45,568 nt of DNA from an uncultured Ruminococcus sp. (GTDB taxonomy: Bacteria > Bacillota > Clostridia > Oscillospirales > Ruminococcaceae), in assembly GCA_902787365.1 (NCBI GenBank), contig CADAGC010000002.1, positions 1 through 45,568 of the forward strand, read 5' to 3'. The notes beneath the pieces were generated by a model. That model did no database searches and was not told the DNA's origin. It saw only the letters and a list, made by a program, of their open reading frames with translations. This document shows positions 1 through 45,568 of the stretch, piece by piece; position 1 is the stretch's first letter; every line of letters starts with the position of its first letter. The position numbers were made by a program, and so were the translations under genes.

Positions 1-157
1 GCATAATAGTATTGTCATCATATCACTTTTACTATTTTATACTGTTTCCGCCGATTTTGCAAGTTATTTTTTCAAATCCTGCAAAAAATCAGAATTTTGC
101 ACATACACACACGCAAAAACGCCCCCAAAATAGTGATAATGATACGCTGTTCAAGAA

Positions 158-556
158 TTATTCACGCACAAATAATTCACTCTCGCCGCTTTCCCATATT
201 ATTTCGAGCCTTTCCTCCCCCTCATAGCGTGTGTAGATAAGCCTTGCCCCCTCGCACCTATAGGAAAAATCAAGCTCCGCCTCGTATTCAATCTCGCCCT
301 TATCAAGCAGCCTGTCCTCTGCACTATATATGCATAAAACGGCAGCCTCTGCCGCACCGCTGCGGTAAAGTTCTGCCGTTTTTCCGTCCGTTTTTATTAT
401 GGTGTCCTGTGATACCCACGTTCCCCGCAGCAGTACGCCGCTTTGCGTCAAGTGCCGGTAAAGGCTCACAGCCCCCGCCGTCATCAGCATAGCTATCATA
501 GCGCCCGTGATAATAAGCGCCGCTGCGTATTTTTTCTCTCCTGCCTTAAGGGTCAG
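158..556 (-). CDS. Small membrane-anchored hypothetical protein, probable CTG start
   Basis: Family not recognised. The first ATG in frame is at 499, but it cuts a hydrophobic helix in half. Reading upstream, the frame stays open to a CTG at 556-554 that overlaps the mtaD stop as CTGA, with GAGGTGA a few bases before it. From there the protein (132 aa) starts with a Lys-rich stretch (LKAGEKK) followed by one membrane segment at about residues 9-32, then a roughly 100-residue soluble, charged, beta-rich tail. This gives a normal N-in, C-out anchor. Overlap with mtaD implies translational coupling. The CTG start is inferred; ATG 499 (113 aa) is the conservative alternative. Function unknown. 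Confidence 0.6.
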   Translation of the reverse strand: MTLKAGEKKYAAALIITGAMIAMLMTAGAVSLYRHLTQSGVLLRGTWVSQDTIIKTDGKTAELYRSGAAEAAVLCIYSAEDRLLDKGEIEYEAELDFSYRCEGARLIYTRYEGEERLEIIWESGESELFVRE

Positions 557-1845
557 GGGTTCACCTCATTCTGTATGCGCTGCGCCCTTTCCTGTGCGCC
601 TGCATATATTTCCTGCACATCAAGCCCTGTAAACTGCCCGTCCTCATACAGCACCTTTCCTGCGCACATCGTAAGCTTTACATTGGTCTTGCTGCCGCTG
701 TAAACTATGTTCTTAGAGAGATTGTTTATCGGCTGCATATTCGGCTGTGAAAGGTCTATCATTATAAGGTCTGCCTGCTTGCCAGCTTCAAGCGTGTCGC
801 AGCCCCAAAGCCCCATAGCCCTCGCACCACCGACTGTTGCTGCATAGAGCACAGAGTTCGCATCGCAGGCCGCAGCGTCGTTCTCTTTGAGCTTTGAAAG
901 CACCGTCATAAGATACATCTCTCTGAACATATCAAGAGCGTTGTTGCTCGCAGGGCCGTCTGTGCCCAGCGCAAGTCCTACTCCCTTTTCCTGCATTTTT
1001 CTTATGTCTGCGATACCGCTTGCAAGCTTTGAGTTAGAGCCGGGGTTGTGTACTGCCCATACGCCACGCTTTTTGAATATGTCCATATCATTGTCGCTCA
1101 TGTGAACGCAGTGGAAGCCCGCACCGCCGTAGTTATAGATGCCAAGGCTCTCAAACAGCTCTGTCGGCGTCTTGCCGTATTTCTCTATGCATTCCTTGAC
1201 TTCCTTTGCTGTCTCGCTGTTGTGGGTCGAAACGGGTGCCTTGTATTTCTCTGCAAGCGCTGCTATGCGCTCAAGCAGCTTTATGTCGCAGGTGTATTCT
1301 GCATGGAAACCCAGCCTGAACGATATCAGCGGGTCAATGCCGTTGTATTTGAGGTAATTCCCCTCCAGCCTTTCGATATTTGATTCATCGCCCGAAACCG
1401 CACCGCATAATACCGAGCGGAAGCCCATTTCCGTGCAGGCCTTTACATAATCATCAAGCTCAAAATACATATCAAAGCTCGCCGTAATGCCGCTTGTTAA
1501 GTATTCAAGATTTGCAAGCTTTGCAAAGTAGTAAACGTCCTCCCCCGTGAGCTTTGCTTCAAGCGGGAATACCTTGTTGAAAAGCCATTCCTGCAACGGC
1601 AGATCATCAGCATATGAGCGTAAAAAGGTCATAGCCGAGTGGGTGTGCGCATTCTTGAATGAGGGCATGATGAGGTTGCCCTTGGCGTCAATTTCCCTCT
1701 CAAACTGCGCTGCTTTGAGCTGTTCGTCAGTCGGTTCGCCCACAAGGAAAACCTTGTCCTCCTGCGTCCATACCTCGCCCTGTGTCACCTCAAACGGCTT
1801 ATCTCCCGCCATTGTCATTATCCGTGCGTTCTTGAATCTTATCAT
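553..1845 (-). CDS. mtaD: 5-methylthioadenosine/S-adenosylhomocysteine deaminase
   Basis: A cytosolic amidohydrolase of the MtaD/TrzN type, 430 aa, full length. Family members deaminate methylthioadenosine or S-adenosylhomocysteine to the inosine form, in SAM by-product salvage. Metal and active-site signatures are visible in order: HTH (H67, H69) in the NAHTHSAM motif, GFH (H181), H208 with E211 in STHNSE, HCVH around H245-H248, HNPGSN around H266, and TDGPASNN with D296. The start ATG at 1845 has AAAGGA about 8 nt upstream. The stop overlaps the next small membrane-protein gene. No salvage partner is adjacent, so the exact substrate (SAH, MTA or another adenosine derivative) cannot be told from context. 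Confidence 0.88.
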   Translation of the reverse strand: MIRFKNARIMTMAGDKPFEVTQGEVWTQEDKVFLVGEPTDEQLKAAQFEREIDAKGNLIMPSFKNAHTHSAMTFLRSYADDLPLQEWLFNKVFPLEAKLTGEDVYYFAKLANLEYLTSGITASFDMYFELDDYVKACTEMGFRSVLCGAVSGDESNIERLEGNYLKYNGIDPLISFRLGFHAEYTCDIKLLERIAALAEKYKAPVSTHNSETAKEVKECIEKYGKTPTELFESLGIYNYGGAGFHCVHMSDNDMDIFKKRGVWAVHNPGSNSKLASGIADIRKMQEKGVGLALGTDGPASNNALDMFREMYLMTVLSKLKENDAAACDANSVLYAATVGGARAMGLWGCDTLEAGKQADLIMIDLSQPNMQPINNLSKNIVYSGSKTNVKLTMCAGKVLYEDGQFTGLDVQEIYAGAQERAQRIQNEVNP

Positions 1846-1868
1846 AATATTTGTCCTTTCTATCTAAA

Positions 1869-2000
1869 TCAATGCACAATGCACAATGTACAATTCACAA
1901 TTGAGGTGCGCCCTGCGGGCGTATTTAAATGCGGCTGCGCCGCTGAATTATCAATCTGCATTTGTGCGATAGTGCAAACAGGCTGTGCATTGTGCATTGA
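1869..2000. repeat. MITE-like 132-bp element with perfect 17-bp terminal inverted repeats
   Basis: The left end TCAATGCACAATGCACA (1869-1885) is the exact reverse complement of the right end at 1984-2000. Between them lie GC-rich mini-hairpins (for example around GCGCCCTGCGGGCG and GCGGCTGCGCCGC). It contains no ORF of note and butts directly against the stop codon of the GGDEF gene. Related end sequences recur elsewhere in the window. Mobility is inferred from structure only; no clear target-site duplication is visible. Confidence 0.7.
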
Positions 2001-2001
2001 A

Positions 2002-3111
2002 TCAGTCACTAAACTCCACCCTGTTCTTGCCGGCGTTCTTGCCCTTGTAGAGCCTGCCGTCGGCACGGCCTATGACTCTTTCAACATTGTCGCCCGGCCG
2101 CCCCTCGCATATGCCTATGGTAACAGTCACCGATATAGTGCCGTCTTCCGAGGTGAAGCTCAGCTCGCTCACACTCTTTATCATCTGCTCGGCTGTTGCC
2201 ACGCCCTGCTGTAAGCCCGTTTCAGGCAGTACGAAAAGGAACTCCTCGCCGCCCCACCTTGAAGCGTAGCCGCCCTCGGGCAGCGTGTCCTTTATAACGC
2301 CTGCTACCGCTTCAAGCACATGGTCGCCCATGTCATGCCCGAAGTTGTCGTTAACTCTCTTGAAGTCGTCAAGGTCTGCTATGCCGACTACGTAGCCCTT
2401 GCCGGTTTCGTCGCAAAGCGCCGCAGTTTCGGCAAGCTTTCTGCCTACTGCACGGCGGTTGTCAAGCTTGGTCAGCGGGTCGGTGGAAGCCATTACCCGA
2501 AGCTGTTCGTTCTGCACTCTCAGCTTGCAGCCCGTGTAGCGGTTTATCACCGTGTAAATGGTGGCAACATACATCAGAACGAACGCCCCGACAAGTATGT
2601 TTATAACATAGAATACCATCGGGTAAGCCGTGTCGCTTATGTTGTAAAGCTCACGCCCCGGCTCGAGATATGTAAACCTCAAAAGCCCGTAAAGCGGAAC
2701 GGTAACAAACATCACCACAAAGGGCGCATATCTGTTTTTGTTGGGCATCAAAAACGCAAGGGGTATTATCATCAGCAGAAACATTATAAAATCCGCCTGC
2801 GCCCCCACGCATACAGTCGCCGCCGCTGCGTGTATAACTATCTCGGCAAGTGATGCATATACAAGGTAAGTCTTTTCCTTAACACGGCTCACAGCAACTA
2901 TCGTGCCCGCATAAAAGGTCACGCTGAATATGTTGAATACCACCATAGCCGTTACCCCTGCCGCCGCAAAAATGGCAAGGTATAAAGCGTGCGCCGCAAG
3001 GCAGGCCACAAGCGTCAGGAAATACCCCATAAACTCCACTTTCGGGGAAACGAACTTGTCTATTTTAGCTATGTAATCAAGGTCTTTCTGGTAGTTCTGT
3101 TTTGCGGGCAT
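2002..3111 (-). CDS. Membrane diguanylate cyclase (GGDEF)
   Basis: 369 aa. Residues about 25-190 form five or six hydrophobic segments, with no recognised extracellular sensor domain. A GGDEF domain follows at about 205-365 with an intact GGEEF motif (287-291), metal-binding D246 in ADLDDF, and the KLDNRR entry motif. It should make c-di-GMP from two GTP on the inner face of the membrane. The RxxD inhibitory site is absent five residues before GGEEF (PEGG there instead), so product inhibition is not expected by the usual route. The ATG at 3111 follows GAGGAAAG at a rather long spacing. It is expressed from a promoter divergent to the esterase gene. Signal sensed unknown. Confidence 0.9.
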   Translation of the reverse strand: MPAKQNYQKDLDYIAKIDKFVSPKVEFMGYFLTLVACLAAHALYLAIFAAAGVTAMVVFNIFSVTFYAGTIVAVSRVKEKTYLVYASLAEIVIHAAAATVCVGAQADFIMFLLMIIPLAFLMPNKNRYAPFVVMFVTVPLYGLLRFTYLEPGRELYNISDTAYPMVFYVINILVGAFVLMYVATIYTVINRYTGCKLRVQNEQLRVMASTDPLTKLDNRRAVGRKLAETAALCDETGKGYVVGIADLDDFKRVNDNFGHDMGDHVLEAVAGVIKDTLPEGGYASRWGGEEFLFVLPETGLQQGVATAEQMIKSVSELSFTSEDGTISVTVTIGICEGRPGDNVERVIGRADGRLYKGKNAGKNRVEFSD

Positions 3112-3174
3112 ATCATCACTTCGCTTTCCTCAGCCTTAATCGGCAGTTTTTGTGTTCACGAGTCACCTTATTAA

Positions 3175-3204
3175 TATTTTATAATAATTCGCCCTTTTTG
3201 TCAA
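3175..3204 (-). promoter_or_regulatory. Promoter of the GGDEF gene, divergent
   Basis: On the minus strand TTGACA (3204-3199), 18-nt spacer, TAAAAT (3180-3175). Its -35 lies back-to-back with the plus-strand promoter at 3206, so the two promoters share an upstream edge. Confidence 0.6.
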
Positions 3205-3205
3205 G

Positions 3206-3234
3206 TTGATTTGTTCATATTTTAATGATATAAT
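3206..3234 (+). promoter_or_regulatory. Promoter of the SGNH esterase gene
   Basis: TTGATT (3206-3211), 17-nt spacer, TATAAT (3229-3234). The start codon is about 200 nt downstream, so the transcript would carry a long leader containing the hairpin-rich repeat at 3260-3400. Confidence 0.7.
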
Positions 3235-3259
3235 CGGTGTATATGTCAATATATTAAAA

Positions 3260-3400
3260 TAATGCATAATTAAGGTTTCGCCCTTGCGGGCGAAGATATG
3301 GCCATTCGGCCTTTTGTTCTCACAAAGCTGCCATATTAAGCCCGAATGGGCATCTGTGCGGCTCTGCCGCACTCCTCACCTGTTACCTGTCATCTAAATC
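3260..3400. repeat. Dispersed intergenic repeat with serial mini-hairpins
   Basis: Begins AATGCATAATTAAGG, the same core seen inverted at 10130 and 11975, and continues with short GC stems: TTCGCCC/GGGCGAA, GGCC/GGCC, GCCC/GGGC and GTGCGGC/GCCGCAC. It lies in the leader of the esterase gene. No protein is encoded. Confidence 0.55.
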
Positions 3401-3443
3401 AAACATTCAAAAAACTATCAAATTATGAAAGGAAGCACCTATT

Positions 3444-4760
3444 ATGAAATTAACACGTCTCTTCCCCGCCCTTGCTGCGGCAGTAGTGGCGGCGGGCTGC
3501 CTTGCAGCACCCGTTTGCGCAGAGGATACGCTCAACCAGTTCAAGCCCGAGAGCCGGTATGTCAAGTACCTCGGCAGAAGCGTTTATCAGGACGACGAGC
3601 TGTGGTTCGGCCTTACCGATTCGGGAGTGTCTTTCGACTTCACCGGTAAGCACGTCGAGATGAATCTTATGGGCGACAGCGCCGCATTCGGCGAGCAGAA
3701 CGGCGCCCGTATAAAGGTATATGCCGACGATAAGGTGGTCTATGACAAGTGCCTTACCGACTCGCCCTTTGAGACTATCAAGTTCGATTTTGACGAAAGC
3801 GGCGAGCATACGGTAAAGCTCCTTAAAGCCTCCGAGTGCGCAAATAACACCGTTCAGCTTGAAAACATCTTCGTTGACGGCGACAGCATAAAGCCCTCGG
3901 CAAACGGCTCGCATACTATCGAGTTCGTGGGCGACTCTATCACCTGCGGCTACGGCGTTGACGGCAAAGACCAGAACGAGCACTTTCTCACCTCCACAGA
4001 GGACGGCACAAAGACCTACGCCTATAAAACAGCCGAGCACTTCAAGGCAGATATAAGCTGCGTTTCCTTCAGCGGCTGCGGCGCTATTTCGGGCTATTCC
4101 GACAACGGCAAGCAGAACACCCAGAACCTTATGAAAGATTTCTACGAAAACACAGGCCACAGCTATTCAAACAAGGGCGGCAAGCGCCTTGACGATATCC
4201 CGTGGGATTTTAAGACAAACCCTGAACTGATAGTCATAAACTTAGGCACTAACGACAGCTCATACACCAAGGGCAAGGCCGAGCGCATCGACGAATTCAA
4301 GGCCGCCTATACCGACCTATTAAAGCAGATAAGAGCCAAGAACCCCGACAGCGAAATGCTGTGTATCTTAGGCCTTATGGGCAAAGACCTCTACCCTGCC
4401 ATAACAGAAGCAGTAGACGCCTATAAGTCAGAAACAGGTGATAATAAGATAAACTGCTGTGAGATAGACGGCATAAACTCCACCGAAGACGGCTTCGGCT
4501 CTGACTACCACCCCAAGGAAGCCTCCCACGAGCGTGCGGCGAATACTCTTATCAGTAAGATAGAAGAACTCTACGGCTGGACAGACCACGACCCCGCTAT
4601 GGAGACTCCTGCCTCGGCCGATACAGACAGCTCCGCCGAGAGTTCGTCAGATGACAGCAGTAAAAAGTCTGAAAGCCTGATGAAAAACCCCGTCGTTCCC
4701 GTTATAATGACCTGCGGTATATTTGCAGTGCTCATGTTTATCAAAAAAGCAAGAAACTAA
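3444..4760 (+). CDS. Secreted, membrane-anchored SGNH/GDSL esterase (CE2-like)
   Basis: 438 aa. A signal peptide (1-26, ending VCA-ED) is followed by a jelly-roll-like N-terminal domain (about 30-150) and an SGNH hydrolase domain (about 157-378). Catalytic motifs are FVGDSIT (S165), GTND (268-271) and DYHP (D354, H356). This two-domain order is that of carbohydrate esterase family 2, which removes acetyl groups from xylan or other sugars. A Ser/Asp-rich linker (about 390-415) leads to one C-terminal membrane helix and a short basic tail (KKARN), with no LPxTG motif, so the enzyme is probably tethered outside the cell. AAAGGAAG precedes the ATG. Followed by a terminator, so monocistronic. Acetyl-sugar substrate is inferred. 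Confidence 0.85.
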   Translation: MKLTRLFPALAAAVVAAGCLAAPVCAEDTLNQFKPESRYVKYLGRSVYQDDELWFGLTDSGVSFDFTGKHVEMNLMGDSAAFGEQNGARIKVYADDKVVYDKCLTDSPFETIKFDFDESGEHTVKLLKASECANNTVQLENIFVDGDSIKPSANGSHTIEFVGDSITCGYGVDGKDQNEHFLTSTEDGTKTYAYKTAEHFKADISCVSFSGCGAISGYSDNGKQNTQNLMKDFYENTGHSYSNKGGKRLDDIPWDFKTNPELIVINLGTNDSSYTKGKAERIDEFKAAYTDLLKQIRAKNPDSEMLCILGLMGKDLYPAITEAVDAYKSETGDNKINCCEIDGINSTEDGFGSDYHPKEASHERAANTLISKIEELYGWTDHDPAMETPASADTDSSAESSSDDSSKKSESLMKNPVVPVIMTCGIFAVLMFIKKARN

Positions 4761-4768
4761 AATTCTCC

Positions 4769-4792
4769 GCCGCCCTTTCGGGCGGCTTTTTT
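4769..4792 (+). terminator. Rho-independent terminator of the esterase gene
   Basis: Perfect stem GCCGCCC/GGGCGGC with a TTTC loop, then six T. Confidence 0.9.
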
Positions 4793-4835
4793 GATGCATA
4801 GATCCCGCCCTTAGGCGGCAGAATGGTATTTTTTT

Positions 4836-4863
4836 AAACTATTAAAAAATCTTAAAATAGTTT
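4836..4863. promoter_or_regulatory. Inverted repeat upstream of the EAL gene promoter
   Basis: AAACTATT and AATAGTTT form a perfect 8-bp dyad with a 12-nt AT-rich centre, ending 9 nt before the -35 box. It could be an operator or just an AT-rich hairpin. Confidence 0.4.
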
Positions 4864-4872
4864 CACGCCATA

Positions 4873-4901
4873 TTGACAATTTGCTCAAAAAATGATATAA
4901 T
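4873..4901 (+). promoter_or_regulatory. Consensus promoter of the EAL/beta-helix operon
   Basis: TTGACA (4873-4878), 17-nt spacer, TATAAT (4896-4901): a full match to the housekeeping sigma consensus, about 75 nt before the start codon. Confidence 0.9.
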
Positions 4902-4975
4902 GAGAATGAAAAATTATGCAAAATACTTTGTTATAGTCTTAACACACTACTAAACGGCTAAAAGAGGGAAAGCTT

Positions 4976-7558
4976 ATGTTTGGAAAAGATGCTATACTTT
5001 GGAAAAAATACTTCGGCCTTGCGTGGAACGAGATGTCAGAGCTTGCCCCTGATGTGGGCAGGTATGCGCTGTTTGCGGATTCAAAGAGCTATGAGCTCGA
5101 CGCCAATGCAAAAAGGCTCACAGGCTTTGAGGGCGAGCCCTCGTATGACCTTGTGCTGTCTCTGCTAAAGCGCCTTAAAAGCGATAATTCCGCCCACGTT
5201 GCGGTCAAGGAGCTGTTTGCCGACAGCGCCACGGCTATAGGCTATATCTATGAGAAAAAAGACCTGTCTGCGGCCAATACCCTGTCTTTGTGTACTGTAA
5301 ACCGCCTTATCACGGCTATGTCGCAGTCGCAGTCACGCTCTCTGCTCGCCCTTATCCAGCTTGAAGAGAAAACGGGCAGGCACGGCCTTTCGGATATGCA
5401 CGTCTATGAGATACTCACCGTTATTATGGAAACGGTATCAAAAGACGCTCTGATATGCAATCTCGGGCAGGGCAAGCTTTGGCTCTATATCCCTGATTTT
5501 TCGGGCGATGATGTGCTCTATCTCACAGATGTCAAGAAAAAGGTAGAATCCTACTCCCTCACCTCTCTCGGCAAGGAGGGCGGCGGCAAGGTAACATTTA
5601 CCGCAGGTTGTGCGGCTACCCTTTCCTCGCCCGTTCAGAGAATGAACACCGCAAAATTCACCCTCTTTGAAGCAGAAGCAAGGGGCTTCGGCACTATCCT
5701 TGCATATTCTGTTGACAGGTATGAGGATAAGAAGAACGAGTTCGCACGAATAGAGCAGTTCTCGTCACTTCTTGACCGGAATCTCTTCCGCTACCACTTC
5801 CAGCCGATAATCTCGGCGCATACAGGCGAGATAGTGGCCTATGAGCTGCTTATGCGCTCGGGCGGCGGCATTGAGATGTACCCCCTCGAGATACTTGACT
5901 ACGCAAAGAAGTACGACAGACTCTACGACATAGAAAAGGCCACCTTCTTCAACGGCCTTCATGTCATCAGCGAGAACCAGCAGCAGTTCTCGTCAAAGAA
6001 GCTTTTCATAAACTCTATCTCCGACCATATCCTCAATAAGGAGGACTGGGACAGGCTGCTTTCCGACTACGGCGAGCTGCTTGAAAAGGTGGTAATAGAG
6101 CTTACCGAGCAGTCTGAGATAACAGACGAGCAGCTCGAAACTGTGAAAAACCGCATAGCCTACTCGAATATGGAGCTTGCCATAGACGACTACGGCACGG
6201 GCTATTCAAACACCTCAAACCTTATGCGCTATAACCCCTCATACGTCAAGATAGACCGCCAGCTCATAGCTGATATTGATTCAAACCCCAAGATACAGAA
6301 ACTTGTTTCCTCTATCATTGAGTTCGTTCACGTAAACGGCTTCCAGGCGCTGGCAGAGGGCGTTGAAACTTATGAAGAGCTTAAGACCAGCATCGGCCTT
6401 GGCTGTGACCTCATACAGGGCTTCTATGTGTCAAAGCCCAAGCCGTTCATACTCTATGAGCTTTCAGAATCCATAAGAGATGAGATAGTCAAGATAAACC
6501 TTGAATTCGCATCTGATATCGAGAAGATATACCACCCCAAGAACTGCGAAACAGTTGACCTTGTAAAGATAGCCAGCGAGCATTATACTATGATATTCGT
6601 CGAGACAGAGCGTGTTATCATAGAGGGCGGCGGCAAGAATCAGGTGAATATGAATATCGTCATCAAGGACAGCCTGAAGACCAAGGTAACGCTTCGTGGC
6701 TGCCTGCTCATTACCGATAAGGATGACCCGATAATCACCCTCGGTGCAGGCAGCAAGGTCGATCTTGATATCGACGGACGCAACGAGCTGCTCTCCAAGG
6801 GCATATTCGTGCCCGGCTCGGCAGACCTTACCCTTACGGGCGAGGGTACGCTCAGAGTCAAGGCCGATGCCGCCAGCGCCTTTGCGATCGGTACTGATAT
6901 CAACACCGCCTGCGGCAATATCACATCTCTTATCGACGGCCAGCTGATAGTTGAAGCCAACGGCGATAACAGCGTCGGCATAGGCGGCGGCAGGAACGAT
7001 AACGGCAACTTCATAAAGATATTCGCAGGTCATATCAATGTCAACGCTTCGGGCGGCACCTGCGTGGGCATAGGCATACATCACGGCCCTGCAAATATCG
7101 TTATGAGCGACTGCGGCGTAGATGTGAAGATATCCTCGGCGATATGCTGCGCTATAGGTGCTCTCGAGGGCGAAGCCAACATAAGCCTTGAAAACATCTC
7201 GATAGGCAACGAGCTTTCGGGCATGAATCTCTGCGGCATAGGCTCGGGCAAGGAAGGCTCGGGCAAGGTACGCTTATCAAGCGGCAGAATGGAATGCAGT
7301 ATGTCGGGCAGAAATATCAACTGCGTAGGCACCCGTGCAGGCGATATGGATATTGACATAACCCACGCAGCTATCAAGTACTACTGTGAGGGCGGCAATA
7401 TATCGGGCATAGGCGACAGCGAGGGCGGCGGTGATGTGCATATCACCGAGAGCGAGCTGTGCATAGAGTTCCGCACGGCTGAGGGCTTCGGCCTCGGCAG
7501 CAAGACGGGCAAGCTTGATGTTATCGACTGCCGGAAGGAGATTTCTATCAATAAATAA
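4976..7558 (+). CDS. c-di-GMP phosphodiesterase (EAL) fused to a C-terminal repeat beta-helix
   Basis: 860 aa, no signal peptide or membrane helix, so cytosolic. Residues about 130-250 look like a degenerate GGDEF domain (GQGKLWLYIP replaces the signature). The EAL domain (266-500) keeps the catalytic set: E290 (YELL), N346 (FINS), E375 (IELTE), D404-D405 (IDDYGTGYS), K425 (VKID), E461/E464 (AEGVE) and Q481 (QGF), so it should hydrolyse c-di-GMP. Residues about 535-855 are Gly-rich, with an (A/V/G)IG-type motif recurring near 637, 668, 698, 726, 754, 783, 811 and 839, every 28-31 residues, like rungs of a right-handed beta-helix. Such AGIGGG repeats are normally seen in secreted proteins. AGAGGGAAAG precedes the ATG. 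Role of the C-terminal part unknown. Confidence 0.88.
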   Translation: MFGKDAILWKKYFGLAWNEMSELAPDVGRYALFADSKSYELDANAKRLTGFEGEPSYDLVLSLLKRLKSDNSAHVAVKELFADSATAIGYIYEKKDLSAANTLSLCTVNRLITAMSQSQSRSLLALIQLEEKTGRHGLSDMHVYEILTVIMETVSKDALICNLGQGKLWLYIPDFSGDDVLYLTDVKKKVESYSLTSLGKEGGGKVTFTAGCAATLSSPVQRMNTAKFTLFEAEARGFGTILAYSVDRYEDKKNEFARIEQFSSLLDRNLFRYHFQPIISAHTGEIVAYELLMRSGGGIEMYPLEILDYAKKYDRLYDIEKATFFNGLHVISENQQQFSSKKLFINSISDHILNKEDWDRLLSDYGELLEKVVIELTEQSEITDEQLETVKNRIAYSNMELAIDDYGTGYSNTSNLMRYNPSYVKIDRQLIADIDSNPKIQKLVSSIIEFVHVNGFQALAEGVETYEELKTSIGLGCDLIQGFYVSKPKPFILYELSESIRDEIVKINLEFASDIEKIYHPKNCETVDLVKIASEHYTMIFVETERVIIEGGGKNQVNMNIVIKDSLKTKVTLRGCLLITDKDDPIITLGAGSKVDLDIDGRNELLSKGIFVPGSADLTLTGEGTLRVKADAASAFAIGTDINTACGNITSLIDGQLIVEANGDNSVGIGGGRNDNGNFIKIFAGHINVNASGGTCVGIGIHHGPANIVMSDCGVDVKISSAICCAIGALEGEANISLENISIGNELSGMNLCGIGSGKEGSGKVRLSSGRMECSMSGRNINCVGTRAGDMDIDITHAAIKYYCEGGNISGIGDSEGGGDVHITESELCIEFRTAEGFGLGSKTGKLDVIDCRKEISINK

Positions 7559-7591
7559 CGCATACAGCCAAATAACTAAGAGGTGAAAACA

Positions 7592-8134
7592 TTGAAGCTC
7601 AAAAAGCGTTTTATAATCATACCTGTTATAATGTGCGCTGTTTTGGCATTGGCGCTTGCGGTGTATCTGTGCTTTTTCAGATATTGGTTTGCATCTGTTG
7701 AGGATATGAACAAGCTAAGCCGTCAAGACGATGACGATGAGCAGATATGCTGGGAATGGCTTGGCGATGACAATAAAATCATTGCCTTTTATCCCAAGAA
7801 CAAGTACGCCGATATTATACGCATCTCGCAGGAATATGACGGCTTCAGATGTGGTAAAATAGACTGGGATAATGACACCCACCGAATAAAACTCTACATT
7901 GACCCGATCGAAGAGCCTTATTCCGCTGACAATCCCACCTACTGCACCGCATACCAAAAAAATCGCAAGAAGATACTCACAGGCGAATACCGCTTTGTTT
8001 CGGAGGATAAGATGAAGCTTTATGTCGATGAGGAATATGTGGGCGACATCACCGACGGAGAAGACGTTCTGATTTTTGAAAGAACAAGCACGCCCCATTA
8101 TACCATCTTCCACAGCGAAGATAATTATGCATAA
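7592..8134 (+). CDS. Small membrane-anchored hypothetical protein
   Basis: Not recognised. About 180 aa: a Lys/Arg-rich start, one membrane helix (about residues 8-30), then a 150-residue acidic domain rich in beta-forming and aromatic residues, probably outside the cell. Two starts compete. GTG at 7583 lies inside the AGAGGTG sequence that looks like the ribosome binding site, whereas TTG at 7592 lies 6 nt behind it and is preferred here. It follows the EAL gene by about 30 nt and precedes the SDR gene by 20 nt, so it is probably in the same transcript. Confidence 0.65.
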   Translation: MKLKKRFIIIPVIMCAVLALALAVYLCFFRYWFASVEDMNKLSRQDDDDEQICWEWLGDDNKIIAFYPKNKYADIIRISQEYDGFRCGKIDWDNDTHRIKLYIDPIEEPYSADNPTYCTAYQKNRKKILTGEYRFVSEDKMKLYVDEEYVGDITDGEDVLIFERTSTPHYTIFHSEDNYA

Positions 8135-8154
8135 CCCATTGAAAAGAGGATAAA

Positions 8155-8919
8155 ATGAAACGAACAGCAATAATCACCGGTGCAAGCTCCGGTATTGGCA
8201 GACAAATGGCTATAGACCTTGACCTGCGTGGTTTTGATACCGTGCTCGTGGCAAGGCGTGGCGAGCGGCTGCAAAAGCTTGCAGAGTCGTTACGGCATAA
8301 CGCCGAGGTCTTTGAGTGCGACCTCTCAAAAGCCGAGGAGTGCCAGCGCCTTTATGACGCCTATAAGGACAGGGAGGATATCCTTGTGCTGATAAACAAC
8401 GCAGGCTTCGGGCAGGTGGGCTTTTTCGACGAAACGCCCCTTGAACGTGAGTTTGATATGATAGACGTCAATGTAAAAAGCGTGCATATGCTCACAAAGC
8501 TCTTCCTTAAGGACTTTATGGAGAGGGACAAGGGCTATATCCTGAATGTTGCATCTACGGCAGGGCTTCTGCCCGCAGGGCCTATGATGAGCACCTACTA
8601 CGCTACAAAGGCCTATGTCAAGAGCCTTACCCTCGCAATAAACGAGGAATTAAAGCAAAAAGGCAGTAAGGTCTGGGTCTGCACACTATGCCCCGGGCCG
8701 GTTGATACAGAGTTCAACGAGGTGGCTGATGCTTCGTTCTCGATATCGGGCATCTCGGCAGAATATTGTGCAAAATATGCAATAAGAAAAATGTTTGAAA
8801 GAGAGCTTGTTATCGTGCCCGGTGCGGGTATCAAGGCAGGCGTTGCGGCAAGCAGATTTCTCCCCACAAGGCTGTATCTTAAGGCCGCCAACTCTTTCCA
8901 GACAAAGAAGGTCAAATAA
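8155..8919 (+). CDS. SDR-family NAD(P)-dependent oxidoreductase
   Basis: 254 aa, a classical short-chain dehydrogenase. Residues 8-15 are TGASSGIG (cofactor loop), NNAG is at 81-84, catalytic S134 lies in NVASTAG, and Y148/K152 form the YxxxK pair; CPGPVDTEF follows the active site. R34-R35 in VARRGER after the second strand suggests NADPH preference. Substrate cannot be told; proteins of this subgroup (YqjQ/DltE-like) are often annotated only generically. AGAGGATAAA precedes the ATG. Probably the last gene of the operon starting at 4976. Confidence 0.85.
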   Translation: MKRTAIITGASSGIGRQMAIDLDLRGFDTVLVARRGERLQKLAESLRHNAEVFECDLSKAEECQRLYDAYKDREDILVLINNAGFGQVGFFDETPLEREFDMIDVNVKSVHMLTKLFLKDFMERDKGYILNVASTAGLLPAGPMMSTYYATKAYVKSLTLAINEELKQKGSKVWVCTLCPGPVDTEFNEVADASFSISGISAEYCAKYAIRKMFERELVIVPGAGIKAGVAASRFLPTRLYLKAANSFQTKKVK

Positions 8920-9038
8920 TTTATATCACTTTCATATGTTTATATTCTTGCGCTCATCAGGTAAAAAAATGTGTAATACCTTTGTTTAAGTTGTGATATA
9001 TCACCAAGAAAACGATGACAATTTAGTAAAAAAGCATA

Positions 9039-9067
9039 TTGATTTTTGGTTACAAATCGGTTATAAT
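9039..9067 (+). promoter_or_regulatory. Promoter of the GDT-repeat surface protein
   Basis: TTGATT (9039-9044), 17-nt spacer, TATAAT (9062-9067), 37 nt before the start codon. Confidence 0.75.
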
Positions 9068-9103
9068 GATTTTACAGATAATTTTGGAAAGGAAGTTTTA
9101 ATT

Positions 9104-10056
<953 letters not shown>

Positions 10057-10066
10057 TCAGCTTTCT

Positions 10067-10101
10067 GAAACGGTATGGTTTTCCATGCCGTTTCTTTTTT
10101 T
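10067..10101 (+). terminator. Terminator of the surface protein gene
   Basis: A 12-bp stem GAAACGGTATGG/CCATGCCGTTTC (one G-T pair), TTTT loop, then seven T. Confidence 0.92.
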
Positions 10102-10114
10102 GGCATTTGACCCA

Positions 10115-10170
10115 CTCCGCCGCAGGCGCACCTTAATTGTGCATTGTGCATTGTACATTGTGCATTTTCT
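10115..10170. repeat. Dispersed AATTGTGCATTGTGCATT repeat
   Basis: A GC-rich stretch (CGCCGCAGGCGCACC) followed by TTAATTGTGCATTGTGCATT and near copies. It has the same build as the units at 1869, 3260, 11965 and 36000. Confidence 0.6.
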
Positions 10171-10206
10171 TGTCGTGTTTTTTCTAAAAAAATTCCTTTT
10201 TAGCTA

Positions 10207-10235
10207 TAGACAAACCTAAAAAAATATAGTATAAT
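10207..10235 (+). promoter_or_regulatory. Promoter of rsmD-coaD
   Basis: TAGACA (10207-10212), 17-nt spacer, TATAAT (10230-10235), about 50 nt before the rsmD start. Confidence 0.65.
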
Positions 10236-10286
10236 ATATGTGTATTGGAAAATTTGAGGCCTGCAGGGGCTTTATGGAGGGGTTTT

Positions 10287-10838
10287 ATGAGAGTTATAAC
10301 AGGCTCTGCAAGGGGCAGAAAGCTGAAAGCTCCCGAGGGCAGCGATGTAAGGCCAACCTCCGACCTTGTAAAAGAGGCTATCTACTCTATAATACAGTTC
10401 GATGTTCCCGGGGCTGATGTGCTCGACCTGTTCGCAGGCAGCGGCCAGCTGGGCATTGAAGCGCTCTCACGGGGCGCAAACCATTGTGTGTTCGTTGACA
10501 AGCGTGCAGAGTCTATAGCTTTGGTGCGTGAGAATGTTATGGCCTGCGGTTTTCTTGACCGTTCACGCATACTCACAGCCGACAGCTACGACTATCTGCT
10601 CACCGCAAAAAGGGGCTTTGATATCGCCCTGCTCGACCCGCCCTACTCAAACAGGCTTATAGAAAAGGTCATGGAGCGCCTGCCTGCCAAGATAAACGAG
10701 GGCGGCATTGTGGTCTGCGAGCACGAAAAGGAGCTTACTCTGCCCGACGAATTCGGCGAGCTTAAGCTTCACAAGCGCTATAAATACGGCAAGATAGCTC
10801 TTACCGTCTACAAAAAGCCTGCTTTGGAGGAAGAATAA
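10287..10838 (+). CDS. rsmD: 16S rRNA (guanine966-N2)-methyltransferase
   Basis: 183 aa, normal family length. It methylates G966 of 16S rRNA in the 30S subunit using S-adenosylmethionine. Visible features are the N-terminal RVITGSARGRKLKAP motif, RPTSD at 22-26, the SAM-binding LDLFAGSGQLGIEALSRGA (46-64) and the catalytic DPPY at 117-120. The ATG at 10287 has GGAGGGG 5-6 nt upstream, which decides it over an ATG-less extension to 10245. The stop TAA is followed directly by the coaD ATG, a gene pair conserved in many Firmicutes. Confidence 0.93.
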   Translation: MRVITGSARGRKLKAPEGSDVRPTSDLVKEAIYSIIQFDVPGADVLDLFAGSGQLGIEALSRGANHCVFVDKRAESIALVRENVMACGFLDRSRILTADSYDYLLTAKRGFDIALLDPPYSNRLIEKVMERLPAKINEGGIVVCEHEKELTLPDEFGELKLHKRYKYGKIALTVYKKPALEEE

Positions 10839-11333
10839 ATGCGAATTGCAGTCTGCCCGGGCAGCTTTGACCCGGTGACTTTAGGCCACCTCGACATTAT
10901 CGAGCGTGCGTCGAGCCTTTTTGATAAGGTCATAGTGCTCGTTTCCTTCAACCCCGCAAAAAACAAGGCGGTGTTCTCGGTCAACGAGCGTATGGAGATG
11001 ATACAAAAGGTCACTACTCACCTTGAAAACGTGGTAGTTGACTGCTACAACGGCCTGCTGGCCGACTACCTGAAAATGACGGGCGCTTGTGCAATCGTCA
11101 AGGGCTTGAGGGCTGTTTCTGACTTTGAATATGAGTTTCAGATGGCGCTTGCAAACAAAAAGCTCTACAGCGGCGCTGAAACGGTGTTCTTAACGACACG
11201 GGGCGAGAATATGTACCTCTCGTCGAGCCTTGTCAAGGAACTTGCGTCATTCGGCGGCGAGATAGCAGACTTTGTATCGCCCGAGATACACGACTTTATC
11301 TACGAGCGGCTCACAGGTAAGAAAAGACAGTAA
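10839..11333 (+). CDS. coaD: Phosphopantetheine adenylyltransferase
   Basis: 164 aa, full length. It catalyses the penultimate step of coenzyme A synthesis, joining ATP and 4'-phosphopantetheine to dephospho-CoA. Nucleotidyltransferase signatures are GSFDPVTLGH (8-17), KGLRAVSDFEYE, and SSSLVKE (the ISSTxVKE-type motif) near 127-133. It abuts rsmD with no gap, so it is translated from the same message, with GGAGGAA in the end of rsmD as its binding site. Confidence 0.95.
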   Translation: MRIAVCPGSFDPVTLGHLDIIERASSLFDKVIVLVSFNPAKNKAVFSVNERMEMIQKVTTHLENVVVDCYNGLLADYLKMTGACAIVKGLRAVSDFEYEFQMALANKKLYSGAETVFLTTRGENMYLSSSLVKELASFGGEIADFVSPEIHDFIYERLTGKKRQ

Positions 11334-11368
11334 TTTAATATTTTATATATACGAAAGGATTGTTTATT

Positions 11369-11902
11369 ATGGCAATGAAAATCGAGGATATCTTAAAGCA
11401 GATGGATCAGCTTCTTGACGAAGCAAGCTCTTTCCCCTTTACCAACAAAAAGCAGATCGACGCAGAGCAGATGAGAGAGTATATCGACACTCTCCGCTAC
11501 AATATGCCCGCAGAGCTTCAGAAGGCTAAGGACACAGAGGAGAACAAGAAGAAGATAATCGCTGATGCCAACGCACAGGCTGAGGATCTTGTAAACCGTG
11601 CAAAGGAAAAGGCTAAGCAGATAACCTCGGAGAGCGAGCTTGTTAAAATGGCTCAGGCTCAGGCCGATGAGATAATGGCAAACGCAAACTCGGAAGCTGA
11701 GGAGACTATAAAGGCTGCAAACATCAAGGCAGAGCAGATAGTTATGGACGCTATCGACAAGGACACACAGATCAGAAAAATGCTTGCAGATGACCTTGAC
11801 AAGACACTCACAAACGCCGAGAACGTTCTTACACAGAATCTCGAAGACGTTCAGAGAACAAAGGCAGCAGTTCTTTCTATCGCTTCACCCAAGAACAACT
11901 GA
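11369..11902 (+). CDS. Coiled-coil protein, ATP-synthase-b/DivIVA-like
   Basis: 177 aa. Start ATG at 11369, with AAAGGA 9 nt upstream. After a short N-terminal segment (ILKQMDQLLDEASSFPF...) the residues from about 55 to 165 are a long Ala/Glu/Lys heptad coiled coil with recurring DANAQAEDLV, QAQADEIMANANSEAEETI and NIKAEQIV units. Proteins of this build next to coaD in Clostridia are usually annotated as V-ATPase subunit-H/E-like or DivIVA-like, from coil similarity only. No membrane helix. A role in cell envelope or division scaffolding would be a guess. Confidence 0.75.
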   Translation: MAMKIEDILKQMDQLLDEASSFPFTNKKQIDAEQMREYIDTLRYNMPAELQKAKDTEENKKKIIADANAQAEDLVNRAKEKAKQITSESELVKMAQAQADEIMANANSEAEETIKAANIKAEQIVMDAIDKDTQIRKMLADDLDKTLTNAENVLTQNLEDVQRTKAAVLSIASPKNN

Positions 11903-11918
11903 TAAGAGTTACATATCA

Positions 11919-11946
11919 AGCCCGTGCTTATTGCACGGGCTTTTTG
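11919..11946 (+). terminator. Terminator after the rsmD-coaD operon
   Basis: Stem AGCCCGTGC/GCACGGGCT with TTATT loop, then TTTTTG. Confidence 0.92.
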
Positions 11947-11964
11947 TTCTTTATCGGCAAATGT

Positions 11965-12012
11965 AGGGCGGCAACCTTAATTATGCATTATGCATTATGA
12001 ATTATGAATTAT
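11965..12012. repeat. Dispersed repeat at the end of the phage module
   Basis: ACCTTAATTATGCATTATG followed by two further ATTATGAATT-like units. It supplies the last codons and the stop of the adjacent phage gene, so it marks a junction. Confidence 0.6.
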
Positions 12013-12957
12013 TGAGGCGTACCCGTCATCATAGGATATGACCGTGGTGAAGATGCCCTTTTTGTCGGCTTTGAGGATAAGCTTTGACACCTCGCCCGTG
12101 TAGCTGACGTTTCCGTGAGAGTAGATGACCGTATCGCAAAGCTGCTCGTTTTTAAAGCCGTAGTAGGTAAACCCTCTGTAAACGCCGCCACGCCTTGCGA
12201 AATACAGCTTGTGCTTCAGGCCGGTCTGGGGTGAGTTGAGCCATTGTCTGTCAAGGGGGATATAGCGCTCACGCATTATGCCACGCCGTATGGCCTCGCT
12301 GTCGTTGCAATAATACTCGTAGGTGTCCTGCGTGCCTTTCATATTGATGCGTGACAGGGCGTTTGAGAAGTTGTTGCCGTGGATAGTCGAGACTATCCTG
12401 CTTGTTGAGTAGTTATGGGTCGCACAGCCTGTTTTGTTGATATTTACCGTGTTCATACCCTTTATATAGGGGTACTGCTCATACAGCTTGATAGAAAGCG
12501 CCGTGATAGCCAGCCATATAGTATCGCTCTCCTTGACGTAGATATAAGATGCGGTGTCGCTCACCTGCTGATAGGTGACATTGGGCATTGTGGTGTTCTG
12601 GTTCACGATGTCGTTAAGCGAACAGTTAAATATCATTCCGGGCACGGCGTCGCAGGTGGAAACGGTCTTGGTATAGCTTACCGCCCTGCCCGTAACAAGG
12701 CGCTTGGTGCCGCTTTTTTGAATGCTCACACCCGCCGTTCTGCCAAAGAATATGCCGCTCAGCTCATACACAAGCCTTACCGACACCATATCCTCGATAT
12801 TGATAGCACCGCAGTTTGTTATATCAAAGGTGAAATCAAGGGTAACATAGGGCGTATAGCGCTCTCTTGTCATAACTACAGATACAAGGTCTGTGAACAT
12901 TCCCGCAGATGCGCCCGAAGCGTTCTGCGCTTCGATACAGAATTTGCCTATATTCAC
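11995..12957 (-). CDS. Phage tail-side structural protein, probably truncated
   Basis: 320 aa. The ATG overlaps the previous gene as ATGA (12957-12954). The sequence is beta-rich, lacks signal or membrane segments and contains a region (about 90-260) reminiscent of phage tail hub/baseplate proteins, recognised mainly from its position as last gene of the module. The last residues (IIHNS) and stop are encoded by the dispersed intergenic repeat, so the original C-terminus is gone. No tape-measure, baseplate or lysis gene follows. Confidence 0.6.
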   Translation of the reverse strand: MNIGKFCIEAQNASGASAGMFTDLVSVVMTRERYTPYVTLDFTFDITNCGAINIEDMVSVRLVYELSGIFFGRTAGVSIQKSGTKRLVTGRAVSYTKTVSTCDAVPGMIFNCSLNDIVNQNTTMPNVTYQQVSDTASYIYVKESDTIWLAITALSIKLYEQYPYIKGMNTVNINKTGCATHNYSTSRIVSTIHGNNFSNALSRINMKGTQDTYEYYCNDSEAIRRGIMRERYIPLDRQWLNSPQTGLKHKLYFARRGGVYRGFTYYGFKNEQLCDTVIYSHGNVSYTGEVSKLILKADKKGIFTTVISYDDGYASIIHNS

Positions 12958-13292
12958 GGATCCACCTCCTCAAGCTCGATAGTGAACTCGCACATTCCCT
13001 CCTCGGCGGCCACAAACTCGCCCTTTGTAAGAGTAAGGGTAAGTGTAGATCCGAGTATCATCATAGGCACGGCTGTTCCTATATGCGAGCTTATGTAGTT
13101 TGCATAGTGAAGATATCCCGGGAACGGCATTCTGCCCTTTAGGGTATAGAAGTTCTTCCTGATACCCGTCAAGCGCCTTATGATGCCCGTATCAAGGGTG
13201 GGCGTTTCGGTTATCTTGCAGTCGCTCTTACAGGTAAGGCTGTATAGGCGAAGCTCCTTGCCTGCAAGGTTTACATAGAAAGTGTTGCTCAT
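12954..13292 (-). CDS. Small phage structural protein (tail-side)
   Basis: 112 aa, not recognised by motif. It lies in the usual place of tail-tube or tail-completion genes, between the connector/terminator-like genes and a large tail gene. GGAGGT precedes the ATG. It overlaps the next gene by 4 nt. Mixed alpha/beta, no cysteine cluster. Assignment is by context only. Confidence 0.55.
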   Translation of the reverse strand: MSNTFYVNLAGKELRLYSLTCKSDCKITETPTLDTGIIRRLTGIRKNFYTLKGRMPFPGYLHYANYISSHIGTAVPMMILGSTLTLTLTKGEFVAAEEGMCEFTIELEEVDP

Positions 13293-13700
13293 TTAATTAC
13301 CTCCGCTCGGTGATGTGAAAAGATCCATTGTTATCTTCAAAAGGCACTCTGCACGGGAAAGCACGGGGTCGATACGGTCATTATGGCAAAGGGTGGCACT
13401 AAAGCCGTCAGCATCAAGGGCGGCACGAAGTGCGTCTGCTTTTTCGATAAGCGCTGACCTGTCGGAGCAGTCTCCCTGCTTGCCCAAGAGCCGACATTCA
13501 AAGGTATACTTATGATAGCTGCTAGGGCCGTCGGTATAGAACACCATACCCGTCTGCAAGCGTCTGACTTCTTTTATCGTTACAAAGGCTATATACTCGT
13601 TCTTATAGTCGTGGTTTTTAGGGGAAGACGTGCAGTCAAGCAGGGTGATGCCAAGCTCGTCGATAAGGTCGGCTATCTGCTCATAGAAATGCTCTATCAT
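13293..13700 (-). CDS. Phage tail-terminator/tail-completion-like protein
   Basis: About 135 aa. AGAGGGGTGA stands before TTG-ATG; the ATG at 13700 is preferred. The fold pattern (N-terminal helix, then strands VTIKEVRR, YTFECRLLG, a helix, a final strand LKITMDLF) and the position after the connector gene fit a small tail-terminator or minor-capsid family. Its stop abuts the next start. Context-based. Confidence 0.55.
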   Translation of the reverse strand: MIEHFYEQIADLIDELGITLLDCTSSPKNHDYKNEYIAFVTIKEVRRLQTGMVFYTDGPSSYHKYTFECRLLGKQGDCSDRSALIEKADALRAALDADGFSATLCHNDRIDPVLSRAECLLKITMDLFTSPSGGN

Positions 13701-13704
13701 CAAA

Positions 13705-14079
13705 TCACCCCTCTACCGCCGCAAAGCTGAATGTATCGTCTGCCCAGATATCGTTTATACAGGCTATCGCATGGGCACGAAGCGTTACGGCGTATTTATA
13801 GGAATCGCTGTCTTTATAGCTTAAGGTCTGTCTGCCGTCTGCGGTGCAGAGGGTCTTATCATTTATAAGGCGAAGCAGGGTATTATCATAGACTGCCACA
13901 GCGGCGCAGGCGAACTCTACCCTTTCAAGGTCGTTGACCGTAACGGGGTCTTTAAGGTGAGAGGCTATATAGAAACAGGCGTTTTCTATTATCTCGTCAT
14001 AGCTATGGCGCTCATCATCGGGGATAGCGCTAAGGCGCAAAAACAGCGCCATTACTCTTGTTCTGTCTATATGAATCAT
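13705..14079 (-). CDS. Phage head-tail connector-like protein
   Basis: 124 aa, mostly alpha-helical, with an AxIxDAC-like helix (ENACFYIASHL), a central helix with ACAAVAVYDN and a C-terminal helix. This is the composition and location, right behind the major capsid gene, of gp6/gp15-type connectors. AAAGGAG precedes the ATG. Confidence 0.6.
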   Translation of the reverse strand: MIHIDRTRVMALFLRLSAIPDDERHSYDEIIENACFYIASHLKDPVTVNDLERVEFACAAVAVYDNTLLRLINDKTLCTADGRQTLSYKDSDSYKYAVTLRAHAIACINDIWADDTFSFAAVEG

Positions 14080-14094
14080 TGTTGCTCCTTTCTT

Positions 14095-14122
14095 AAAAAC
14101 CCCCGCCCGCTCAGGGGCGGGG
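14095..14122 (-). terminator. Terminator or attenuator after the capsid gene
   Basis: Perfect 8-bp stem CCCCGCCC/GGGCGGGG with a 6-nt loop, followed on the minus strand by five T. It lies directly behind the capsid stop, where phages often lower downstream expression. Confidence 0.85.
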
Positions 14123-14136
14123 AAACGTGTTTTAAG

Positions 14137-15114
14137 TTATCTTACAGTTTTGAGCACCTTTATGGCCTTATCGTAGACCTTGGCTATGCCGATATGAACA
14201 GAGCAGGCCACTTCTTTATTCTGGTTTGTGAGTATCTTATCAACATCGACGATAACACCGTTATCAAAGACCACCTCTGCGGCCTTAGTCGAGTCGATAC
14301 CGATTATATCGCCCGAAGAAGTCAGCGAGGGGCACTTGATGAGGGTAACGCCGAAAGGTGTCACCGCACGGCCGCTCTTCATAAGGTCGGCAACTGTGCC
14401 TTTCATCTCGGTGAGGGCGAGGATATTTGCCATGACTGAGGGGCTGCAAAGCATTATATCCATATTGGCATCTGTCATAGACGCCCAGAATGTTGCAAGG
14501 TCGGCGTAGGTTATAGAGTTGCCTGCGATAGTTGTAGGGGTGATATTGGTTTCAAGAACGCTAGTTGCAAGGGCGTTGCAGCTTCTTGACAGGTGAGCGC
14601 CGACTGTGCGGAGCGCCACGCCGAAAGCCTCTATCCTCTGCTTACGAAGCGACTCATAGGTGCAGATAAGTCTTCTTGCATACTTTGAGAGCCTTGTTGA
14701 GGAATTGGCAAGGGTCATTGTAGTTGAAGCAATCGTGCCGCCCTCGGCAACCGAGTCGGAGCCTGACTCGGAGATAGAGAATGCACGGTAGTCGATAGAG
14801 TCGATATAGCTTACTGCGGCGGCTATCTCGGGGAGTATGGAATTCTCATCAAGCCCCTGCTTGATCTGTCTTGAAACATATTCGGGGAAGAGAACGGAGG
14901 ATTCTGTGGTAGCGAAGAACTTCTCGACGAGGTCACAGTCAGCGCCCGACACCTTGATATCAAAGCGCTTGAGCTGGCGCTCGAATGCGTCGAGTCCCTC
15001 AAGGGGCGTACCTACATAATTCTCATCGGGGTCAAGCTCGGTGAGCGCCTTTGTGAAGCTTTTGCCTGTTATGCCGTAGAGTTCCTTTTCAAGTCTGATG
15101 TTTTCAAAATTCAT
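14137..15114 (-). CDS. Major capsid protein (HK97-type fold)
   Basis: 325 aa. The N-terminal ~55 residues are charged and helical (delta-domain/N-arm like). The rest shows the usual capsid pattern: a spine helix with SLRKQRIEAFGVALRTVGAHLSRSCNALA, a stretch with WASMTDANMDIMLCSPSVMANILAL, and a beta-strand end (GVTLIKCPSL...DIIGIDSTKAAEVV). AAAGGAAAA precedes the ATG. Followed by a terminator. Located between the protease-like gene and the connector, which supports the call. Confidence 0.78.
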   Translation of the reverse strand: MNFENIRLEKELYGITGKSFTKALTELDPDENYVGTPLEGLDAFERQLKRFDIKVSGADCDLVEKFFATTESSVLFPEYVSRQIKQGLDENSILPEIAAAVSYIDSIDYRAFSISESGSDSVAEGGTIASTTMTLANSSTRLSKYARRLICTYESLRKQRIEAFGVALRTVGAHLSRSCNALATSVLETNITPTTIAGNSITYADLATFWASMTDANMDIMLCSPSVMANILALTEMKGTVADLMKSGRAVTPFGVTLIKCPSLTSSGDIIGIDSTKAAEVVFDNGVIVDVDKILTNQNKEVACSVHIGIAKVYDKAIKVLKTVR

Positions 15115-15130
15115 TGATTATTTTCCTTTC

Positions 15131-15994
15131 TTAGTTGAGTTTATTGGTTTTATACTTGTTGTTGTCAGCCGCAGCCTTTTCAAGCTGGGGCTTTACGGGT
15201 GATGTGAGGGCTGCCGAGAGGGTCTTTTCAAGCCTTATAAGCTCGGCAACCGGCAGCGTGTCGATAAGCGCCTTACAGCAGGGGGCTTTATCGCCTGCAT
15301 ACTCATAAAGTGCCTTGATACGGGCTTTTAAGAGGGTGAGCATATCGTAGTGCTCATCTTTGAGCTGTGCTGTCTGCGGCAGCTCGGGCTGTGCGGGGGC
15401 GGCTTTGCCGAAAGTCTTGGTAACGCCTGCCGAAACCTGTGCAGGAACAGCCACGAAAGACCATTCGTAGGCGTCACGGGGGTCTTCAAGGGTGATATAG
15501 CAGCTTTTGCCGCCGTATTCCCTGCCCTTGATATGCGAGCAGGGGTCTTTATAGATATCCCTGCCGCAGATGGAGCATATCTTTTTGCCGACAGAGCAGC
15601 TGATGCTTACCTCTTTCTTTATGCCTGCATCTATCTCGGCTATGAGGGAAGCGTTAGCCTGCGTTGTCACCATATAGGCTCTTGCCACAAGGCAGACATA
15701 CTGCCTGCCGTCTGATGTGAGCCTGCCCTCAGGGCGGTCGGTAAAGGCATCAAATATACGTGCGGTCTGGTTTCTGCCCTTGGGGTCGTGGTCGAAGATA
15801 CCTGTTTTGCCCACAAAGAGCGTGGCAAGTTTTTCAAGGGCTGACTCGCTGAAGCGCTCGCCGTCACGGTCTGTCTCATTATCACAAAGCACTATCGGAA
15901 AAGCGTAGACACGCTCTTTTGTCAAAGGCTTTCGGGTGAATGAATTGATCTTACCAAGCACCTCGTCGGTCAGTTCAAAATCATAGGTGTTCAA
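15131..15994 (-). CDS. Phage prohead protease-like protein with zinc motif
   Basis: 287 aa between portal and capsid, the normal protease/scaffold position. Conserved-looking residues are FDHD (H68) and VSISCSV, which fit the His and Ser of the herpes-assemblin/HK97 prohead protease fold. An inserted cysteine/histidine cluster (CSICGRD...PCSHI near 140-155) looks like a zinc-binding loop. The strand YEWSFVAVPAQVSAGVTK is typical of this group. The Gln/Lys-rich C-terminal tail could act as scaffold. It overlaps the portal gene stop by 4 nt. Confidence 0.6.
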   Translation of the reverse strand: MNTYDFELTDEVLGKINSFTRKPLTKERVYAFPIVLCDNETDRDGERFSESALEKLATLFVGKTGIFDHDPKGRNQTARIFDAFTDRPEGRLTSDGRQYVCLVARAYMVTTQANASLIAEIDAGIKKEVSISCSVGKKICSICGRDIYKDPCSHIKGREYGGKSCYITLEDPRDAYEWSFVAVPAQVSAGVTKTFGKAAPAQPELPQTAQLKDEHYDMLTLLKARIKALYEYAGDKAPCCKALIDTLPVAELIRLEKTLSAALTSPVKPQLEKAAADNNKYKTNKLN

Positions 15995-17148
15995 GTTATC
16001 TCTCCTTTCTTTTGGTTGATTCGTAGGTCTGTTTCGTCTGCCTGCAGGTTTATCAGTCTTGCACGGGCAAGGGCTTCCTCGTCCTGCAAATTGATATTAT
16101 CCCAGACTATCTCGCACTCGTCATTCTCGCCTGCAAGGGTAAGGCAGGCTTTACAGATACGTGTGAGAACGGGGGTGAGCAGGCGGCGGTAATATTCAAG
16201 CTCGCTTGTCAGGATATCTGCCTGCTGCGAGGCCATACGCTCGGTCGATGACCAGTTGAGCCCCAGCAGGAAAGGCGGTATTGAGAGCTTGCTTATTATC
16301 TGCTCGGTTATCTGCCGCACGGGAATATTGGTATCAATAAGGCCGCTTTCGGCGCCTATCACCTTGATATCCACATCACCCACGGCGATAAAATCTTTCA
16401 TAACGCCGCTTTTTGCCGACTGCATACCGTCAGTCCACTGGGCGGCCATATCCTTTGCCCTTTGGGCGGCGAACTGGGCATCAGCCTCATTCGAGGGCTT
16501 ATAGGTCACGGCGTAGCGCAGGTTGCCTGCACGGTCAAAATTAGTGCCGACGCAGGAATAGATAGTAGTTAAAATATCGGCAAAGGCAGGTATGCCACGC
16601 AGGATAGAGCGCCCCGAAGGGCATTTGGGGGTGGGGTTGAGAGCTGTATAGAGAATACGCTCGGGGCTTTTGAAATCGACCGTCTTTTTTGAGCCGTTAA
16701 AGCGGAAGACAGGCTCACCCGTTTTACAGTCGGGCAGGACGTCGAACAGCTCGGGGTCACAGACAAAGAGCGAGGCAAGGCGGCCTGTTTTTGGGTCTGC
16801 GGTATACTCGGCGATACTCTTGCCATAAGTGAGCAGAGCGTCCAAGTACATATCAGCAAAGGTTTGCAGCGAGCGCCCCGAGATACCCACGGGGATATTC
16901 TGCACAAGCTCATCAATTACGCTTTGACTATTCTCATCAGGGCAGATGACCTTAAAGCCGCCTGCTAAACGCACTATCTTTGAGATACACGCATCGACTA
17001 TAGGCACATTGTCACGCAGCGACTCATAAAGGCCGCTTTCAAAGCTATCTGCCGTACAGGTGACACGAAAGCCGTTTTTGAGCTGACCGCCGGCATTGGT
17101 GACGGGCGTGGCTGGGGGTGACGACTTTTTGCTTTTGAATAGGTTCAT
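15991..17148 (-). CDS. Phage portal protein
   Basis: 385 aa. Portal ring subunit through which DNA enters the head. Visible are the early wing region (DNVPIVDACISKIVRLAGGFKV), FKSPERILYTALNP, and the clip/stem region ISKLSIPPFLLGLNWSSTE with the following MASQQADILTSELEYYRRLLTPVL helix, a frequent portal signature. AAAGGAG is upstream of the ATG at 17148. Slightly shorter than many portals, but the core is complete. Confidence 0.82.
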   Translation of the reverse strand: MNLFKSKKSSPPATPVTNAGGQLKNGFRVTCTADSFESGLYESLRDNVPIVDACISKIVRLAGGFKVICPDENSQSVIDELVQNIPVGISGRSLQTFADMYLDALLTYGKSIAEYTADPKTGRLASLFVCDPELFDVLPDCKTGEPVFRFNGSKKTVDFKSPERILYTALNPTPKCPSGRSILRGIPAFADILTTIYSCVGTNFDRAGNLRYAVTYKPSNEADAQFAAQRAKDMAAQWTDGMQSAKSGVMKDFIAVGDVDIKVIGAESGLIDTNIPVRQITEQIISKLSIPPFLLGLNWSSTERMASQQADILTSELEYYRRLLTPVLTRICKACLTLAGENDECEIVWDNINLQDEEALARARLINLQADETDLRINQKKGEIT

Positions 17149-17187
17149 TGGTTGACATTTCTCCTTTCGGTTTGATTTAGAAGGGGG

Positions 17188-18438
17188 TTATCTTTCAAGC
17201 GACATTACAAAGAAGCTGTCGGGCTTAGGGGTGAGGTATTCAGAGACAAAGTAGCGGATATCGTCCATAGCGTGGTCGTTTTCTTTTAAGGGGGCGTCTT
17301 TGCCCGTGCCGTCCCAGCGATAGAGGGAAAATTCTCTGATAGAGTCGGCGCAGTTCTCACAGAACTTGATACTGTTTGATAACAGAGCGTCTGACACACG
17401 GCCTATGCCTGCAAGAACGTCATTTTTGGCAGTTGTTACCTTTATACGGCCGTGGCGTCTGATACATTCGATAAATGACGAAGCGGAGGGGTCAACTATC
17501 ATCTTTTCCACATTTCGGCCTGCTATGAGCTGTTCAAGGGCTTTATAGTGCTCCTCGTCGGTGCGGCGGCTGCCCTCACGCTTTGAGTCGTAGTAATACT
17601 CCCCTACTCTGTACCACACGCCCTCGCTCTCACCCCAAAGCCCCATACTGGTGGGATTGACTGTGCCGTAGTCGCAGCTGACGGCGTAGCGGGTGATGCC
17701 CTTTGGCACGCTGCCCACAACGCAGCGTGAGCGCTCAAACATCGGGTAGACAAGCCCCTCGGCGCAGACCCACTTACCAAGCACAAAGCGCTCATAGAAC
17801 ACGCCGCTGTAGAGCCTATGATAGCGCTGCCTGATAGCAGGGGTGAGGGCTGGGTTATCATCAAGGGTGAATGTGAGGTAGAGGAGGTTTTTGTCTACCC
17901 TTTTATCTATCCACTCACGCTTGAGCCAATGAAAGCTGCTGTCGGGGTTACAGTTAAACCAAAGCTTAGAGCCTGACACCGAGCAGCGGGCAAGAGCCTG
18001 CTCTACAAAGCTCCTTGGCATAAGGGCGGCTTCATCGAGCAGCACGCCTGCAAGGGTGATTCCCTGAATGAGCGAGGCGGAGGATTCGTCCTTACCGCCG
18101 AAGAGGTAATAGCGGTTTTTACAGCGCCCCTTTGACACATCGAAATAGTTCTTTGATACCTTGAAATCGACGGTATAGTTAAGCTTTCTTGCAAACTCCA
18201 TAAGCGGCTCGGCGAGGTTACGCTTAAGGGAGGAGACTGTCTTGCCGCATATGGCGAAATTACGGCTGTCGAAGCGGGTCATAGACCAGACGAGGAATGA
18301 CTGTGACATAGCGGTGGTCTTACCGCTTCTGACCGAGCCGTCGCAGAGGATAGCGTCATAGTCTCTGAGGCGGGTATCACGCCACCAGTTAAGGACGATT
18401 TTCTGCTTTGGGGAATAGGTCATCTTACGTCTGCTCAT
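17188..18438 (-). CDS. Phage terminase large subunit
   Basis: About 416 aa from the ATG at 18438, which overlaps the end of the small-subunit gene. DNA-packaging motor with ATPase and nuclease domains (PBSX/Terminase_3 type). Walker A is GSVRSGKT (34-41), Walker B is GVLLDEAA (D135, E136), and nuclease aspartates are D256 (CDYGTVNP), D316 (IVDPSAS) and D392 (DHAMDDIRY). All key residues are present, so the gene is intact. A start at 18423 (MTYSPK) is possible. Confidence 0.92.
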   Translation of the reverse strand: MSRRKMTYSPKQKIVLNWWRDTRLRDYDAILCDGSVRSGKTTAMSQSFLVWSMTRFDSRNFAICGKTVSSLKRNLAEPLMEFARKLNYTVDFKVSKNYFDVSKGRCKNRYYLFGGKDESSASLIQGITLAGVLLDEAALMPRSFVEQALARCSVSGSKLWFNCNPDSSFHWLKREWIDKRVDKNLLYLTFTLDDNPALTPAIRQRYHRLYSGVFYERFVLGKWVCAEGLVYPMFERSRCVVGSVPKGITRYAVSCDYGTVNPTSMGLWGESEGVWYRVGEYYYDSKREGSRRTDEEHYKALEQLIAGRNVEKMIVDPSASSFIECIRRHGRIKVTTAKNDVLAGIGRVSDALLSNSIKFCENCADSIREFSLYRWDGTGKDAPLKENDHAMDDIRYFVSEYLTPKPDSFFVMSLER

Positions 18439-18925
18439 TATCGCTATCACCGTCCATAGTGACCGCCTGCTCAAAGGCTCTGACGAAATCATCGCCCGAT
18501 GATATGCCCCTTATCTTTTCATCAAGGGCGGCAAGCTGTTCTATTGCCTTTAAGCGGTCAAAGAATTTTATCTCGACACCGCCGCCCTTTACACGCTTTA
18601 TCTCGGAGACTGCGAAGAGGTCGGCGCCGTCAAAGCGGGAGAAGTTTTCCTCATCGCCCGATAGGGCAAGCTCGACTGCGTCGTTTATCCGCCCGAAAGC
18701 AAGGCGTTCAAGGCCTTCTCTTGCACGCAGAAGGGTCTGTTCACGGGTCTTATAGTATTTTGCAAGGCGCTTTTGTACCCTGCGTGAGAGCGAGAGCTTT
18801 ATTCCTGCGCTCTCGTCTATCCCCGCCCGTCTTGCCGCTTCACGGGGCGAGCAGCAGGAGAAGAGTTCAAGGCAGAAGCGCTCGACGGTCTCGGGGGGGA
18901 GGGAGTTTTTGTGAGTTAGTAGCAT
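18425..18925 (-). CDS. Phage terminase small subunit
   Basis: About 166 aa from the ATG at 18925, with AAAGGAG upstream. An N-terminal helix-turn-helix-like part (ETVERFCLELFSCCSPREAARRAGI) would bind the packaging site; a central coiled segment and a C-terminal part that contacts the large subunit follow. Position directly upstream of, and overlapping, the terL gene supports the call. Confidence 0.78.
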   Translation of the reverse strand: MLLTHKNSLPPETVERFCLELFSCCSPREAARRAGIDESAGIKLSLSRRVQKRLAKYYKTREQTLLRAREGLERLAFGRINDAVELALSGDEENFSRFDGADLFAVSEIKRVKGGGVEIKFFDRLKAIEQLAALDEKIRGISSGDDFVRAFEQAVTMDGDSDNEQT

Positions 18926-19390
18926 TGGGGGTGGCTCCTTTCGTTTTGGTAGGGGATCGGTTAAGTGACAGGTTAGAGGTGTGGTGACTTGATTTAGCGG
19001 CAAGCGGGTGAATTGGGGGTAGTGAAGGGCTTGTGCCGCCGAGAAAACCCGATTTGCCGCACTTTATAACGTGATGCGGTGATAGGATAACCATACTAAG
19101 GATTAATACAGTACAATTGATTAACGGCATTTCCTCCGCAGGCACTCTTACGGAGTACCTTTGTCGGAAATGAGCTTCGCCGAGAGCATCAGTTGACCCG
19201 TGCGGTCGAGCGCCTTATCAACAACACCCTTCACTAATAGCGCCAAAATGGGCAAAAGTTGCATATTTTGATGCAACATTTGAGAATCAAATTTGCAAAA
19301 AGGCGGATTTTTGTAGAGTTGAACAAGGCGGATATGCAACTTTTCAGCAGGTTGACGGAAGAATTTACATAAAATGGCATTTTGGCGAAA
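18926..19390. other. Non-coding stretch between phage terminase and glgP, with dyads
   Basis: No gene can be supported. A minus-strand frame at 19148-19339 looks like a fragment and has no ribosome binding site. The stretch holds a 13-bp inverted repeat AAAAGTTGCATAT (19254-19266) / ATATGCAACTTTT (19332-19344) with a second dyad GTTGCAT/ATGCAAC nested at 19258-19277, plus two AAGGCGGAT copies. It may be a remnant phage control or replication site. Confidence 0.5.
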
Positions 19391-19397
19391 AGTGTCT

Positions 19398-19411
19398 CGA
19401 AAACGTTTTCG
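19398..19411. promoter_or_regulatory. LacI/CcpA-type operator upstream of glgP
   Basis: The perfect palindrome CGAAAACGTTTTCG has the central CG of LacI-family operators and resembles CcpA cre sites. It is about 80 bp upstream of the glgP -35 box. An outer dyad GGCATTTTG (19376-19384) / CAAAATGCC (19433-19441) surrounds it. Carbon control of glycogen breakdown would make sense but is inferred. Confidence 0.6.
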
Positions 19412-19492
19412 TGAAATTTATTGAATATGCCACAAAATGCCGAAATGTTATGTGAACTTTCAATAAATTTATTTAAGGAAGGGCGTTTTCCC

Positions 19493-19521
19493 TTGCAATT
19501 TTTGGGGTTTTGGGTTATAAT
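19493..19521 (+). promoter_or_regulatory. Promoter of glgP
   Basis: TTGCAA (19493-19498), 17-nt spacer, TATAAT (19516-19521). The leader is about 150 nt and contains a small GTCGGC/GCCGGC hairpin at about 19638-19654, just before the ribosome binding site. Confidence 0.75.
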
Positions 19522-19675
19522 ATTAGAGTGTGGAAGTATGCGATAAGGCTAATTTTGCATATTTTCAGGGAAAAATACGCTTTTATGATGTAGCAAATGC
19601 GAGTGATAAAGTGTATACTGAATATAAGGAAATTACGTCGGCATGACGCCGGCTTATTACACAGGAGGTTTTTAT

Positions 19676-22084
19676 ATGGCAAAAACAGAGAGCAAGACCA
19701 TATCGGCAAAGGAGCTTAAGGCGCAGTTTGTCGATGTTTTGCACAACGACTATCAGACCACACCCGAGGAGGCATCTGACAAGCAGGTATACGGTGCCCT
19801 TGCAAGCATTGTGGTGAAGATACTTAAGGACAAAAGGCGCAAGTTCACAGTTGCAACCCACTCGGCAGGCAAGAAGAAAGTCTACTACCTGTCAATGGAG
19901 TTCCTTATGGGTCGCTCGCTCAAGACGAGCCTTTACAACTTAGAGATGATAGACGAGGCAACACAGGTGCTCAAGGATTTCGGCATATCCATAAACTCTA
20001 TCTACGAGCAGGAGCCTGACGCCGGCCTTGGCAACGGCGGTCTTGGCAGACTTGCTGCCTGCTATCTTGACGGATTAGCAGCTACAGGCTATCACGCAAC
20101 AGGCTATTCTATCTGCTACGAATACGGCATTTTCAAGCAGAAGCCTGAAGAGGGCTGGCAGACAGAGCTTCCCGACAACTGGCTGCCCGGCGGCTCATCA
20201 TGGCTGAGAGCTTACCCCGACAAGGCGATAGAAGTTCACTTTGACGGCGAGCTTAAGGAATACTGGGACAATCAGTATCACTGCGTAACTCACGAGAACT
20301 ACACAACAGTTTTAGCTATACCCTATGATATGTACGTATCGGGATATGACAGCAAGGCTGTATCAAAGCTCAGACTCTGGAAAGCAGAAGTTGCAAGCTT
20401 TGATATGCCCATGTTCAACCAGGGCGACTACTCAAAGGCACTCGGCCGCAACATAATGTCACAGGCTATAACAAAAGTTCTCTACCCCAACGACAATCAT
20501 CAGGAGGGCAAGAGCTTAAGACTCAGGCAGCAGTATTTCATGTGCGCAGCTTCTATAGGCGACATTGTAAACCAGCACATGAACACCTACGGCACCCTTG
20601 ACAACCTTCATGAAAAAGTAGCTATTCACATCAACGACACCCACCCCACCCTTGCAATACCCGAGCTTATGAGAATTCTGCTCGACGACTGCGGCTATTC
20701 CTGGGACAAGGCATGGCACATCGTACAGAACACATTTGCATACACAAACCACACAGTAATGCCCGAAGCGCTTGAAAAGTGGGACTGCAACCTCTTAAAG
20801 AGCGTAACGCCCAGAGTATTCTCGATAATAGTTGAGATAAACGAGCGCTACTGCAAGGATCTATGGGAGAGATACCACGACGAGCCGAAGGTTTCGCATA
20901 TGTCGATAATCGAGAACGGTATGTGCAAAATGGCAACTCTTTGCGTACACGCCTGCCACAGCGTAAACGGCGTTGCAAAGATACACTCCGAGATAATCAA
21001 GCACGAGACATTCAAGGACGAGTATCTTGACACACCCACAAAGTTCAAGAACGTAACAAACGGCATAGCTTACAGAAGATGGCTTCAGCAGTCAAACCAG
21101 GGACTGACAGAGCTTCTTAAGGAGAAGATAGGCACAGGCTTCCTCAAAGATGCAAGCGAGCTGTCGAAATTCTCGCTGTTTGCTGAGGACAAGGACGTTT
21201 TAGAGCGCCTTGCAGCTATCAAGAAAGAGAACAAGGAGAAGTTTGCAAAGTACGTCAAGAACGAATACGGCAACATCTTGAACACCGACTCGATATTTGA
21301 CGTACAGGTAAAGAGGCTTCACGAATACAAGAGGCAGCAGCTCAATGCGCTCAACATCATCGCAGAGTACAACTACCTCAAAGAAAACCCGAATGCTGAC
21401 TTTGTGCCCAAGACATACATCTTTGCAGCAAAGGCAGCGCCCGGCTACTACATGGCAAAGCAGATAATCAAGCTTATATGGAATATTTCCGAAGAGCTTA
21501 AGAAGGACAAGAAGCTTTCGGAGAAGCTAAATGTAATATTCCTTGAGAACTACTGCGTATCGCTCTCTGAAAAGCTCATGCCCGCAGCAGAGATATCCGA
21601 GCAGATATCGCTTGCAGGCACAGAGGCTTCGGGTACGGGCAACATGAAGCTTATGATAAACGGCGCTATCACACTCGGCACGCTCGACGGTGCAAACGTT
21701 GAGATACACGAGCAGGTAGGCGATGACAACATTGTTATCTTCGGCATGAACGTTGACGAAGTAGCACAGGCAAAGCCCCACTACAACCCGATGAACGTTT
21801 ACAATCAGAATCAGGTAGTAAAGGCTGCTATCGACAGAATGCAAAAGGGCATCAACGGTCAGCAGTTCAACGAGATAGCAACATCTCTTAAGACAAAAGA
21901 CCCCTACATGGCACTCGCTGACTTTGACTCTTATCAGAAGGCACAGGCCTTTGCGAGCGAAGCCTACAAGGACGTTCTGCGCTGGAACAAGATGAGCCTT
22001 TACAACATCTCGGGCGCAGGTATCTTCTCGGCTGACAGGGCTGTTGAGGACTATGCAAGAGAGATCTGGTGTCTGAGCAAGTAA
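19676..22084 (+). CDS. glgP: Glycogen/starch/alpha-glucan phosphorylase
   Basis: 802 aa, normal length. A cytosolic, pyridoxal-phosphate-dependent GT35 enzyme that releases glucose-1-phosphate from alpha-1,4-glucans. Family signatures: YYLSMEFLMGRSL, GNGGLGRLAACYLDGLA, YEYGIFKQ, NDTHPTLAIPELMR, FDVQVKRLHEYKRQQLNALN and the PLP site EASGTGNMKLMINGA with K658. The ATG at 19676 follows a perfect AGGAGG, which decides it over an upstream frame from 19643. It is followed by a terminator, so it is transcribed alone. An operator-like palindrome lies upstream. Confidence 0.97.
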   Translation: MAKTESKTISAKELKAQFVDVLHNDYQTTPEEASDKQVYGALASIVVKILKDKRRKFTVATHSAGKKKVYYLSMEFLMGRSLKTSLYNLEMIDEATQVLKDFGISINSIYEQEPDAGLGNGGLGRLAACYLDGLAATGYHATGYSICYEYGIFKQKPEEGWQTELPDNWLPGGSSWLRAYPDKAIEVHFDGELKEYWDNQYHCVTHENYTTVLAIPYDMYVSGYDSKAVSKLRLWKAEVASFDMPMFNQGDYSKALGRNIMSQAITKVLYPNDNHQEGKSLRLRQQYFMCAASIGDIVNQHMNTYGTLDNLHEKVAIHINDTHPTLAIPELMRILLDDCGYSWDKAWHIVQNTFAYTNHTVMPEALEKWDCNLLKSVTPRVFSIIVEINERYCKDLWERYHDEPKVSHMSIIENGMCKMATLCVHACHSVNGVAKIHSEIIKHETFKDEYLDTPTKFKNVTNGIAYRRWLQQSNQGLTELLKEKIGTGFLKDASELSKFSLFAEDKDVLERLAAIKKENKEKFAKYVKNEYGNILNTDSIFDVQVKRLHEYKRQQLNALNIIAEYNYLKENPNADFVPKTYIFAAKAAPGYYMAKQIIKLIWNISEELKKDKKLSEKLNVIFLENYCVSLSEKLMPAAEISEQISLAGTEASGTGNMKLMINGAITLGTLDGANVEIHEQVGDDNIVIFGMNVDEVAQAKPHYNPMNVYNQNQVVKAAIDRMQKGINGQQFNEIATSLKTKDPYMALADFDSYQKAQAFASEAYKDVLRWNKMSLYNISGAGIFSADRAVEDYAREIWCLSK

Positions 22085-22104
22085 TTATTGCAAACAAAAG
22101 GCAG

Positions 22105-22135
22105 GAGGCAGGAAACTTAAATTCCTGCCTCTTTT
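22105..22135 (+). terminator. Terminator of glgP
   Basis: Perfect 10-bp stem GAGGCAGGAA/TTCCTGCCTC, 7-nt loop, then TTTT. Confidence 0.85.
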
Positions 22136-22231
22136 GGCGTATTCAGGCGCTTTGCGGGCACTCCACCAGTGGTTGAGTGCTCAAATAACAGTTGTTTTTC
22201 TAAAAAATCACCTTATTCAACCAACAGTTCG

Positions 22232-22260
22232 TGGACTTCCCTGCACGGATATGTTATCAT
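22232..22260 (+). promoter_or_regulatory. Probable promoter of the HTH/zinc-ribbon gene
   Basis: TGGACT (22232-22237), 17-nt spacer, TATCAT (22255-22260), 27 nt before the start codon. The -35 is a weak match. Confidence 0.45.
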
Positions 22261-22287
22261 GAAATCACAGCAAAGGAGGTAAGCATT

Positions 22288-22917
22288 ATGGATCAGATAA
22301 AGATCGGCAAATTCATTTCAGCTTGCAGAAAGGAAAAGGGGCTGACCCAGGCACAGCTGGCCGAGCGCTTAGGGATAAGCGACAGAGCCGTATCAAAATG
22401 GGAAACAGGCAAGAGTCTGCCCGACTCGTCCATTATGCTGGAGCTTTGCGACATTTTAGGCATAACGGTCAACGACTTACTGACAGGGAGGAAAACAACT
22501 ATGGAGAACTACAAGGAATTAGCGGAAAAAAATCTACTTATGATGAGGCAGAGCGAGGAGCGCAGCAACAAGGCGATGCTGAGGCTTGAAGTCGTGATAG
22601 GTGTGATATCGGGGCTGGCAATGTTTATATGCATAATGACAGCGGCGCTTGCAGGGGTAAATGACACCTGGGTGGCGATACTGGTAGCTTTCGGCGGCAT
22701 ACAGTTTTTAGTCGGGGCGATGTTCTGCTTCTACATTGAAAAGGCAGCGGGCTACTACGAATGCGCCGAGTGCGGGCACCGCTACGAGCCTGACTTTATC
22801 CCCTCGATGTTTGCGCCCCACATGGGCAGGACAAAGCATATGCGCTGCCCCAAATGCGGCAAGAAGAGCTGGCAGAAGAAGGTGCTGACGAGGGAGACAG
22901 AGCCTGACAATGAATAA
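22288..22917 (+). CDS. Xre-type HTH protein with two membrane helices and zinc ribbon
   Basis: 209 aa; AAAGGAGG 8 nt before the ATG. Residues 5-60 are a Cro/C1-type HTH (LTQAQLAERLGISDRAVSKWETGKSLPD). A linker helix follows, then two hydrophobic segments (about 103-127 and 130-152). The cytosolic C-terminus carries a zinc ribbon (CAECGH...CPKCGKK). This build is common in Clostridia as a membrane-tethered regulator. DNA target and signal are unknown; it may act on its own promoter. Monocistronic, with a terminator behind it. Confidence 0.85.
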   Translation: MDQIKIGKFISACRKEKGLTQAQLAERLGISDRAVSKWETGKSLPDSSIMLELCDILGITVNDLLTGRKTTMENYKELAEKNLLMMRQSEERSNKAMLRLEVVIGVISGLAMFICIMTAALAGVNDTWVAILVAFGGIQFLVGAMFCFYIEKAAGYYECAECGHRYEPDFIPSMFAPHMGRTKHMRCPKCGKKSWQKKVLTRETEPDNE

Positions 22918-22924
22918 TAAAAAG

Positions 22925-22956
22925 CGGCAGACTGGAAATAGTCTGCCGTTGTTTTG
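22925..22956 (+). terminator. Terminator of the HTH/zinc-ribbon gene
   Basis: Perfect 9-bp stem CGGCAGACT/AGTCTGCCG, GGAAAT loop, then TTGTTTTG. Confidence 0.88.
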
Positions 22957-22984
22957 TATATGGGGGCATTCCGTTTGCCTGCTT

Positions 22985-23125
22985 GGCAAATATCGCCTCG
23001 CCTACGCTCGGCTCTTGCCGCCTGGCGGCGGTGGGACTCTGTCCCACACCCTGCTGGGGCTCTGCCCCCGTCCCTGCAAGCCCTTTTTGAGGAAAAGGGC
23101 CCCTCCCAAAACCTTTTTATGATTA
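22985..23125. repeat. GC-rich dispersed repeat with serial hairpins
   Basis: Serial stems GTGGGAC/GTCCCAC, GGGGC-TCT-GCCCC and GCCCTTTTT/AAAAGGGC. This kind of intergenic unit is familiar from Ruminococcaceae and Lachnospiraceae. It has no coding signal and lies downstream of the dpaB 3' part, where it may also serve as terminator. Confidence 0.55.
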
Positions 23126-23141
23126 TCTATTCCCGACACTT

Positions 23142-23399
23142 TTACAACAACACCGGCTGCAACTGTCTCCCCTGCAAGGCGGCGGTTATGGTATCTTCTA
23201 TCCTATCAAAATCTGCCACTACAGAGTTAGGCTTAGCGCTATAATTATCCTGCCGATAGGGCACGAAATAGTAGTTTCTCATACTTTGCAGCAGGCCGAT
23301 ATTCTTAGCGGCGTTTGCAAGGGCGTCGTTAGTGGATATGGCTATCACGACGGGCAGGCCGTTGCGCAGGTGGCTCTTGACGGCCATTGTGACGGGGGT
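23142..23399 (-). pseudogene. dpaB: Dipicolinate synthase subunit B, C-terminal part (split gene, residues 107-191)
   Basis: This is the missing end of dpaB/spoVFB. The frame reads TPVTMAVKSHLRNG, PVVIAISTNDAL, YYFVPYRQDN, KPNSVVADFDRIEDTI and ends AALQGRQLQPVLL, a close match to the C-terminal half of the family. On the element side the frame runs back to a GTG at 23477 through a hydrophobic stretch that is element DNA, not dpaB. There is no credible start codon of its own. Joined at the core GT (23398-23399) to the N-terminal part at 31317-31636 it gives an in-frame 191-aa protein. It is best seen as an interrupted gene that may be restored by excision, rather than as dead. Confidence 0.9.
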
Positions 23400-23426
23400 G
23401 CTGTTTACTATGATTATAATTGTAAA
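23398..23426. promoter_or_regulatory. Element end, recombination half-site (left)
   Basis: Core GT at 23398-23399, 19 nt, then the arm ATTGTAAA (23419-23426). The arm is the exact reverse complement of the arm at the other end, at the same 19-nt distance from the core. The host dpaB sequence lies below 23398. Confidence 0.8.
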
Positions 23427-23454
23427 AATCCACCCGAGGATAATTAATGACGGC

Positions 23455-25296
23455 TTAAATGCCGTCTCTGTATTCACCTGTTACTACAAGCAAGCCTTCT
23501 TCATTTCGTCTGACGATATCAGCCTTTATAAGCTGACGCAGTCTGCTTGCAACGTGCTTCTTGGTAACATTCTCACCAAGCAGCTCTGCATATTCGTTGT
23601 ATGTTAGATCACCTTTGCCACTTTTTATTATCTCATAAAGACGCTTTTTTTCGTCGCCTGTTCGTGCTTTTTTCTCGGCAAAGCCACTGTAAGGAACAGT
23701 CACGCTGAATAGATTTCCGAGGTCTATATCTTCATTTTGCAGGTGCTTCAGACCTATCAGCTTGTATTTATCATAAACTATCGTTACTGTAGCATCGTTG
23801 TTTACTATGATCTTTTCTATTTTACCGAGAACAGCAGAGCCTTTAGCCTGTGCTATGATATCTGTATTTTCGAGAGCTTCCTTGATCCTTTCAAGCCTTT
23901 TCTCATTGTCGGTAAGGTTTGACAGGTCAGCTTCAAGGACAGCTATTTCAACGGATAGCCTTTTAATGTCAACAGAAAGCTTGTCATTTTTCAGTTTGAA
24001 GTCGCTTTCACTTATCAAACCATCAACCAGTTTATCAAGGAAAAACTCTTTTCTCTCAATTTGACGGGTATATTCTGCCTTGAGTTTATCGAGCTTTGCG
24101 GTGCTGCTGCTCTCCTTGATAGCCTTTCTGATGATCTTTAAACAACGCTCTATGATGCCATTGTTGCTGTCAAATAATACCGCAAACTGCTTTTCAGATG
24201 CTTCGCCTATAAGCTCCATGAGCTTATCCTCTCTTACGCACTCGCAGTTGCAGCCATATCCGAGCCGTTCAGCCTTTTCACGCCCCTCACGCTGTGCCTT
24301 GCCACATTTCCACATAGCGGCTTTGTCACCGTTATGGAATGTGCTGATAAGCCTATGGAACGGAGTGCCGCAGCAGCCGCAGACTATCTTTCCAGACAGA
24401 GGATATTTGCCACTGTAAGCGCTTCGGCAATCGGGCTTAAATCGGCTCTTTATGATCGTTTGTATCTCCGTAAAGTCCTGCTTGCTTATTATAGGCGGCA
24501 GGGCATTTTCGTAATAGATCCAGTTTTCGGGAGGCTGGAGCTCATTTCGGCGCAGCTCGAAATTATGCACGGTCTTTCGCATTACGAAACAGCCGTATAG
24601 CTTGGGAGATAAACACATCTGCCGCCATACACTTGCCTGTATCGGTTTGCCAAGAGTATTTCTTGCGCCCATTTCGTAAAGCCTTTGAGAGATAGAATAA
24701 AAACCGTGTCCTTCTTTCAGCATCTGAACGGCATATCTTATATAGCCTGCCTCCTGTTCGTTTACAACGTATTCGTTCTTTCCGACCTTATCCCAGCCAA
24801 ACATCTTTCGGCTGATATTTACGCCGCTTAGATTGTCCTGCCTGTTCTTATGGCTGTTTTTGAGTTTTTCCGAAAGCTGCTTGCTGAAATAGCTGTCAAA
24901 GCTGTTCTTGATATTATACATAAACTGCTGAGAGAGTTCAAAGAACGAGCCCTCCATGTAGATATACAGCCTTTTTTTGTTTTCAAACATTTCCTGCTGA
25001 AAATCATTCCAGTCCTTGGTGCTTCTTGTCAGTCTGTCAAGGCTCTTAATGATAATAACATCGAATTTGTTCTTCTTCATATCGGCTATCATATCAAGAT
25101 AGCGGCTGCGGTTTTCAGTGCTTCGTCCGCTTTCAAGCTCTATGTACTGCTCTATCAGAGTCCATCCGTATGCTCTGCATATGTCAGCTGATTGACTTAT
25201 CTGCACTTCAAGTGCGCTCTCTTGTTCATCGGTAGAACAGCGGTTGTATGTAACTGCTCTCAGATTCAGTCCCTTGTACTTTTCGTTGATCATCAT
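23455..25296 (-). CDS. Large serine recombinase (integrase/excisionase of the dpaB element)
   Basis: 613 aa. Resolvase-type catalytic domain with S21 in YNRCSTDEQ and the RLTRSTKDW region (about 1-150), recombinase DNA-binding domain (about 165-290), zinc ribbon (C306, C309 with C331 and C349/C351), long coiled coil (about 395-475), and an extra winged-helix-like tail (about 545-605, LTYNEYAELLGENVTKKHVASRLRQL). It would cut at the 2-bp core and join element ends by subunit rotation. The gene ends about 55 bp from the left core, the usual place for a serine integrase next to its att site. It is read in the same direction as dpaB. AAAGGA precedes ATGATG at 25296. Known relatives with this role are SpoIVCA of skin and SprA of SP-beta. 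Confidence 0.93.
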   Translation of the reverse strand: MMINEKYKGLNLRAVTYNRCSTDEQESALEVQISQSADICRAYGWTLIEQYIELESGRSTENRSRYLDMIADMKKNKFDVIIIKSLDRLTRSTKDWNDFQQEMFENKKRLYIYMEGSFFELSQQFMYNIKNSFDSYFSKQLSEKLKNSHKNRQDNLSGVNISRKMFGWDKVGKNEYVVNEQEAGYIRYAVQMLKEGHGFYSISQRLYEMGARNTLGKPIQASVWRQMCLSPKLYGCFVMRKTVHNFELRRNELQPPENWIYYENALPPIISKQDFTEIQTIIKSRFKPDCRSAYSGKYPLSGKIVCGCCGTPFHRLISTFHNGDKAAMWKCGKAQREGREKAERLGYGCNCECVREDKLMELIGEASEKQFAVLFDSNNGIIERCLKIIRKAIKESSSTAKLDKLKAEYTRQIERKEFFLDKLVDGLISESDFKLKNDKLSVDIKRLSVEIAVLEADLSNLTDNEKRLERIKEALENTDIIAQAKGSAVLGKIEKIIVNNDATVTIVYDKYKLIGLKHLQNEDIDLGNLFSVTVPYSGFAEKKARTGDEKKRLYEIIKSGKGDLTYNEYAELLGENVTKKHVASRLRQLIKADIVRRNEEGLLVVTGEYRDGI

Positions 25297-25299
25297 AGC

Positions 25300-25404
25300 T
25301 TATGATTCCTTTCTGTTTAATATTTCGAGTGCTTTCTGATATTCTTCCGTTGTTATAAGCTTCATCTCAAGCAACTGCCTGAAAATAAACAACTCAATAC
25401 CCAT
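25300..25404 (-). CDS. 34-aa SHOCT-like ORF upstream of the recombinase
   Basis: ATG at 25404, stop 3 nt before the recombinase start, so probably co-transcribed. The sequence (MGIELFIFRQLLEMKLITTEEYQKALEIL...) has the short two-helix pattern of SHOCT domains (RQLLExxLITxEEYxKA). Ribosome binding site weak (GTAAAG). A recombination directionality factor is one possible role, since such factors are small and often lie beside the integrase; this is a guess. Confidence 0.5.
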   Translation of the reverse strand: MGIELFIFRQLLEMKLITTEEYQKALEILNRKES

Positions 25405-26457
25405 AAAACTTTACAAGCATAGTTTGTGTCAGTTATTATAACGCTGAATGATCATGAACGGTTCACTCACACCTGTGAATTCTTTGTGAAAGATATTGCC
25501 GTCGCAGATTTGTTGTGTCAAATAATTTATTAAATATTTATATATATCTCTGCATGATCTCCGTAAATGCCCTCGCTGAAAACTATGCTGTATCTCCTTT
25601 CTTTTTTAATGCTATTGCTACAGAAAGGTAGATATGCATAGTACTATGGATTTACATAAGTACACAATTTTCTTCAGAGTAGTTAAACAGAAAATTAAAT
25701 CTATATGTAATCATCATAAAGTATGTCAGGATTTCAAATTATATGCGACACATTCTATCAAGTATATCTGACCGTACACACAAGTTCATAAAATAATCTT
25801 TAAGTATAGCGATCTGCTTGCCTAAGTATATTCGTACGCTCTCAGAGTTGGATATTTGAAATAATAAGCTTTAATAAACACTTGAAGTATAAAATTGCTA
25901 TGCTATGTTTGCTTAGAGTAACACATCAAAAAACCTCAAAACAAACCACACGTCATCTGTAAAAAGGCGTGTAAACGTTTTCCTACAGGTGGAGGTCTTT
26001 TTGAGGCTTTTTAACGCATATTCGTATATATAAACAAGTACAAACACACTTATAAGAGGTATGTTTTTCCTTATTAAGGCACTATTTTATCATTAAGTAA
26101 GAACCTCCTTCCCCAGCACTATTTTCGGGTAGTAGTATATATATAATATATAGGACTAAATAGAGGTAGCACTATGTAAAAATCAAGGCACTTAATGAAA
26201 TAGCCTAAGTTGAGTGATTTTTGCAAAAGATGTTCAAGACCTGCTAACTTGTCCGTCTAAGGTATATCATTGTTTGTCAAATGTAATTATATCGCTCTCA
26301 TGTTAACTACTTTTTTGAAAGGTAATACACACTTTTGGGTTATTATCGAACTTGATGCTAATGTCACAATACATATCTTTAAGGCAGCTTTGGATAATCA
26401 GAGTATATAGTCACCGGTAACATCATTCTCCACTGTCGGAAAATTGATTTTACTATG
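25405..26457. other. AT-rich non-coding stretch of the element
   Basis: About 1 kb without a supportable gene. It holds a TATAAT-like box on the minus strand (25439-25434), the structured segment at 25928-26012, an imperfect dyad CTATTTTATCATTAAG (26082-26097) / CTTAATGAAATAG (26191-26203), and, on the minus strand near 26100, a strong AAGGAGG followed by a three-codon ORF (ATG ATA AAA TAG). Confidence 0.6.
25928..26012. ncRNA. Predicted structured RNA or DNA fold in the element
   Basis: Outer stem AAAAA-CCTCAAAA (25928-25941) pairs with TTTTGAGG-c-TTTTT (25999-26012). Inside is a 14-bp-position hairpin (25957-25970 with 25975-25988) whose only break is a 2x2 A/C internal loop, closed by the GNRA-type tetraloop GTAA. 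Four further pairs (25953-25956 with 25989-25992) extend it. Could be an RNA, a double-sided terminator, or a hairpin bound by an element protein. Strand of transcription unknown. Confidence 0.5.
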
Positions 26458-26486
26458 TTGACAAATTTACAAAAATATAGTACAAT
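26458..26486 (+). promoter_or_regulatory. Promoter of the DNA methyltransferase
   Basis: TTGACA (26458-26463), 17-nt spacer, TACAAT (26481-26486), 30 nt before the start codon. Confidence 0.8.
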
Positions 26487-26516
26487 TGAAATATCACTAA
26501 TTGTCGGAGGGCTTTT

Positions 26517-27464
26517 ATGCTGTGTTATACCACAAAAAATGGAGACGCCTTTTGCGGCGACTCCACCAAACTTATACAAGAATTAGAAGATAACAGCATT
26601 GACCTGTGTATCACCAGTCCGCCCTTTGCGCTACTGCACCCAAAGGAATACGGAAATGAAACGCAGTATAATTATGTAAGCTGGCTATGTGACTTTGTTA
26701 AGCTTCTTTTACCCAAGCTGAAAGAGCGTGGCAGTCTTGTTCTTGACATAGGCTCGGCATACAACCCAAAAGAGCCTACATACAGCATTTACCAGTTTCG
26801 GCTTCTCGTCAAATTGGTAGATGATTTCGGCTTGAAGCTCTGTCAGCCGTTCTACTGGTACAACCCCTCCAAGCTGCCGACACCTACTACATACGTCAAC
26901 AGAATGAAAATACGAGCCAAGGACAGCATTGATACTGTTTGGTGGCTGTCAAAGTCTGCCCGACCTCACGCCGACTGCACACAGGTTCTAAAGCCGTATT
27001 CAAAGAAATTCAAGAAACAGCTCAAACACCCCGAAAAACGCCGTAAGGAGGATATACACGTTCCCTCGGGGCATATCATACACGCTGACACATGGAAGAA
27101 TAACGGCGGCTCTCTGCCGTCAAATCTCCTGCGTATCGCCAACACCAACAGCCGAGGGCAATATATCCTTGCCTGCAAAAGAGCCAAGGTCAACCCTCAC
27201 CCCTGCCGTATGCCCGAGGAGCTTGTGAGCTTTTTCGTCAAATACCTGACCTATGAGGGTGACACCGTGCTTGACATCTTCGCAGGGAGCAACACCGTAG
27301 GCGAGGTATGCGAGGGTATGAACCGCCGTTGGAAAGCATTTGAACTCAGCCGTGAATACGTAGCGGCAAGCGCCTTTCGGTTCATCAGCGATATTGATAA
27401 CGCCCGTGCCTGTTATGAGGAGATAATGGCAAGCGAGGGGTTTGTGGATATATCGGTATATTAA
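26517..27464 (+). CDS. Site-specific DNA methyltransferase, PvuII-type (probable cytosine-N4)
   Basis: 315 aa, complete. Catalytic motif IV is TSPPFALL (33-40) and comes before the SAM-binding motif I, LDIFAGSNTVGE (252-263), so it is a beta-class enzyme. The SPPF form, the YWYNPSKLP segment and the VWWLSK strand are typical of the M.PvuII-like N4-cytosine group. The middle (about 150-215) would be the target-recognition part; the site is unknown. No restriction endonuclease is adjacent, so this is an orphan enzyme within the element. GGAGGG lies 5 nt before the ATG. It has its own near-consensus promoter, so it is probably made constitutively. Confidence 0.9.
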   Translation: MLCYTTKNGDAFCGDSTKLIQELEDNSIDLCITSPPFALLHPKEYGNETQYNYVSWLCDFVKLLLPKLKERGSLVLDIGSAYNPKEPTYSIYQFRLLVKLVDDFGLKLCQPFYWYNPSKLPTPTTYVNRMKIRAKDSIDTVWWLSKSARPHADCTQVLKPYSKKFKKQLKHPEKRRKEDIHVPSGHIIHADTWKNNGGSLPSNLLRIANTNSRGQYILACKRAKVNPHPCRMPEELVSFFVKYLTYEGDTVLDIFAGSNTVGEVCEGMNRRWKAFELSREYVAASAFRFISDIDNARACYEEIMASEGFVDISVY

Positions 27465-27465
27465 C

Positions 27466-27500
27466 AAAAACGACCTGTTGCACACACAACAGGTCGTAAA
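27466..27500. terminator. Bidirectional terminator between methyltransferase and LRR genes
   Basis: Perfect 11-bp stem ACGACCTGTTG/CAACAGGTCGT, loop CACACA, with an A run on the left that gives T's on the minus strand. It serves two convergent genes. Confidence 0.85.
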
Positions 27501-27503
27501 TAA

Positions 27504-29135
27504 TTATTCCATACGTTCTCTTGATACTATTTCACCGAATCTGGCAGAACGTGCGTCCTCTTCACTCAACGGTTCGGGATACTGACCGATAGTGCCGTAA
27601 CCACTTGCATCATCACACCATTGAACGTAGAAATAGCAATATATCCTATCCCAATGATCGAGTTTGAGCTTGACGTAACCACTGCTGATAGCTTCACTTA
27701 ATTTCTGTTCAATGATATCGGAACTGTTACTGTCAGGGCAATATGTTCCCTCGTAATATCCGTGCTGAAATTCATCCTGCGGTCTGACATCGTCTGTATA
27801 TAGTCTTTCGGTAAAATATTCGTCAAGTATTTCATAAGCAAGCCTTGCGTTTTCGTTAGCTTCATCTAAGCTTACGCTGCCGCCATGATTACTGTATTCA
27901 TCATTGTTATCGTTATCGTAATCGTCATTGTCATCATCATCATCGCTGTCTTTATGGCTGTGGTGAGATGATGATGTACTGCCGCCGAATACATACCCTG
28001 AGTCAAGTTTAAACACAATAAACAAAACCACTATTGCAATAAGTCCGCATATTATGACGGTTGTTATAGAGCCTACAGCGATTTTAAATCCACGCCCTTT
28101 ATGCTTTTTATCCGAGCCGTTATCCGTTTCGGCAGGCTGTTTTGAAGGAATATACGGCTCTTGCGGCGTACCGCAGCTTGTACAGAATTTAGCATCAATA
28201 CGTATTTCGTTACCGCAGCTGGCACATTTCCTTGTTGTCGGCAACTCTGTCGGCTGTTGTTCCTGTGATTTTGCAAGCTTTGATTTTTTGCGGTGTCTTA
28301 TTACAAGAATTATAAGCAGTATTGATAATGCTCCTGTGCCAATCATGATTAAACGAATAATATGCTTAAACATAACAGGCGTATTAAATAACGCATTTTT
28401 GAACAATAGACTTGTTTTATGTTCTATCTCAACATCCTTAAGACTGGCACAATTTCTGAATGCGCCGTTTTCTATTTTGACAGCTTTTTTACGGTCGTTG
28501 AACTTTACATATTCAAGGTCACTACAATGGGCAAAAGCACTATTTCCTATCTCTTTTAGCGATTTAGGAAACTCTACTCCCGTAATGCTTTCGCATCCAT
28601 AAAATGCTAAGTCGCCAAATGTTTCAAAACCGTCCGGAAATTCTATATCTCCTTCAAGTTCTTCACAACGATAGAATGCTCCTTCCCCGATTTCCTCAAG
28701 ATTATCGCCAAAATGAACATATTCCAGATTTTCACATTGACAAAATGCATGATCGCCGATATAGACTAAGCTATCGGGAAACTTTATTTTTTCAAGTTTA
28801 GAACATTTAAAGAATGCCATTTCGTCTATTGTTCTTAATTCAGTCGGCAGATAGACCTCTTTAATGTTTTTCCTCTCATAAAAAGCATGTTCACCTATAT
28901 CGGTGACGATTCCCCCGTCGAGATAATTAGGTATGGTAACATATTCATCGTCGCCTCTGTAAGAAGTTATCGTAACAGTTCCGTCATTATTGAACTCATA
29001 TTTGAACGGCGATTCCTCGGTATCGCTATAATCATACGCCGAAGCCTTTATATTCTCTTGACCTGATATGAATCCTGTGAATAATGTCACAGCCATCAAA
29101 GAGGCTAACAACATTGATATTCTCTTGCCCTTCAT
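27504..29135 (-). CDS. BspA-type leucine-rich-repeat surface protein with internal zinc ribbon
   Basis: 543 aa. Signal peptide (1-32); five to six LRR_5 repeats (about 75-235, units like LxxIGxxAFxxCxxLExVxFP) outside the cell; membrane helix 1 (258-280); cytosolic loop with a zinc ribbon (C304, C307, C318, C321); membrane helix 2 (351-376); Ser/His and Asp/Asn-rich linker (about 386-415); C-terminal outer domain. BspA-type LRRs usually bind host or matrix proteins. The combination with a cytosolic zinc ribbon is unusual. AGGAGG precedes the ATG. Transcribed from a full-consensus promoter overlapped by a large dyad, divergent from the Xre gene. Function in the element unknown. Confidence 0.88.
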   Translation of the reverse strand: MKGKRISMLLASLMAVTLFTGFISGQENIKASAYDYSDTEESPFKYEFNNDGTVTITSYRGDDEYVTIPNYLDGGIVTDIGEHAFYERKNIKEVYLPTELRTIDEMAFFKCSKLEKIKFPDSLVYIGDHAFCQCENLEYVHFGDNLEEIGEGAFYRCEELEGDIEFPDGFETFGDLAFYGCESITGVEFPKSLKEIGNSAFAHCSDLEYVKFNDRKKAVKIENGAFRNCASLKDVEIEHKTSLLFKNALFNTPVMFKHIIRLIMIGTGALSILLIILVIRHRKKSKLAKSQEQQPTELPTTRKCASCGNEIRIDAKFCTSCGTPQEPYIPSKQPAETDNGSDKKHKGRGFKIAVGSITTVIICGLIAIVVLFIVFKLDSGYVFGGSTSSSHHSHKDSDDDDDNDDYDNDNNDEYSNHGGSVSLDEANENARLAYEILDEYFTERLYTDDVRPQDEFQHGYYEGTYCPDSNSSDIIEQKLSEAISSGYVKLKLDHWDRIYCYFYVQWCDDASGYGTIGQYPEPLSEEDARSARFGEIVSRERME

Positions 29136-29186
29136 TTACTTGACCTCCTGTTTTAGTCTGATAATACGCTATATTTAGCATTTATC

Positions 29187-29215
29187 ATTATATCACACCG
29201 TACGGTTGTTGTCAA
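29187..29215 (-). promoter_or_regulatory. Full-consensus promoter of the LRR gene
   Basis: On the minus strand TTGACA (29215-29210), 17-nt spacer, TATAAT (29192-29187). Confidence 0.9.
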
Positions 29216-29227
29216 TAACAACCGTAC
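29200..29227. promoter_or_regulatory. Operator-like 11-bp inverted repeat between Xre and LRR genes
   Basis: GTACGGTTGTT and AACAACCGTAC, 6-nt centre, perfect. It covers the -35 and half the spacer of the LRR promoter. Binding by the divergent Xre protein would shut this promoter; inferred. Confidence 0.75.
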
Positions 29228-29281
29228 TGCTTTTTACATAACCCCCGTGAGGTGTTATCATTAACTAAAGGCGGTGATATA

Positions 29282-29620
29282 ATGATAGCCAATCTTAAAA
29301 AGCTAAGGAATAAAAAAGGCATCAGCCAACAGATGTTAGCCGATGCCATTGGTACAAGTCAGCAATCTATAAACAAATATGAGAACCATAAAATCGAACC
29401 CGATATTGAAATGCTTATCAAGATCGCAGACTATTTTGAGACCTCTGTCGATTATCTTACAGGACATACAGATATTGACCGTGTTATTGAAAACGTCAGG
29501 CGGTATGACCTTGGTGCGGCAGAGTCTGAGCTTATTGATAGCTACCGCAAGTTGTCACCGAAGCAAAGAGACAGCATTGAAAGCGTTATAGGCAATTATT
29601 TGGAGTTGCTTTCGCCTTGA
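29282..29620 (+). CDS. Xre-family repressor
   Basis: 112 aa; start ATG at 29282 behind AAAGGCGGTG. HTH at about 5-60 (LKKLRNKKGISQQMLADAIGTSQQSINKYENHKIEPDIEML) followed by the FETSVDYLTG motif that ends many SinR/phage-type HTH domains, and a helical C-terminal part for dimerisation. It is divergent from the LRR gene with a perfect dyad between them, so it is the likely regulator of that promoter and perhaps its own. Its 3' end overlaps the convergent small ORF by 25 nt. Confidence 0.88.
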   Translation: MIANLKKLRNKKGISQQMLADAIGTSQQSINKYENHKIEPDIEMLIKIADYFETSVDYLTGHTDIDRVIENVRRYDLGAAESELIDSYRKLSPKQRDSIESVIGNYLELLSP

Positions 29621-29955
29621 TTCTTCATGATCCCTGCACAAAGCTCCAAATAATTCTCATACAGCTTATCATACCGCTTCTCCATATTTACAAGCTCACG
29701 CTTGATGATGTTTGCTGCACGAACCGCTGTGATAGCACTTGACTTCAAGTCAAAGGTGTCCTCATACATAGCACCTATATCATCTTCACTTGAAACTTCA
29801 ATGTCTACGGAAATCTTGCAGTTGTTGCTGTTTAATATATTCTCCTCGCCATTTCCGAAGAATTGCAGTTCTGTCACATCCCTTGCGCAGTCATAGTTTA
29901 TGAGCAGGTCAACGTTTTGGTCTCCGTAGTCTTTTCCGTTAATTACAAATTTCAT
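29596..29955 (-). CDS. Element hypothetical protein
   Basis: 119 aa, not recognised. AAGGAGG precedes the ATG, so it is surely translated. The first half is beta-rich and acidic, the second half (about 70-112) a helix with KRELVNMEKRYDKLYENYLELC, suggestive of a coil. It is 3 nt from the stop of the upstream gene, so the two form an operon, probably with the resolvase-type gene upstream. Confidence 0.7.
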   Translation of the reverse strand: MKFVINGKDYGDQNVDLLINYDCARDVTELQFFGNGEENILNSNNCKISVDIEVSSEDDIGAMYEDTFDLKSSAITAVRAANIIKRELVNMEKRYDKLYENYLELCAGIMKNQGESNSK

Positions 29956-29958
29956 AAA

Positions 29959-30312
29959 TTAGTCCTCCTTATTGTCAATAGGTTGTTTTTTTAGATACCG
30001 CTTGTACCTGTATTGCAGGGTAGAGAGCGGTATATTTGTTTTCCTGTGCAAAGCGTTCCAGCTCAGGCATTTCTTTAGCTTGTAGATTTCCTCATCGGTA
30101 TAGATATGGCTATTCAGTTCACTCAACTTGTCGAGCTTTTTGATTTCGTCTTTGACATCATCAAAACACTTTACCATGCCGTCTAACCGCTTTTCAACGC
30201 CCATGCTGTTATTTGAAATATAATCTGCAACGGTCTGACACACTTTCAGAGTATGTCTTTGATACTTGAATATCATATCGAGCTTTTTATGTATATCATT
30301 TTCCTCGTTCAT
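29959..30312 (-). CDS. Element hypothetical protein with C-terminal HTH-like segment
   Basis: About 117 aa. AAGGAG lies upstream; starts GTG (30324), TTG (30318) and ATG (30312) are possible, ATG chosen. The N-terminal half is a coiled coil (EEKRLDGMVKCFDDVKDEIKKLDKL-like). The C-terminal end LSWNALHRKTNIPLSTLQYRYKRYL looks like a helix-turn-helix, so DNA binding is plausible. An excision or accessory factor for either recombinase would fit, without proof. Confidence 0.65.
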   Translation of the reverse strand: MNEENDIHKKLDMIFKYQRHTLKVCQTVADYISNNSMGVEKRLDGMVKCFDDVKDEIKKLDKLSELNSHIYTDEEIYKLKKCLSWNALHRKTNIPLSTLQYRYKRYLKKQPIDNKED

Positions 30313-30497
30313 TTTCAAAATCACTCCTTCCCGAACTCGATAATCCCGAAACTAATAAAACTTAATCGAAATCACCCCCCTAAAACCTTGAAATTTGCTC
30401 TCTGAGCCACTTTTGCCACAAAAACATCAAACTACCCTTATCAAAACAAAACCCCTTAAAACATCAATTCTCTTCGTTCTGGTGCATTTAGCAAAAA

Positions 30498-31091
30498 TCA
30501 ATTATTATTTTCCTGCTTTTTCTTCATATCATAAATCATTTCTCTTTTCAGAATATTATAGACGGTAGCTCTTGTGACTCCGAGGCGTTTTGCTGCATCG
30601 GTAACTGTAAGTGTTTTGTACTTTATGCCTTGCAGTGTTTTGAGCAACAGCTCTTCATCATATGTGTTCGGCTGTCTGCCCTTATACTTGCCTTGCTGCT
30701 TGGCAATCTCGATACCCTCACGCTGTCTTTCAAGTAGGTTTTGTCTTTCAAACTCATTTATCGCAGCTATAAGATTGAGCATAAGCTTGCCTGTGGGTGT
30801 ACTTGTATCGAAGTTTTCTTTAATGCTCACAAGCTTGACATTTTTGTTTGCAAGGTATTCAATGATTTTCAATAAATCAACCACCGAGCGAGAGAGACGG
30901 CTCCAGTCCATAACATAAACTGTATCGCCGTCACGAACGAAAGAGAGCATTTCTTTCAGCTTGGCACGCTCTGTATTCTTGCCCGAGATTTTTTCTGTAA
31001 ACCATTTGTCAATACTGTAATTCTGTAAGGCTTGAATTTGTCGCTGTTCGTTCTGTTCTACTGTTGATACTCTCACATACGCAATATTCAT
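30498..31091 (-). CDS. Resolvase/invertase-type small serine recombinase
   Basis: 197 aa from the ATG at 31091 (GGAG 9 nt upstream). Catalytic domain with S9 (AYVRVSTVEQNEQRQ), the DWSRLSRS motif, NLIAAINEFERQNLLERQREGI E-helix, and a C-terminal HTH (LTVTDAAKRLGVTRATVYNILKR). Full length and intact. Typical of Tn3-type resolvases and DNA invertases. It lies near the right end of the element, about 200 bp from the core. It could resolve multimers, invert a segment, or help excision; no invertible repeats were seen. Confidence 0.92.
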   Translation of the reverse strand: MNIAYVRVSTVEQNEQRQIQALQNYSIDKWFTEKISGKNTERAKLKEMLSFVRDGDTVYVMDWSRLSRSVVDLLKIIEYLANKNVKLVSIKENFDTSTPTGKLMLNLIAAINEFERQNLLERQREGIEIAKQQGKYKGRQPNTYDEELLLKTLQGIKYKTLTVTDAAKRLGVTRATVYNILKREMIYDMKKKQENNN

Positions 31092-31224
31092 AATAATCAT
31101 CTCCATGTTTAATTTGGCTATACTCAAAATGAGCATTCTTGATTTGTATAATATAAGTCGTGAATTTTACATTTTGACAGCCTGTTTTTTATATATCAAA
31201 TATAACTCCATATCCTTTATATGC

Positions 31225-31259
31225 AAAAACAGCAGCCGCCCACAAAAGGACGGCTGCTG
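31225..31259 (-). terminator. Terminator behind the truncated dpaB reading frame
   Basis: Minus strand: 12-position stem CAGCAGCCGTCC/GGGCGGCTGCTG (one mismatch-type pair), short loop, then five T. It lies inside the element and would stop dpaA-dpaB transcripts before the recombinase genes. Confidence 0.88.
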
Positions 31260-31276
31260 ATCTATATGTTTATATT

Positions 31277-31636
31277 CTAGCGGTGAAGCTTTACAATCAT
31301 TTTAGCATTAACCGGCGTATCGGTTATACCCAAAGCAAGCTTAGCGGCGGTATTGGCAGTACACGGGGCGACCACGAGAACATCGAACATTTTCTTTGGG
31401 CCTATCGGCTCGGCGGCGGATATGGTCTTAATGACATCGTGGCCTGTGAGGGCTTTAAGGCGGCTGATATGCTCTTCTGCCTTACCGAAGCGGGTGTCGA
31501 TAGCTGCGGCGTTAAATGACATCACGGGTATTACATCATACCCTGCCTGCGTGAGAGACTGCACGGCGGCTATCGCCTTAGAGAAGGTACAAAACGAGCC
31601 TGTGAGGGCGAAGCCGACCCTGACTCTATCGCTCAT
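31277..31636 (-). pseudogene. dpaB: Dipicolinate synthase subunit B, N-terminal part (split gene, residues 1-106 plus element-coded tail)
   Basis: The first 106 residues match DpaB/SpoVFB: VGFALTGSFCT (flavoprotein-like phosphate/nucleotide loop), VIPVMSFNA, DTRFGKAEEHI, EPIGPKKMFDVLVVAPCTANTAAKLALGITDTP. After codon 107 (ACG, whose first two bases are the core AC) the frame runs into element DNA (residues NAKMIVKLHR) and stops at 31277, giving 119 aa where about 190 is normal. The ATG overlaps the dpaA stop (ATGA), so the genes are coupled. With subunit A the full protein makes dipicolinate from dihydrodipicolinate for the spore core. As it stands the product lacks its C-terminal third and is probably inactive. 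Confidence 0.92.
31290..31318. promoter_or_regulatory. Element end, recombination half-site (right)
   Basis: Arm TTTACAAT (31290-31297), 19 nt, core GT (31317-31318), then dpaB. Joined to the left half-site it gives a 56-bp site with matching arms and 8 of 12 symmetric positions next to the core. Confidence 0.8.
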
Positions 31637-32433
31637 GGTGTCACCCCCATTCTTCTTACAATAATATCCCTGACCGCCTGTGCGATATACTCGCCGCCCG
31701 TTTCGGGGGCGTAGAGGGCGGGCAGAGCGGGGGCTTTTATAAGTCGCCTGCCGAGGTTAAGGGCGGCGCCCTCGTCAATGCCGTAGGGGTATGAGGCTAT
31801 CTCAATAAAAAGGGCAGTATCCTTTGAAGCGGCAAGCTCTGCCCTACCGAAAACAGGCGCAGGAACGGTATTCACGATGATATCGGAAAGGGCGGCAACG
31901 GCTATGACGTTATCAAGGCCGACTGCCAGCAGGCCGAGGGCTTCGGCTTCGGCACGGGCGGCGGGGCTTCTTGCGGCTATGCAGACCTTAGCGCCGAGCA
32001 AAGCGAAAAGCCTTGCAATCTGACGACCGCAGGCGCCGAAGCCTGTTACGAGCACACGGCTGCCGCTGATGACACGGGGCGTATTCTCCATGGCGAGCAT
32101 AAGCGTGCCTTCGGCGGTGGGCAGGGCGTTTTTGAGCTTAAGAGAGGGGCTGTCGTAGTAGTCCTCGACCTCATAGCCCATTGACAGAAAGCGCTCTTTG
32201 AGCTCTTTCGGTATTCTGCCGCCGAGGACGAGGGCGGAGGGCTTTAAGTGCTTTGAAATGCCGTCAAAGCTGCCGTTTTTAGTAAGCATCGGCAGAAGCA
32301 GGATATCAGCCGCCGCAGTACCCGACAGCGGAAACTGAGTTTCTACAGTATCAAAATAGCCACGCAGCGCACGCACGGCGTGAGACTGCCTTGCGTCGCC
32401 TTTTATGGCCAGGATCAATGGTTTGTTAGTCAT
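31633..32433 (-). CDS. dpaA: Dipicolinate synthase subunit A
   Basis: 266 aa, near the usual length for SpoVFA/DpaA. It acts with DpaB in the mother cell of sporulating cells to make dipicolinic acid, the calcium chelator of the spore core. Visible are the N-terminal catalytic-like half with VLGGRIP and a Rossmann NAD(P)-binding fold starting at VLVTGFGACGRQIARLF (128-144; G131, G133, G136), then IIVNTVPAPVF and IEIASYPYGID, all family features. AAAGGA precedes the ATG. The stop overlaps dpaB. A sigma-K-like promoter lies just upstream. Gene intact, which argues that the pathway is still under selection. Confidence 0.93.
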   Translation of the reverse strand: MTNKPLILAIKGDARQSHAVRALRGYFDTVETQFPLSGTAAADILLLPMLTKNGSFDGISKHLKPSALVLGGRIPKELKERFLSMGYEVEDYYDSPSLKLKNALPTAEGTLMLAMENTPRVISGSRVLVTGFGACGRQIARLFALLGAKVCIAARSPAARAEAEALGLLAVGLDNVIAVAALSDIIVNTVPAPVFGRAELAASKDTALFIEIASYPYGIDEGAALNLGRRLIKAPALPALYAPETGGEYIAQAVRDIIVRRMGVTP

Positions 32434-32457
32434 TGTGATGTTCCTTTCGTTTTTGTC

Positions 32458-32485
32458 TATACTATGCTCTATGCGTTAATTTGGT
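32458..32485 (-). promoter_or_regulatory. Putative sigma-K promoter of dpaAB
   Basis: On the minus strand AC (32485-32484), 17-nt spacer, CATAGTATA (32466-32458), matching the sigma-K pattern AC-(16-17)-CATAnnnTA. In B. subtilis the spoVF operon is sigma-K dependent. The leader would be only about 18 nt, holding the ribosome binding site. Confidence 0.6.
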
Positions 32486-32552
32486 TAATTGCGGGGGCAA
32501 TACCTTTTTTACGCTTTTTGCGGGATGCGGCAGTATGATTATTATAAATAGC

Positions 32553-32582
32553 AAAGCCACACTCCAAAGCGGGGTGTGGCTT
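32553..32582 (-). terminator. Terminator of the PHP phosphatase gene
   Basis: Stem AAGCCACACCCC/GGAGTGTGGCTT around a short loop on the minus strand, followed by TGCTATTT; T run imperfect. Confidence 0.75.
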
Positions 32583-32585
32583 ATT

Positions 32586-33437
32586 TTACAGTTTGTAGTT
32601 TTCGGGCTTGCGGCCTTTGAAAAGGGTGATATACCTATAGCCGCACTCTTTCAGCAGTTCGCAGCCCTCTTTAAGGCCTGCCCCTATGTCAGTCAGGCGG
32701 TGGGCGTCGCTGCCGATAGTTATCAGCTCGCCGCCGAGCAAGCGGTAGAGTTTAAGGTAATGCTCATCGGGGAACGGCCTGCCGTAGCGCTGGCGAAAGC
32801 CCGAGGTATTGAGCTCTATCGCCTTGCCGTTCTCAATAAGTGTACGAAATATATCCCTTATAATGTCATCAAAGGCGCTCATATCGGGCGTGATGCCGAA
32901 CTCGCCCTCGATATAGCGAAGCGGGTAGGTCAGGTGGCCGAGGGAGTCGAAGCCGCCCTGCTTGCACATTTCAAGCAGTTCGGTGAAATAGTCGGAAAGG
33001 AGAGCGTTTATCTCACTAATGTCCATTATATCGTACTGCATATAGTAAAAATCGGGCTTATGGGCGTTCATATGGAGTGAGCCTATCACAAAGTCAAGCC
33101 CCTCGCAGGATAATATTCTTTCAGCCGCCTGCGGGTTTTGCAGCGGCTGGCCGAGCTCAATACCGCATAGGAGGTTCATATATTTTGATTTAAGAGTGAG
33201 GGCTTTCTCAATGCTCAGCAGAGCATAGTCACGGGCGCCGAACATTATACTGTCCTCTTTTGGGTACTCTTTATAATCGCATTCGCTTTCGGGCAGCCAG
33301 TAGTTACAGTCACAATGGTCTGTGATTGTGATATAGTCAAGGCCTGAGCTTGCGGCCTGCTGCGCCATTTTCTCGATATCCGTGCCTTTATCGGCATCGG
33401 GCGAAAAGCTTGAATGTGTATGGCTGTCAAAGAGCAT
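32586..33437 (-). CDS. PHP-domain phosphatase, histidinol-phosphatase type
   Basis: 283 aa, full length for the HisJ/HisK family. Metal-binding motifs in order: DSHTHSSFSPDA (start), ITDHCD, GIELGQ, GSLHM, HLTYPLRY, IELNTSGFR and the C-terminal GSDAHR. The RYGRPFPDEHYLKLYR segment is typical of PHP histidinol phosphatases, which remove phosphate from L-histidinol phosphate. No other his genes are near, so another phosphate ester could be the substrate. Monocistronic. Confidence 0.8.
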   Translation of the reverse strand: MLFDSHTHSSFSPDADKGTDIEKMAQQAASSGLDYITITDHCDCNYWLPESECDYKEYPKEDSIMFGARDYALLSIEKALTLKSKYMNLLCGIELGQPLQNPQAAERILSCEGLDFVIGSLHMNAHKPDFYYMQYDIMDISEINALLSDYFTELLEMCKQGGFDSLGHLTYPLRYIEGEFGITPDMSAFDDIIRDIFRTLIENGKAIELNTSGFRQRYGRPFPDEHYLKLYRLLGGELITIGSDAHRLTDIGAGLKEGCELLKECGYRYITLFKGRKPENYKL

Positions 33438-33469
33438 ATTGCGCCTCCCAAAACAAAGAGGGTATAAAA

Positions 33470-34075
33470 TTACCCTCTTGTGAATTCTATTATCATCGGC
33501 TCGCCGTCGCTCACATCAATAGCCGCATAGAGCCTGCCGCCCTCGAAATAGACCTTATGAAAGCCGCCGAGGCTGTCACGCGCGGGGTCGATATCACGAA
33601 TATAGATACGTGAGCCGCTCTCGCCTGCGTTTGTGATGCCGACTATCTTACGGCCGCCGTATTTATCGAGCATAAGCTTATCGCCTGCAAAGGTCAGCTT
33701 GGCGATAGCGCTTTTCCAGGTGCCCTGGATCTGCGGCAGCAGCTCGTCAGTTACCATTGTGACGTCACCGAAGCGGGAGCTTTTGGTCTTTTTCATCACG
33801 TCGGTATCATCGCCCGAGAGGGGAAAATGCTTAACGACAGTCAGCTCACCTTTTTTGAAATAAATCTCCTTTATCTCAGCGTAGGGCTGAGCTTCATAGG
33901 AATATTTTAGCTTATTGTCTTCAAGCAGAAGCAGCAGCTTATCGCCCCATTTCTTTTGCTTAAAGGTGGTAGAGAGAGTAACGCCGCCCTGCCAGAGTAT
34001 GGTGATATTATCCCCGTCAATCTCGACACGGGGGCCTATATGCGTGGGCTCGTAAGCGCCGTCAAGCTTGGGCAT
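33470..34075 (-). CDS. Conserved hypothetical cytosolic beta-rich protein
   Basis: 201 aa; AAGGAG before the ATG. No signal or membrane segment. The sequence is almost all alternating strand-like (VEIDGDNITILWQGG, LTVVKHFPL, KVYFEGGRLYAAIDV), with ARDSLGGFHKVYFEGG as the most conserved-looking part. It looks like a lipocalin or beta-barrel type fold. I do not recognise the family. Sits between PHP phosphatase and the PFL gene, each probably with separate expression. Confidence 0.7.
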   Translation of the reverse strand: MPKLDGAYEPTHIGPRVEIDGDNITILWQGGVTLSTTFKQKKWGDKLLLLLEDNKLKYSYEAQPYAEIKEIYFKKGELTVVKHFPLSGDDTDVMKKTKSSRFGDVTMVTDELLPQIQGTWKSAIAKLTFAGDKLMLDKYGGRKIVGITNAGESGSRIYIRDIDPARDSLGGFHKVYFEGGRLYAAIDVSDGEPMIIEFTRG

Positions 34076-34160
34076 GGTGGGTAGCTCCTTCCCTATTAGC
34101 GGTTAGATGTCAGAGGGGGAGGGGGGACTTACGGTGAGAACCCCTCCGCCTCGCATCGGC

Positions 34161-35516
34161 TTAGTTCTTAAGCGAATGCAGCGGGGCGGGTATCTGGCCG
34201 CCACGGTTGATGAACTTGGAAGCGCTGGCTTTCTTAAGGGGCATTACAGGGCCGCAGCCGAACAGGCCGCCCCAGTCAAGCTCCTCGCCCACGTCTTTAC
34301 CAATAGCGGGAACTACACGAACAGCGGTGGTCTTGCAGTTGACCATACCGATAGCGGCTTCGTCTGCGATTATTGCGGCGATAGTATCGGGCGTAGTGTC
34401 GCCGGGAATTACTATCATATCAAGGCCGACAGAGCAAACAGCCGTCATAGCTTCAAGCTTTTCTATAGTCAGAACGCCTGAGCGTGCAGCGTCTATCATG
34501 CCTGCGTCCTCAGAAACGGGGATAAATGCGCCCGAAAGGCCGCCGATAGACGAGCAGGCCATTACGCCGCCTTTTTTAACTGCGTCATTGAGCAGGGCAA
34601 GGGTGGCGGTAGTGCCGTGAGTGCCGCACTGCTCCAGACCTATCTCCTCTAAGATATGAGCCACCGAGTCACCTACTGCGGGTGTGGGGGCAAGCGAGAG
34701 GTCAACTATACCGAAAGGCACGCCGAGGCGCTTTGAAGCCATAGTGCCGACCAGCTGGCCTACTCTTGTTATCTTGAAAGATGTCTTTTTGATTATATCG
34801 CTTATCTGTGTGATATCTGCATCGGGGTATTTAGCAAGAGCAGCCCTTACAACGCCGGGGCCTGAAACGCCCACGTTTATCATACAATCAGGCTCGCCCA
34901 CGCCGTGGAAAGCGCCCGCCATAAAAGGGTTATCCTCAACGGCATTACAGAACACAACGAGCTTTGCAGCGCCGAAACAAGCCTTATCCTTAGTTATCTC
35001 GGCGGTGTCTTTGATTATCTGACCCATAAGCTTGCAGGCGTCAAGGTTGATACCCGTCTTGGTAGAGCCGATATTTACCGACGAGCATACACGCTCTGTG
35101 CAGGCAAGCGCTTCGGGGATAGAGCCTATAAGCTCGATATCGCCGGCAGAGAAGCCTTTCTGAACGAGTGCGGAATAGCCGCCGATGAGGTTTACGCCGA
35201 CGTCCTTAGCGGCCTTATCCATAGCCTTTGCAAAAGGCACGGGCGAGCAGCCGCAGGCGGCGGAAATTATAGCTATAGGCGTTACCGAAAGGCGCTTATT
35301 GATTATCGGGATACCAAGCTCCTTTTCGATATCCTCGCCCACCTTGACGAGGTTTTTAGCCTTAGTGGTTATCTTTGTATAGACCTTTTCGCAGGCCTTA
35401 TCTATATCAGCGTCGATACAGTCAAGAAGCGATATGCCCATTGTGATAGTTCTTATATCAAGGCACTCGTTCTGTATCATTCTGATAGTTTCAAGTATAT
35501 CGTATGTCTTTATCAT
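34161..35516 (-). CDS. PFL-family protein (UPF0210/DUF711)
   Basis: 451 aa, the usual length. Highly conserved family of unknown reaction, structurally related to glycyl-radical (PFL) folds without the radical site. Typical segments: [95 protein letters not shown] and [13 protein letters not shown]. It almost always occurs directly behind a UPF0237 ACT protein, as here (18 nt gap), suggesting that the ACT protein regulates it or forms a complex with it. Confidence 0.93.
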
Positions 35517-35534
35517 CTTGCGTTTGCTCCTTAA

Positions 35535-35804
35535 TCAGACTTCGTGCATTACCTTGAAGATATCCTCATGCATAGTGTGTATCTCAAGACCCATTGACCT
35601 GCCCATAGCCGACAGATCATCAACGAGCAGGGTGAATTCCTTATTAAGTCTTGAAATATCAACGAGCATCGTCATAGCAAATATATCTTCAAGCACAGAC
35701 TGCGACACCTCGACTACATTTGCGTTATATTCTGCGCACTTTGTGGCCACCTTTGCAAGTATGCCAACAGCGTCCTTACCTATTACAGCAACTACAGCTC
35801 TCAT
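35535..35804 (-). CDS. ACT-domain protein (UPF0237)
   Basis: 89 aa, a single ACT domain (VVAVIGKDAVGILAKVATKCAEYNANVVEVSQSVLEDIFAMTMLVDI), the standard ligand-binding regulatory fold. GGAGGT precedes the ATG. First gene of the two-gene operon with the PFL-family protein. Despite lying next to ilvB (divergent), it is not the IlvN subunit, being the UPF0237 type with the KDAVGI motif. The ligand is unknown. Confidence 0.93.
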   Translation of the reverse strand: MRAVVAVIGKDAVGILAKVATKCAEYNANVVEVSQSVLEDIFAMTMLVDISRLNKEFTLLVDDLSAMGRSMGLEIHTMHEDIFKVMHEV

Positions 35805-35842
35805 AAATATTACCTCCGTATATAGTGTATTTTTACCTAATA

Positions 35843-35871
35843 ATTATACCACACTTTCCCCCGATTTGCAA
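35843..35871 (-). promoter_or_regulatory. Promoter of the ACT-PFL operon
   Basis: Minus strand TTGCAA (35871-35866), 17-nt spacer, TATAAT (35848-35843). Confidence 0.85.
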
Positions 35872-35904
35872 GGGGTGAGAGTATTGTTATCATTGTGTGC
35901 ATAA

Positions 35905-36020
35905 AAAGTTTATATGATCAGCCCTCCGGCGGGGGCGGAGTTGGGCTGATAAATCGAAACCTATCGGAGCAGATGCGCCCCCGCCCAAAGCTGCCGCACA
36001 CAACAATTGTGCATTGTTTG
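35905..36020. repeat. GC-rich hairpin repeat upstream of ilvB
   Basis: Stem CAGCCC/GGGCTG around GGCGGGGGCGGAG, then a GCGCCCCCGCCC run and the CAATTGTGCATTG unit shared with other intergenic repeats. No T-box or leader peptide features recognised. Confidence 0.45.
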
Positions 36021-36024
36021 CCGC

Positions 36025-36053
36025 TTGACTTTTTTGCTTTAATATAGTATAAT
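36025..36053 (+). promoter_or_regulatory. Promoter of ilvB
   Basis: TTGACT (36025-36030), 17-nt spacer, TATAAT (36048-36053), 38 nt before the start codon, so the leader is too short for a T-box. Confidence 0.85.
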
Positions 36054-36091
36054 AATAAATTGGATATATATTATTATTGGAGGTAATATCA

Positions 36092-37780
36092 ATGTTAAAA
36101 ACAGGTTCTGATATAATCATCGAGTGTCTGCTCGAACAGGGCGTTGATACGGTATTCGGCTACCCGGGCGGTGCGGTGCTCAACATCTACGATTCGCTTT
36201 ATATGTATTCTGACAAGATACGCCACGTAATAACAGCTCACGAGCAGGCGGCCTGCCATGCAGCTGACGGCTATTCGAGAACTACGGGCAGAACGGGCGT
36301 TGTTATAGCAACATCGGGCCCAGGAGCTACTAACCTTGTAACGGGCATAGCTACAGCTTATATGGATTCTATACCGCTTGTAGCTATCACGGGCAACGTG
36401 CCCACAAGCCTGCTGGGTCTTGACTCGTTCCAGGAGGTTGACATCTGCGGCATAACCATGCCTATCGTTAAGCACAACTACATAGTCAAGGACATAACCA
36501 AGCTTGCCGACACGATAAGAGAGGCTTTCTACATAGCAAATTCGGGCAGAAAAGGCCCCGTGCTGATAGACGTGCCCAAGGACATAACCATAGGCAAGAC
36601 AGAATACGAGCCTAAAGAGCCAAAGAAGATAGTAAACCACAACCCCGAAGAGATAAACGCTCAGATAGATGAAGCGATAGAGGTCATCAAGAACGCAAAG
36701 CGCCCCTACATCTACGCAGGCGGCGGTGTGGTTTCCTGCAACGCTGTTGAGGAAATGGATGAGTTCGTAACTAAGGTAAACGCACCTGTTTCCCTCTCGC
36801 TCATGGGTCAGTGCGCATTTGACAACACAAGGGACGAATACCTCGGTATGCTTGGTATGCACGGCACAAAGGCCTCTGCTATGGCGCTCAACAAGTGCGA
36901 TGTTATGATAGTTTTAGGCTCCAGATTCTCTGACAGAGTTATCTGCAACCCGAACACATTCGCAAGCGACACAAAGATAATACACATAGAGATAGACCCC
37001 GCAGAGATCGACAAGAACATCGTTGTAAATTATTCTGTTGCGGGCGACATTGAGTACATTCTCGCAAAGATGAACGAGAAGCTGCCCCAGCTTGACCACA
37101 GCGAGTGGATGAACGAGGTCATGGGCTGGAAGAAGCAGTATGCGCTCAAGATGATACCCATTGAGAGCGACGACGAGGTACTTCCGCAGGACGTTCTTGA
37201 AGAGCTTGACAGGCTCACAAACGGCTCGGCAATAATCACAACAGAGGTAGGCCAGCATCAGATGTGGGCAGCACAGTATTACAATTTCAAAAAACAGAGA
37301 CACTTTGCTTCCTCGGGTGGTCTGGGTACTATGGGCTACGGCCTTGGTGCTGCAATAGGCTCAAAGGTAGGCAACCCCGACGAGACAGTTATAAACATTG
37401 CAGGCGACGGCAGCTTCTTTATGAACCTAAACGAGCTTTCGACCCTTGCAAAGCACAAGATACCCGTTATCGAGCTGGTATTTGAGAACGACGTTCTCGG
37501 CATGGTAAGGCAGTGGCAGAGGCTCTTCTACGGCAAGCGCTTCTCACAGACGGACATCGAGCGTGGTACAGACCTTATGAAGCTTGCAGAGGCTTTCGGC
37601 ATTGAGGGCGTTCGCATAACAAAGAAGGATGAAATAAAGGCAGGGCTTGAAAAGGCACTCAGCTGCGGCAGGCCGTGTCTGATTGATGTTGTGATAAACA
37701 AGGACATCAATGTTCTTCCCATGGTGCCTGCCGGCGCAGACGTAAACGAGCCGATAATGGATATCGACCTGAGCAAATAA
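36092..37780 (+). CDS. ilvB: Acetolactate synthase, large (catalytic) subunit
   Basis: 562 aa. Thiamine-diphosphate enzyme that makes acetolactate (or acetohydroxybutyrate) in valine, leucine and isoleucine synthesis. Features: E51 in TAHEQAACHAADGY (activates TPP), SGPGATN, the FQEVDICGITMPIVKHNY segment typical of the biosynthetic type, FAD region (LGMLGMHGTKAS, LGSRFSDRV), and the TPP/Mg motif GDGSFFMN...VFEN starting at residue 438. The ATG at 36092 has GGAGGT upstream. No regulatory subunit ilvN follows; the next features are two terminators. So it is either controlled by an ilvN elsewhere or acts alone. Confidence 0.95.
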   Translation: MLKTGSDIIIECLLEQGVDTVFGYPGGAVLNIYDSLYMYSDKIRHVITAHEQAACHAADGYSRTTGRTGVVIATSGPGATNLVTGIATAYMDSIPLVAITGNVPTSLLGLDSFQEVDICGITMPIVKHNYIVKDITKLADTIREAFYIANSGRKGPVLIDVPKDITIGKTEYEPKEPKKIVNHNPEEINAQIDEAIEVIKNAKRPYIYAGGGVVSCNAVEEMDEFVTKVNAPVSLSLMGQCAFDNTRDEYLGMLGMHGTKASAMALNKCDVMIVLGSRFSDRVICNPNTFASDTKIIHIEIDPAEIDKNIVVNYSVAGDIEYILAKMNEKLPQLDHSEWMNEVMGWKKQYALKMIPIESDDEVLPQDVLEELDRLTNGSAIITTEVGQHQMWAAQYYNFKKQRHFASSGGLGTMGYGLGAAIGSKVGNPDETVINIAGDGSFFMNLNELSTLAKHKIPVIELVFENDVLGMVRQWQRLFYGKRFSQTDIERGTDLMKLAEAFGIEGVRITKKDEIKAGLEKALSCGRPCLIDVVINKDINVLPMVPAGADVNEPIMDIDLSK

Positions 37781-37789
37781 CAAGTACAG

Positions 37790-37820
37790 ACTCCGGTGAG
37801 ATAATTCATCGGAGTTTTTT
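37790..37820 (+). terminator. Terminator of ilvB
   Basis: Stem ACTCCGGTGA/TCATCGGAGT, then six T. Confidence 0.9.
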
Positions 37821-37839
37821 GTTATTTGGGATACAACGC

Positions 37840-37871
37840 AAAAACTCCGGCGATCTCTCGTCGGAGTTTTT
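37840..37871. terminator. Bidirectional terminator, near copy of the previous one
   Basis: AAAAACTCCGGCGA/TCGTCGGAGTTTTTT with TCTC loop. A runs on both sides, so it also ends the minus-strand GGDEF gene. The core ACTCCGGxGA repeats that of the ilvB terminator. Confidence 0.88.
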
Positions 37872-37873
37872 TA

Positions 37874-40165
37874 TTATTCTTCATTTTTATACGGATTATA
37901 CTTCCTCTGCTGCTTGACTTCATAGAGCTTATTATCGGCGGACTTGATGACTGATGTAAGGTCATCAACATCGGCGCAGCAGAACTCACACATACCCATT
38001 GAAAGGTCTATCCTATAGGGCTTGCCCGAGGTGGCATTAAGTTCGTCTACAAGTTTCTGCTTACGGGCAAGTATCCTCTGCTCGATATTTCTCTCATTAC
38101 CGAGAATTGCGAGGATATTGAACTCATCGCCGCCCGTTCTGCCGATAACATCGGTCGAGCGGAACACCTTTTTAAGCAGAGCCGCACTTGCCTTAAGGGC
38201 ATAGTCGCCCTCGTCGTGGCCGTAGCGGTCGTTTATAAACTTAAGATAGTCAAGGTCGGCAAAGACCATAACTGCACAGCTGCCTCTTGCCTTGCCCTTT
38301 TGCACGGCGGCCTGCGCCTCCTGGTGGAAACCTCGCCTGTTGAGCAGGCCTGTAAGCTCGTCTGCACGGGATATGCCTGCAAGCTCCTCATTATCGTGGT
38401 GGAGCTTGTTCATATGGCGTTCAAGCTCGCCTATCAGCGATATTATCCTGACGGCGGCGCCGAACTGGTAGGTTATGAATTCAAGGTATTCAAAGAACTG
38501 GGGTTTCAGCTCGCAAAGCAGCATACCGAACTGCTGCTCGCCCGAATAAAGGTCGGCCATAACGAGCGTAAAGCGCCTGTCTTTAGGCATACGCCCATTT
38601 CTGAAAAGGTTGCTAAGGGGAATATCCCTATCCTTTTCTTTTATGCTGACCACCTTATCGCCCTCGGAATAGGCCACAAAGCGCCAGCGGCTTATATCGT
38701 AGAATCTGTCGCCCTTTTTATATGATACAGGCTCGGGCAGCAGGTACATAAAGCTTGAATTAATCTCAAACACAGGCAGGCGCTTAAGCAGGTCTGAAAA
38801 CGCCTCGCCGCCGCCACGCCTTACCATAAGGGTATCACGCACGACGATATTCGAGCGCCTGAGCATTTCTATAGAAGCCTCGCTTGCACGGTTTATCTGA
38901 ACGCCCACCTCACGGGAGAGCATACGGTAAACTTCAAGGTAGAGGATTTCAAGAAGCGCCTTGCCCGCATCGTCCTTGATACTGCCCTTAAGTCTATGAT
39001 AGAGCGCATCGGCTGCCTGCTGGATATTCTTGATGAACATATAATACTCTTTATGGTAGTCGAGCATCTTTTTAAGTGCATCTCTTATCTCAAAGGCCAT
39101 TTCCTCGGTGATGACGCCGTTCTTTTCAGTCTCTAACAGAACATCGAAAACACGCCCCATATTCTTGACTATCACAGGGTCGTGGCAGATATCCGTGCCG
39201 TCATAGATGAAATAGAGCACCTTTTGCAGTCTGTCGGGGGTCATCTCGGAAATAAGGGCGTCAACGTCAGTCACAGGCCTGCCCACATAGCCGCAGGAAG
39301 CACGGGGAATAAACCTTGTGGGGATATTTCTGCTTGTGATCTCTCTGCCCTGCAACAGCTCATAGGCGTTGACTACAGCGCTGTAGCCGAGGTCAACGGC
39401 AGATGCTCTGACAGATGCAAGGGGCGGGTCGAGCTTTTCGTCATAATCCATATCATCAAAGCCCACAACGAGCAGATCCTCACCTATCTGTATGCCGAGA
39501 TCGGCACAGACCTCATATACAGCAAGGCACATATCGTCATTAGCGCAGACTACCGCCTCGACATCGGGGTTAGCCTTGATATAGCTTTCAAAATCGTCTT
39601 TACAGGCTCGTGAGGGGTTAACAAAGCAGACAAGCGACTCGTCATAGGCTATACCGTTATCGGCAAGTGCGAGCTTATAGCCCTCAAGCCTTTCGGCGCA
39701 GTCGGAATTACTAAGGCTGCCCGTAAGGCAGGCGATCTTTGTCTTGCCCTCTTCACGGATAAGGTAATTGACAGCATCACGCACGCTCTGGGTATTATCA
39801 AACACCACATACTCCTGCCCGTCTATCTTTGAAGCGATTGAGATAACGGGAACGCCGCTGCCGAACTGCTCTATAAACGCCTTTTTCTCCTCGTCTGTAT
39901 TAGCGTAGGCGATAGTGCCGACGCAGGCACAGATAGCGTCAAGGTTCTTATCGTTTGCGTATTTAAAAAGGTTATTATACTGATACTCATAGGTGGTATC
40001 GGAGTTTAAATAGGAGGTATCACAGATATACTTACCGGGTATTACTATCAGGTTGATATCAAGCTGCTCGGCGGCGGCCATTGCGCCCCTTGCTGCTTCA
40101 TTCGAGAATGTGTCGGTTATATTTGCCACCAGCATTCCGAAAACATATCTGCCTTTTTTCTCCAC
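37874..40165 (-). CDS. Cytosolic diguanylate cyclase with LacI-like sugar-binding sensor
   Basis: 763 aa, GTG start at 40165 behind AGGCGGTGAT. Residues about 5-300 form a LacI/GalR-type periplasmic-binding fold (VFGMLVANITDTFSNEAARGA...YVVFDNTQS...ACLTGSLSNSDCAERLEGY...AVVCANDDMCLAVY...VVGFDDMDYDEKLDPPLASVRAS) but without DNA-binding HTH, signal peptide or membrane helix. A helical middle part (300-600) follows, then GGDEF (about 615-755) with intact RTGGDEF (678-682 being GGDEF) and an RSTD inhibitory site at 669-672. It should couple an intracellular small molecule, perhaps a sugar, to c-di-GMP synthesis with product inhibition. Behind a small partner gene, in one operon. Confidence 0.9.
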   Translation of the reverse strand: MEKKGRYVFGMLVANITDTFSNEAARGAMAAAEQLDINLIVIPGKYICDTSYLNSDTTYEYQYNNLFKYANDKNLDAICACVGTIAYANTDEEKKAFIEQFGSGVPVISIASKIDGQEYVVFDNTQSVRDAVNYLIREEGKTKIACLTGSLSNSDCAERLEGYKLALADNGIAYDESLVCFVNPSRACKDDFESYIKANPDVEAVVCANDDMCLAVYEVCADLGIQIGEDLLVVGFDDMDYDEKLDPPLASVRASAVDLGYSAVVNAYELLQGREITSRNIPTRFIPRASCGYVGRPVTDVDALISEMTPDRLQKVLYFIYDGTDICHDPVIVKNMGRVFDVLLETEKNGVITEEMAFEIRDALKKMLDYHKEYYMFIKNIQQAADALYHRLKGSIKDDAGKALLEILYLEVYRMLSREVGVQINRASEASIEMLRRSNIVVRDTLMVRRGGGEAFSDLLKRLPVFEINSSFMYLLPEPVSYKKGDRFYDISRWRFVAYSEGDKVVSIKEKDRDIPLSNLFRNGRMPKDRRFTLVMADLYSGEQQFGMLLCELKPQFFEYLEFITYQFGAAVRIISLIGELERHMNKLHHDNEELAGISRADELTGLLNRRGFHQEAQAAVQKGKARGSCAVMVFADLDYLKFINDRYGHDEGDYALKASAALLKKVFRSTDVIGRTGGDEFNILAILGNERNIEQRILARKQKLVDELNATSGKPYRIDLSMGMCEFCCADVDDLTSVIKSADNKLYEVKQQRKYNPYKNEE

Positions 40166-40199
40166 TTTTTATCACCGCCTGCCCGATATTACGGGCTGA

Positions 40200-40478
40200 T
40201 TATTTATTATCATCAAGTGCTGCCACGAGCTGCTCGAGCTTTGCCGCAAAGGGGTTATCCGCATCAACGGGCTTGGCGTCACGGTTGCCCAAGGAAAGCT
40301 CATCGATGTACTTTTTACACTCGAGAATATACTTTGACAGGGTATTGAGCCCCTCGCCGAGATCCTGTGCATCGGGGCTTAATATCGTAACATTCAGGTT
40401 CTGATAGCGTCTTGAATACATTATATCTTTAAGGAAATTGAGCAAAATCTCCGCATCTCTTTTATCCATTCCCGACAT
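40200..40478 (-). CDS. Small signalling-module protein in operon with the GGDEF gene
   Basis: 92 aa (or 89 from the second ATG at 40469, which sits better behind AAAGGA). The helical sequence with AQDLGEGLNTLSKYILECKKYIDELSLG and DNPFAAKLEQLVAAL resembles the N-terminal linker found before GGDEF or kinase domains in Clostridia, here standing alone. Likely partner or regulator of the downstream cyclase (34 nt gap). Function inferred from context. Confidence 0.7.
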   Translation of the reverse strand: MSGMDKRDAEILLNFLKDIMYSRRYQNLNVTILSPDAQDLGEGLNTLSKYILECKKYIDELSLGNRDAKPVDADNPFAAKLEQLVAALDDNK

Positions 40479-40559
40479 ATTCCTTTCATGCTTAACTTGA
40501 TAACTTCTGCAAAGAAAGGCTTTCGCAGCGCCCGACTTGCAAAAATACCTATTTATATA

Positions 40560-40589
40560 ATTATATCACAAACGGAAGTTTGTTGTCAA
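40560..40589 (-). promoter_or_regulatory. Promoter with nested operator for the GGDEF operon
   Basis: Minus strand TTGACA (40589-40584), 18-nt spacer, TATAAT (40565-40560). The spacer is a 16-bp dyad ACAAAC-TTCC-GTTTGT (40583-40568), an obvious repressor site. Confidence 0.75.
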
Positions 40590-40680
40590 CAAAAAACTAA
40601 AAATAATAAGAATCATCAAACTATAATATCAAAAATCGTGACTACTATTGAGTTTGTCATTGACTGCTTTGTGCCAAAAG

Positions 40681-40709
40681 TTGAAAAAAACTTCAAATTG
40701 TGGTATAAT
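40681..40709 (+). promoter_or_regulatory. Promoter of the zinc-ribbon/twin-HTH operon
   Basis: TTGAAA (40681-40686), 17-nt spacer, TATAAT (40704-40709), 47 nt before the ATG. Confidence 0.8.
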
Positions 40710-40756
40710 GAGGTGGGTATTATATGCACCCAAGAACTTAAAAGGAGTTGATCTTT

Positions 40757-41878
40757 ATGTTCTGCCCGAAATGCGGCACAAAACTTGATGACAACGCTGC
40801 TTTTTGCACAACCTGCAATCACAGATTTGAACATAACCCATTACCCGAAGAAAACATGATGCCAAACGGTGACACACCGCCCATGCAGGGGTTTGCGCAG
40901 GGTGACATTCCGCCCGTGACTCCCCCGCAGAAGGCACCCACACAGCCCACCGCAAAGGTAAAGTCTCACAAGGGGCTGACGGTATTCTTAAGCGTTCTGC
41001 TGGCACTCGCAGTCGGGGCATCGGCGCTTTACTACTTCAACCCGGGCGGGATATTCGGCAGCAGCGATGATGACGATGATGACAGCTCATCAAAAAGCTC
41101 GAGCAGCACATCTTCATCGGCGCAGGAGGGCTCGCTGATATCAGGCAGCGGCTCGGACAGTTCTTCGGAGGGTGATGAAAGCTCGGAAAGTGATTCAAGC
41201 TCTGACGACACAAGCTCGGAGACTGACACCGAAACCACCACAACGACCACAGCTGACAGCTCACAGCCCGACGACACGGATACGACCACCACAACAGCAA
41301 CAGGCGATTCTTCCAGCGAAGATGACAGCAGCTCGACCGAGACTGACACGGGAACTACCACCACATCAGACAATTCGGGCGGCAGCTTCACAGAGGACGA
41401 AGACTACAAGGAAGCCATGAAGCACAGCACCGACGCAAAGCCGATGTTCTCGGATTTTGACTGGTGCTACGGGCAGATAGACCTTATAAGGCAGATGCCC
41501 TCGGGAGCGACGCAGATAAAGACCGCAAACAGAATGGCGGGCGGCTGGAAGTGCCTATTCATCTACTCGACAAGCAAAAACAGCGAGATGATAGCACGAG
41601 AGATAAACAACGTGACCATTGACCCCACAGCTGACGAAGTGACCATGACGATAGACTGGTACCGCATGGAGATACCCAACAGCGAGACTGTGCCCGAGGA
41701 CAACATGGACGACACCGTATTCCCTGTGAACATAGGCTCAAACGGCGCACTCACGGGCGAGCCTAATGGCGGCACTATTGTTATATCGCAGTTCTGGAAT
41801 GACGGCAAGAACGACTATGCCGTAGGCGAATACCAGACAGACAGCGGCGTATACGCATATGTGGCGCTTTACAGATAA
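40757..41878 (+). CDS. Zinc-ribbon membrane protein with Ser/Thr/Asp-rich linker
   Basis: 373 aa; AAGGAG before the ATG at 40757. N-terminal zinc ribbon (C3, C6, C17, C20; MFCPKCGTKLDDNAAFCTTC), Pro-rich stretch, one membrane helix (73-94), then about 120 residues made almost only of Ser, Asp, Glu and Thr, and a C-terminal domain (about 225-373) with WCYGQIDLIRQMPSG and FWNDGKNDYAVGEY, not recognised. Topology would be ribbon inside, linker and domain outside. The plan resembles the second half of the element's LRR protein. Operon with the twin-HTH gene 9 nt downstream. Confidence 0.8.
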   Translation: MFCPKCGTKLDDNAAFCTTCNHRFEHNPLPEENMMPNGDTPPMQGFAQGDIPPVTPPQKAPTQPTAKVKSHKGLTVFLSVLLALAVGASALYYFNPGGIFGSSDDDDDDSSSKSSSSTSSSAQEGSLISGSGSDSSSEGDESSESDSSSDDTSSETDTETTTTTTADSSQPDDTDTTTTTATGDSSSEDDSSSTETDTGTTTTSDNSGGSFTEDEDYKEAMKHSTDAKPMFSDFDWCYGQIDLIRQMPSGATQIKTANRMAGGWKCLFIYSTSKNSEMIAREINNVTIDPTADEVTMTIDWYRMEIPNSETVPEDNMDDTVFPVNIGSNGALTGEPNGGTIVISQFWNDGKNDYAVGEYQTDSGVYAYVALYR

Positions 41879-41887
41879 GGAAATAAC

Positions 41888-43273
41888 ATGATAAACAAAA
41901 AAATAGAATACCTGCTATGGGCGCTCGGCACCGACAACACACAGCTTGCGGCCTATGCGGGGTGTTCGGAATCTAATTTTTCAAGGCTCAAAAGCGGCTC
42001 GAGAGAGCCTGCGAGAGACAGCGTGACGATAAGGAAATTCGCACGGGCGATATGCCTTTCGGCAGCAGACAGCAGGCTGACCGACACGCTCAAAACCATT
42101 GTAGGCGCCAAAGACATAGAGGACGAGATGCTGAGTGATGCGGTCATAGACTGGTTATTTGACACCGACAGCAGCACCCTGCCCTGCACCCCCTGGGGGA
42201 TTGATGCGATGCAGTTCGGCGAGAAGCTTTCGGCGGTGATGACTGTGGCGGGGCTTTCAAACTCGAAGCTGAGCAGGCTTGCAAACATTGACCCCTCATA
42301 CATAAGCCGCATGAGAAGCGGCGACAGAATGCCCAAGAACAACCCCTCGCTCATCAACAGGATATGCGCAATAATAGCGGCAAAGGCCTTTGAAAAGGGC
42401 AGCGAGAAGGAGATCTTTGAGCTGACGGGGCAGCAAGGCCGTGACGAAAAGGCGCTGACCGAGGCTTTATTCGGCTGGCTTTATGACAAGCGGGGCAGCG
42501 AGGGCGTTTTGGCAGTTGACAGGCTGATCGACAGCATAGCCTCGATACAAGACGGCAGGCACCGCCGCAGCGAGCAACTTGCCATGAAGATAAAGACCGA
42601 CAAGGCCGAGATCTACACGGGCGTTGTGGGGCTACAGACAGCTGTGACACGGCTTCTGGGAACGGCTGCAAAAGAGGGTAACAGGAAGCTTTTTTTCTAC
42701 AGCGACCAGCCCACGGGCTGGCTCAGCGGAAGCTTCAACAGCGTATGGACTGAGCTTATGCGGGAATGCCTTGAAAACAACGTGAAGTTTACGATAATAC
42801 ACAACCTCGACAACAAGCCGTTCGACATATTTGAGGGCATAACGAACTGGCTGCCGCTTTACATGACGGGCGGCATAACCCCCTACTACTGCCCGCTTAG
42901 TGTCGGAGAGCGGCAATACACCACGATATTCATTGACGAGGGGCACGCCTGCATTGAGTCCAGCTTTGTAAGAGGAATGGAAGGCTCGGCGAGGTACAGA
43001 TACATCACCGCCGCAGACGAGCTTTTATACGCAAAGCAGAATTTTGACATGGTGCTCAAAAACTGCAAGCCCTTTTTAACGATAAAGCGCACAGACGAGT
43101 TTATGATCACGGGCGACTACAGCGTTTACCTCACGGGCAGCATACAGATAAACTTAAACGAGCGTGAGGCCATAATACAGAAGATAAACTCGCCGCAGCT
43201 GAGTTTTTGCTTTGAGCACCCGATGATAATCAAGTCGCTGCAAAGATACTTTGAGAAAAAGCGCAGGCTTTAA
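41888..43273 (+). CDS. Twin-HTH regulator-like protein of unknown family
   Basis: 461 aa; TAAGGAAA before the ATG. Two Cro/C1-like HTH domains: about 5-55 (NTQLAAYAGCSESNFSRLKSGSREPA) and about 110-165 (SNSKLSRLANIDPSYISRMRSGDRMPK), unusual in one chain. Residues 250-455 form a soluble domain (GLQTAVTRLL...LFFYSDQPTGWLSG...FTIIHNLDNKPFDIFEGITNWLPLYMTGG...YRYITAADELLYAKQNFD) which I do not recognise; it could bind a ligand. Co-transcribed with the zinc-ribbon surface protein, so the two may form a control pair. No membrane segment. Confidence 0.78.
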   Translation: MINKKIEYLLWALGTDNTQLAAYAGCSESNFSRLKSGSREPARDSVTIRKFARAICLSAADSRLTDTLKTIVGAKDIEDEMLSDAVIDWLFDTDSSTLPCTPWGIDAMQFGEKLSAVMTVAGLSNSKLSRLANIDPSYISRMRSGDRMPKNNPSLINRICAIIAAKAFEKGSEKEIFELTGQQGRDEKALTEALFGWLYDKRGSEGVLAVDRLIDSIASIQDGRHRRSEQLAMKIKTDKAEIYTGVVGLQTAVTRLLGTAAKEGNRKLFFYSDQPTGWLSGSFNSVWTELMRECLENNVKFTIIHNLDNKPFDIFEGITNWLPLYMTGGITPYYCPLSVGERQYTTIFIDEGHACIESSFVRGMEGSARYRYITAADELLYAKQNFDMVLKNCKPFLTIKRTDEFMITGDYSVYLTGSIQINLNEREAIIQKINSPQLSFCFEHPMIIKSLQRYFEKKRRL

Positions 43274-43284
43274 AGCAGACAGCA

Positions 43285-43319
43285 AATAATCCCGAAGAAA
43301 TATTTTCTTCGGGATTATT
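43285..43319. terminator. Bidirectional hairpin between twin-HTH and def genes
   Basis: Near-perfect 16-bp arms AATAATCCCGAAGAAA / TTTCTTCGGGATTATT. No long T run, but it serves convergent genes on both sides. Confidence 0.75.
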
Positions 43320-43321
43320 GC

Positions 43322-43732
43322 TTATATTATCTTGCCCTCAAGGTGGTCGCACTCGTGCTGGATGATCTCGGCGGTGAAGTCTTTGAATGTGGCTTTTTGC
43401 GGCTTGAATTCTTCGTCCAAATACCGCACCTCTATCTGCTGATAGCGGGTGCAGTTACGCTTACCCACGAGGGAGAGGCAGCCCTCCTCGGTATCATAGC
43501 GGCCTATGCGCTTGGTGATGACGGGGTTTACCATTATCACAGCGCCCTCGCCTCCGTCAAAGATGATAACACGCTTCGAGAAGCCTATCATATTAGCCGC
43601 CATACCCACGCAGCGGTCGGCGTTAGCAGCGAGGGTATCTTTAAGGTCTTGTATTATCTGAGCATCTTCCTTTGTGGCGAGGGTGCTCTTTTTTGCGAGG
43701 AAATCGGTATTGGTGACGATGTTTCTTATCAT
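43322..43732 (-). CDS. def: Peptide deformylase, short form with altered motif 1
   Basis: 136 aa, shorter than the usual 150-200. It removes the formyl group from the N-terminal methionine of new proteins. Motif 2 EGCLS (83-87, C85 metal ligand) and motif 3 HECDH (126-130, H126, E127, H130) are intact. Motif 1 reads GMAANM (43-48) instead of the usual GLAAxQ, so the glutamine that stabilises the transition state is a Met here. The C-terminal helix is cut short right after HLEGKII. AAGGAG precedes the ATG. Activity is likely but may be changed; another def may exist elsewhere. Confidence 0.88.
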   Translation of the reverse strand: MIRNIVTNTDFLAKKSTLATKEDAQIIQDLKDTLAANADRCVGMAANMIGFSKRVIIFDGGEGAVIMVNPVITKRIGRYDTEEGCLSLVGKRNCTRYQQIEVRYLDEEFKPQKATFKDFTAEIIQHECDHLEGKII

Positions 43733-43749
43733 AGGGGAACTCCTTTCTG

Positions 43750-43779
43750 AAAAAAGCCCCCGCTTTGGGCAGGGGCTTT
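43750..43779 (-). terminator. Terminator of the L,D-transpeptidase gene
   Basis: Minus strand stem AAAGCCCC/GGGGCTTT with a 10-11-nt loop, then T's. It separates the transpeptidase gene from def. Confidence 0.85.
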
Positions 43780-43790
43780 AGTATTTGTTA

Positions 43791-45568
43791 TCAAGACCAG
43801 TAAGCAACCACGGGGGTGTTGGTCGGCACATTCTCATAAACGTACTCAGCATCTGCAAGCGATACATTGATACAGCCGTGTGAGCCGTTCCACTTATAAA
43901 GCTCGCCGCCGAAGTATGGCTGCCATGTAGCGTCGTGTATACCGATACCGTCGAAGGTCAGCTGATTCCAGTAAGCAACTGTAGTATCCCAGCTTGAACC
44001 GTCGGGGTTAGAGTCTTTAAGACGATAGTTCTTAGCCTGCATAAACAGCTTGAACACGCCGCCGGGAGTGTTTCTGTTTTCGTTAGGCACGCCCGAAACA
44101 ATCAGCATCTCACGCTTTTTCTTACCGTTTTCGTAAAACCACATAGTCTGTGCGGAAAGATCAACTTCAAGGTAAGTCTTGCCGATATCGTCCTTAGCCG
44201 TCCAGCAATCAGGGTTGCCCTCATAGGTGAAGTTGCCGTTGCTATACCATATAGGATCAGCAGTCTGGCTCTTGCCCTCGAGTATCAGGTCGGTAACAAG
44301 CTTCTGCATACCGCCGGGCTCGCCGTCGCCGTTCAGGCCGTCATCGAGCCACCAGCCGTAATTGGACTTTGCGCTCGGCTCAATTGTTATCGTGCCCCTA
44401 TTTGTTGTTTTGAACTTTCTTGGCTTATTAACGGTATCATACTTATCGGAAAGTTCCTTGACATACTTCTTGACCTCTGTCTGGTCAACCTCATAGGTAC
44501 CGTCGTCGTTGAATTCTATCCAGTCGATAAAACGTGAGCCCTTAAGGACTTCTGTTTCATAGACAAAGTCGAATTTTATCTCGATATTTGCTATATCTGC
44601 AAGTGAATCATACTCGTCCTGAAGATCGGAAGCGAGGATAGATGGCTTTTCGTAAACGTCAAGGTCAGCTATCGAGATATCGAAATTGCCCTTTGCAAGC
44701 TCGTCTGAGATATAGTCATAGACCTCGCCTATCTTATTTTCATCAAAGCTATCGCCCACAACTTCCTTGACAAGCTCGAAGCCGTCGTCTGTACGCTCGA
44801 TATAGGCGTTCTTTGACTCTATAACGTTCTTTGACTCGATGACGTTTTTCTTTATCATCGCATTGAGTTTAGTATCGTTGAACTTAGAATCGGGGTCAAA
44901 CTCGAAGACCGACTCATTACCGAGCAGCGACTTGAACCACATATTATGATCCTGCTTATCGTATGCCTGCTCGACTGCGGCGGCTATATTGCTTGAAAAA
45001 TCAAGCTGCTTAAGGTCGATTGTTACCTGCGTGCCGTCACGCTTTGTTATAGTGAGCTTATCAACAAACTTTATCTGGCCGCCGAGCTTCTGAATAGCCT
45101 CGTCTTTAGTAAGCTTGCTGACATCTATCTTATTAATCGTAGTATTTGCAAGGAACACGCCGTCATAGGACTTCTTGCCATAAAAGTAAGCGCCCACAAC
45201 GCCGCCTATGAGTGCAACAGCCAAAAAGCCGCAGATTATATCGGCAACGTGGGATTTTTTCTTTTTTCTTCTTTTAGCCCCGCTGCTGTGGTGAGAAGAA
45301 GAGCTGCTATGGTGTGAAGAGCTGCCGCTGTGGCTGCTGTGGTGTGAAGAGCTGCTATGATTACCGGTTGACTGCCTGCTCATCTGAGGCTGCATCTCCT
45401 TTACTTCGGGAATGACAGAGGCAAACGAGATATCCTCTTCATCATCTTCATCGTTCATCGCCATATTCTGTGCTATCTGTCTGGCAAGTGCCTCCTTATC
45501 GGAGGGTGCGGGCTTTACAGGCTCGGGCACGGGGTCACTATCCTGCGCACCTGCGCCGAAGAATATAT
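43791..45568 (-). CDS. L,D-transpeptidase (YkuD) with PG-binding domains, 5' end outside window
   Basis: At least 590 aa. The frame is open to the window edge; GTG at 45530 is possible, but the true start is probably beyond. N-terminal cytosolic part, Ser/His-rich stretch, KRRKKKK, one membrane helix (about 94-117 counted from the GTG), then two YoaR-like peptidoglycan-binding domains and a C-terminal YkuD domain with HDATW and SHGCINVS (catalytic Cys about residue 553). It forms 3-3 cross-links in the cell wall. A 6-residue tandem duplication (NVIESK twice) lies near residue 230. Confidence 0.92.
   Translation of the reverse strand, partial: IFFGAGAQDSDPVPEPVKPAPSDKEALARQIAQNMAMNDEDDEEDISFASVIPEVKEMQPQMSRQSTGNHSSSSHHSSHSGSSSHHSSSSSHHSSGAKRRKKKKSHVADIICGFLAVALIGGVVGAYFYGKKSYDGVFLANTTINKIDVSKLTKDEAIQKLGGQIKFVDKLTITKRDGTQVTIDLKQLDFSSNIAAAVEQAYDKQDHNMWFKSLLGNESVFEFDPDSKFNDTKLNAMIKKNVIESKNVIESKNAYIERTDDGFELVKEVVGDSFDENKIGEVYDYISDELAKGNFDISIADLDVYEKPSILASDLQDEYDSLADIANIEIKFDFVYETEVLKGSRFIDWIEFNDDGTYEVDQTEVKKYVKELSDKYDTVNKPRKFKTTNRGTITIEPSAKSNYGWWLDDGLNGDGEPGGMQKLVTDLILEGKSQTADPIWYSNGNFTYEGNPDCWTAKDDIGKTYLEVDLSAQTMWFYENGKKKREMLIVSGVPNENRNTPGGVFKLFMQAKNYRLKDSNPDGSSWDTTVAYWNQLTFDGIGIHDATWQPYFGGELYKWNGSHGCINVSLADAEYVYENVPTNTPVVAYWS

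Follow-up and report, generated by a model that had tools for sequence, protein, structure and literature searches.

The gene for dipicolinate synthase B (dpaB) of this Ruminococcus is interrupted at Asp106-Thr107 by an element of 7,919 bp, and the two halves can be joined into a complete reading frame. The insert is probably a gene-intervening element of the non-prophage, gin-like kind that occupies the target gene of vfbin and is excised in the mother cell, whereby dpaB would be rebuilt. Coordinates refer to the window, i.e. the whole stretch of 45,568 nucleotides that was analysed.

The split dpaB gene and its attachment site

31317..31636, minus: dpaB N-half, codons 1-106 plus the AC of codon 107 (NF006161 positions 5-112, E 5.9e-40)
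23142..23397, minus: dpaB C-half, remainder of codon 107 through the stop (NF006161 positions 106-194, E 8.4e-35)
23398..31316, unstranded: intervening element, 7,919 bp (G+C 0.40 vs 0.50 in the 10-kb flanks)
31317..31318, minus: crossover dinucleotide AC, N-side junction (from the register against intact same-genus dpaB, and dyad centre)
23398..23399, minus: crossover dinucleotide AC, C-side junction (dyad centre)
31289..31316, minus: N-side arm of the attachment-site dyad (18/28 positions match the other arm)
23400..23427, minus: C-side arm of the dyad (matches the N-side arm at 18/28)

The earlier note had described an N-terminal piece (31277-31636) and a C-terminal piece (23142-23399) of dpaB on the minus strand, and the NF006161 matches listed above confirm that both are real. 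Its in-frame joint could be reproduced, as the minus-strand bases 31636-31317 followed by 23397-23142 give 576 nt and 191 aa with zero internal stops. The joined protein aligns end to end with the intact DpaB proteins of five same-genus genomes, with 69-77% identity across 190-191 residues, and these genomes also supply the uninterrupted dpaB of relatives that the note had proposed to look for. A second intact dpaB, which it had named as evidence to the contrary, was not found in an NF006161 search of the own genome (2.92 Mb, 137 contigs, 93.75% complete), where the only further match, at 32.6 bits, is weak and belongs to a flavoprotein paralogue. No relative with the same insertion was found among the compared genomes. 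Against G006, dN/dS is low for both halves (0.192/1.604 and 0.123/0.849), with a finite dS for both in just two of five comparisons, and the selection may be older than the insertion.

A single AC dinucleotide is kept at each junction, and the crossover point is thereby fixed. When the ends of the element are rejoined, they form a dyad centred on this AC, and its score of 18/28 is the highest among 8,942 scanned positions and was reached by none of 20,000 shuffles. The dyad scores are 16-24 in all six dpaB elements for which the two ends are known, as compared to 13 or less in 30 mismatched end pairs, and the dpaB frame is restored in silico at all six joints. Long dyads around a 2-bp overlap are typical of large serine recombinases. 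Judged from the sequence, the AC and the dyad are the footprint of such a recombinase and establish integration by it at the dpaB site, and together with the adjoining recombinase gene they bear out the claim of a precise insertion from which the gene can be rebuilt in frame. In viral_contigs, no match was found to the exact 26 nt of the circle junction, which is weak evidence, and a BLAST comparison of the rejoined ends with the nearest relative labelled as phage found short matches (best E 0.029).

Recombinases and cargo of the element

23455..25296, minus: large serine recombinase, 613 aa, intact (Pfam Resolvase, Recombinase and Zn_ribbon_recom, all above cut-off)
25300..25404, minus: 34-aa ORF that stops 3 bp ahead of the recombinase start, SHOCT-like by eye
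26517..27464, plus: DNA methyltransferase, type II-like (Pfam N6_N4_Mtase 8.5e-31; PADLOC MTase_II 373.5 bits)
27504..29135, minus: BspA-type leucine-rich-repeat and zinc-ribbon protein, 543 aa (Pfam LRR_5 7.1e-43)
29252..29620, plus: HTH regulator of the Cro/C1 type (Pfam HTH_3 5.5e-19)
29596..29955, minus: 119-aa ORF (no match in Pfam, NCBIfam, PHROGs or PADLOC)
29959..30324, minus: 121-aa ORF (no Pfam or NCBIfam match, one weak PHROG of unknown function, none in phages)
30498..31136, minus: small serine recombinase, resolvase/invertase type, 212 aa (Pfam Resolvase 4.5e-43)
31225..31259, minus: terminator-like hairpin with a T run behind it, just within the element (read by eye, unscored)

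The 613-aa recombinase ends at 23455, which is 57 bp from the crossover and agrees with the distance of about 55 bp given before. It aligns with the catalytic domain of the TP901-1 integrase, with YNRCST opposite YTRVST, and scans of genome_contigs and viral_contigs with this protein gave no relative. The product of the 34-aa ORF is a candidate accessory or directionality factor; its only phage matches are in cyanophages (E 0.6), and a profile search recognised no known directionality factor among the ORFs of the element. At the DNA level, a search with the whole element matched only the small recombinase gene, in two phage and five plasmid records, and the five records of clostridial and other plasmids contain recombinase genes with 71-73% identity over 144-200 bp.

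No restriction enzyme was recognised among the element ORFs scanned. Compared with PHROGs, seven element ORFs gave integrase, invertase, methyltransferase, regulator and unknown families and, by a single weak HTH similarity (4e-4), a family of terminase small subunits, and this supports the previous view that the cargo is unrelated to phage structure. As the cargo is not phage-like, the element is kept out of the prophage-like subgroup of skin and vfbin; phage genes are not required in the wider kind, as gin demonstrates.

Excisable inserts have been described in six sporulation genes in the literature consulted, namely sigK, spsM, spoVFB, spoVR, gerE and yabG (PMC4191935, PMC10747680, PMC5595907). 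With skin, vfbin, gin and yin, the element has in common a split mother-cell gene, a serine recombinase beside the junction, and sites that rebuild the gene exactly (here in silico). The suggested likeness to skin and vfbin thus holds as far as these elements are described (PMC4191935, PMC10747680), and vfbin of Bacillus weihenstephanensis KBAB4 even occupies the same gene, spoVFB (dpaB), and has a serine recombinase that is expressed in sporulation (PMC4191935, PMC10747680, PMC5595907). It differs in that it is described with phage-related genes and belongs to another bacterial class, and the shared gene does not imply a site match at the codon level. In its described content, gin in gerE of Bacillus cereus ATCC10987 is similar, having no phage genes, more than one serine recombinase, one or more DNA modification genes, a G+C below that of the host, and an insertion in a mother-cell gene (PMC5595907). 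It is, however, 28.6 kb long, has three recombinases and targets gerE, and its excision, the recombinase GirC and the directionality factor GirX have been shown experimentally (PMC5595907). Also for skin in sigK (B. subtilis, C. difficile), SPbeta in spsM and yin in yabG (C. botulinum), a recombinase-mediated insertion in a sporulation gene is described that excision rebuilds (PMC4191935, PMC10747680), but these have prophage or prophage-like content, sit in other genes, and their excision was demonstrated experimentally.

Other interrupted dpaB genes in the order

Serine-recombinase-type elements interrupt dpaB in at least five other genomes of the order (G022, G062, G207, G424, G442), with at least four insertion sites used in all, and the same AC dinucleotide is used by three distantly related recombinases including that of the window. 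G022 and G207 yielded only C-halves of dpaB. The first codons of dpaB in G442 could not be located, and the matching element end on contig C91 adjoins a different gene.

The counts are lower bounds. Left out were dpaB pieces that run up to a contig end, or to within a few bases of it, or that begin at one (G094, G096, G444, G604, G616), neighbouring overlapping pieces that look like a frameshift (G657), a partial match (G514), nearly full-length (G343, G436) and full-length (G156) matches, and mid-range scorers such as G468, G502, G518 and G649. G416 was not counted as recombinase-type, as its insertion has inverted ends and a 5-bp repeat and appears IS-like by eye. The insertion at codons 12-14 of G424 and G442 was considered as a test of selection after insertion, but with a dS of 0.62 for the recombinase vs 1.49 for dpaB the common descent of this insertion is unproven and the test fails.

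Proposed excision during sporulation and alternative explanations

31633..32433, minus: dpaA, uninterrupted, 266 aa, immediately upstream of dpaB (NCBIfam DpsA 1.1e-46, spore_dpaA 2.3e-39, both below the curated cut-offs)
32458..32486, minus: sigma-K-like promoter ahead of dpaA (AACC, 16 bp, CATAGTATA), score 10/10

The gene dpaB is used in the sporulating mother cell, and it is dispensable for growth. Sigma-E and sigma-K patterns were scanned in eight stretches (16 scans), and the promoter ahead of dpaA was the best of all, its score being equalled by none of 100 shuffles; the next-lowest counts were 8/100 (sigma-K pattern before the 121-aa ORF), 18/100 and 27/100. A scan of genome_contigs with dpaA gave one irrelevant planctomycete locus only. 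Other sporulation-linked genes of the own genome are adjacent sigE- and sigG-like genes and a SASP gene.

Excision, its timing and the sporulation ability of the host are what we infer for the preferred reading, that of a non-prophage element integrated by its large serine recombinase at a conserved dpaB site. In the integrated state dpaB is broken, and the terminator-like hairpin would also stop the transcript. By analogy with skin, vfbin and gin, the recombinase and a directionality factor would cut out a circle of 7,919 bp in the mother cell during sporulation, dpaB would be rejoined in frame behind the sigma-K-type promoter, which would allow dipicolinate synthesis, and the spore chromosome would retain the element.

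It is rather doubtful, though to be taken seriously, that the element is an ordinary serine-recombinase genomic island with dpaB merely as its landing site, in which case dpaB would be inactivated, the host would sporulate poorly or not at all, and excision would be infrequent, linked to transfer and free of developmental control. Such an island would agree with the dispensability of dpaB and with its IS-like disruption in G416, and also with the state of other sporulation genes: of sigK, the N-half alone was found in the draft of 137 contigs, and the sole SASP gene is altered at its 3' end, next to another recombinase, so that the host may not sporulate. Moreover, no sigma-E or sigma-K promoter stood out before the recombinase, where the best scores of a crude pattern were equalled by 27 and 91 of 100 shuffles. 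Against an island, both dpaB halves are intact and in frame, the dpaB pieces found in G062, G424 and G442 likewise give a continuous frame when joined, even where there were two or more insertions, and sigK halves are retained in three relatives; of the seven genomes of the genus, four (the own genome, G001, G005 and G006) gave sigK only in halves. A second SASP piece was absent from the 78 kb beside the SASP gene of G006 in a pattern search that would miss a piece of about 10 residues.

The small recombinase is encoded some 180 bp away from the N-side junction, and the element in G022 has one that is 39% identical and no large one on its contig, but it is improbable that this enzyme rather than the 613-aa one mobilises the element. 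The G022 contig is cut before the N-side end, so that a large recombinase may be missing there, and large or LSR-type recombinases are found at the dpaB junctions of G062, G207, G424 and G442. The long dyad around a 2-bp overlap also speaks for a large enzyme, and the 212-aa protein resembles plasmid recombinases. In the case of gin, as described, one of three recombinases sufficed (PMC5595907). That dpaB is a simple pseudogene, or that an assembly error brought its pieces near each other by chance, is hardly credible even for a draft genome, because both halves lie on one 45.6-kb contig with an exact in-frame joint on which the dyad is centred, and G062 and G424 have parallel cases on single contigs.

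In a wider and more tentative reading, which may well be wrong but is conceivable, dpaB is a preferred docking gene in the order, where distantly related recombinases converged on one dinucleotide of a single codon and other elements settled at different codons. In some species dpaB, sigK and perhaps a SASP gene would then lie in two, three or more pieces on the inherited chromosome, and to make a spore the mother cell would have to carry out several excisions, each precise and independent of the others. If so, programmed rearrangement of the genome by multiple elements would be a normal part of sporulation. The findings make it possible to test whether multiple excisions are a routine requirement for bacteria to complete a spore. 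The element is a small non-phage case from a further order, its crossover is exactly defined, and one gene with one dinucleotide serves several distantly related recombinases. Where a sporulation gene is recorded as absent or defective in a draft genome, it may be split and open to rebuilding, and the attachment sites might be developed into new serine-integrase tools. The recombinase of G062 is short, with 359 aa vs 555 in its nearest match, and some such elements may therefore be stuck.

The split dpaB gene and its insert

It had been claimed in an earlier note on this contig that dpaB is split and can be rebuilt in frame, and this observation is confirmed. The two pieces join into 576 nt that encode 191 aa and end in the only stop, and the joined protein aligns end to end, as had been proposed for checking, with the intact DpaB of five genomes of the same genus (69-77% identity across 190-191 residues). 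The model for dipicolinate synthase B, NF006161, matches the window with its positions 5-112 at 31304-31627 (-) and with its positions 106-194 at 23139-23405 (-). A second intact dpaB, which the note had regarded as contrary evidence, was not found with this model in the host genome (2.92 Mb, 137 contigs, 93.75% complete, the window being contig C2), where beyond the two pieces there is only a weak flavoprotein paralogue. The uninterrupted dpaA lies directly upstream of dpaB, and a site before dpaA completely fits a sigma-K pattern, a score equalled in 0 of 100 shuffles. Compared with the same-genus genome G006, dN/dS is low in both halves of dpaB (about 0.12 and 0.14), with finite values from the comparisons with G006 and G002 only, and this signal may be old.

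The insert comprises 7,919 bp with a G+C content of 0.40, versus 0.50 in the flanks, and contains:

23455-25296 (-), large serine recombinase of 613 aa with three Pfam domains
just before this recombinase, ORF of 34 aa
in the element, DNA methyltransferase, type II-like
in the element, LRR/zinc-ribbon protein
in the element, HTH regulator
in the element, two small unknown ORFs
in the element, small serine recombinase of 212 aa, resembling plasmid recombinases
31225-31259, hairpin and T run, read from the sequence

The hairpin with its T run would terminate the truncated dpaAB transcript. Among the seven element ORFs run against PHROGs, no phage structural protein was recognised, and one ORF has a weak HTH match (4e-4) to a terminase small subunit family. 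A search of the window for tRNAs gave none, and at the 613-aa recombinase neither a sporulation promoter nor any known directionality factor was recognised.

Crossover and attachment sites

At the crossover place, intact dpaB genes of the genus read GAT-AC or GAC-AC. Host sequence is retained up to GAT-AC at the left junction and from AC-CCCC onward at the right one, and AC is the sole in-register sequence common to both. The element's own ends, when joined around AC, form a dyad in which 18 of 28 positions match; in a scan of 8,942 positions in 23000-32000 (mean 7.2, s.d. 2.4) this was the maximum and occurred once, and it was not reached in any of 20,000 arm shuffles. For the six dpaB elements of which both ends are known, the scores are 18 (window), 17 (genome G062), 24 and 16 (G424), and 22 and 20 (G442), and none of the 30 mismatched end pairs exceeds 13, or 15 at the best of 31 offsets, a control that was included because in the other five dyads the centre was picked as the best among the shared dinucleotides; the 16 of G424 lies only narrowly above it. 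By sequence, the ends of the dpaB elements resemble the attachment sites that large serine recombinases use, the overlap being central.

dpaB interruptions in other genomes

Searches with NF006161 covered 396 genomes of the family, of which 295 had a match above the cut-off, and an overlapping set of 394 genomes of the order, of which 327 had one, and 16 genomes (8 + 8), mostly with mid-range scores and a subset of the possible candidates, were rechecked. Recombinase-type interruptions of dpaB are present in at least six genomes: the window's, G022, G062, G207, G424 and G442. The window's codon, 107, is occupied also in G062, where 2.7 kb separates the halves on a single contig, in G442, whose halves are on two contigs with ends that form a 22/28 dyad, and in G207 and G022, of which only the C-ends were found. 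In G207 the element is divergent all the way to AC; in G022 the match runs eight bases further, the crossover being at most compatible with AC, and the sole recombinase seen on that contig is small and lies at a distance of about 2 kb. G424 and G442 both have a further site at codons 12-14, and one more each, near codon 150 in G424 and near codon 131 in G442 (coordinates within the inspected loci, L):

L148:15117-15160, L107:3476-3886, L107:12714-12842, dpaB of G424 as three pieces, separated by two recombinase-type elements
L110:3217-3504, L108:5441-5548, L109:1396-1599, dpaB of G442 as three or more pieces, serine recombinases lying at the breaks

On one contig of G424, dpaA is directly followed by codons 1-14, then come codons 14-150 and then the remainder, with elements of about 7.8 kb and about 8.8 kb, in this order, in between; the first element is flanked by a 13-bp direct repeat. 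The first dpaB codons of G442 could not be placed. The smallest case is the 2.7-kb element of G062 at the window's codon (L101:1094-4389), in which an AI-2E-transporter-like ORF was seen by eye and the recombinase is short, apparently shortened, with 359 aa. A break near codon 76 in G416 (L104:3835-3973, L103:7640-7722) was set aside as IS-like, with inverted ends and a 5-bp repeat.

At the shared codon, the recombinases of G062 and G207 are 42% identical over 323 aa, that of G442 is about 23% identical to both, and the window's is 20-30% identical to all three in partial alignments; judged by these identities, they are distant relatives. Among 30 genomes, the DNA is conserved at codons 107 and 12 (ranks 30 and 45 of 543 30-nt windows) and unremarkable at codons 131 and 150 (ranks 192 and 184), and conservation could explain convergence at codons 107 and 12 only.

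Other sporulation genes and the probable nature of the element

Two further sporulation genes of the genus are concerned:

L113, L121:9516-9965 (host genome, contig C26), L132-L137, L151, L152, sigK loci
L122:7930-8110 (host genome, contig C24), L164 (G006), L168 (G002), SASP gene

With the sigK model, only the N-half (positions 4-115) was found in the host genome, the C-half being absent from the assembly; sigE- and sigG-like genes are intact. Among the seven genomes of the genus, the sigK halves are separate in G001 and G005 (different contigs) and in G006 (same contig and strand, 59.4 kb apart), where the joint would fall at RCVEN/EILM; sigK is whole in G002 and G003, and G004 (58% complete) gave no match at 1e-12. 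In the host genome a single SASP gene was found; its last codons are replaced, so that it reads GGQMVNMMCPQRQP at its end where G003 and G005 continue differently, and next to this altered end lies a further large serine recombinase, with its 3' end. The same ending is found in G006, beside a recombinase, and in G002, again with one SASP gene found per genome, and with dpaB and sigK this may be the third sporulation gene to be interrupted.

The earlier note had also seen in the insert an intervening element of a spore gene, and it is now close to certain from the sequence that a large serine recombinase integrated it precisely, and an excision is proposed by analogy. Intervening elements are described in sigK, spsM, spoVFB, gerE and yabG, with spoVR also among the interrupted genes, and the inserts skin, vfbin, SPbeta/spsM, gin and yin are reported to be removed in sporulating cells (PMC4191935, PMC5595907, PMC10747680; PMC5025042). 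By analogy with these inserts, a developmental excision is likely here as well. Against it count the negative results for a sporulation promoter and a known directionality factor, the missing C-half of sigK, the altered SASP gene and the short recombinase of G062. The sigK and SASP findings may reflect assembly gaps or splits that can be rebuilt, but loss of sporulation in the host would be compatible with them as well. The element gin has no phage genes, carries modification genes and has three serine recombinases, one of which is needed (PMC5595907); with these traits, several serine recombinases included, it is nearest in build to the window's element, and vfbin is inserted in the same gene (dpaB/spoVFB). 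For these two likenesses the insert is, by analogy, most likely a gin-type, non-prophage intervening element of dpaB. Among the matches listed, no title or abstract opening mentions an interrupted dpaB outside Bacillus or a gene hit by several elements, and the wider pattern, with the same codon, several recombinase lineages and several sporulation genes, deserves follow-up.

Of 31 loci with recombinases 24-34% identical to the window's, read by eye, two lie in sigK (L054, L056) and one at a SASP gene (L045), and no sporulation gene was recognised by eye at the remaining ones. In both L054 (G343) and L056 (G238) the large serine recombinase sits at the QEDLxSIGT motif of sigK, which is not where the RC[VI]EN break lies, and the sigK piece of L056 has its other end at KCIEN, as would fit two breaks. 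The best match to the window's recombinase in the phage collection (36% over 88%) is in MT835561.1 (L154:5821-8403), which is labelled Bacteriophage and by eye looks chromosomal, with mraY-, murD-, ftsQ-, ftsZ- and sigE-like genes; its recombinase ends, also by eye, just before a C-terminal SpoVD/FtsI-type fragment.
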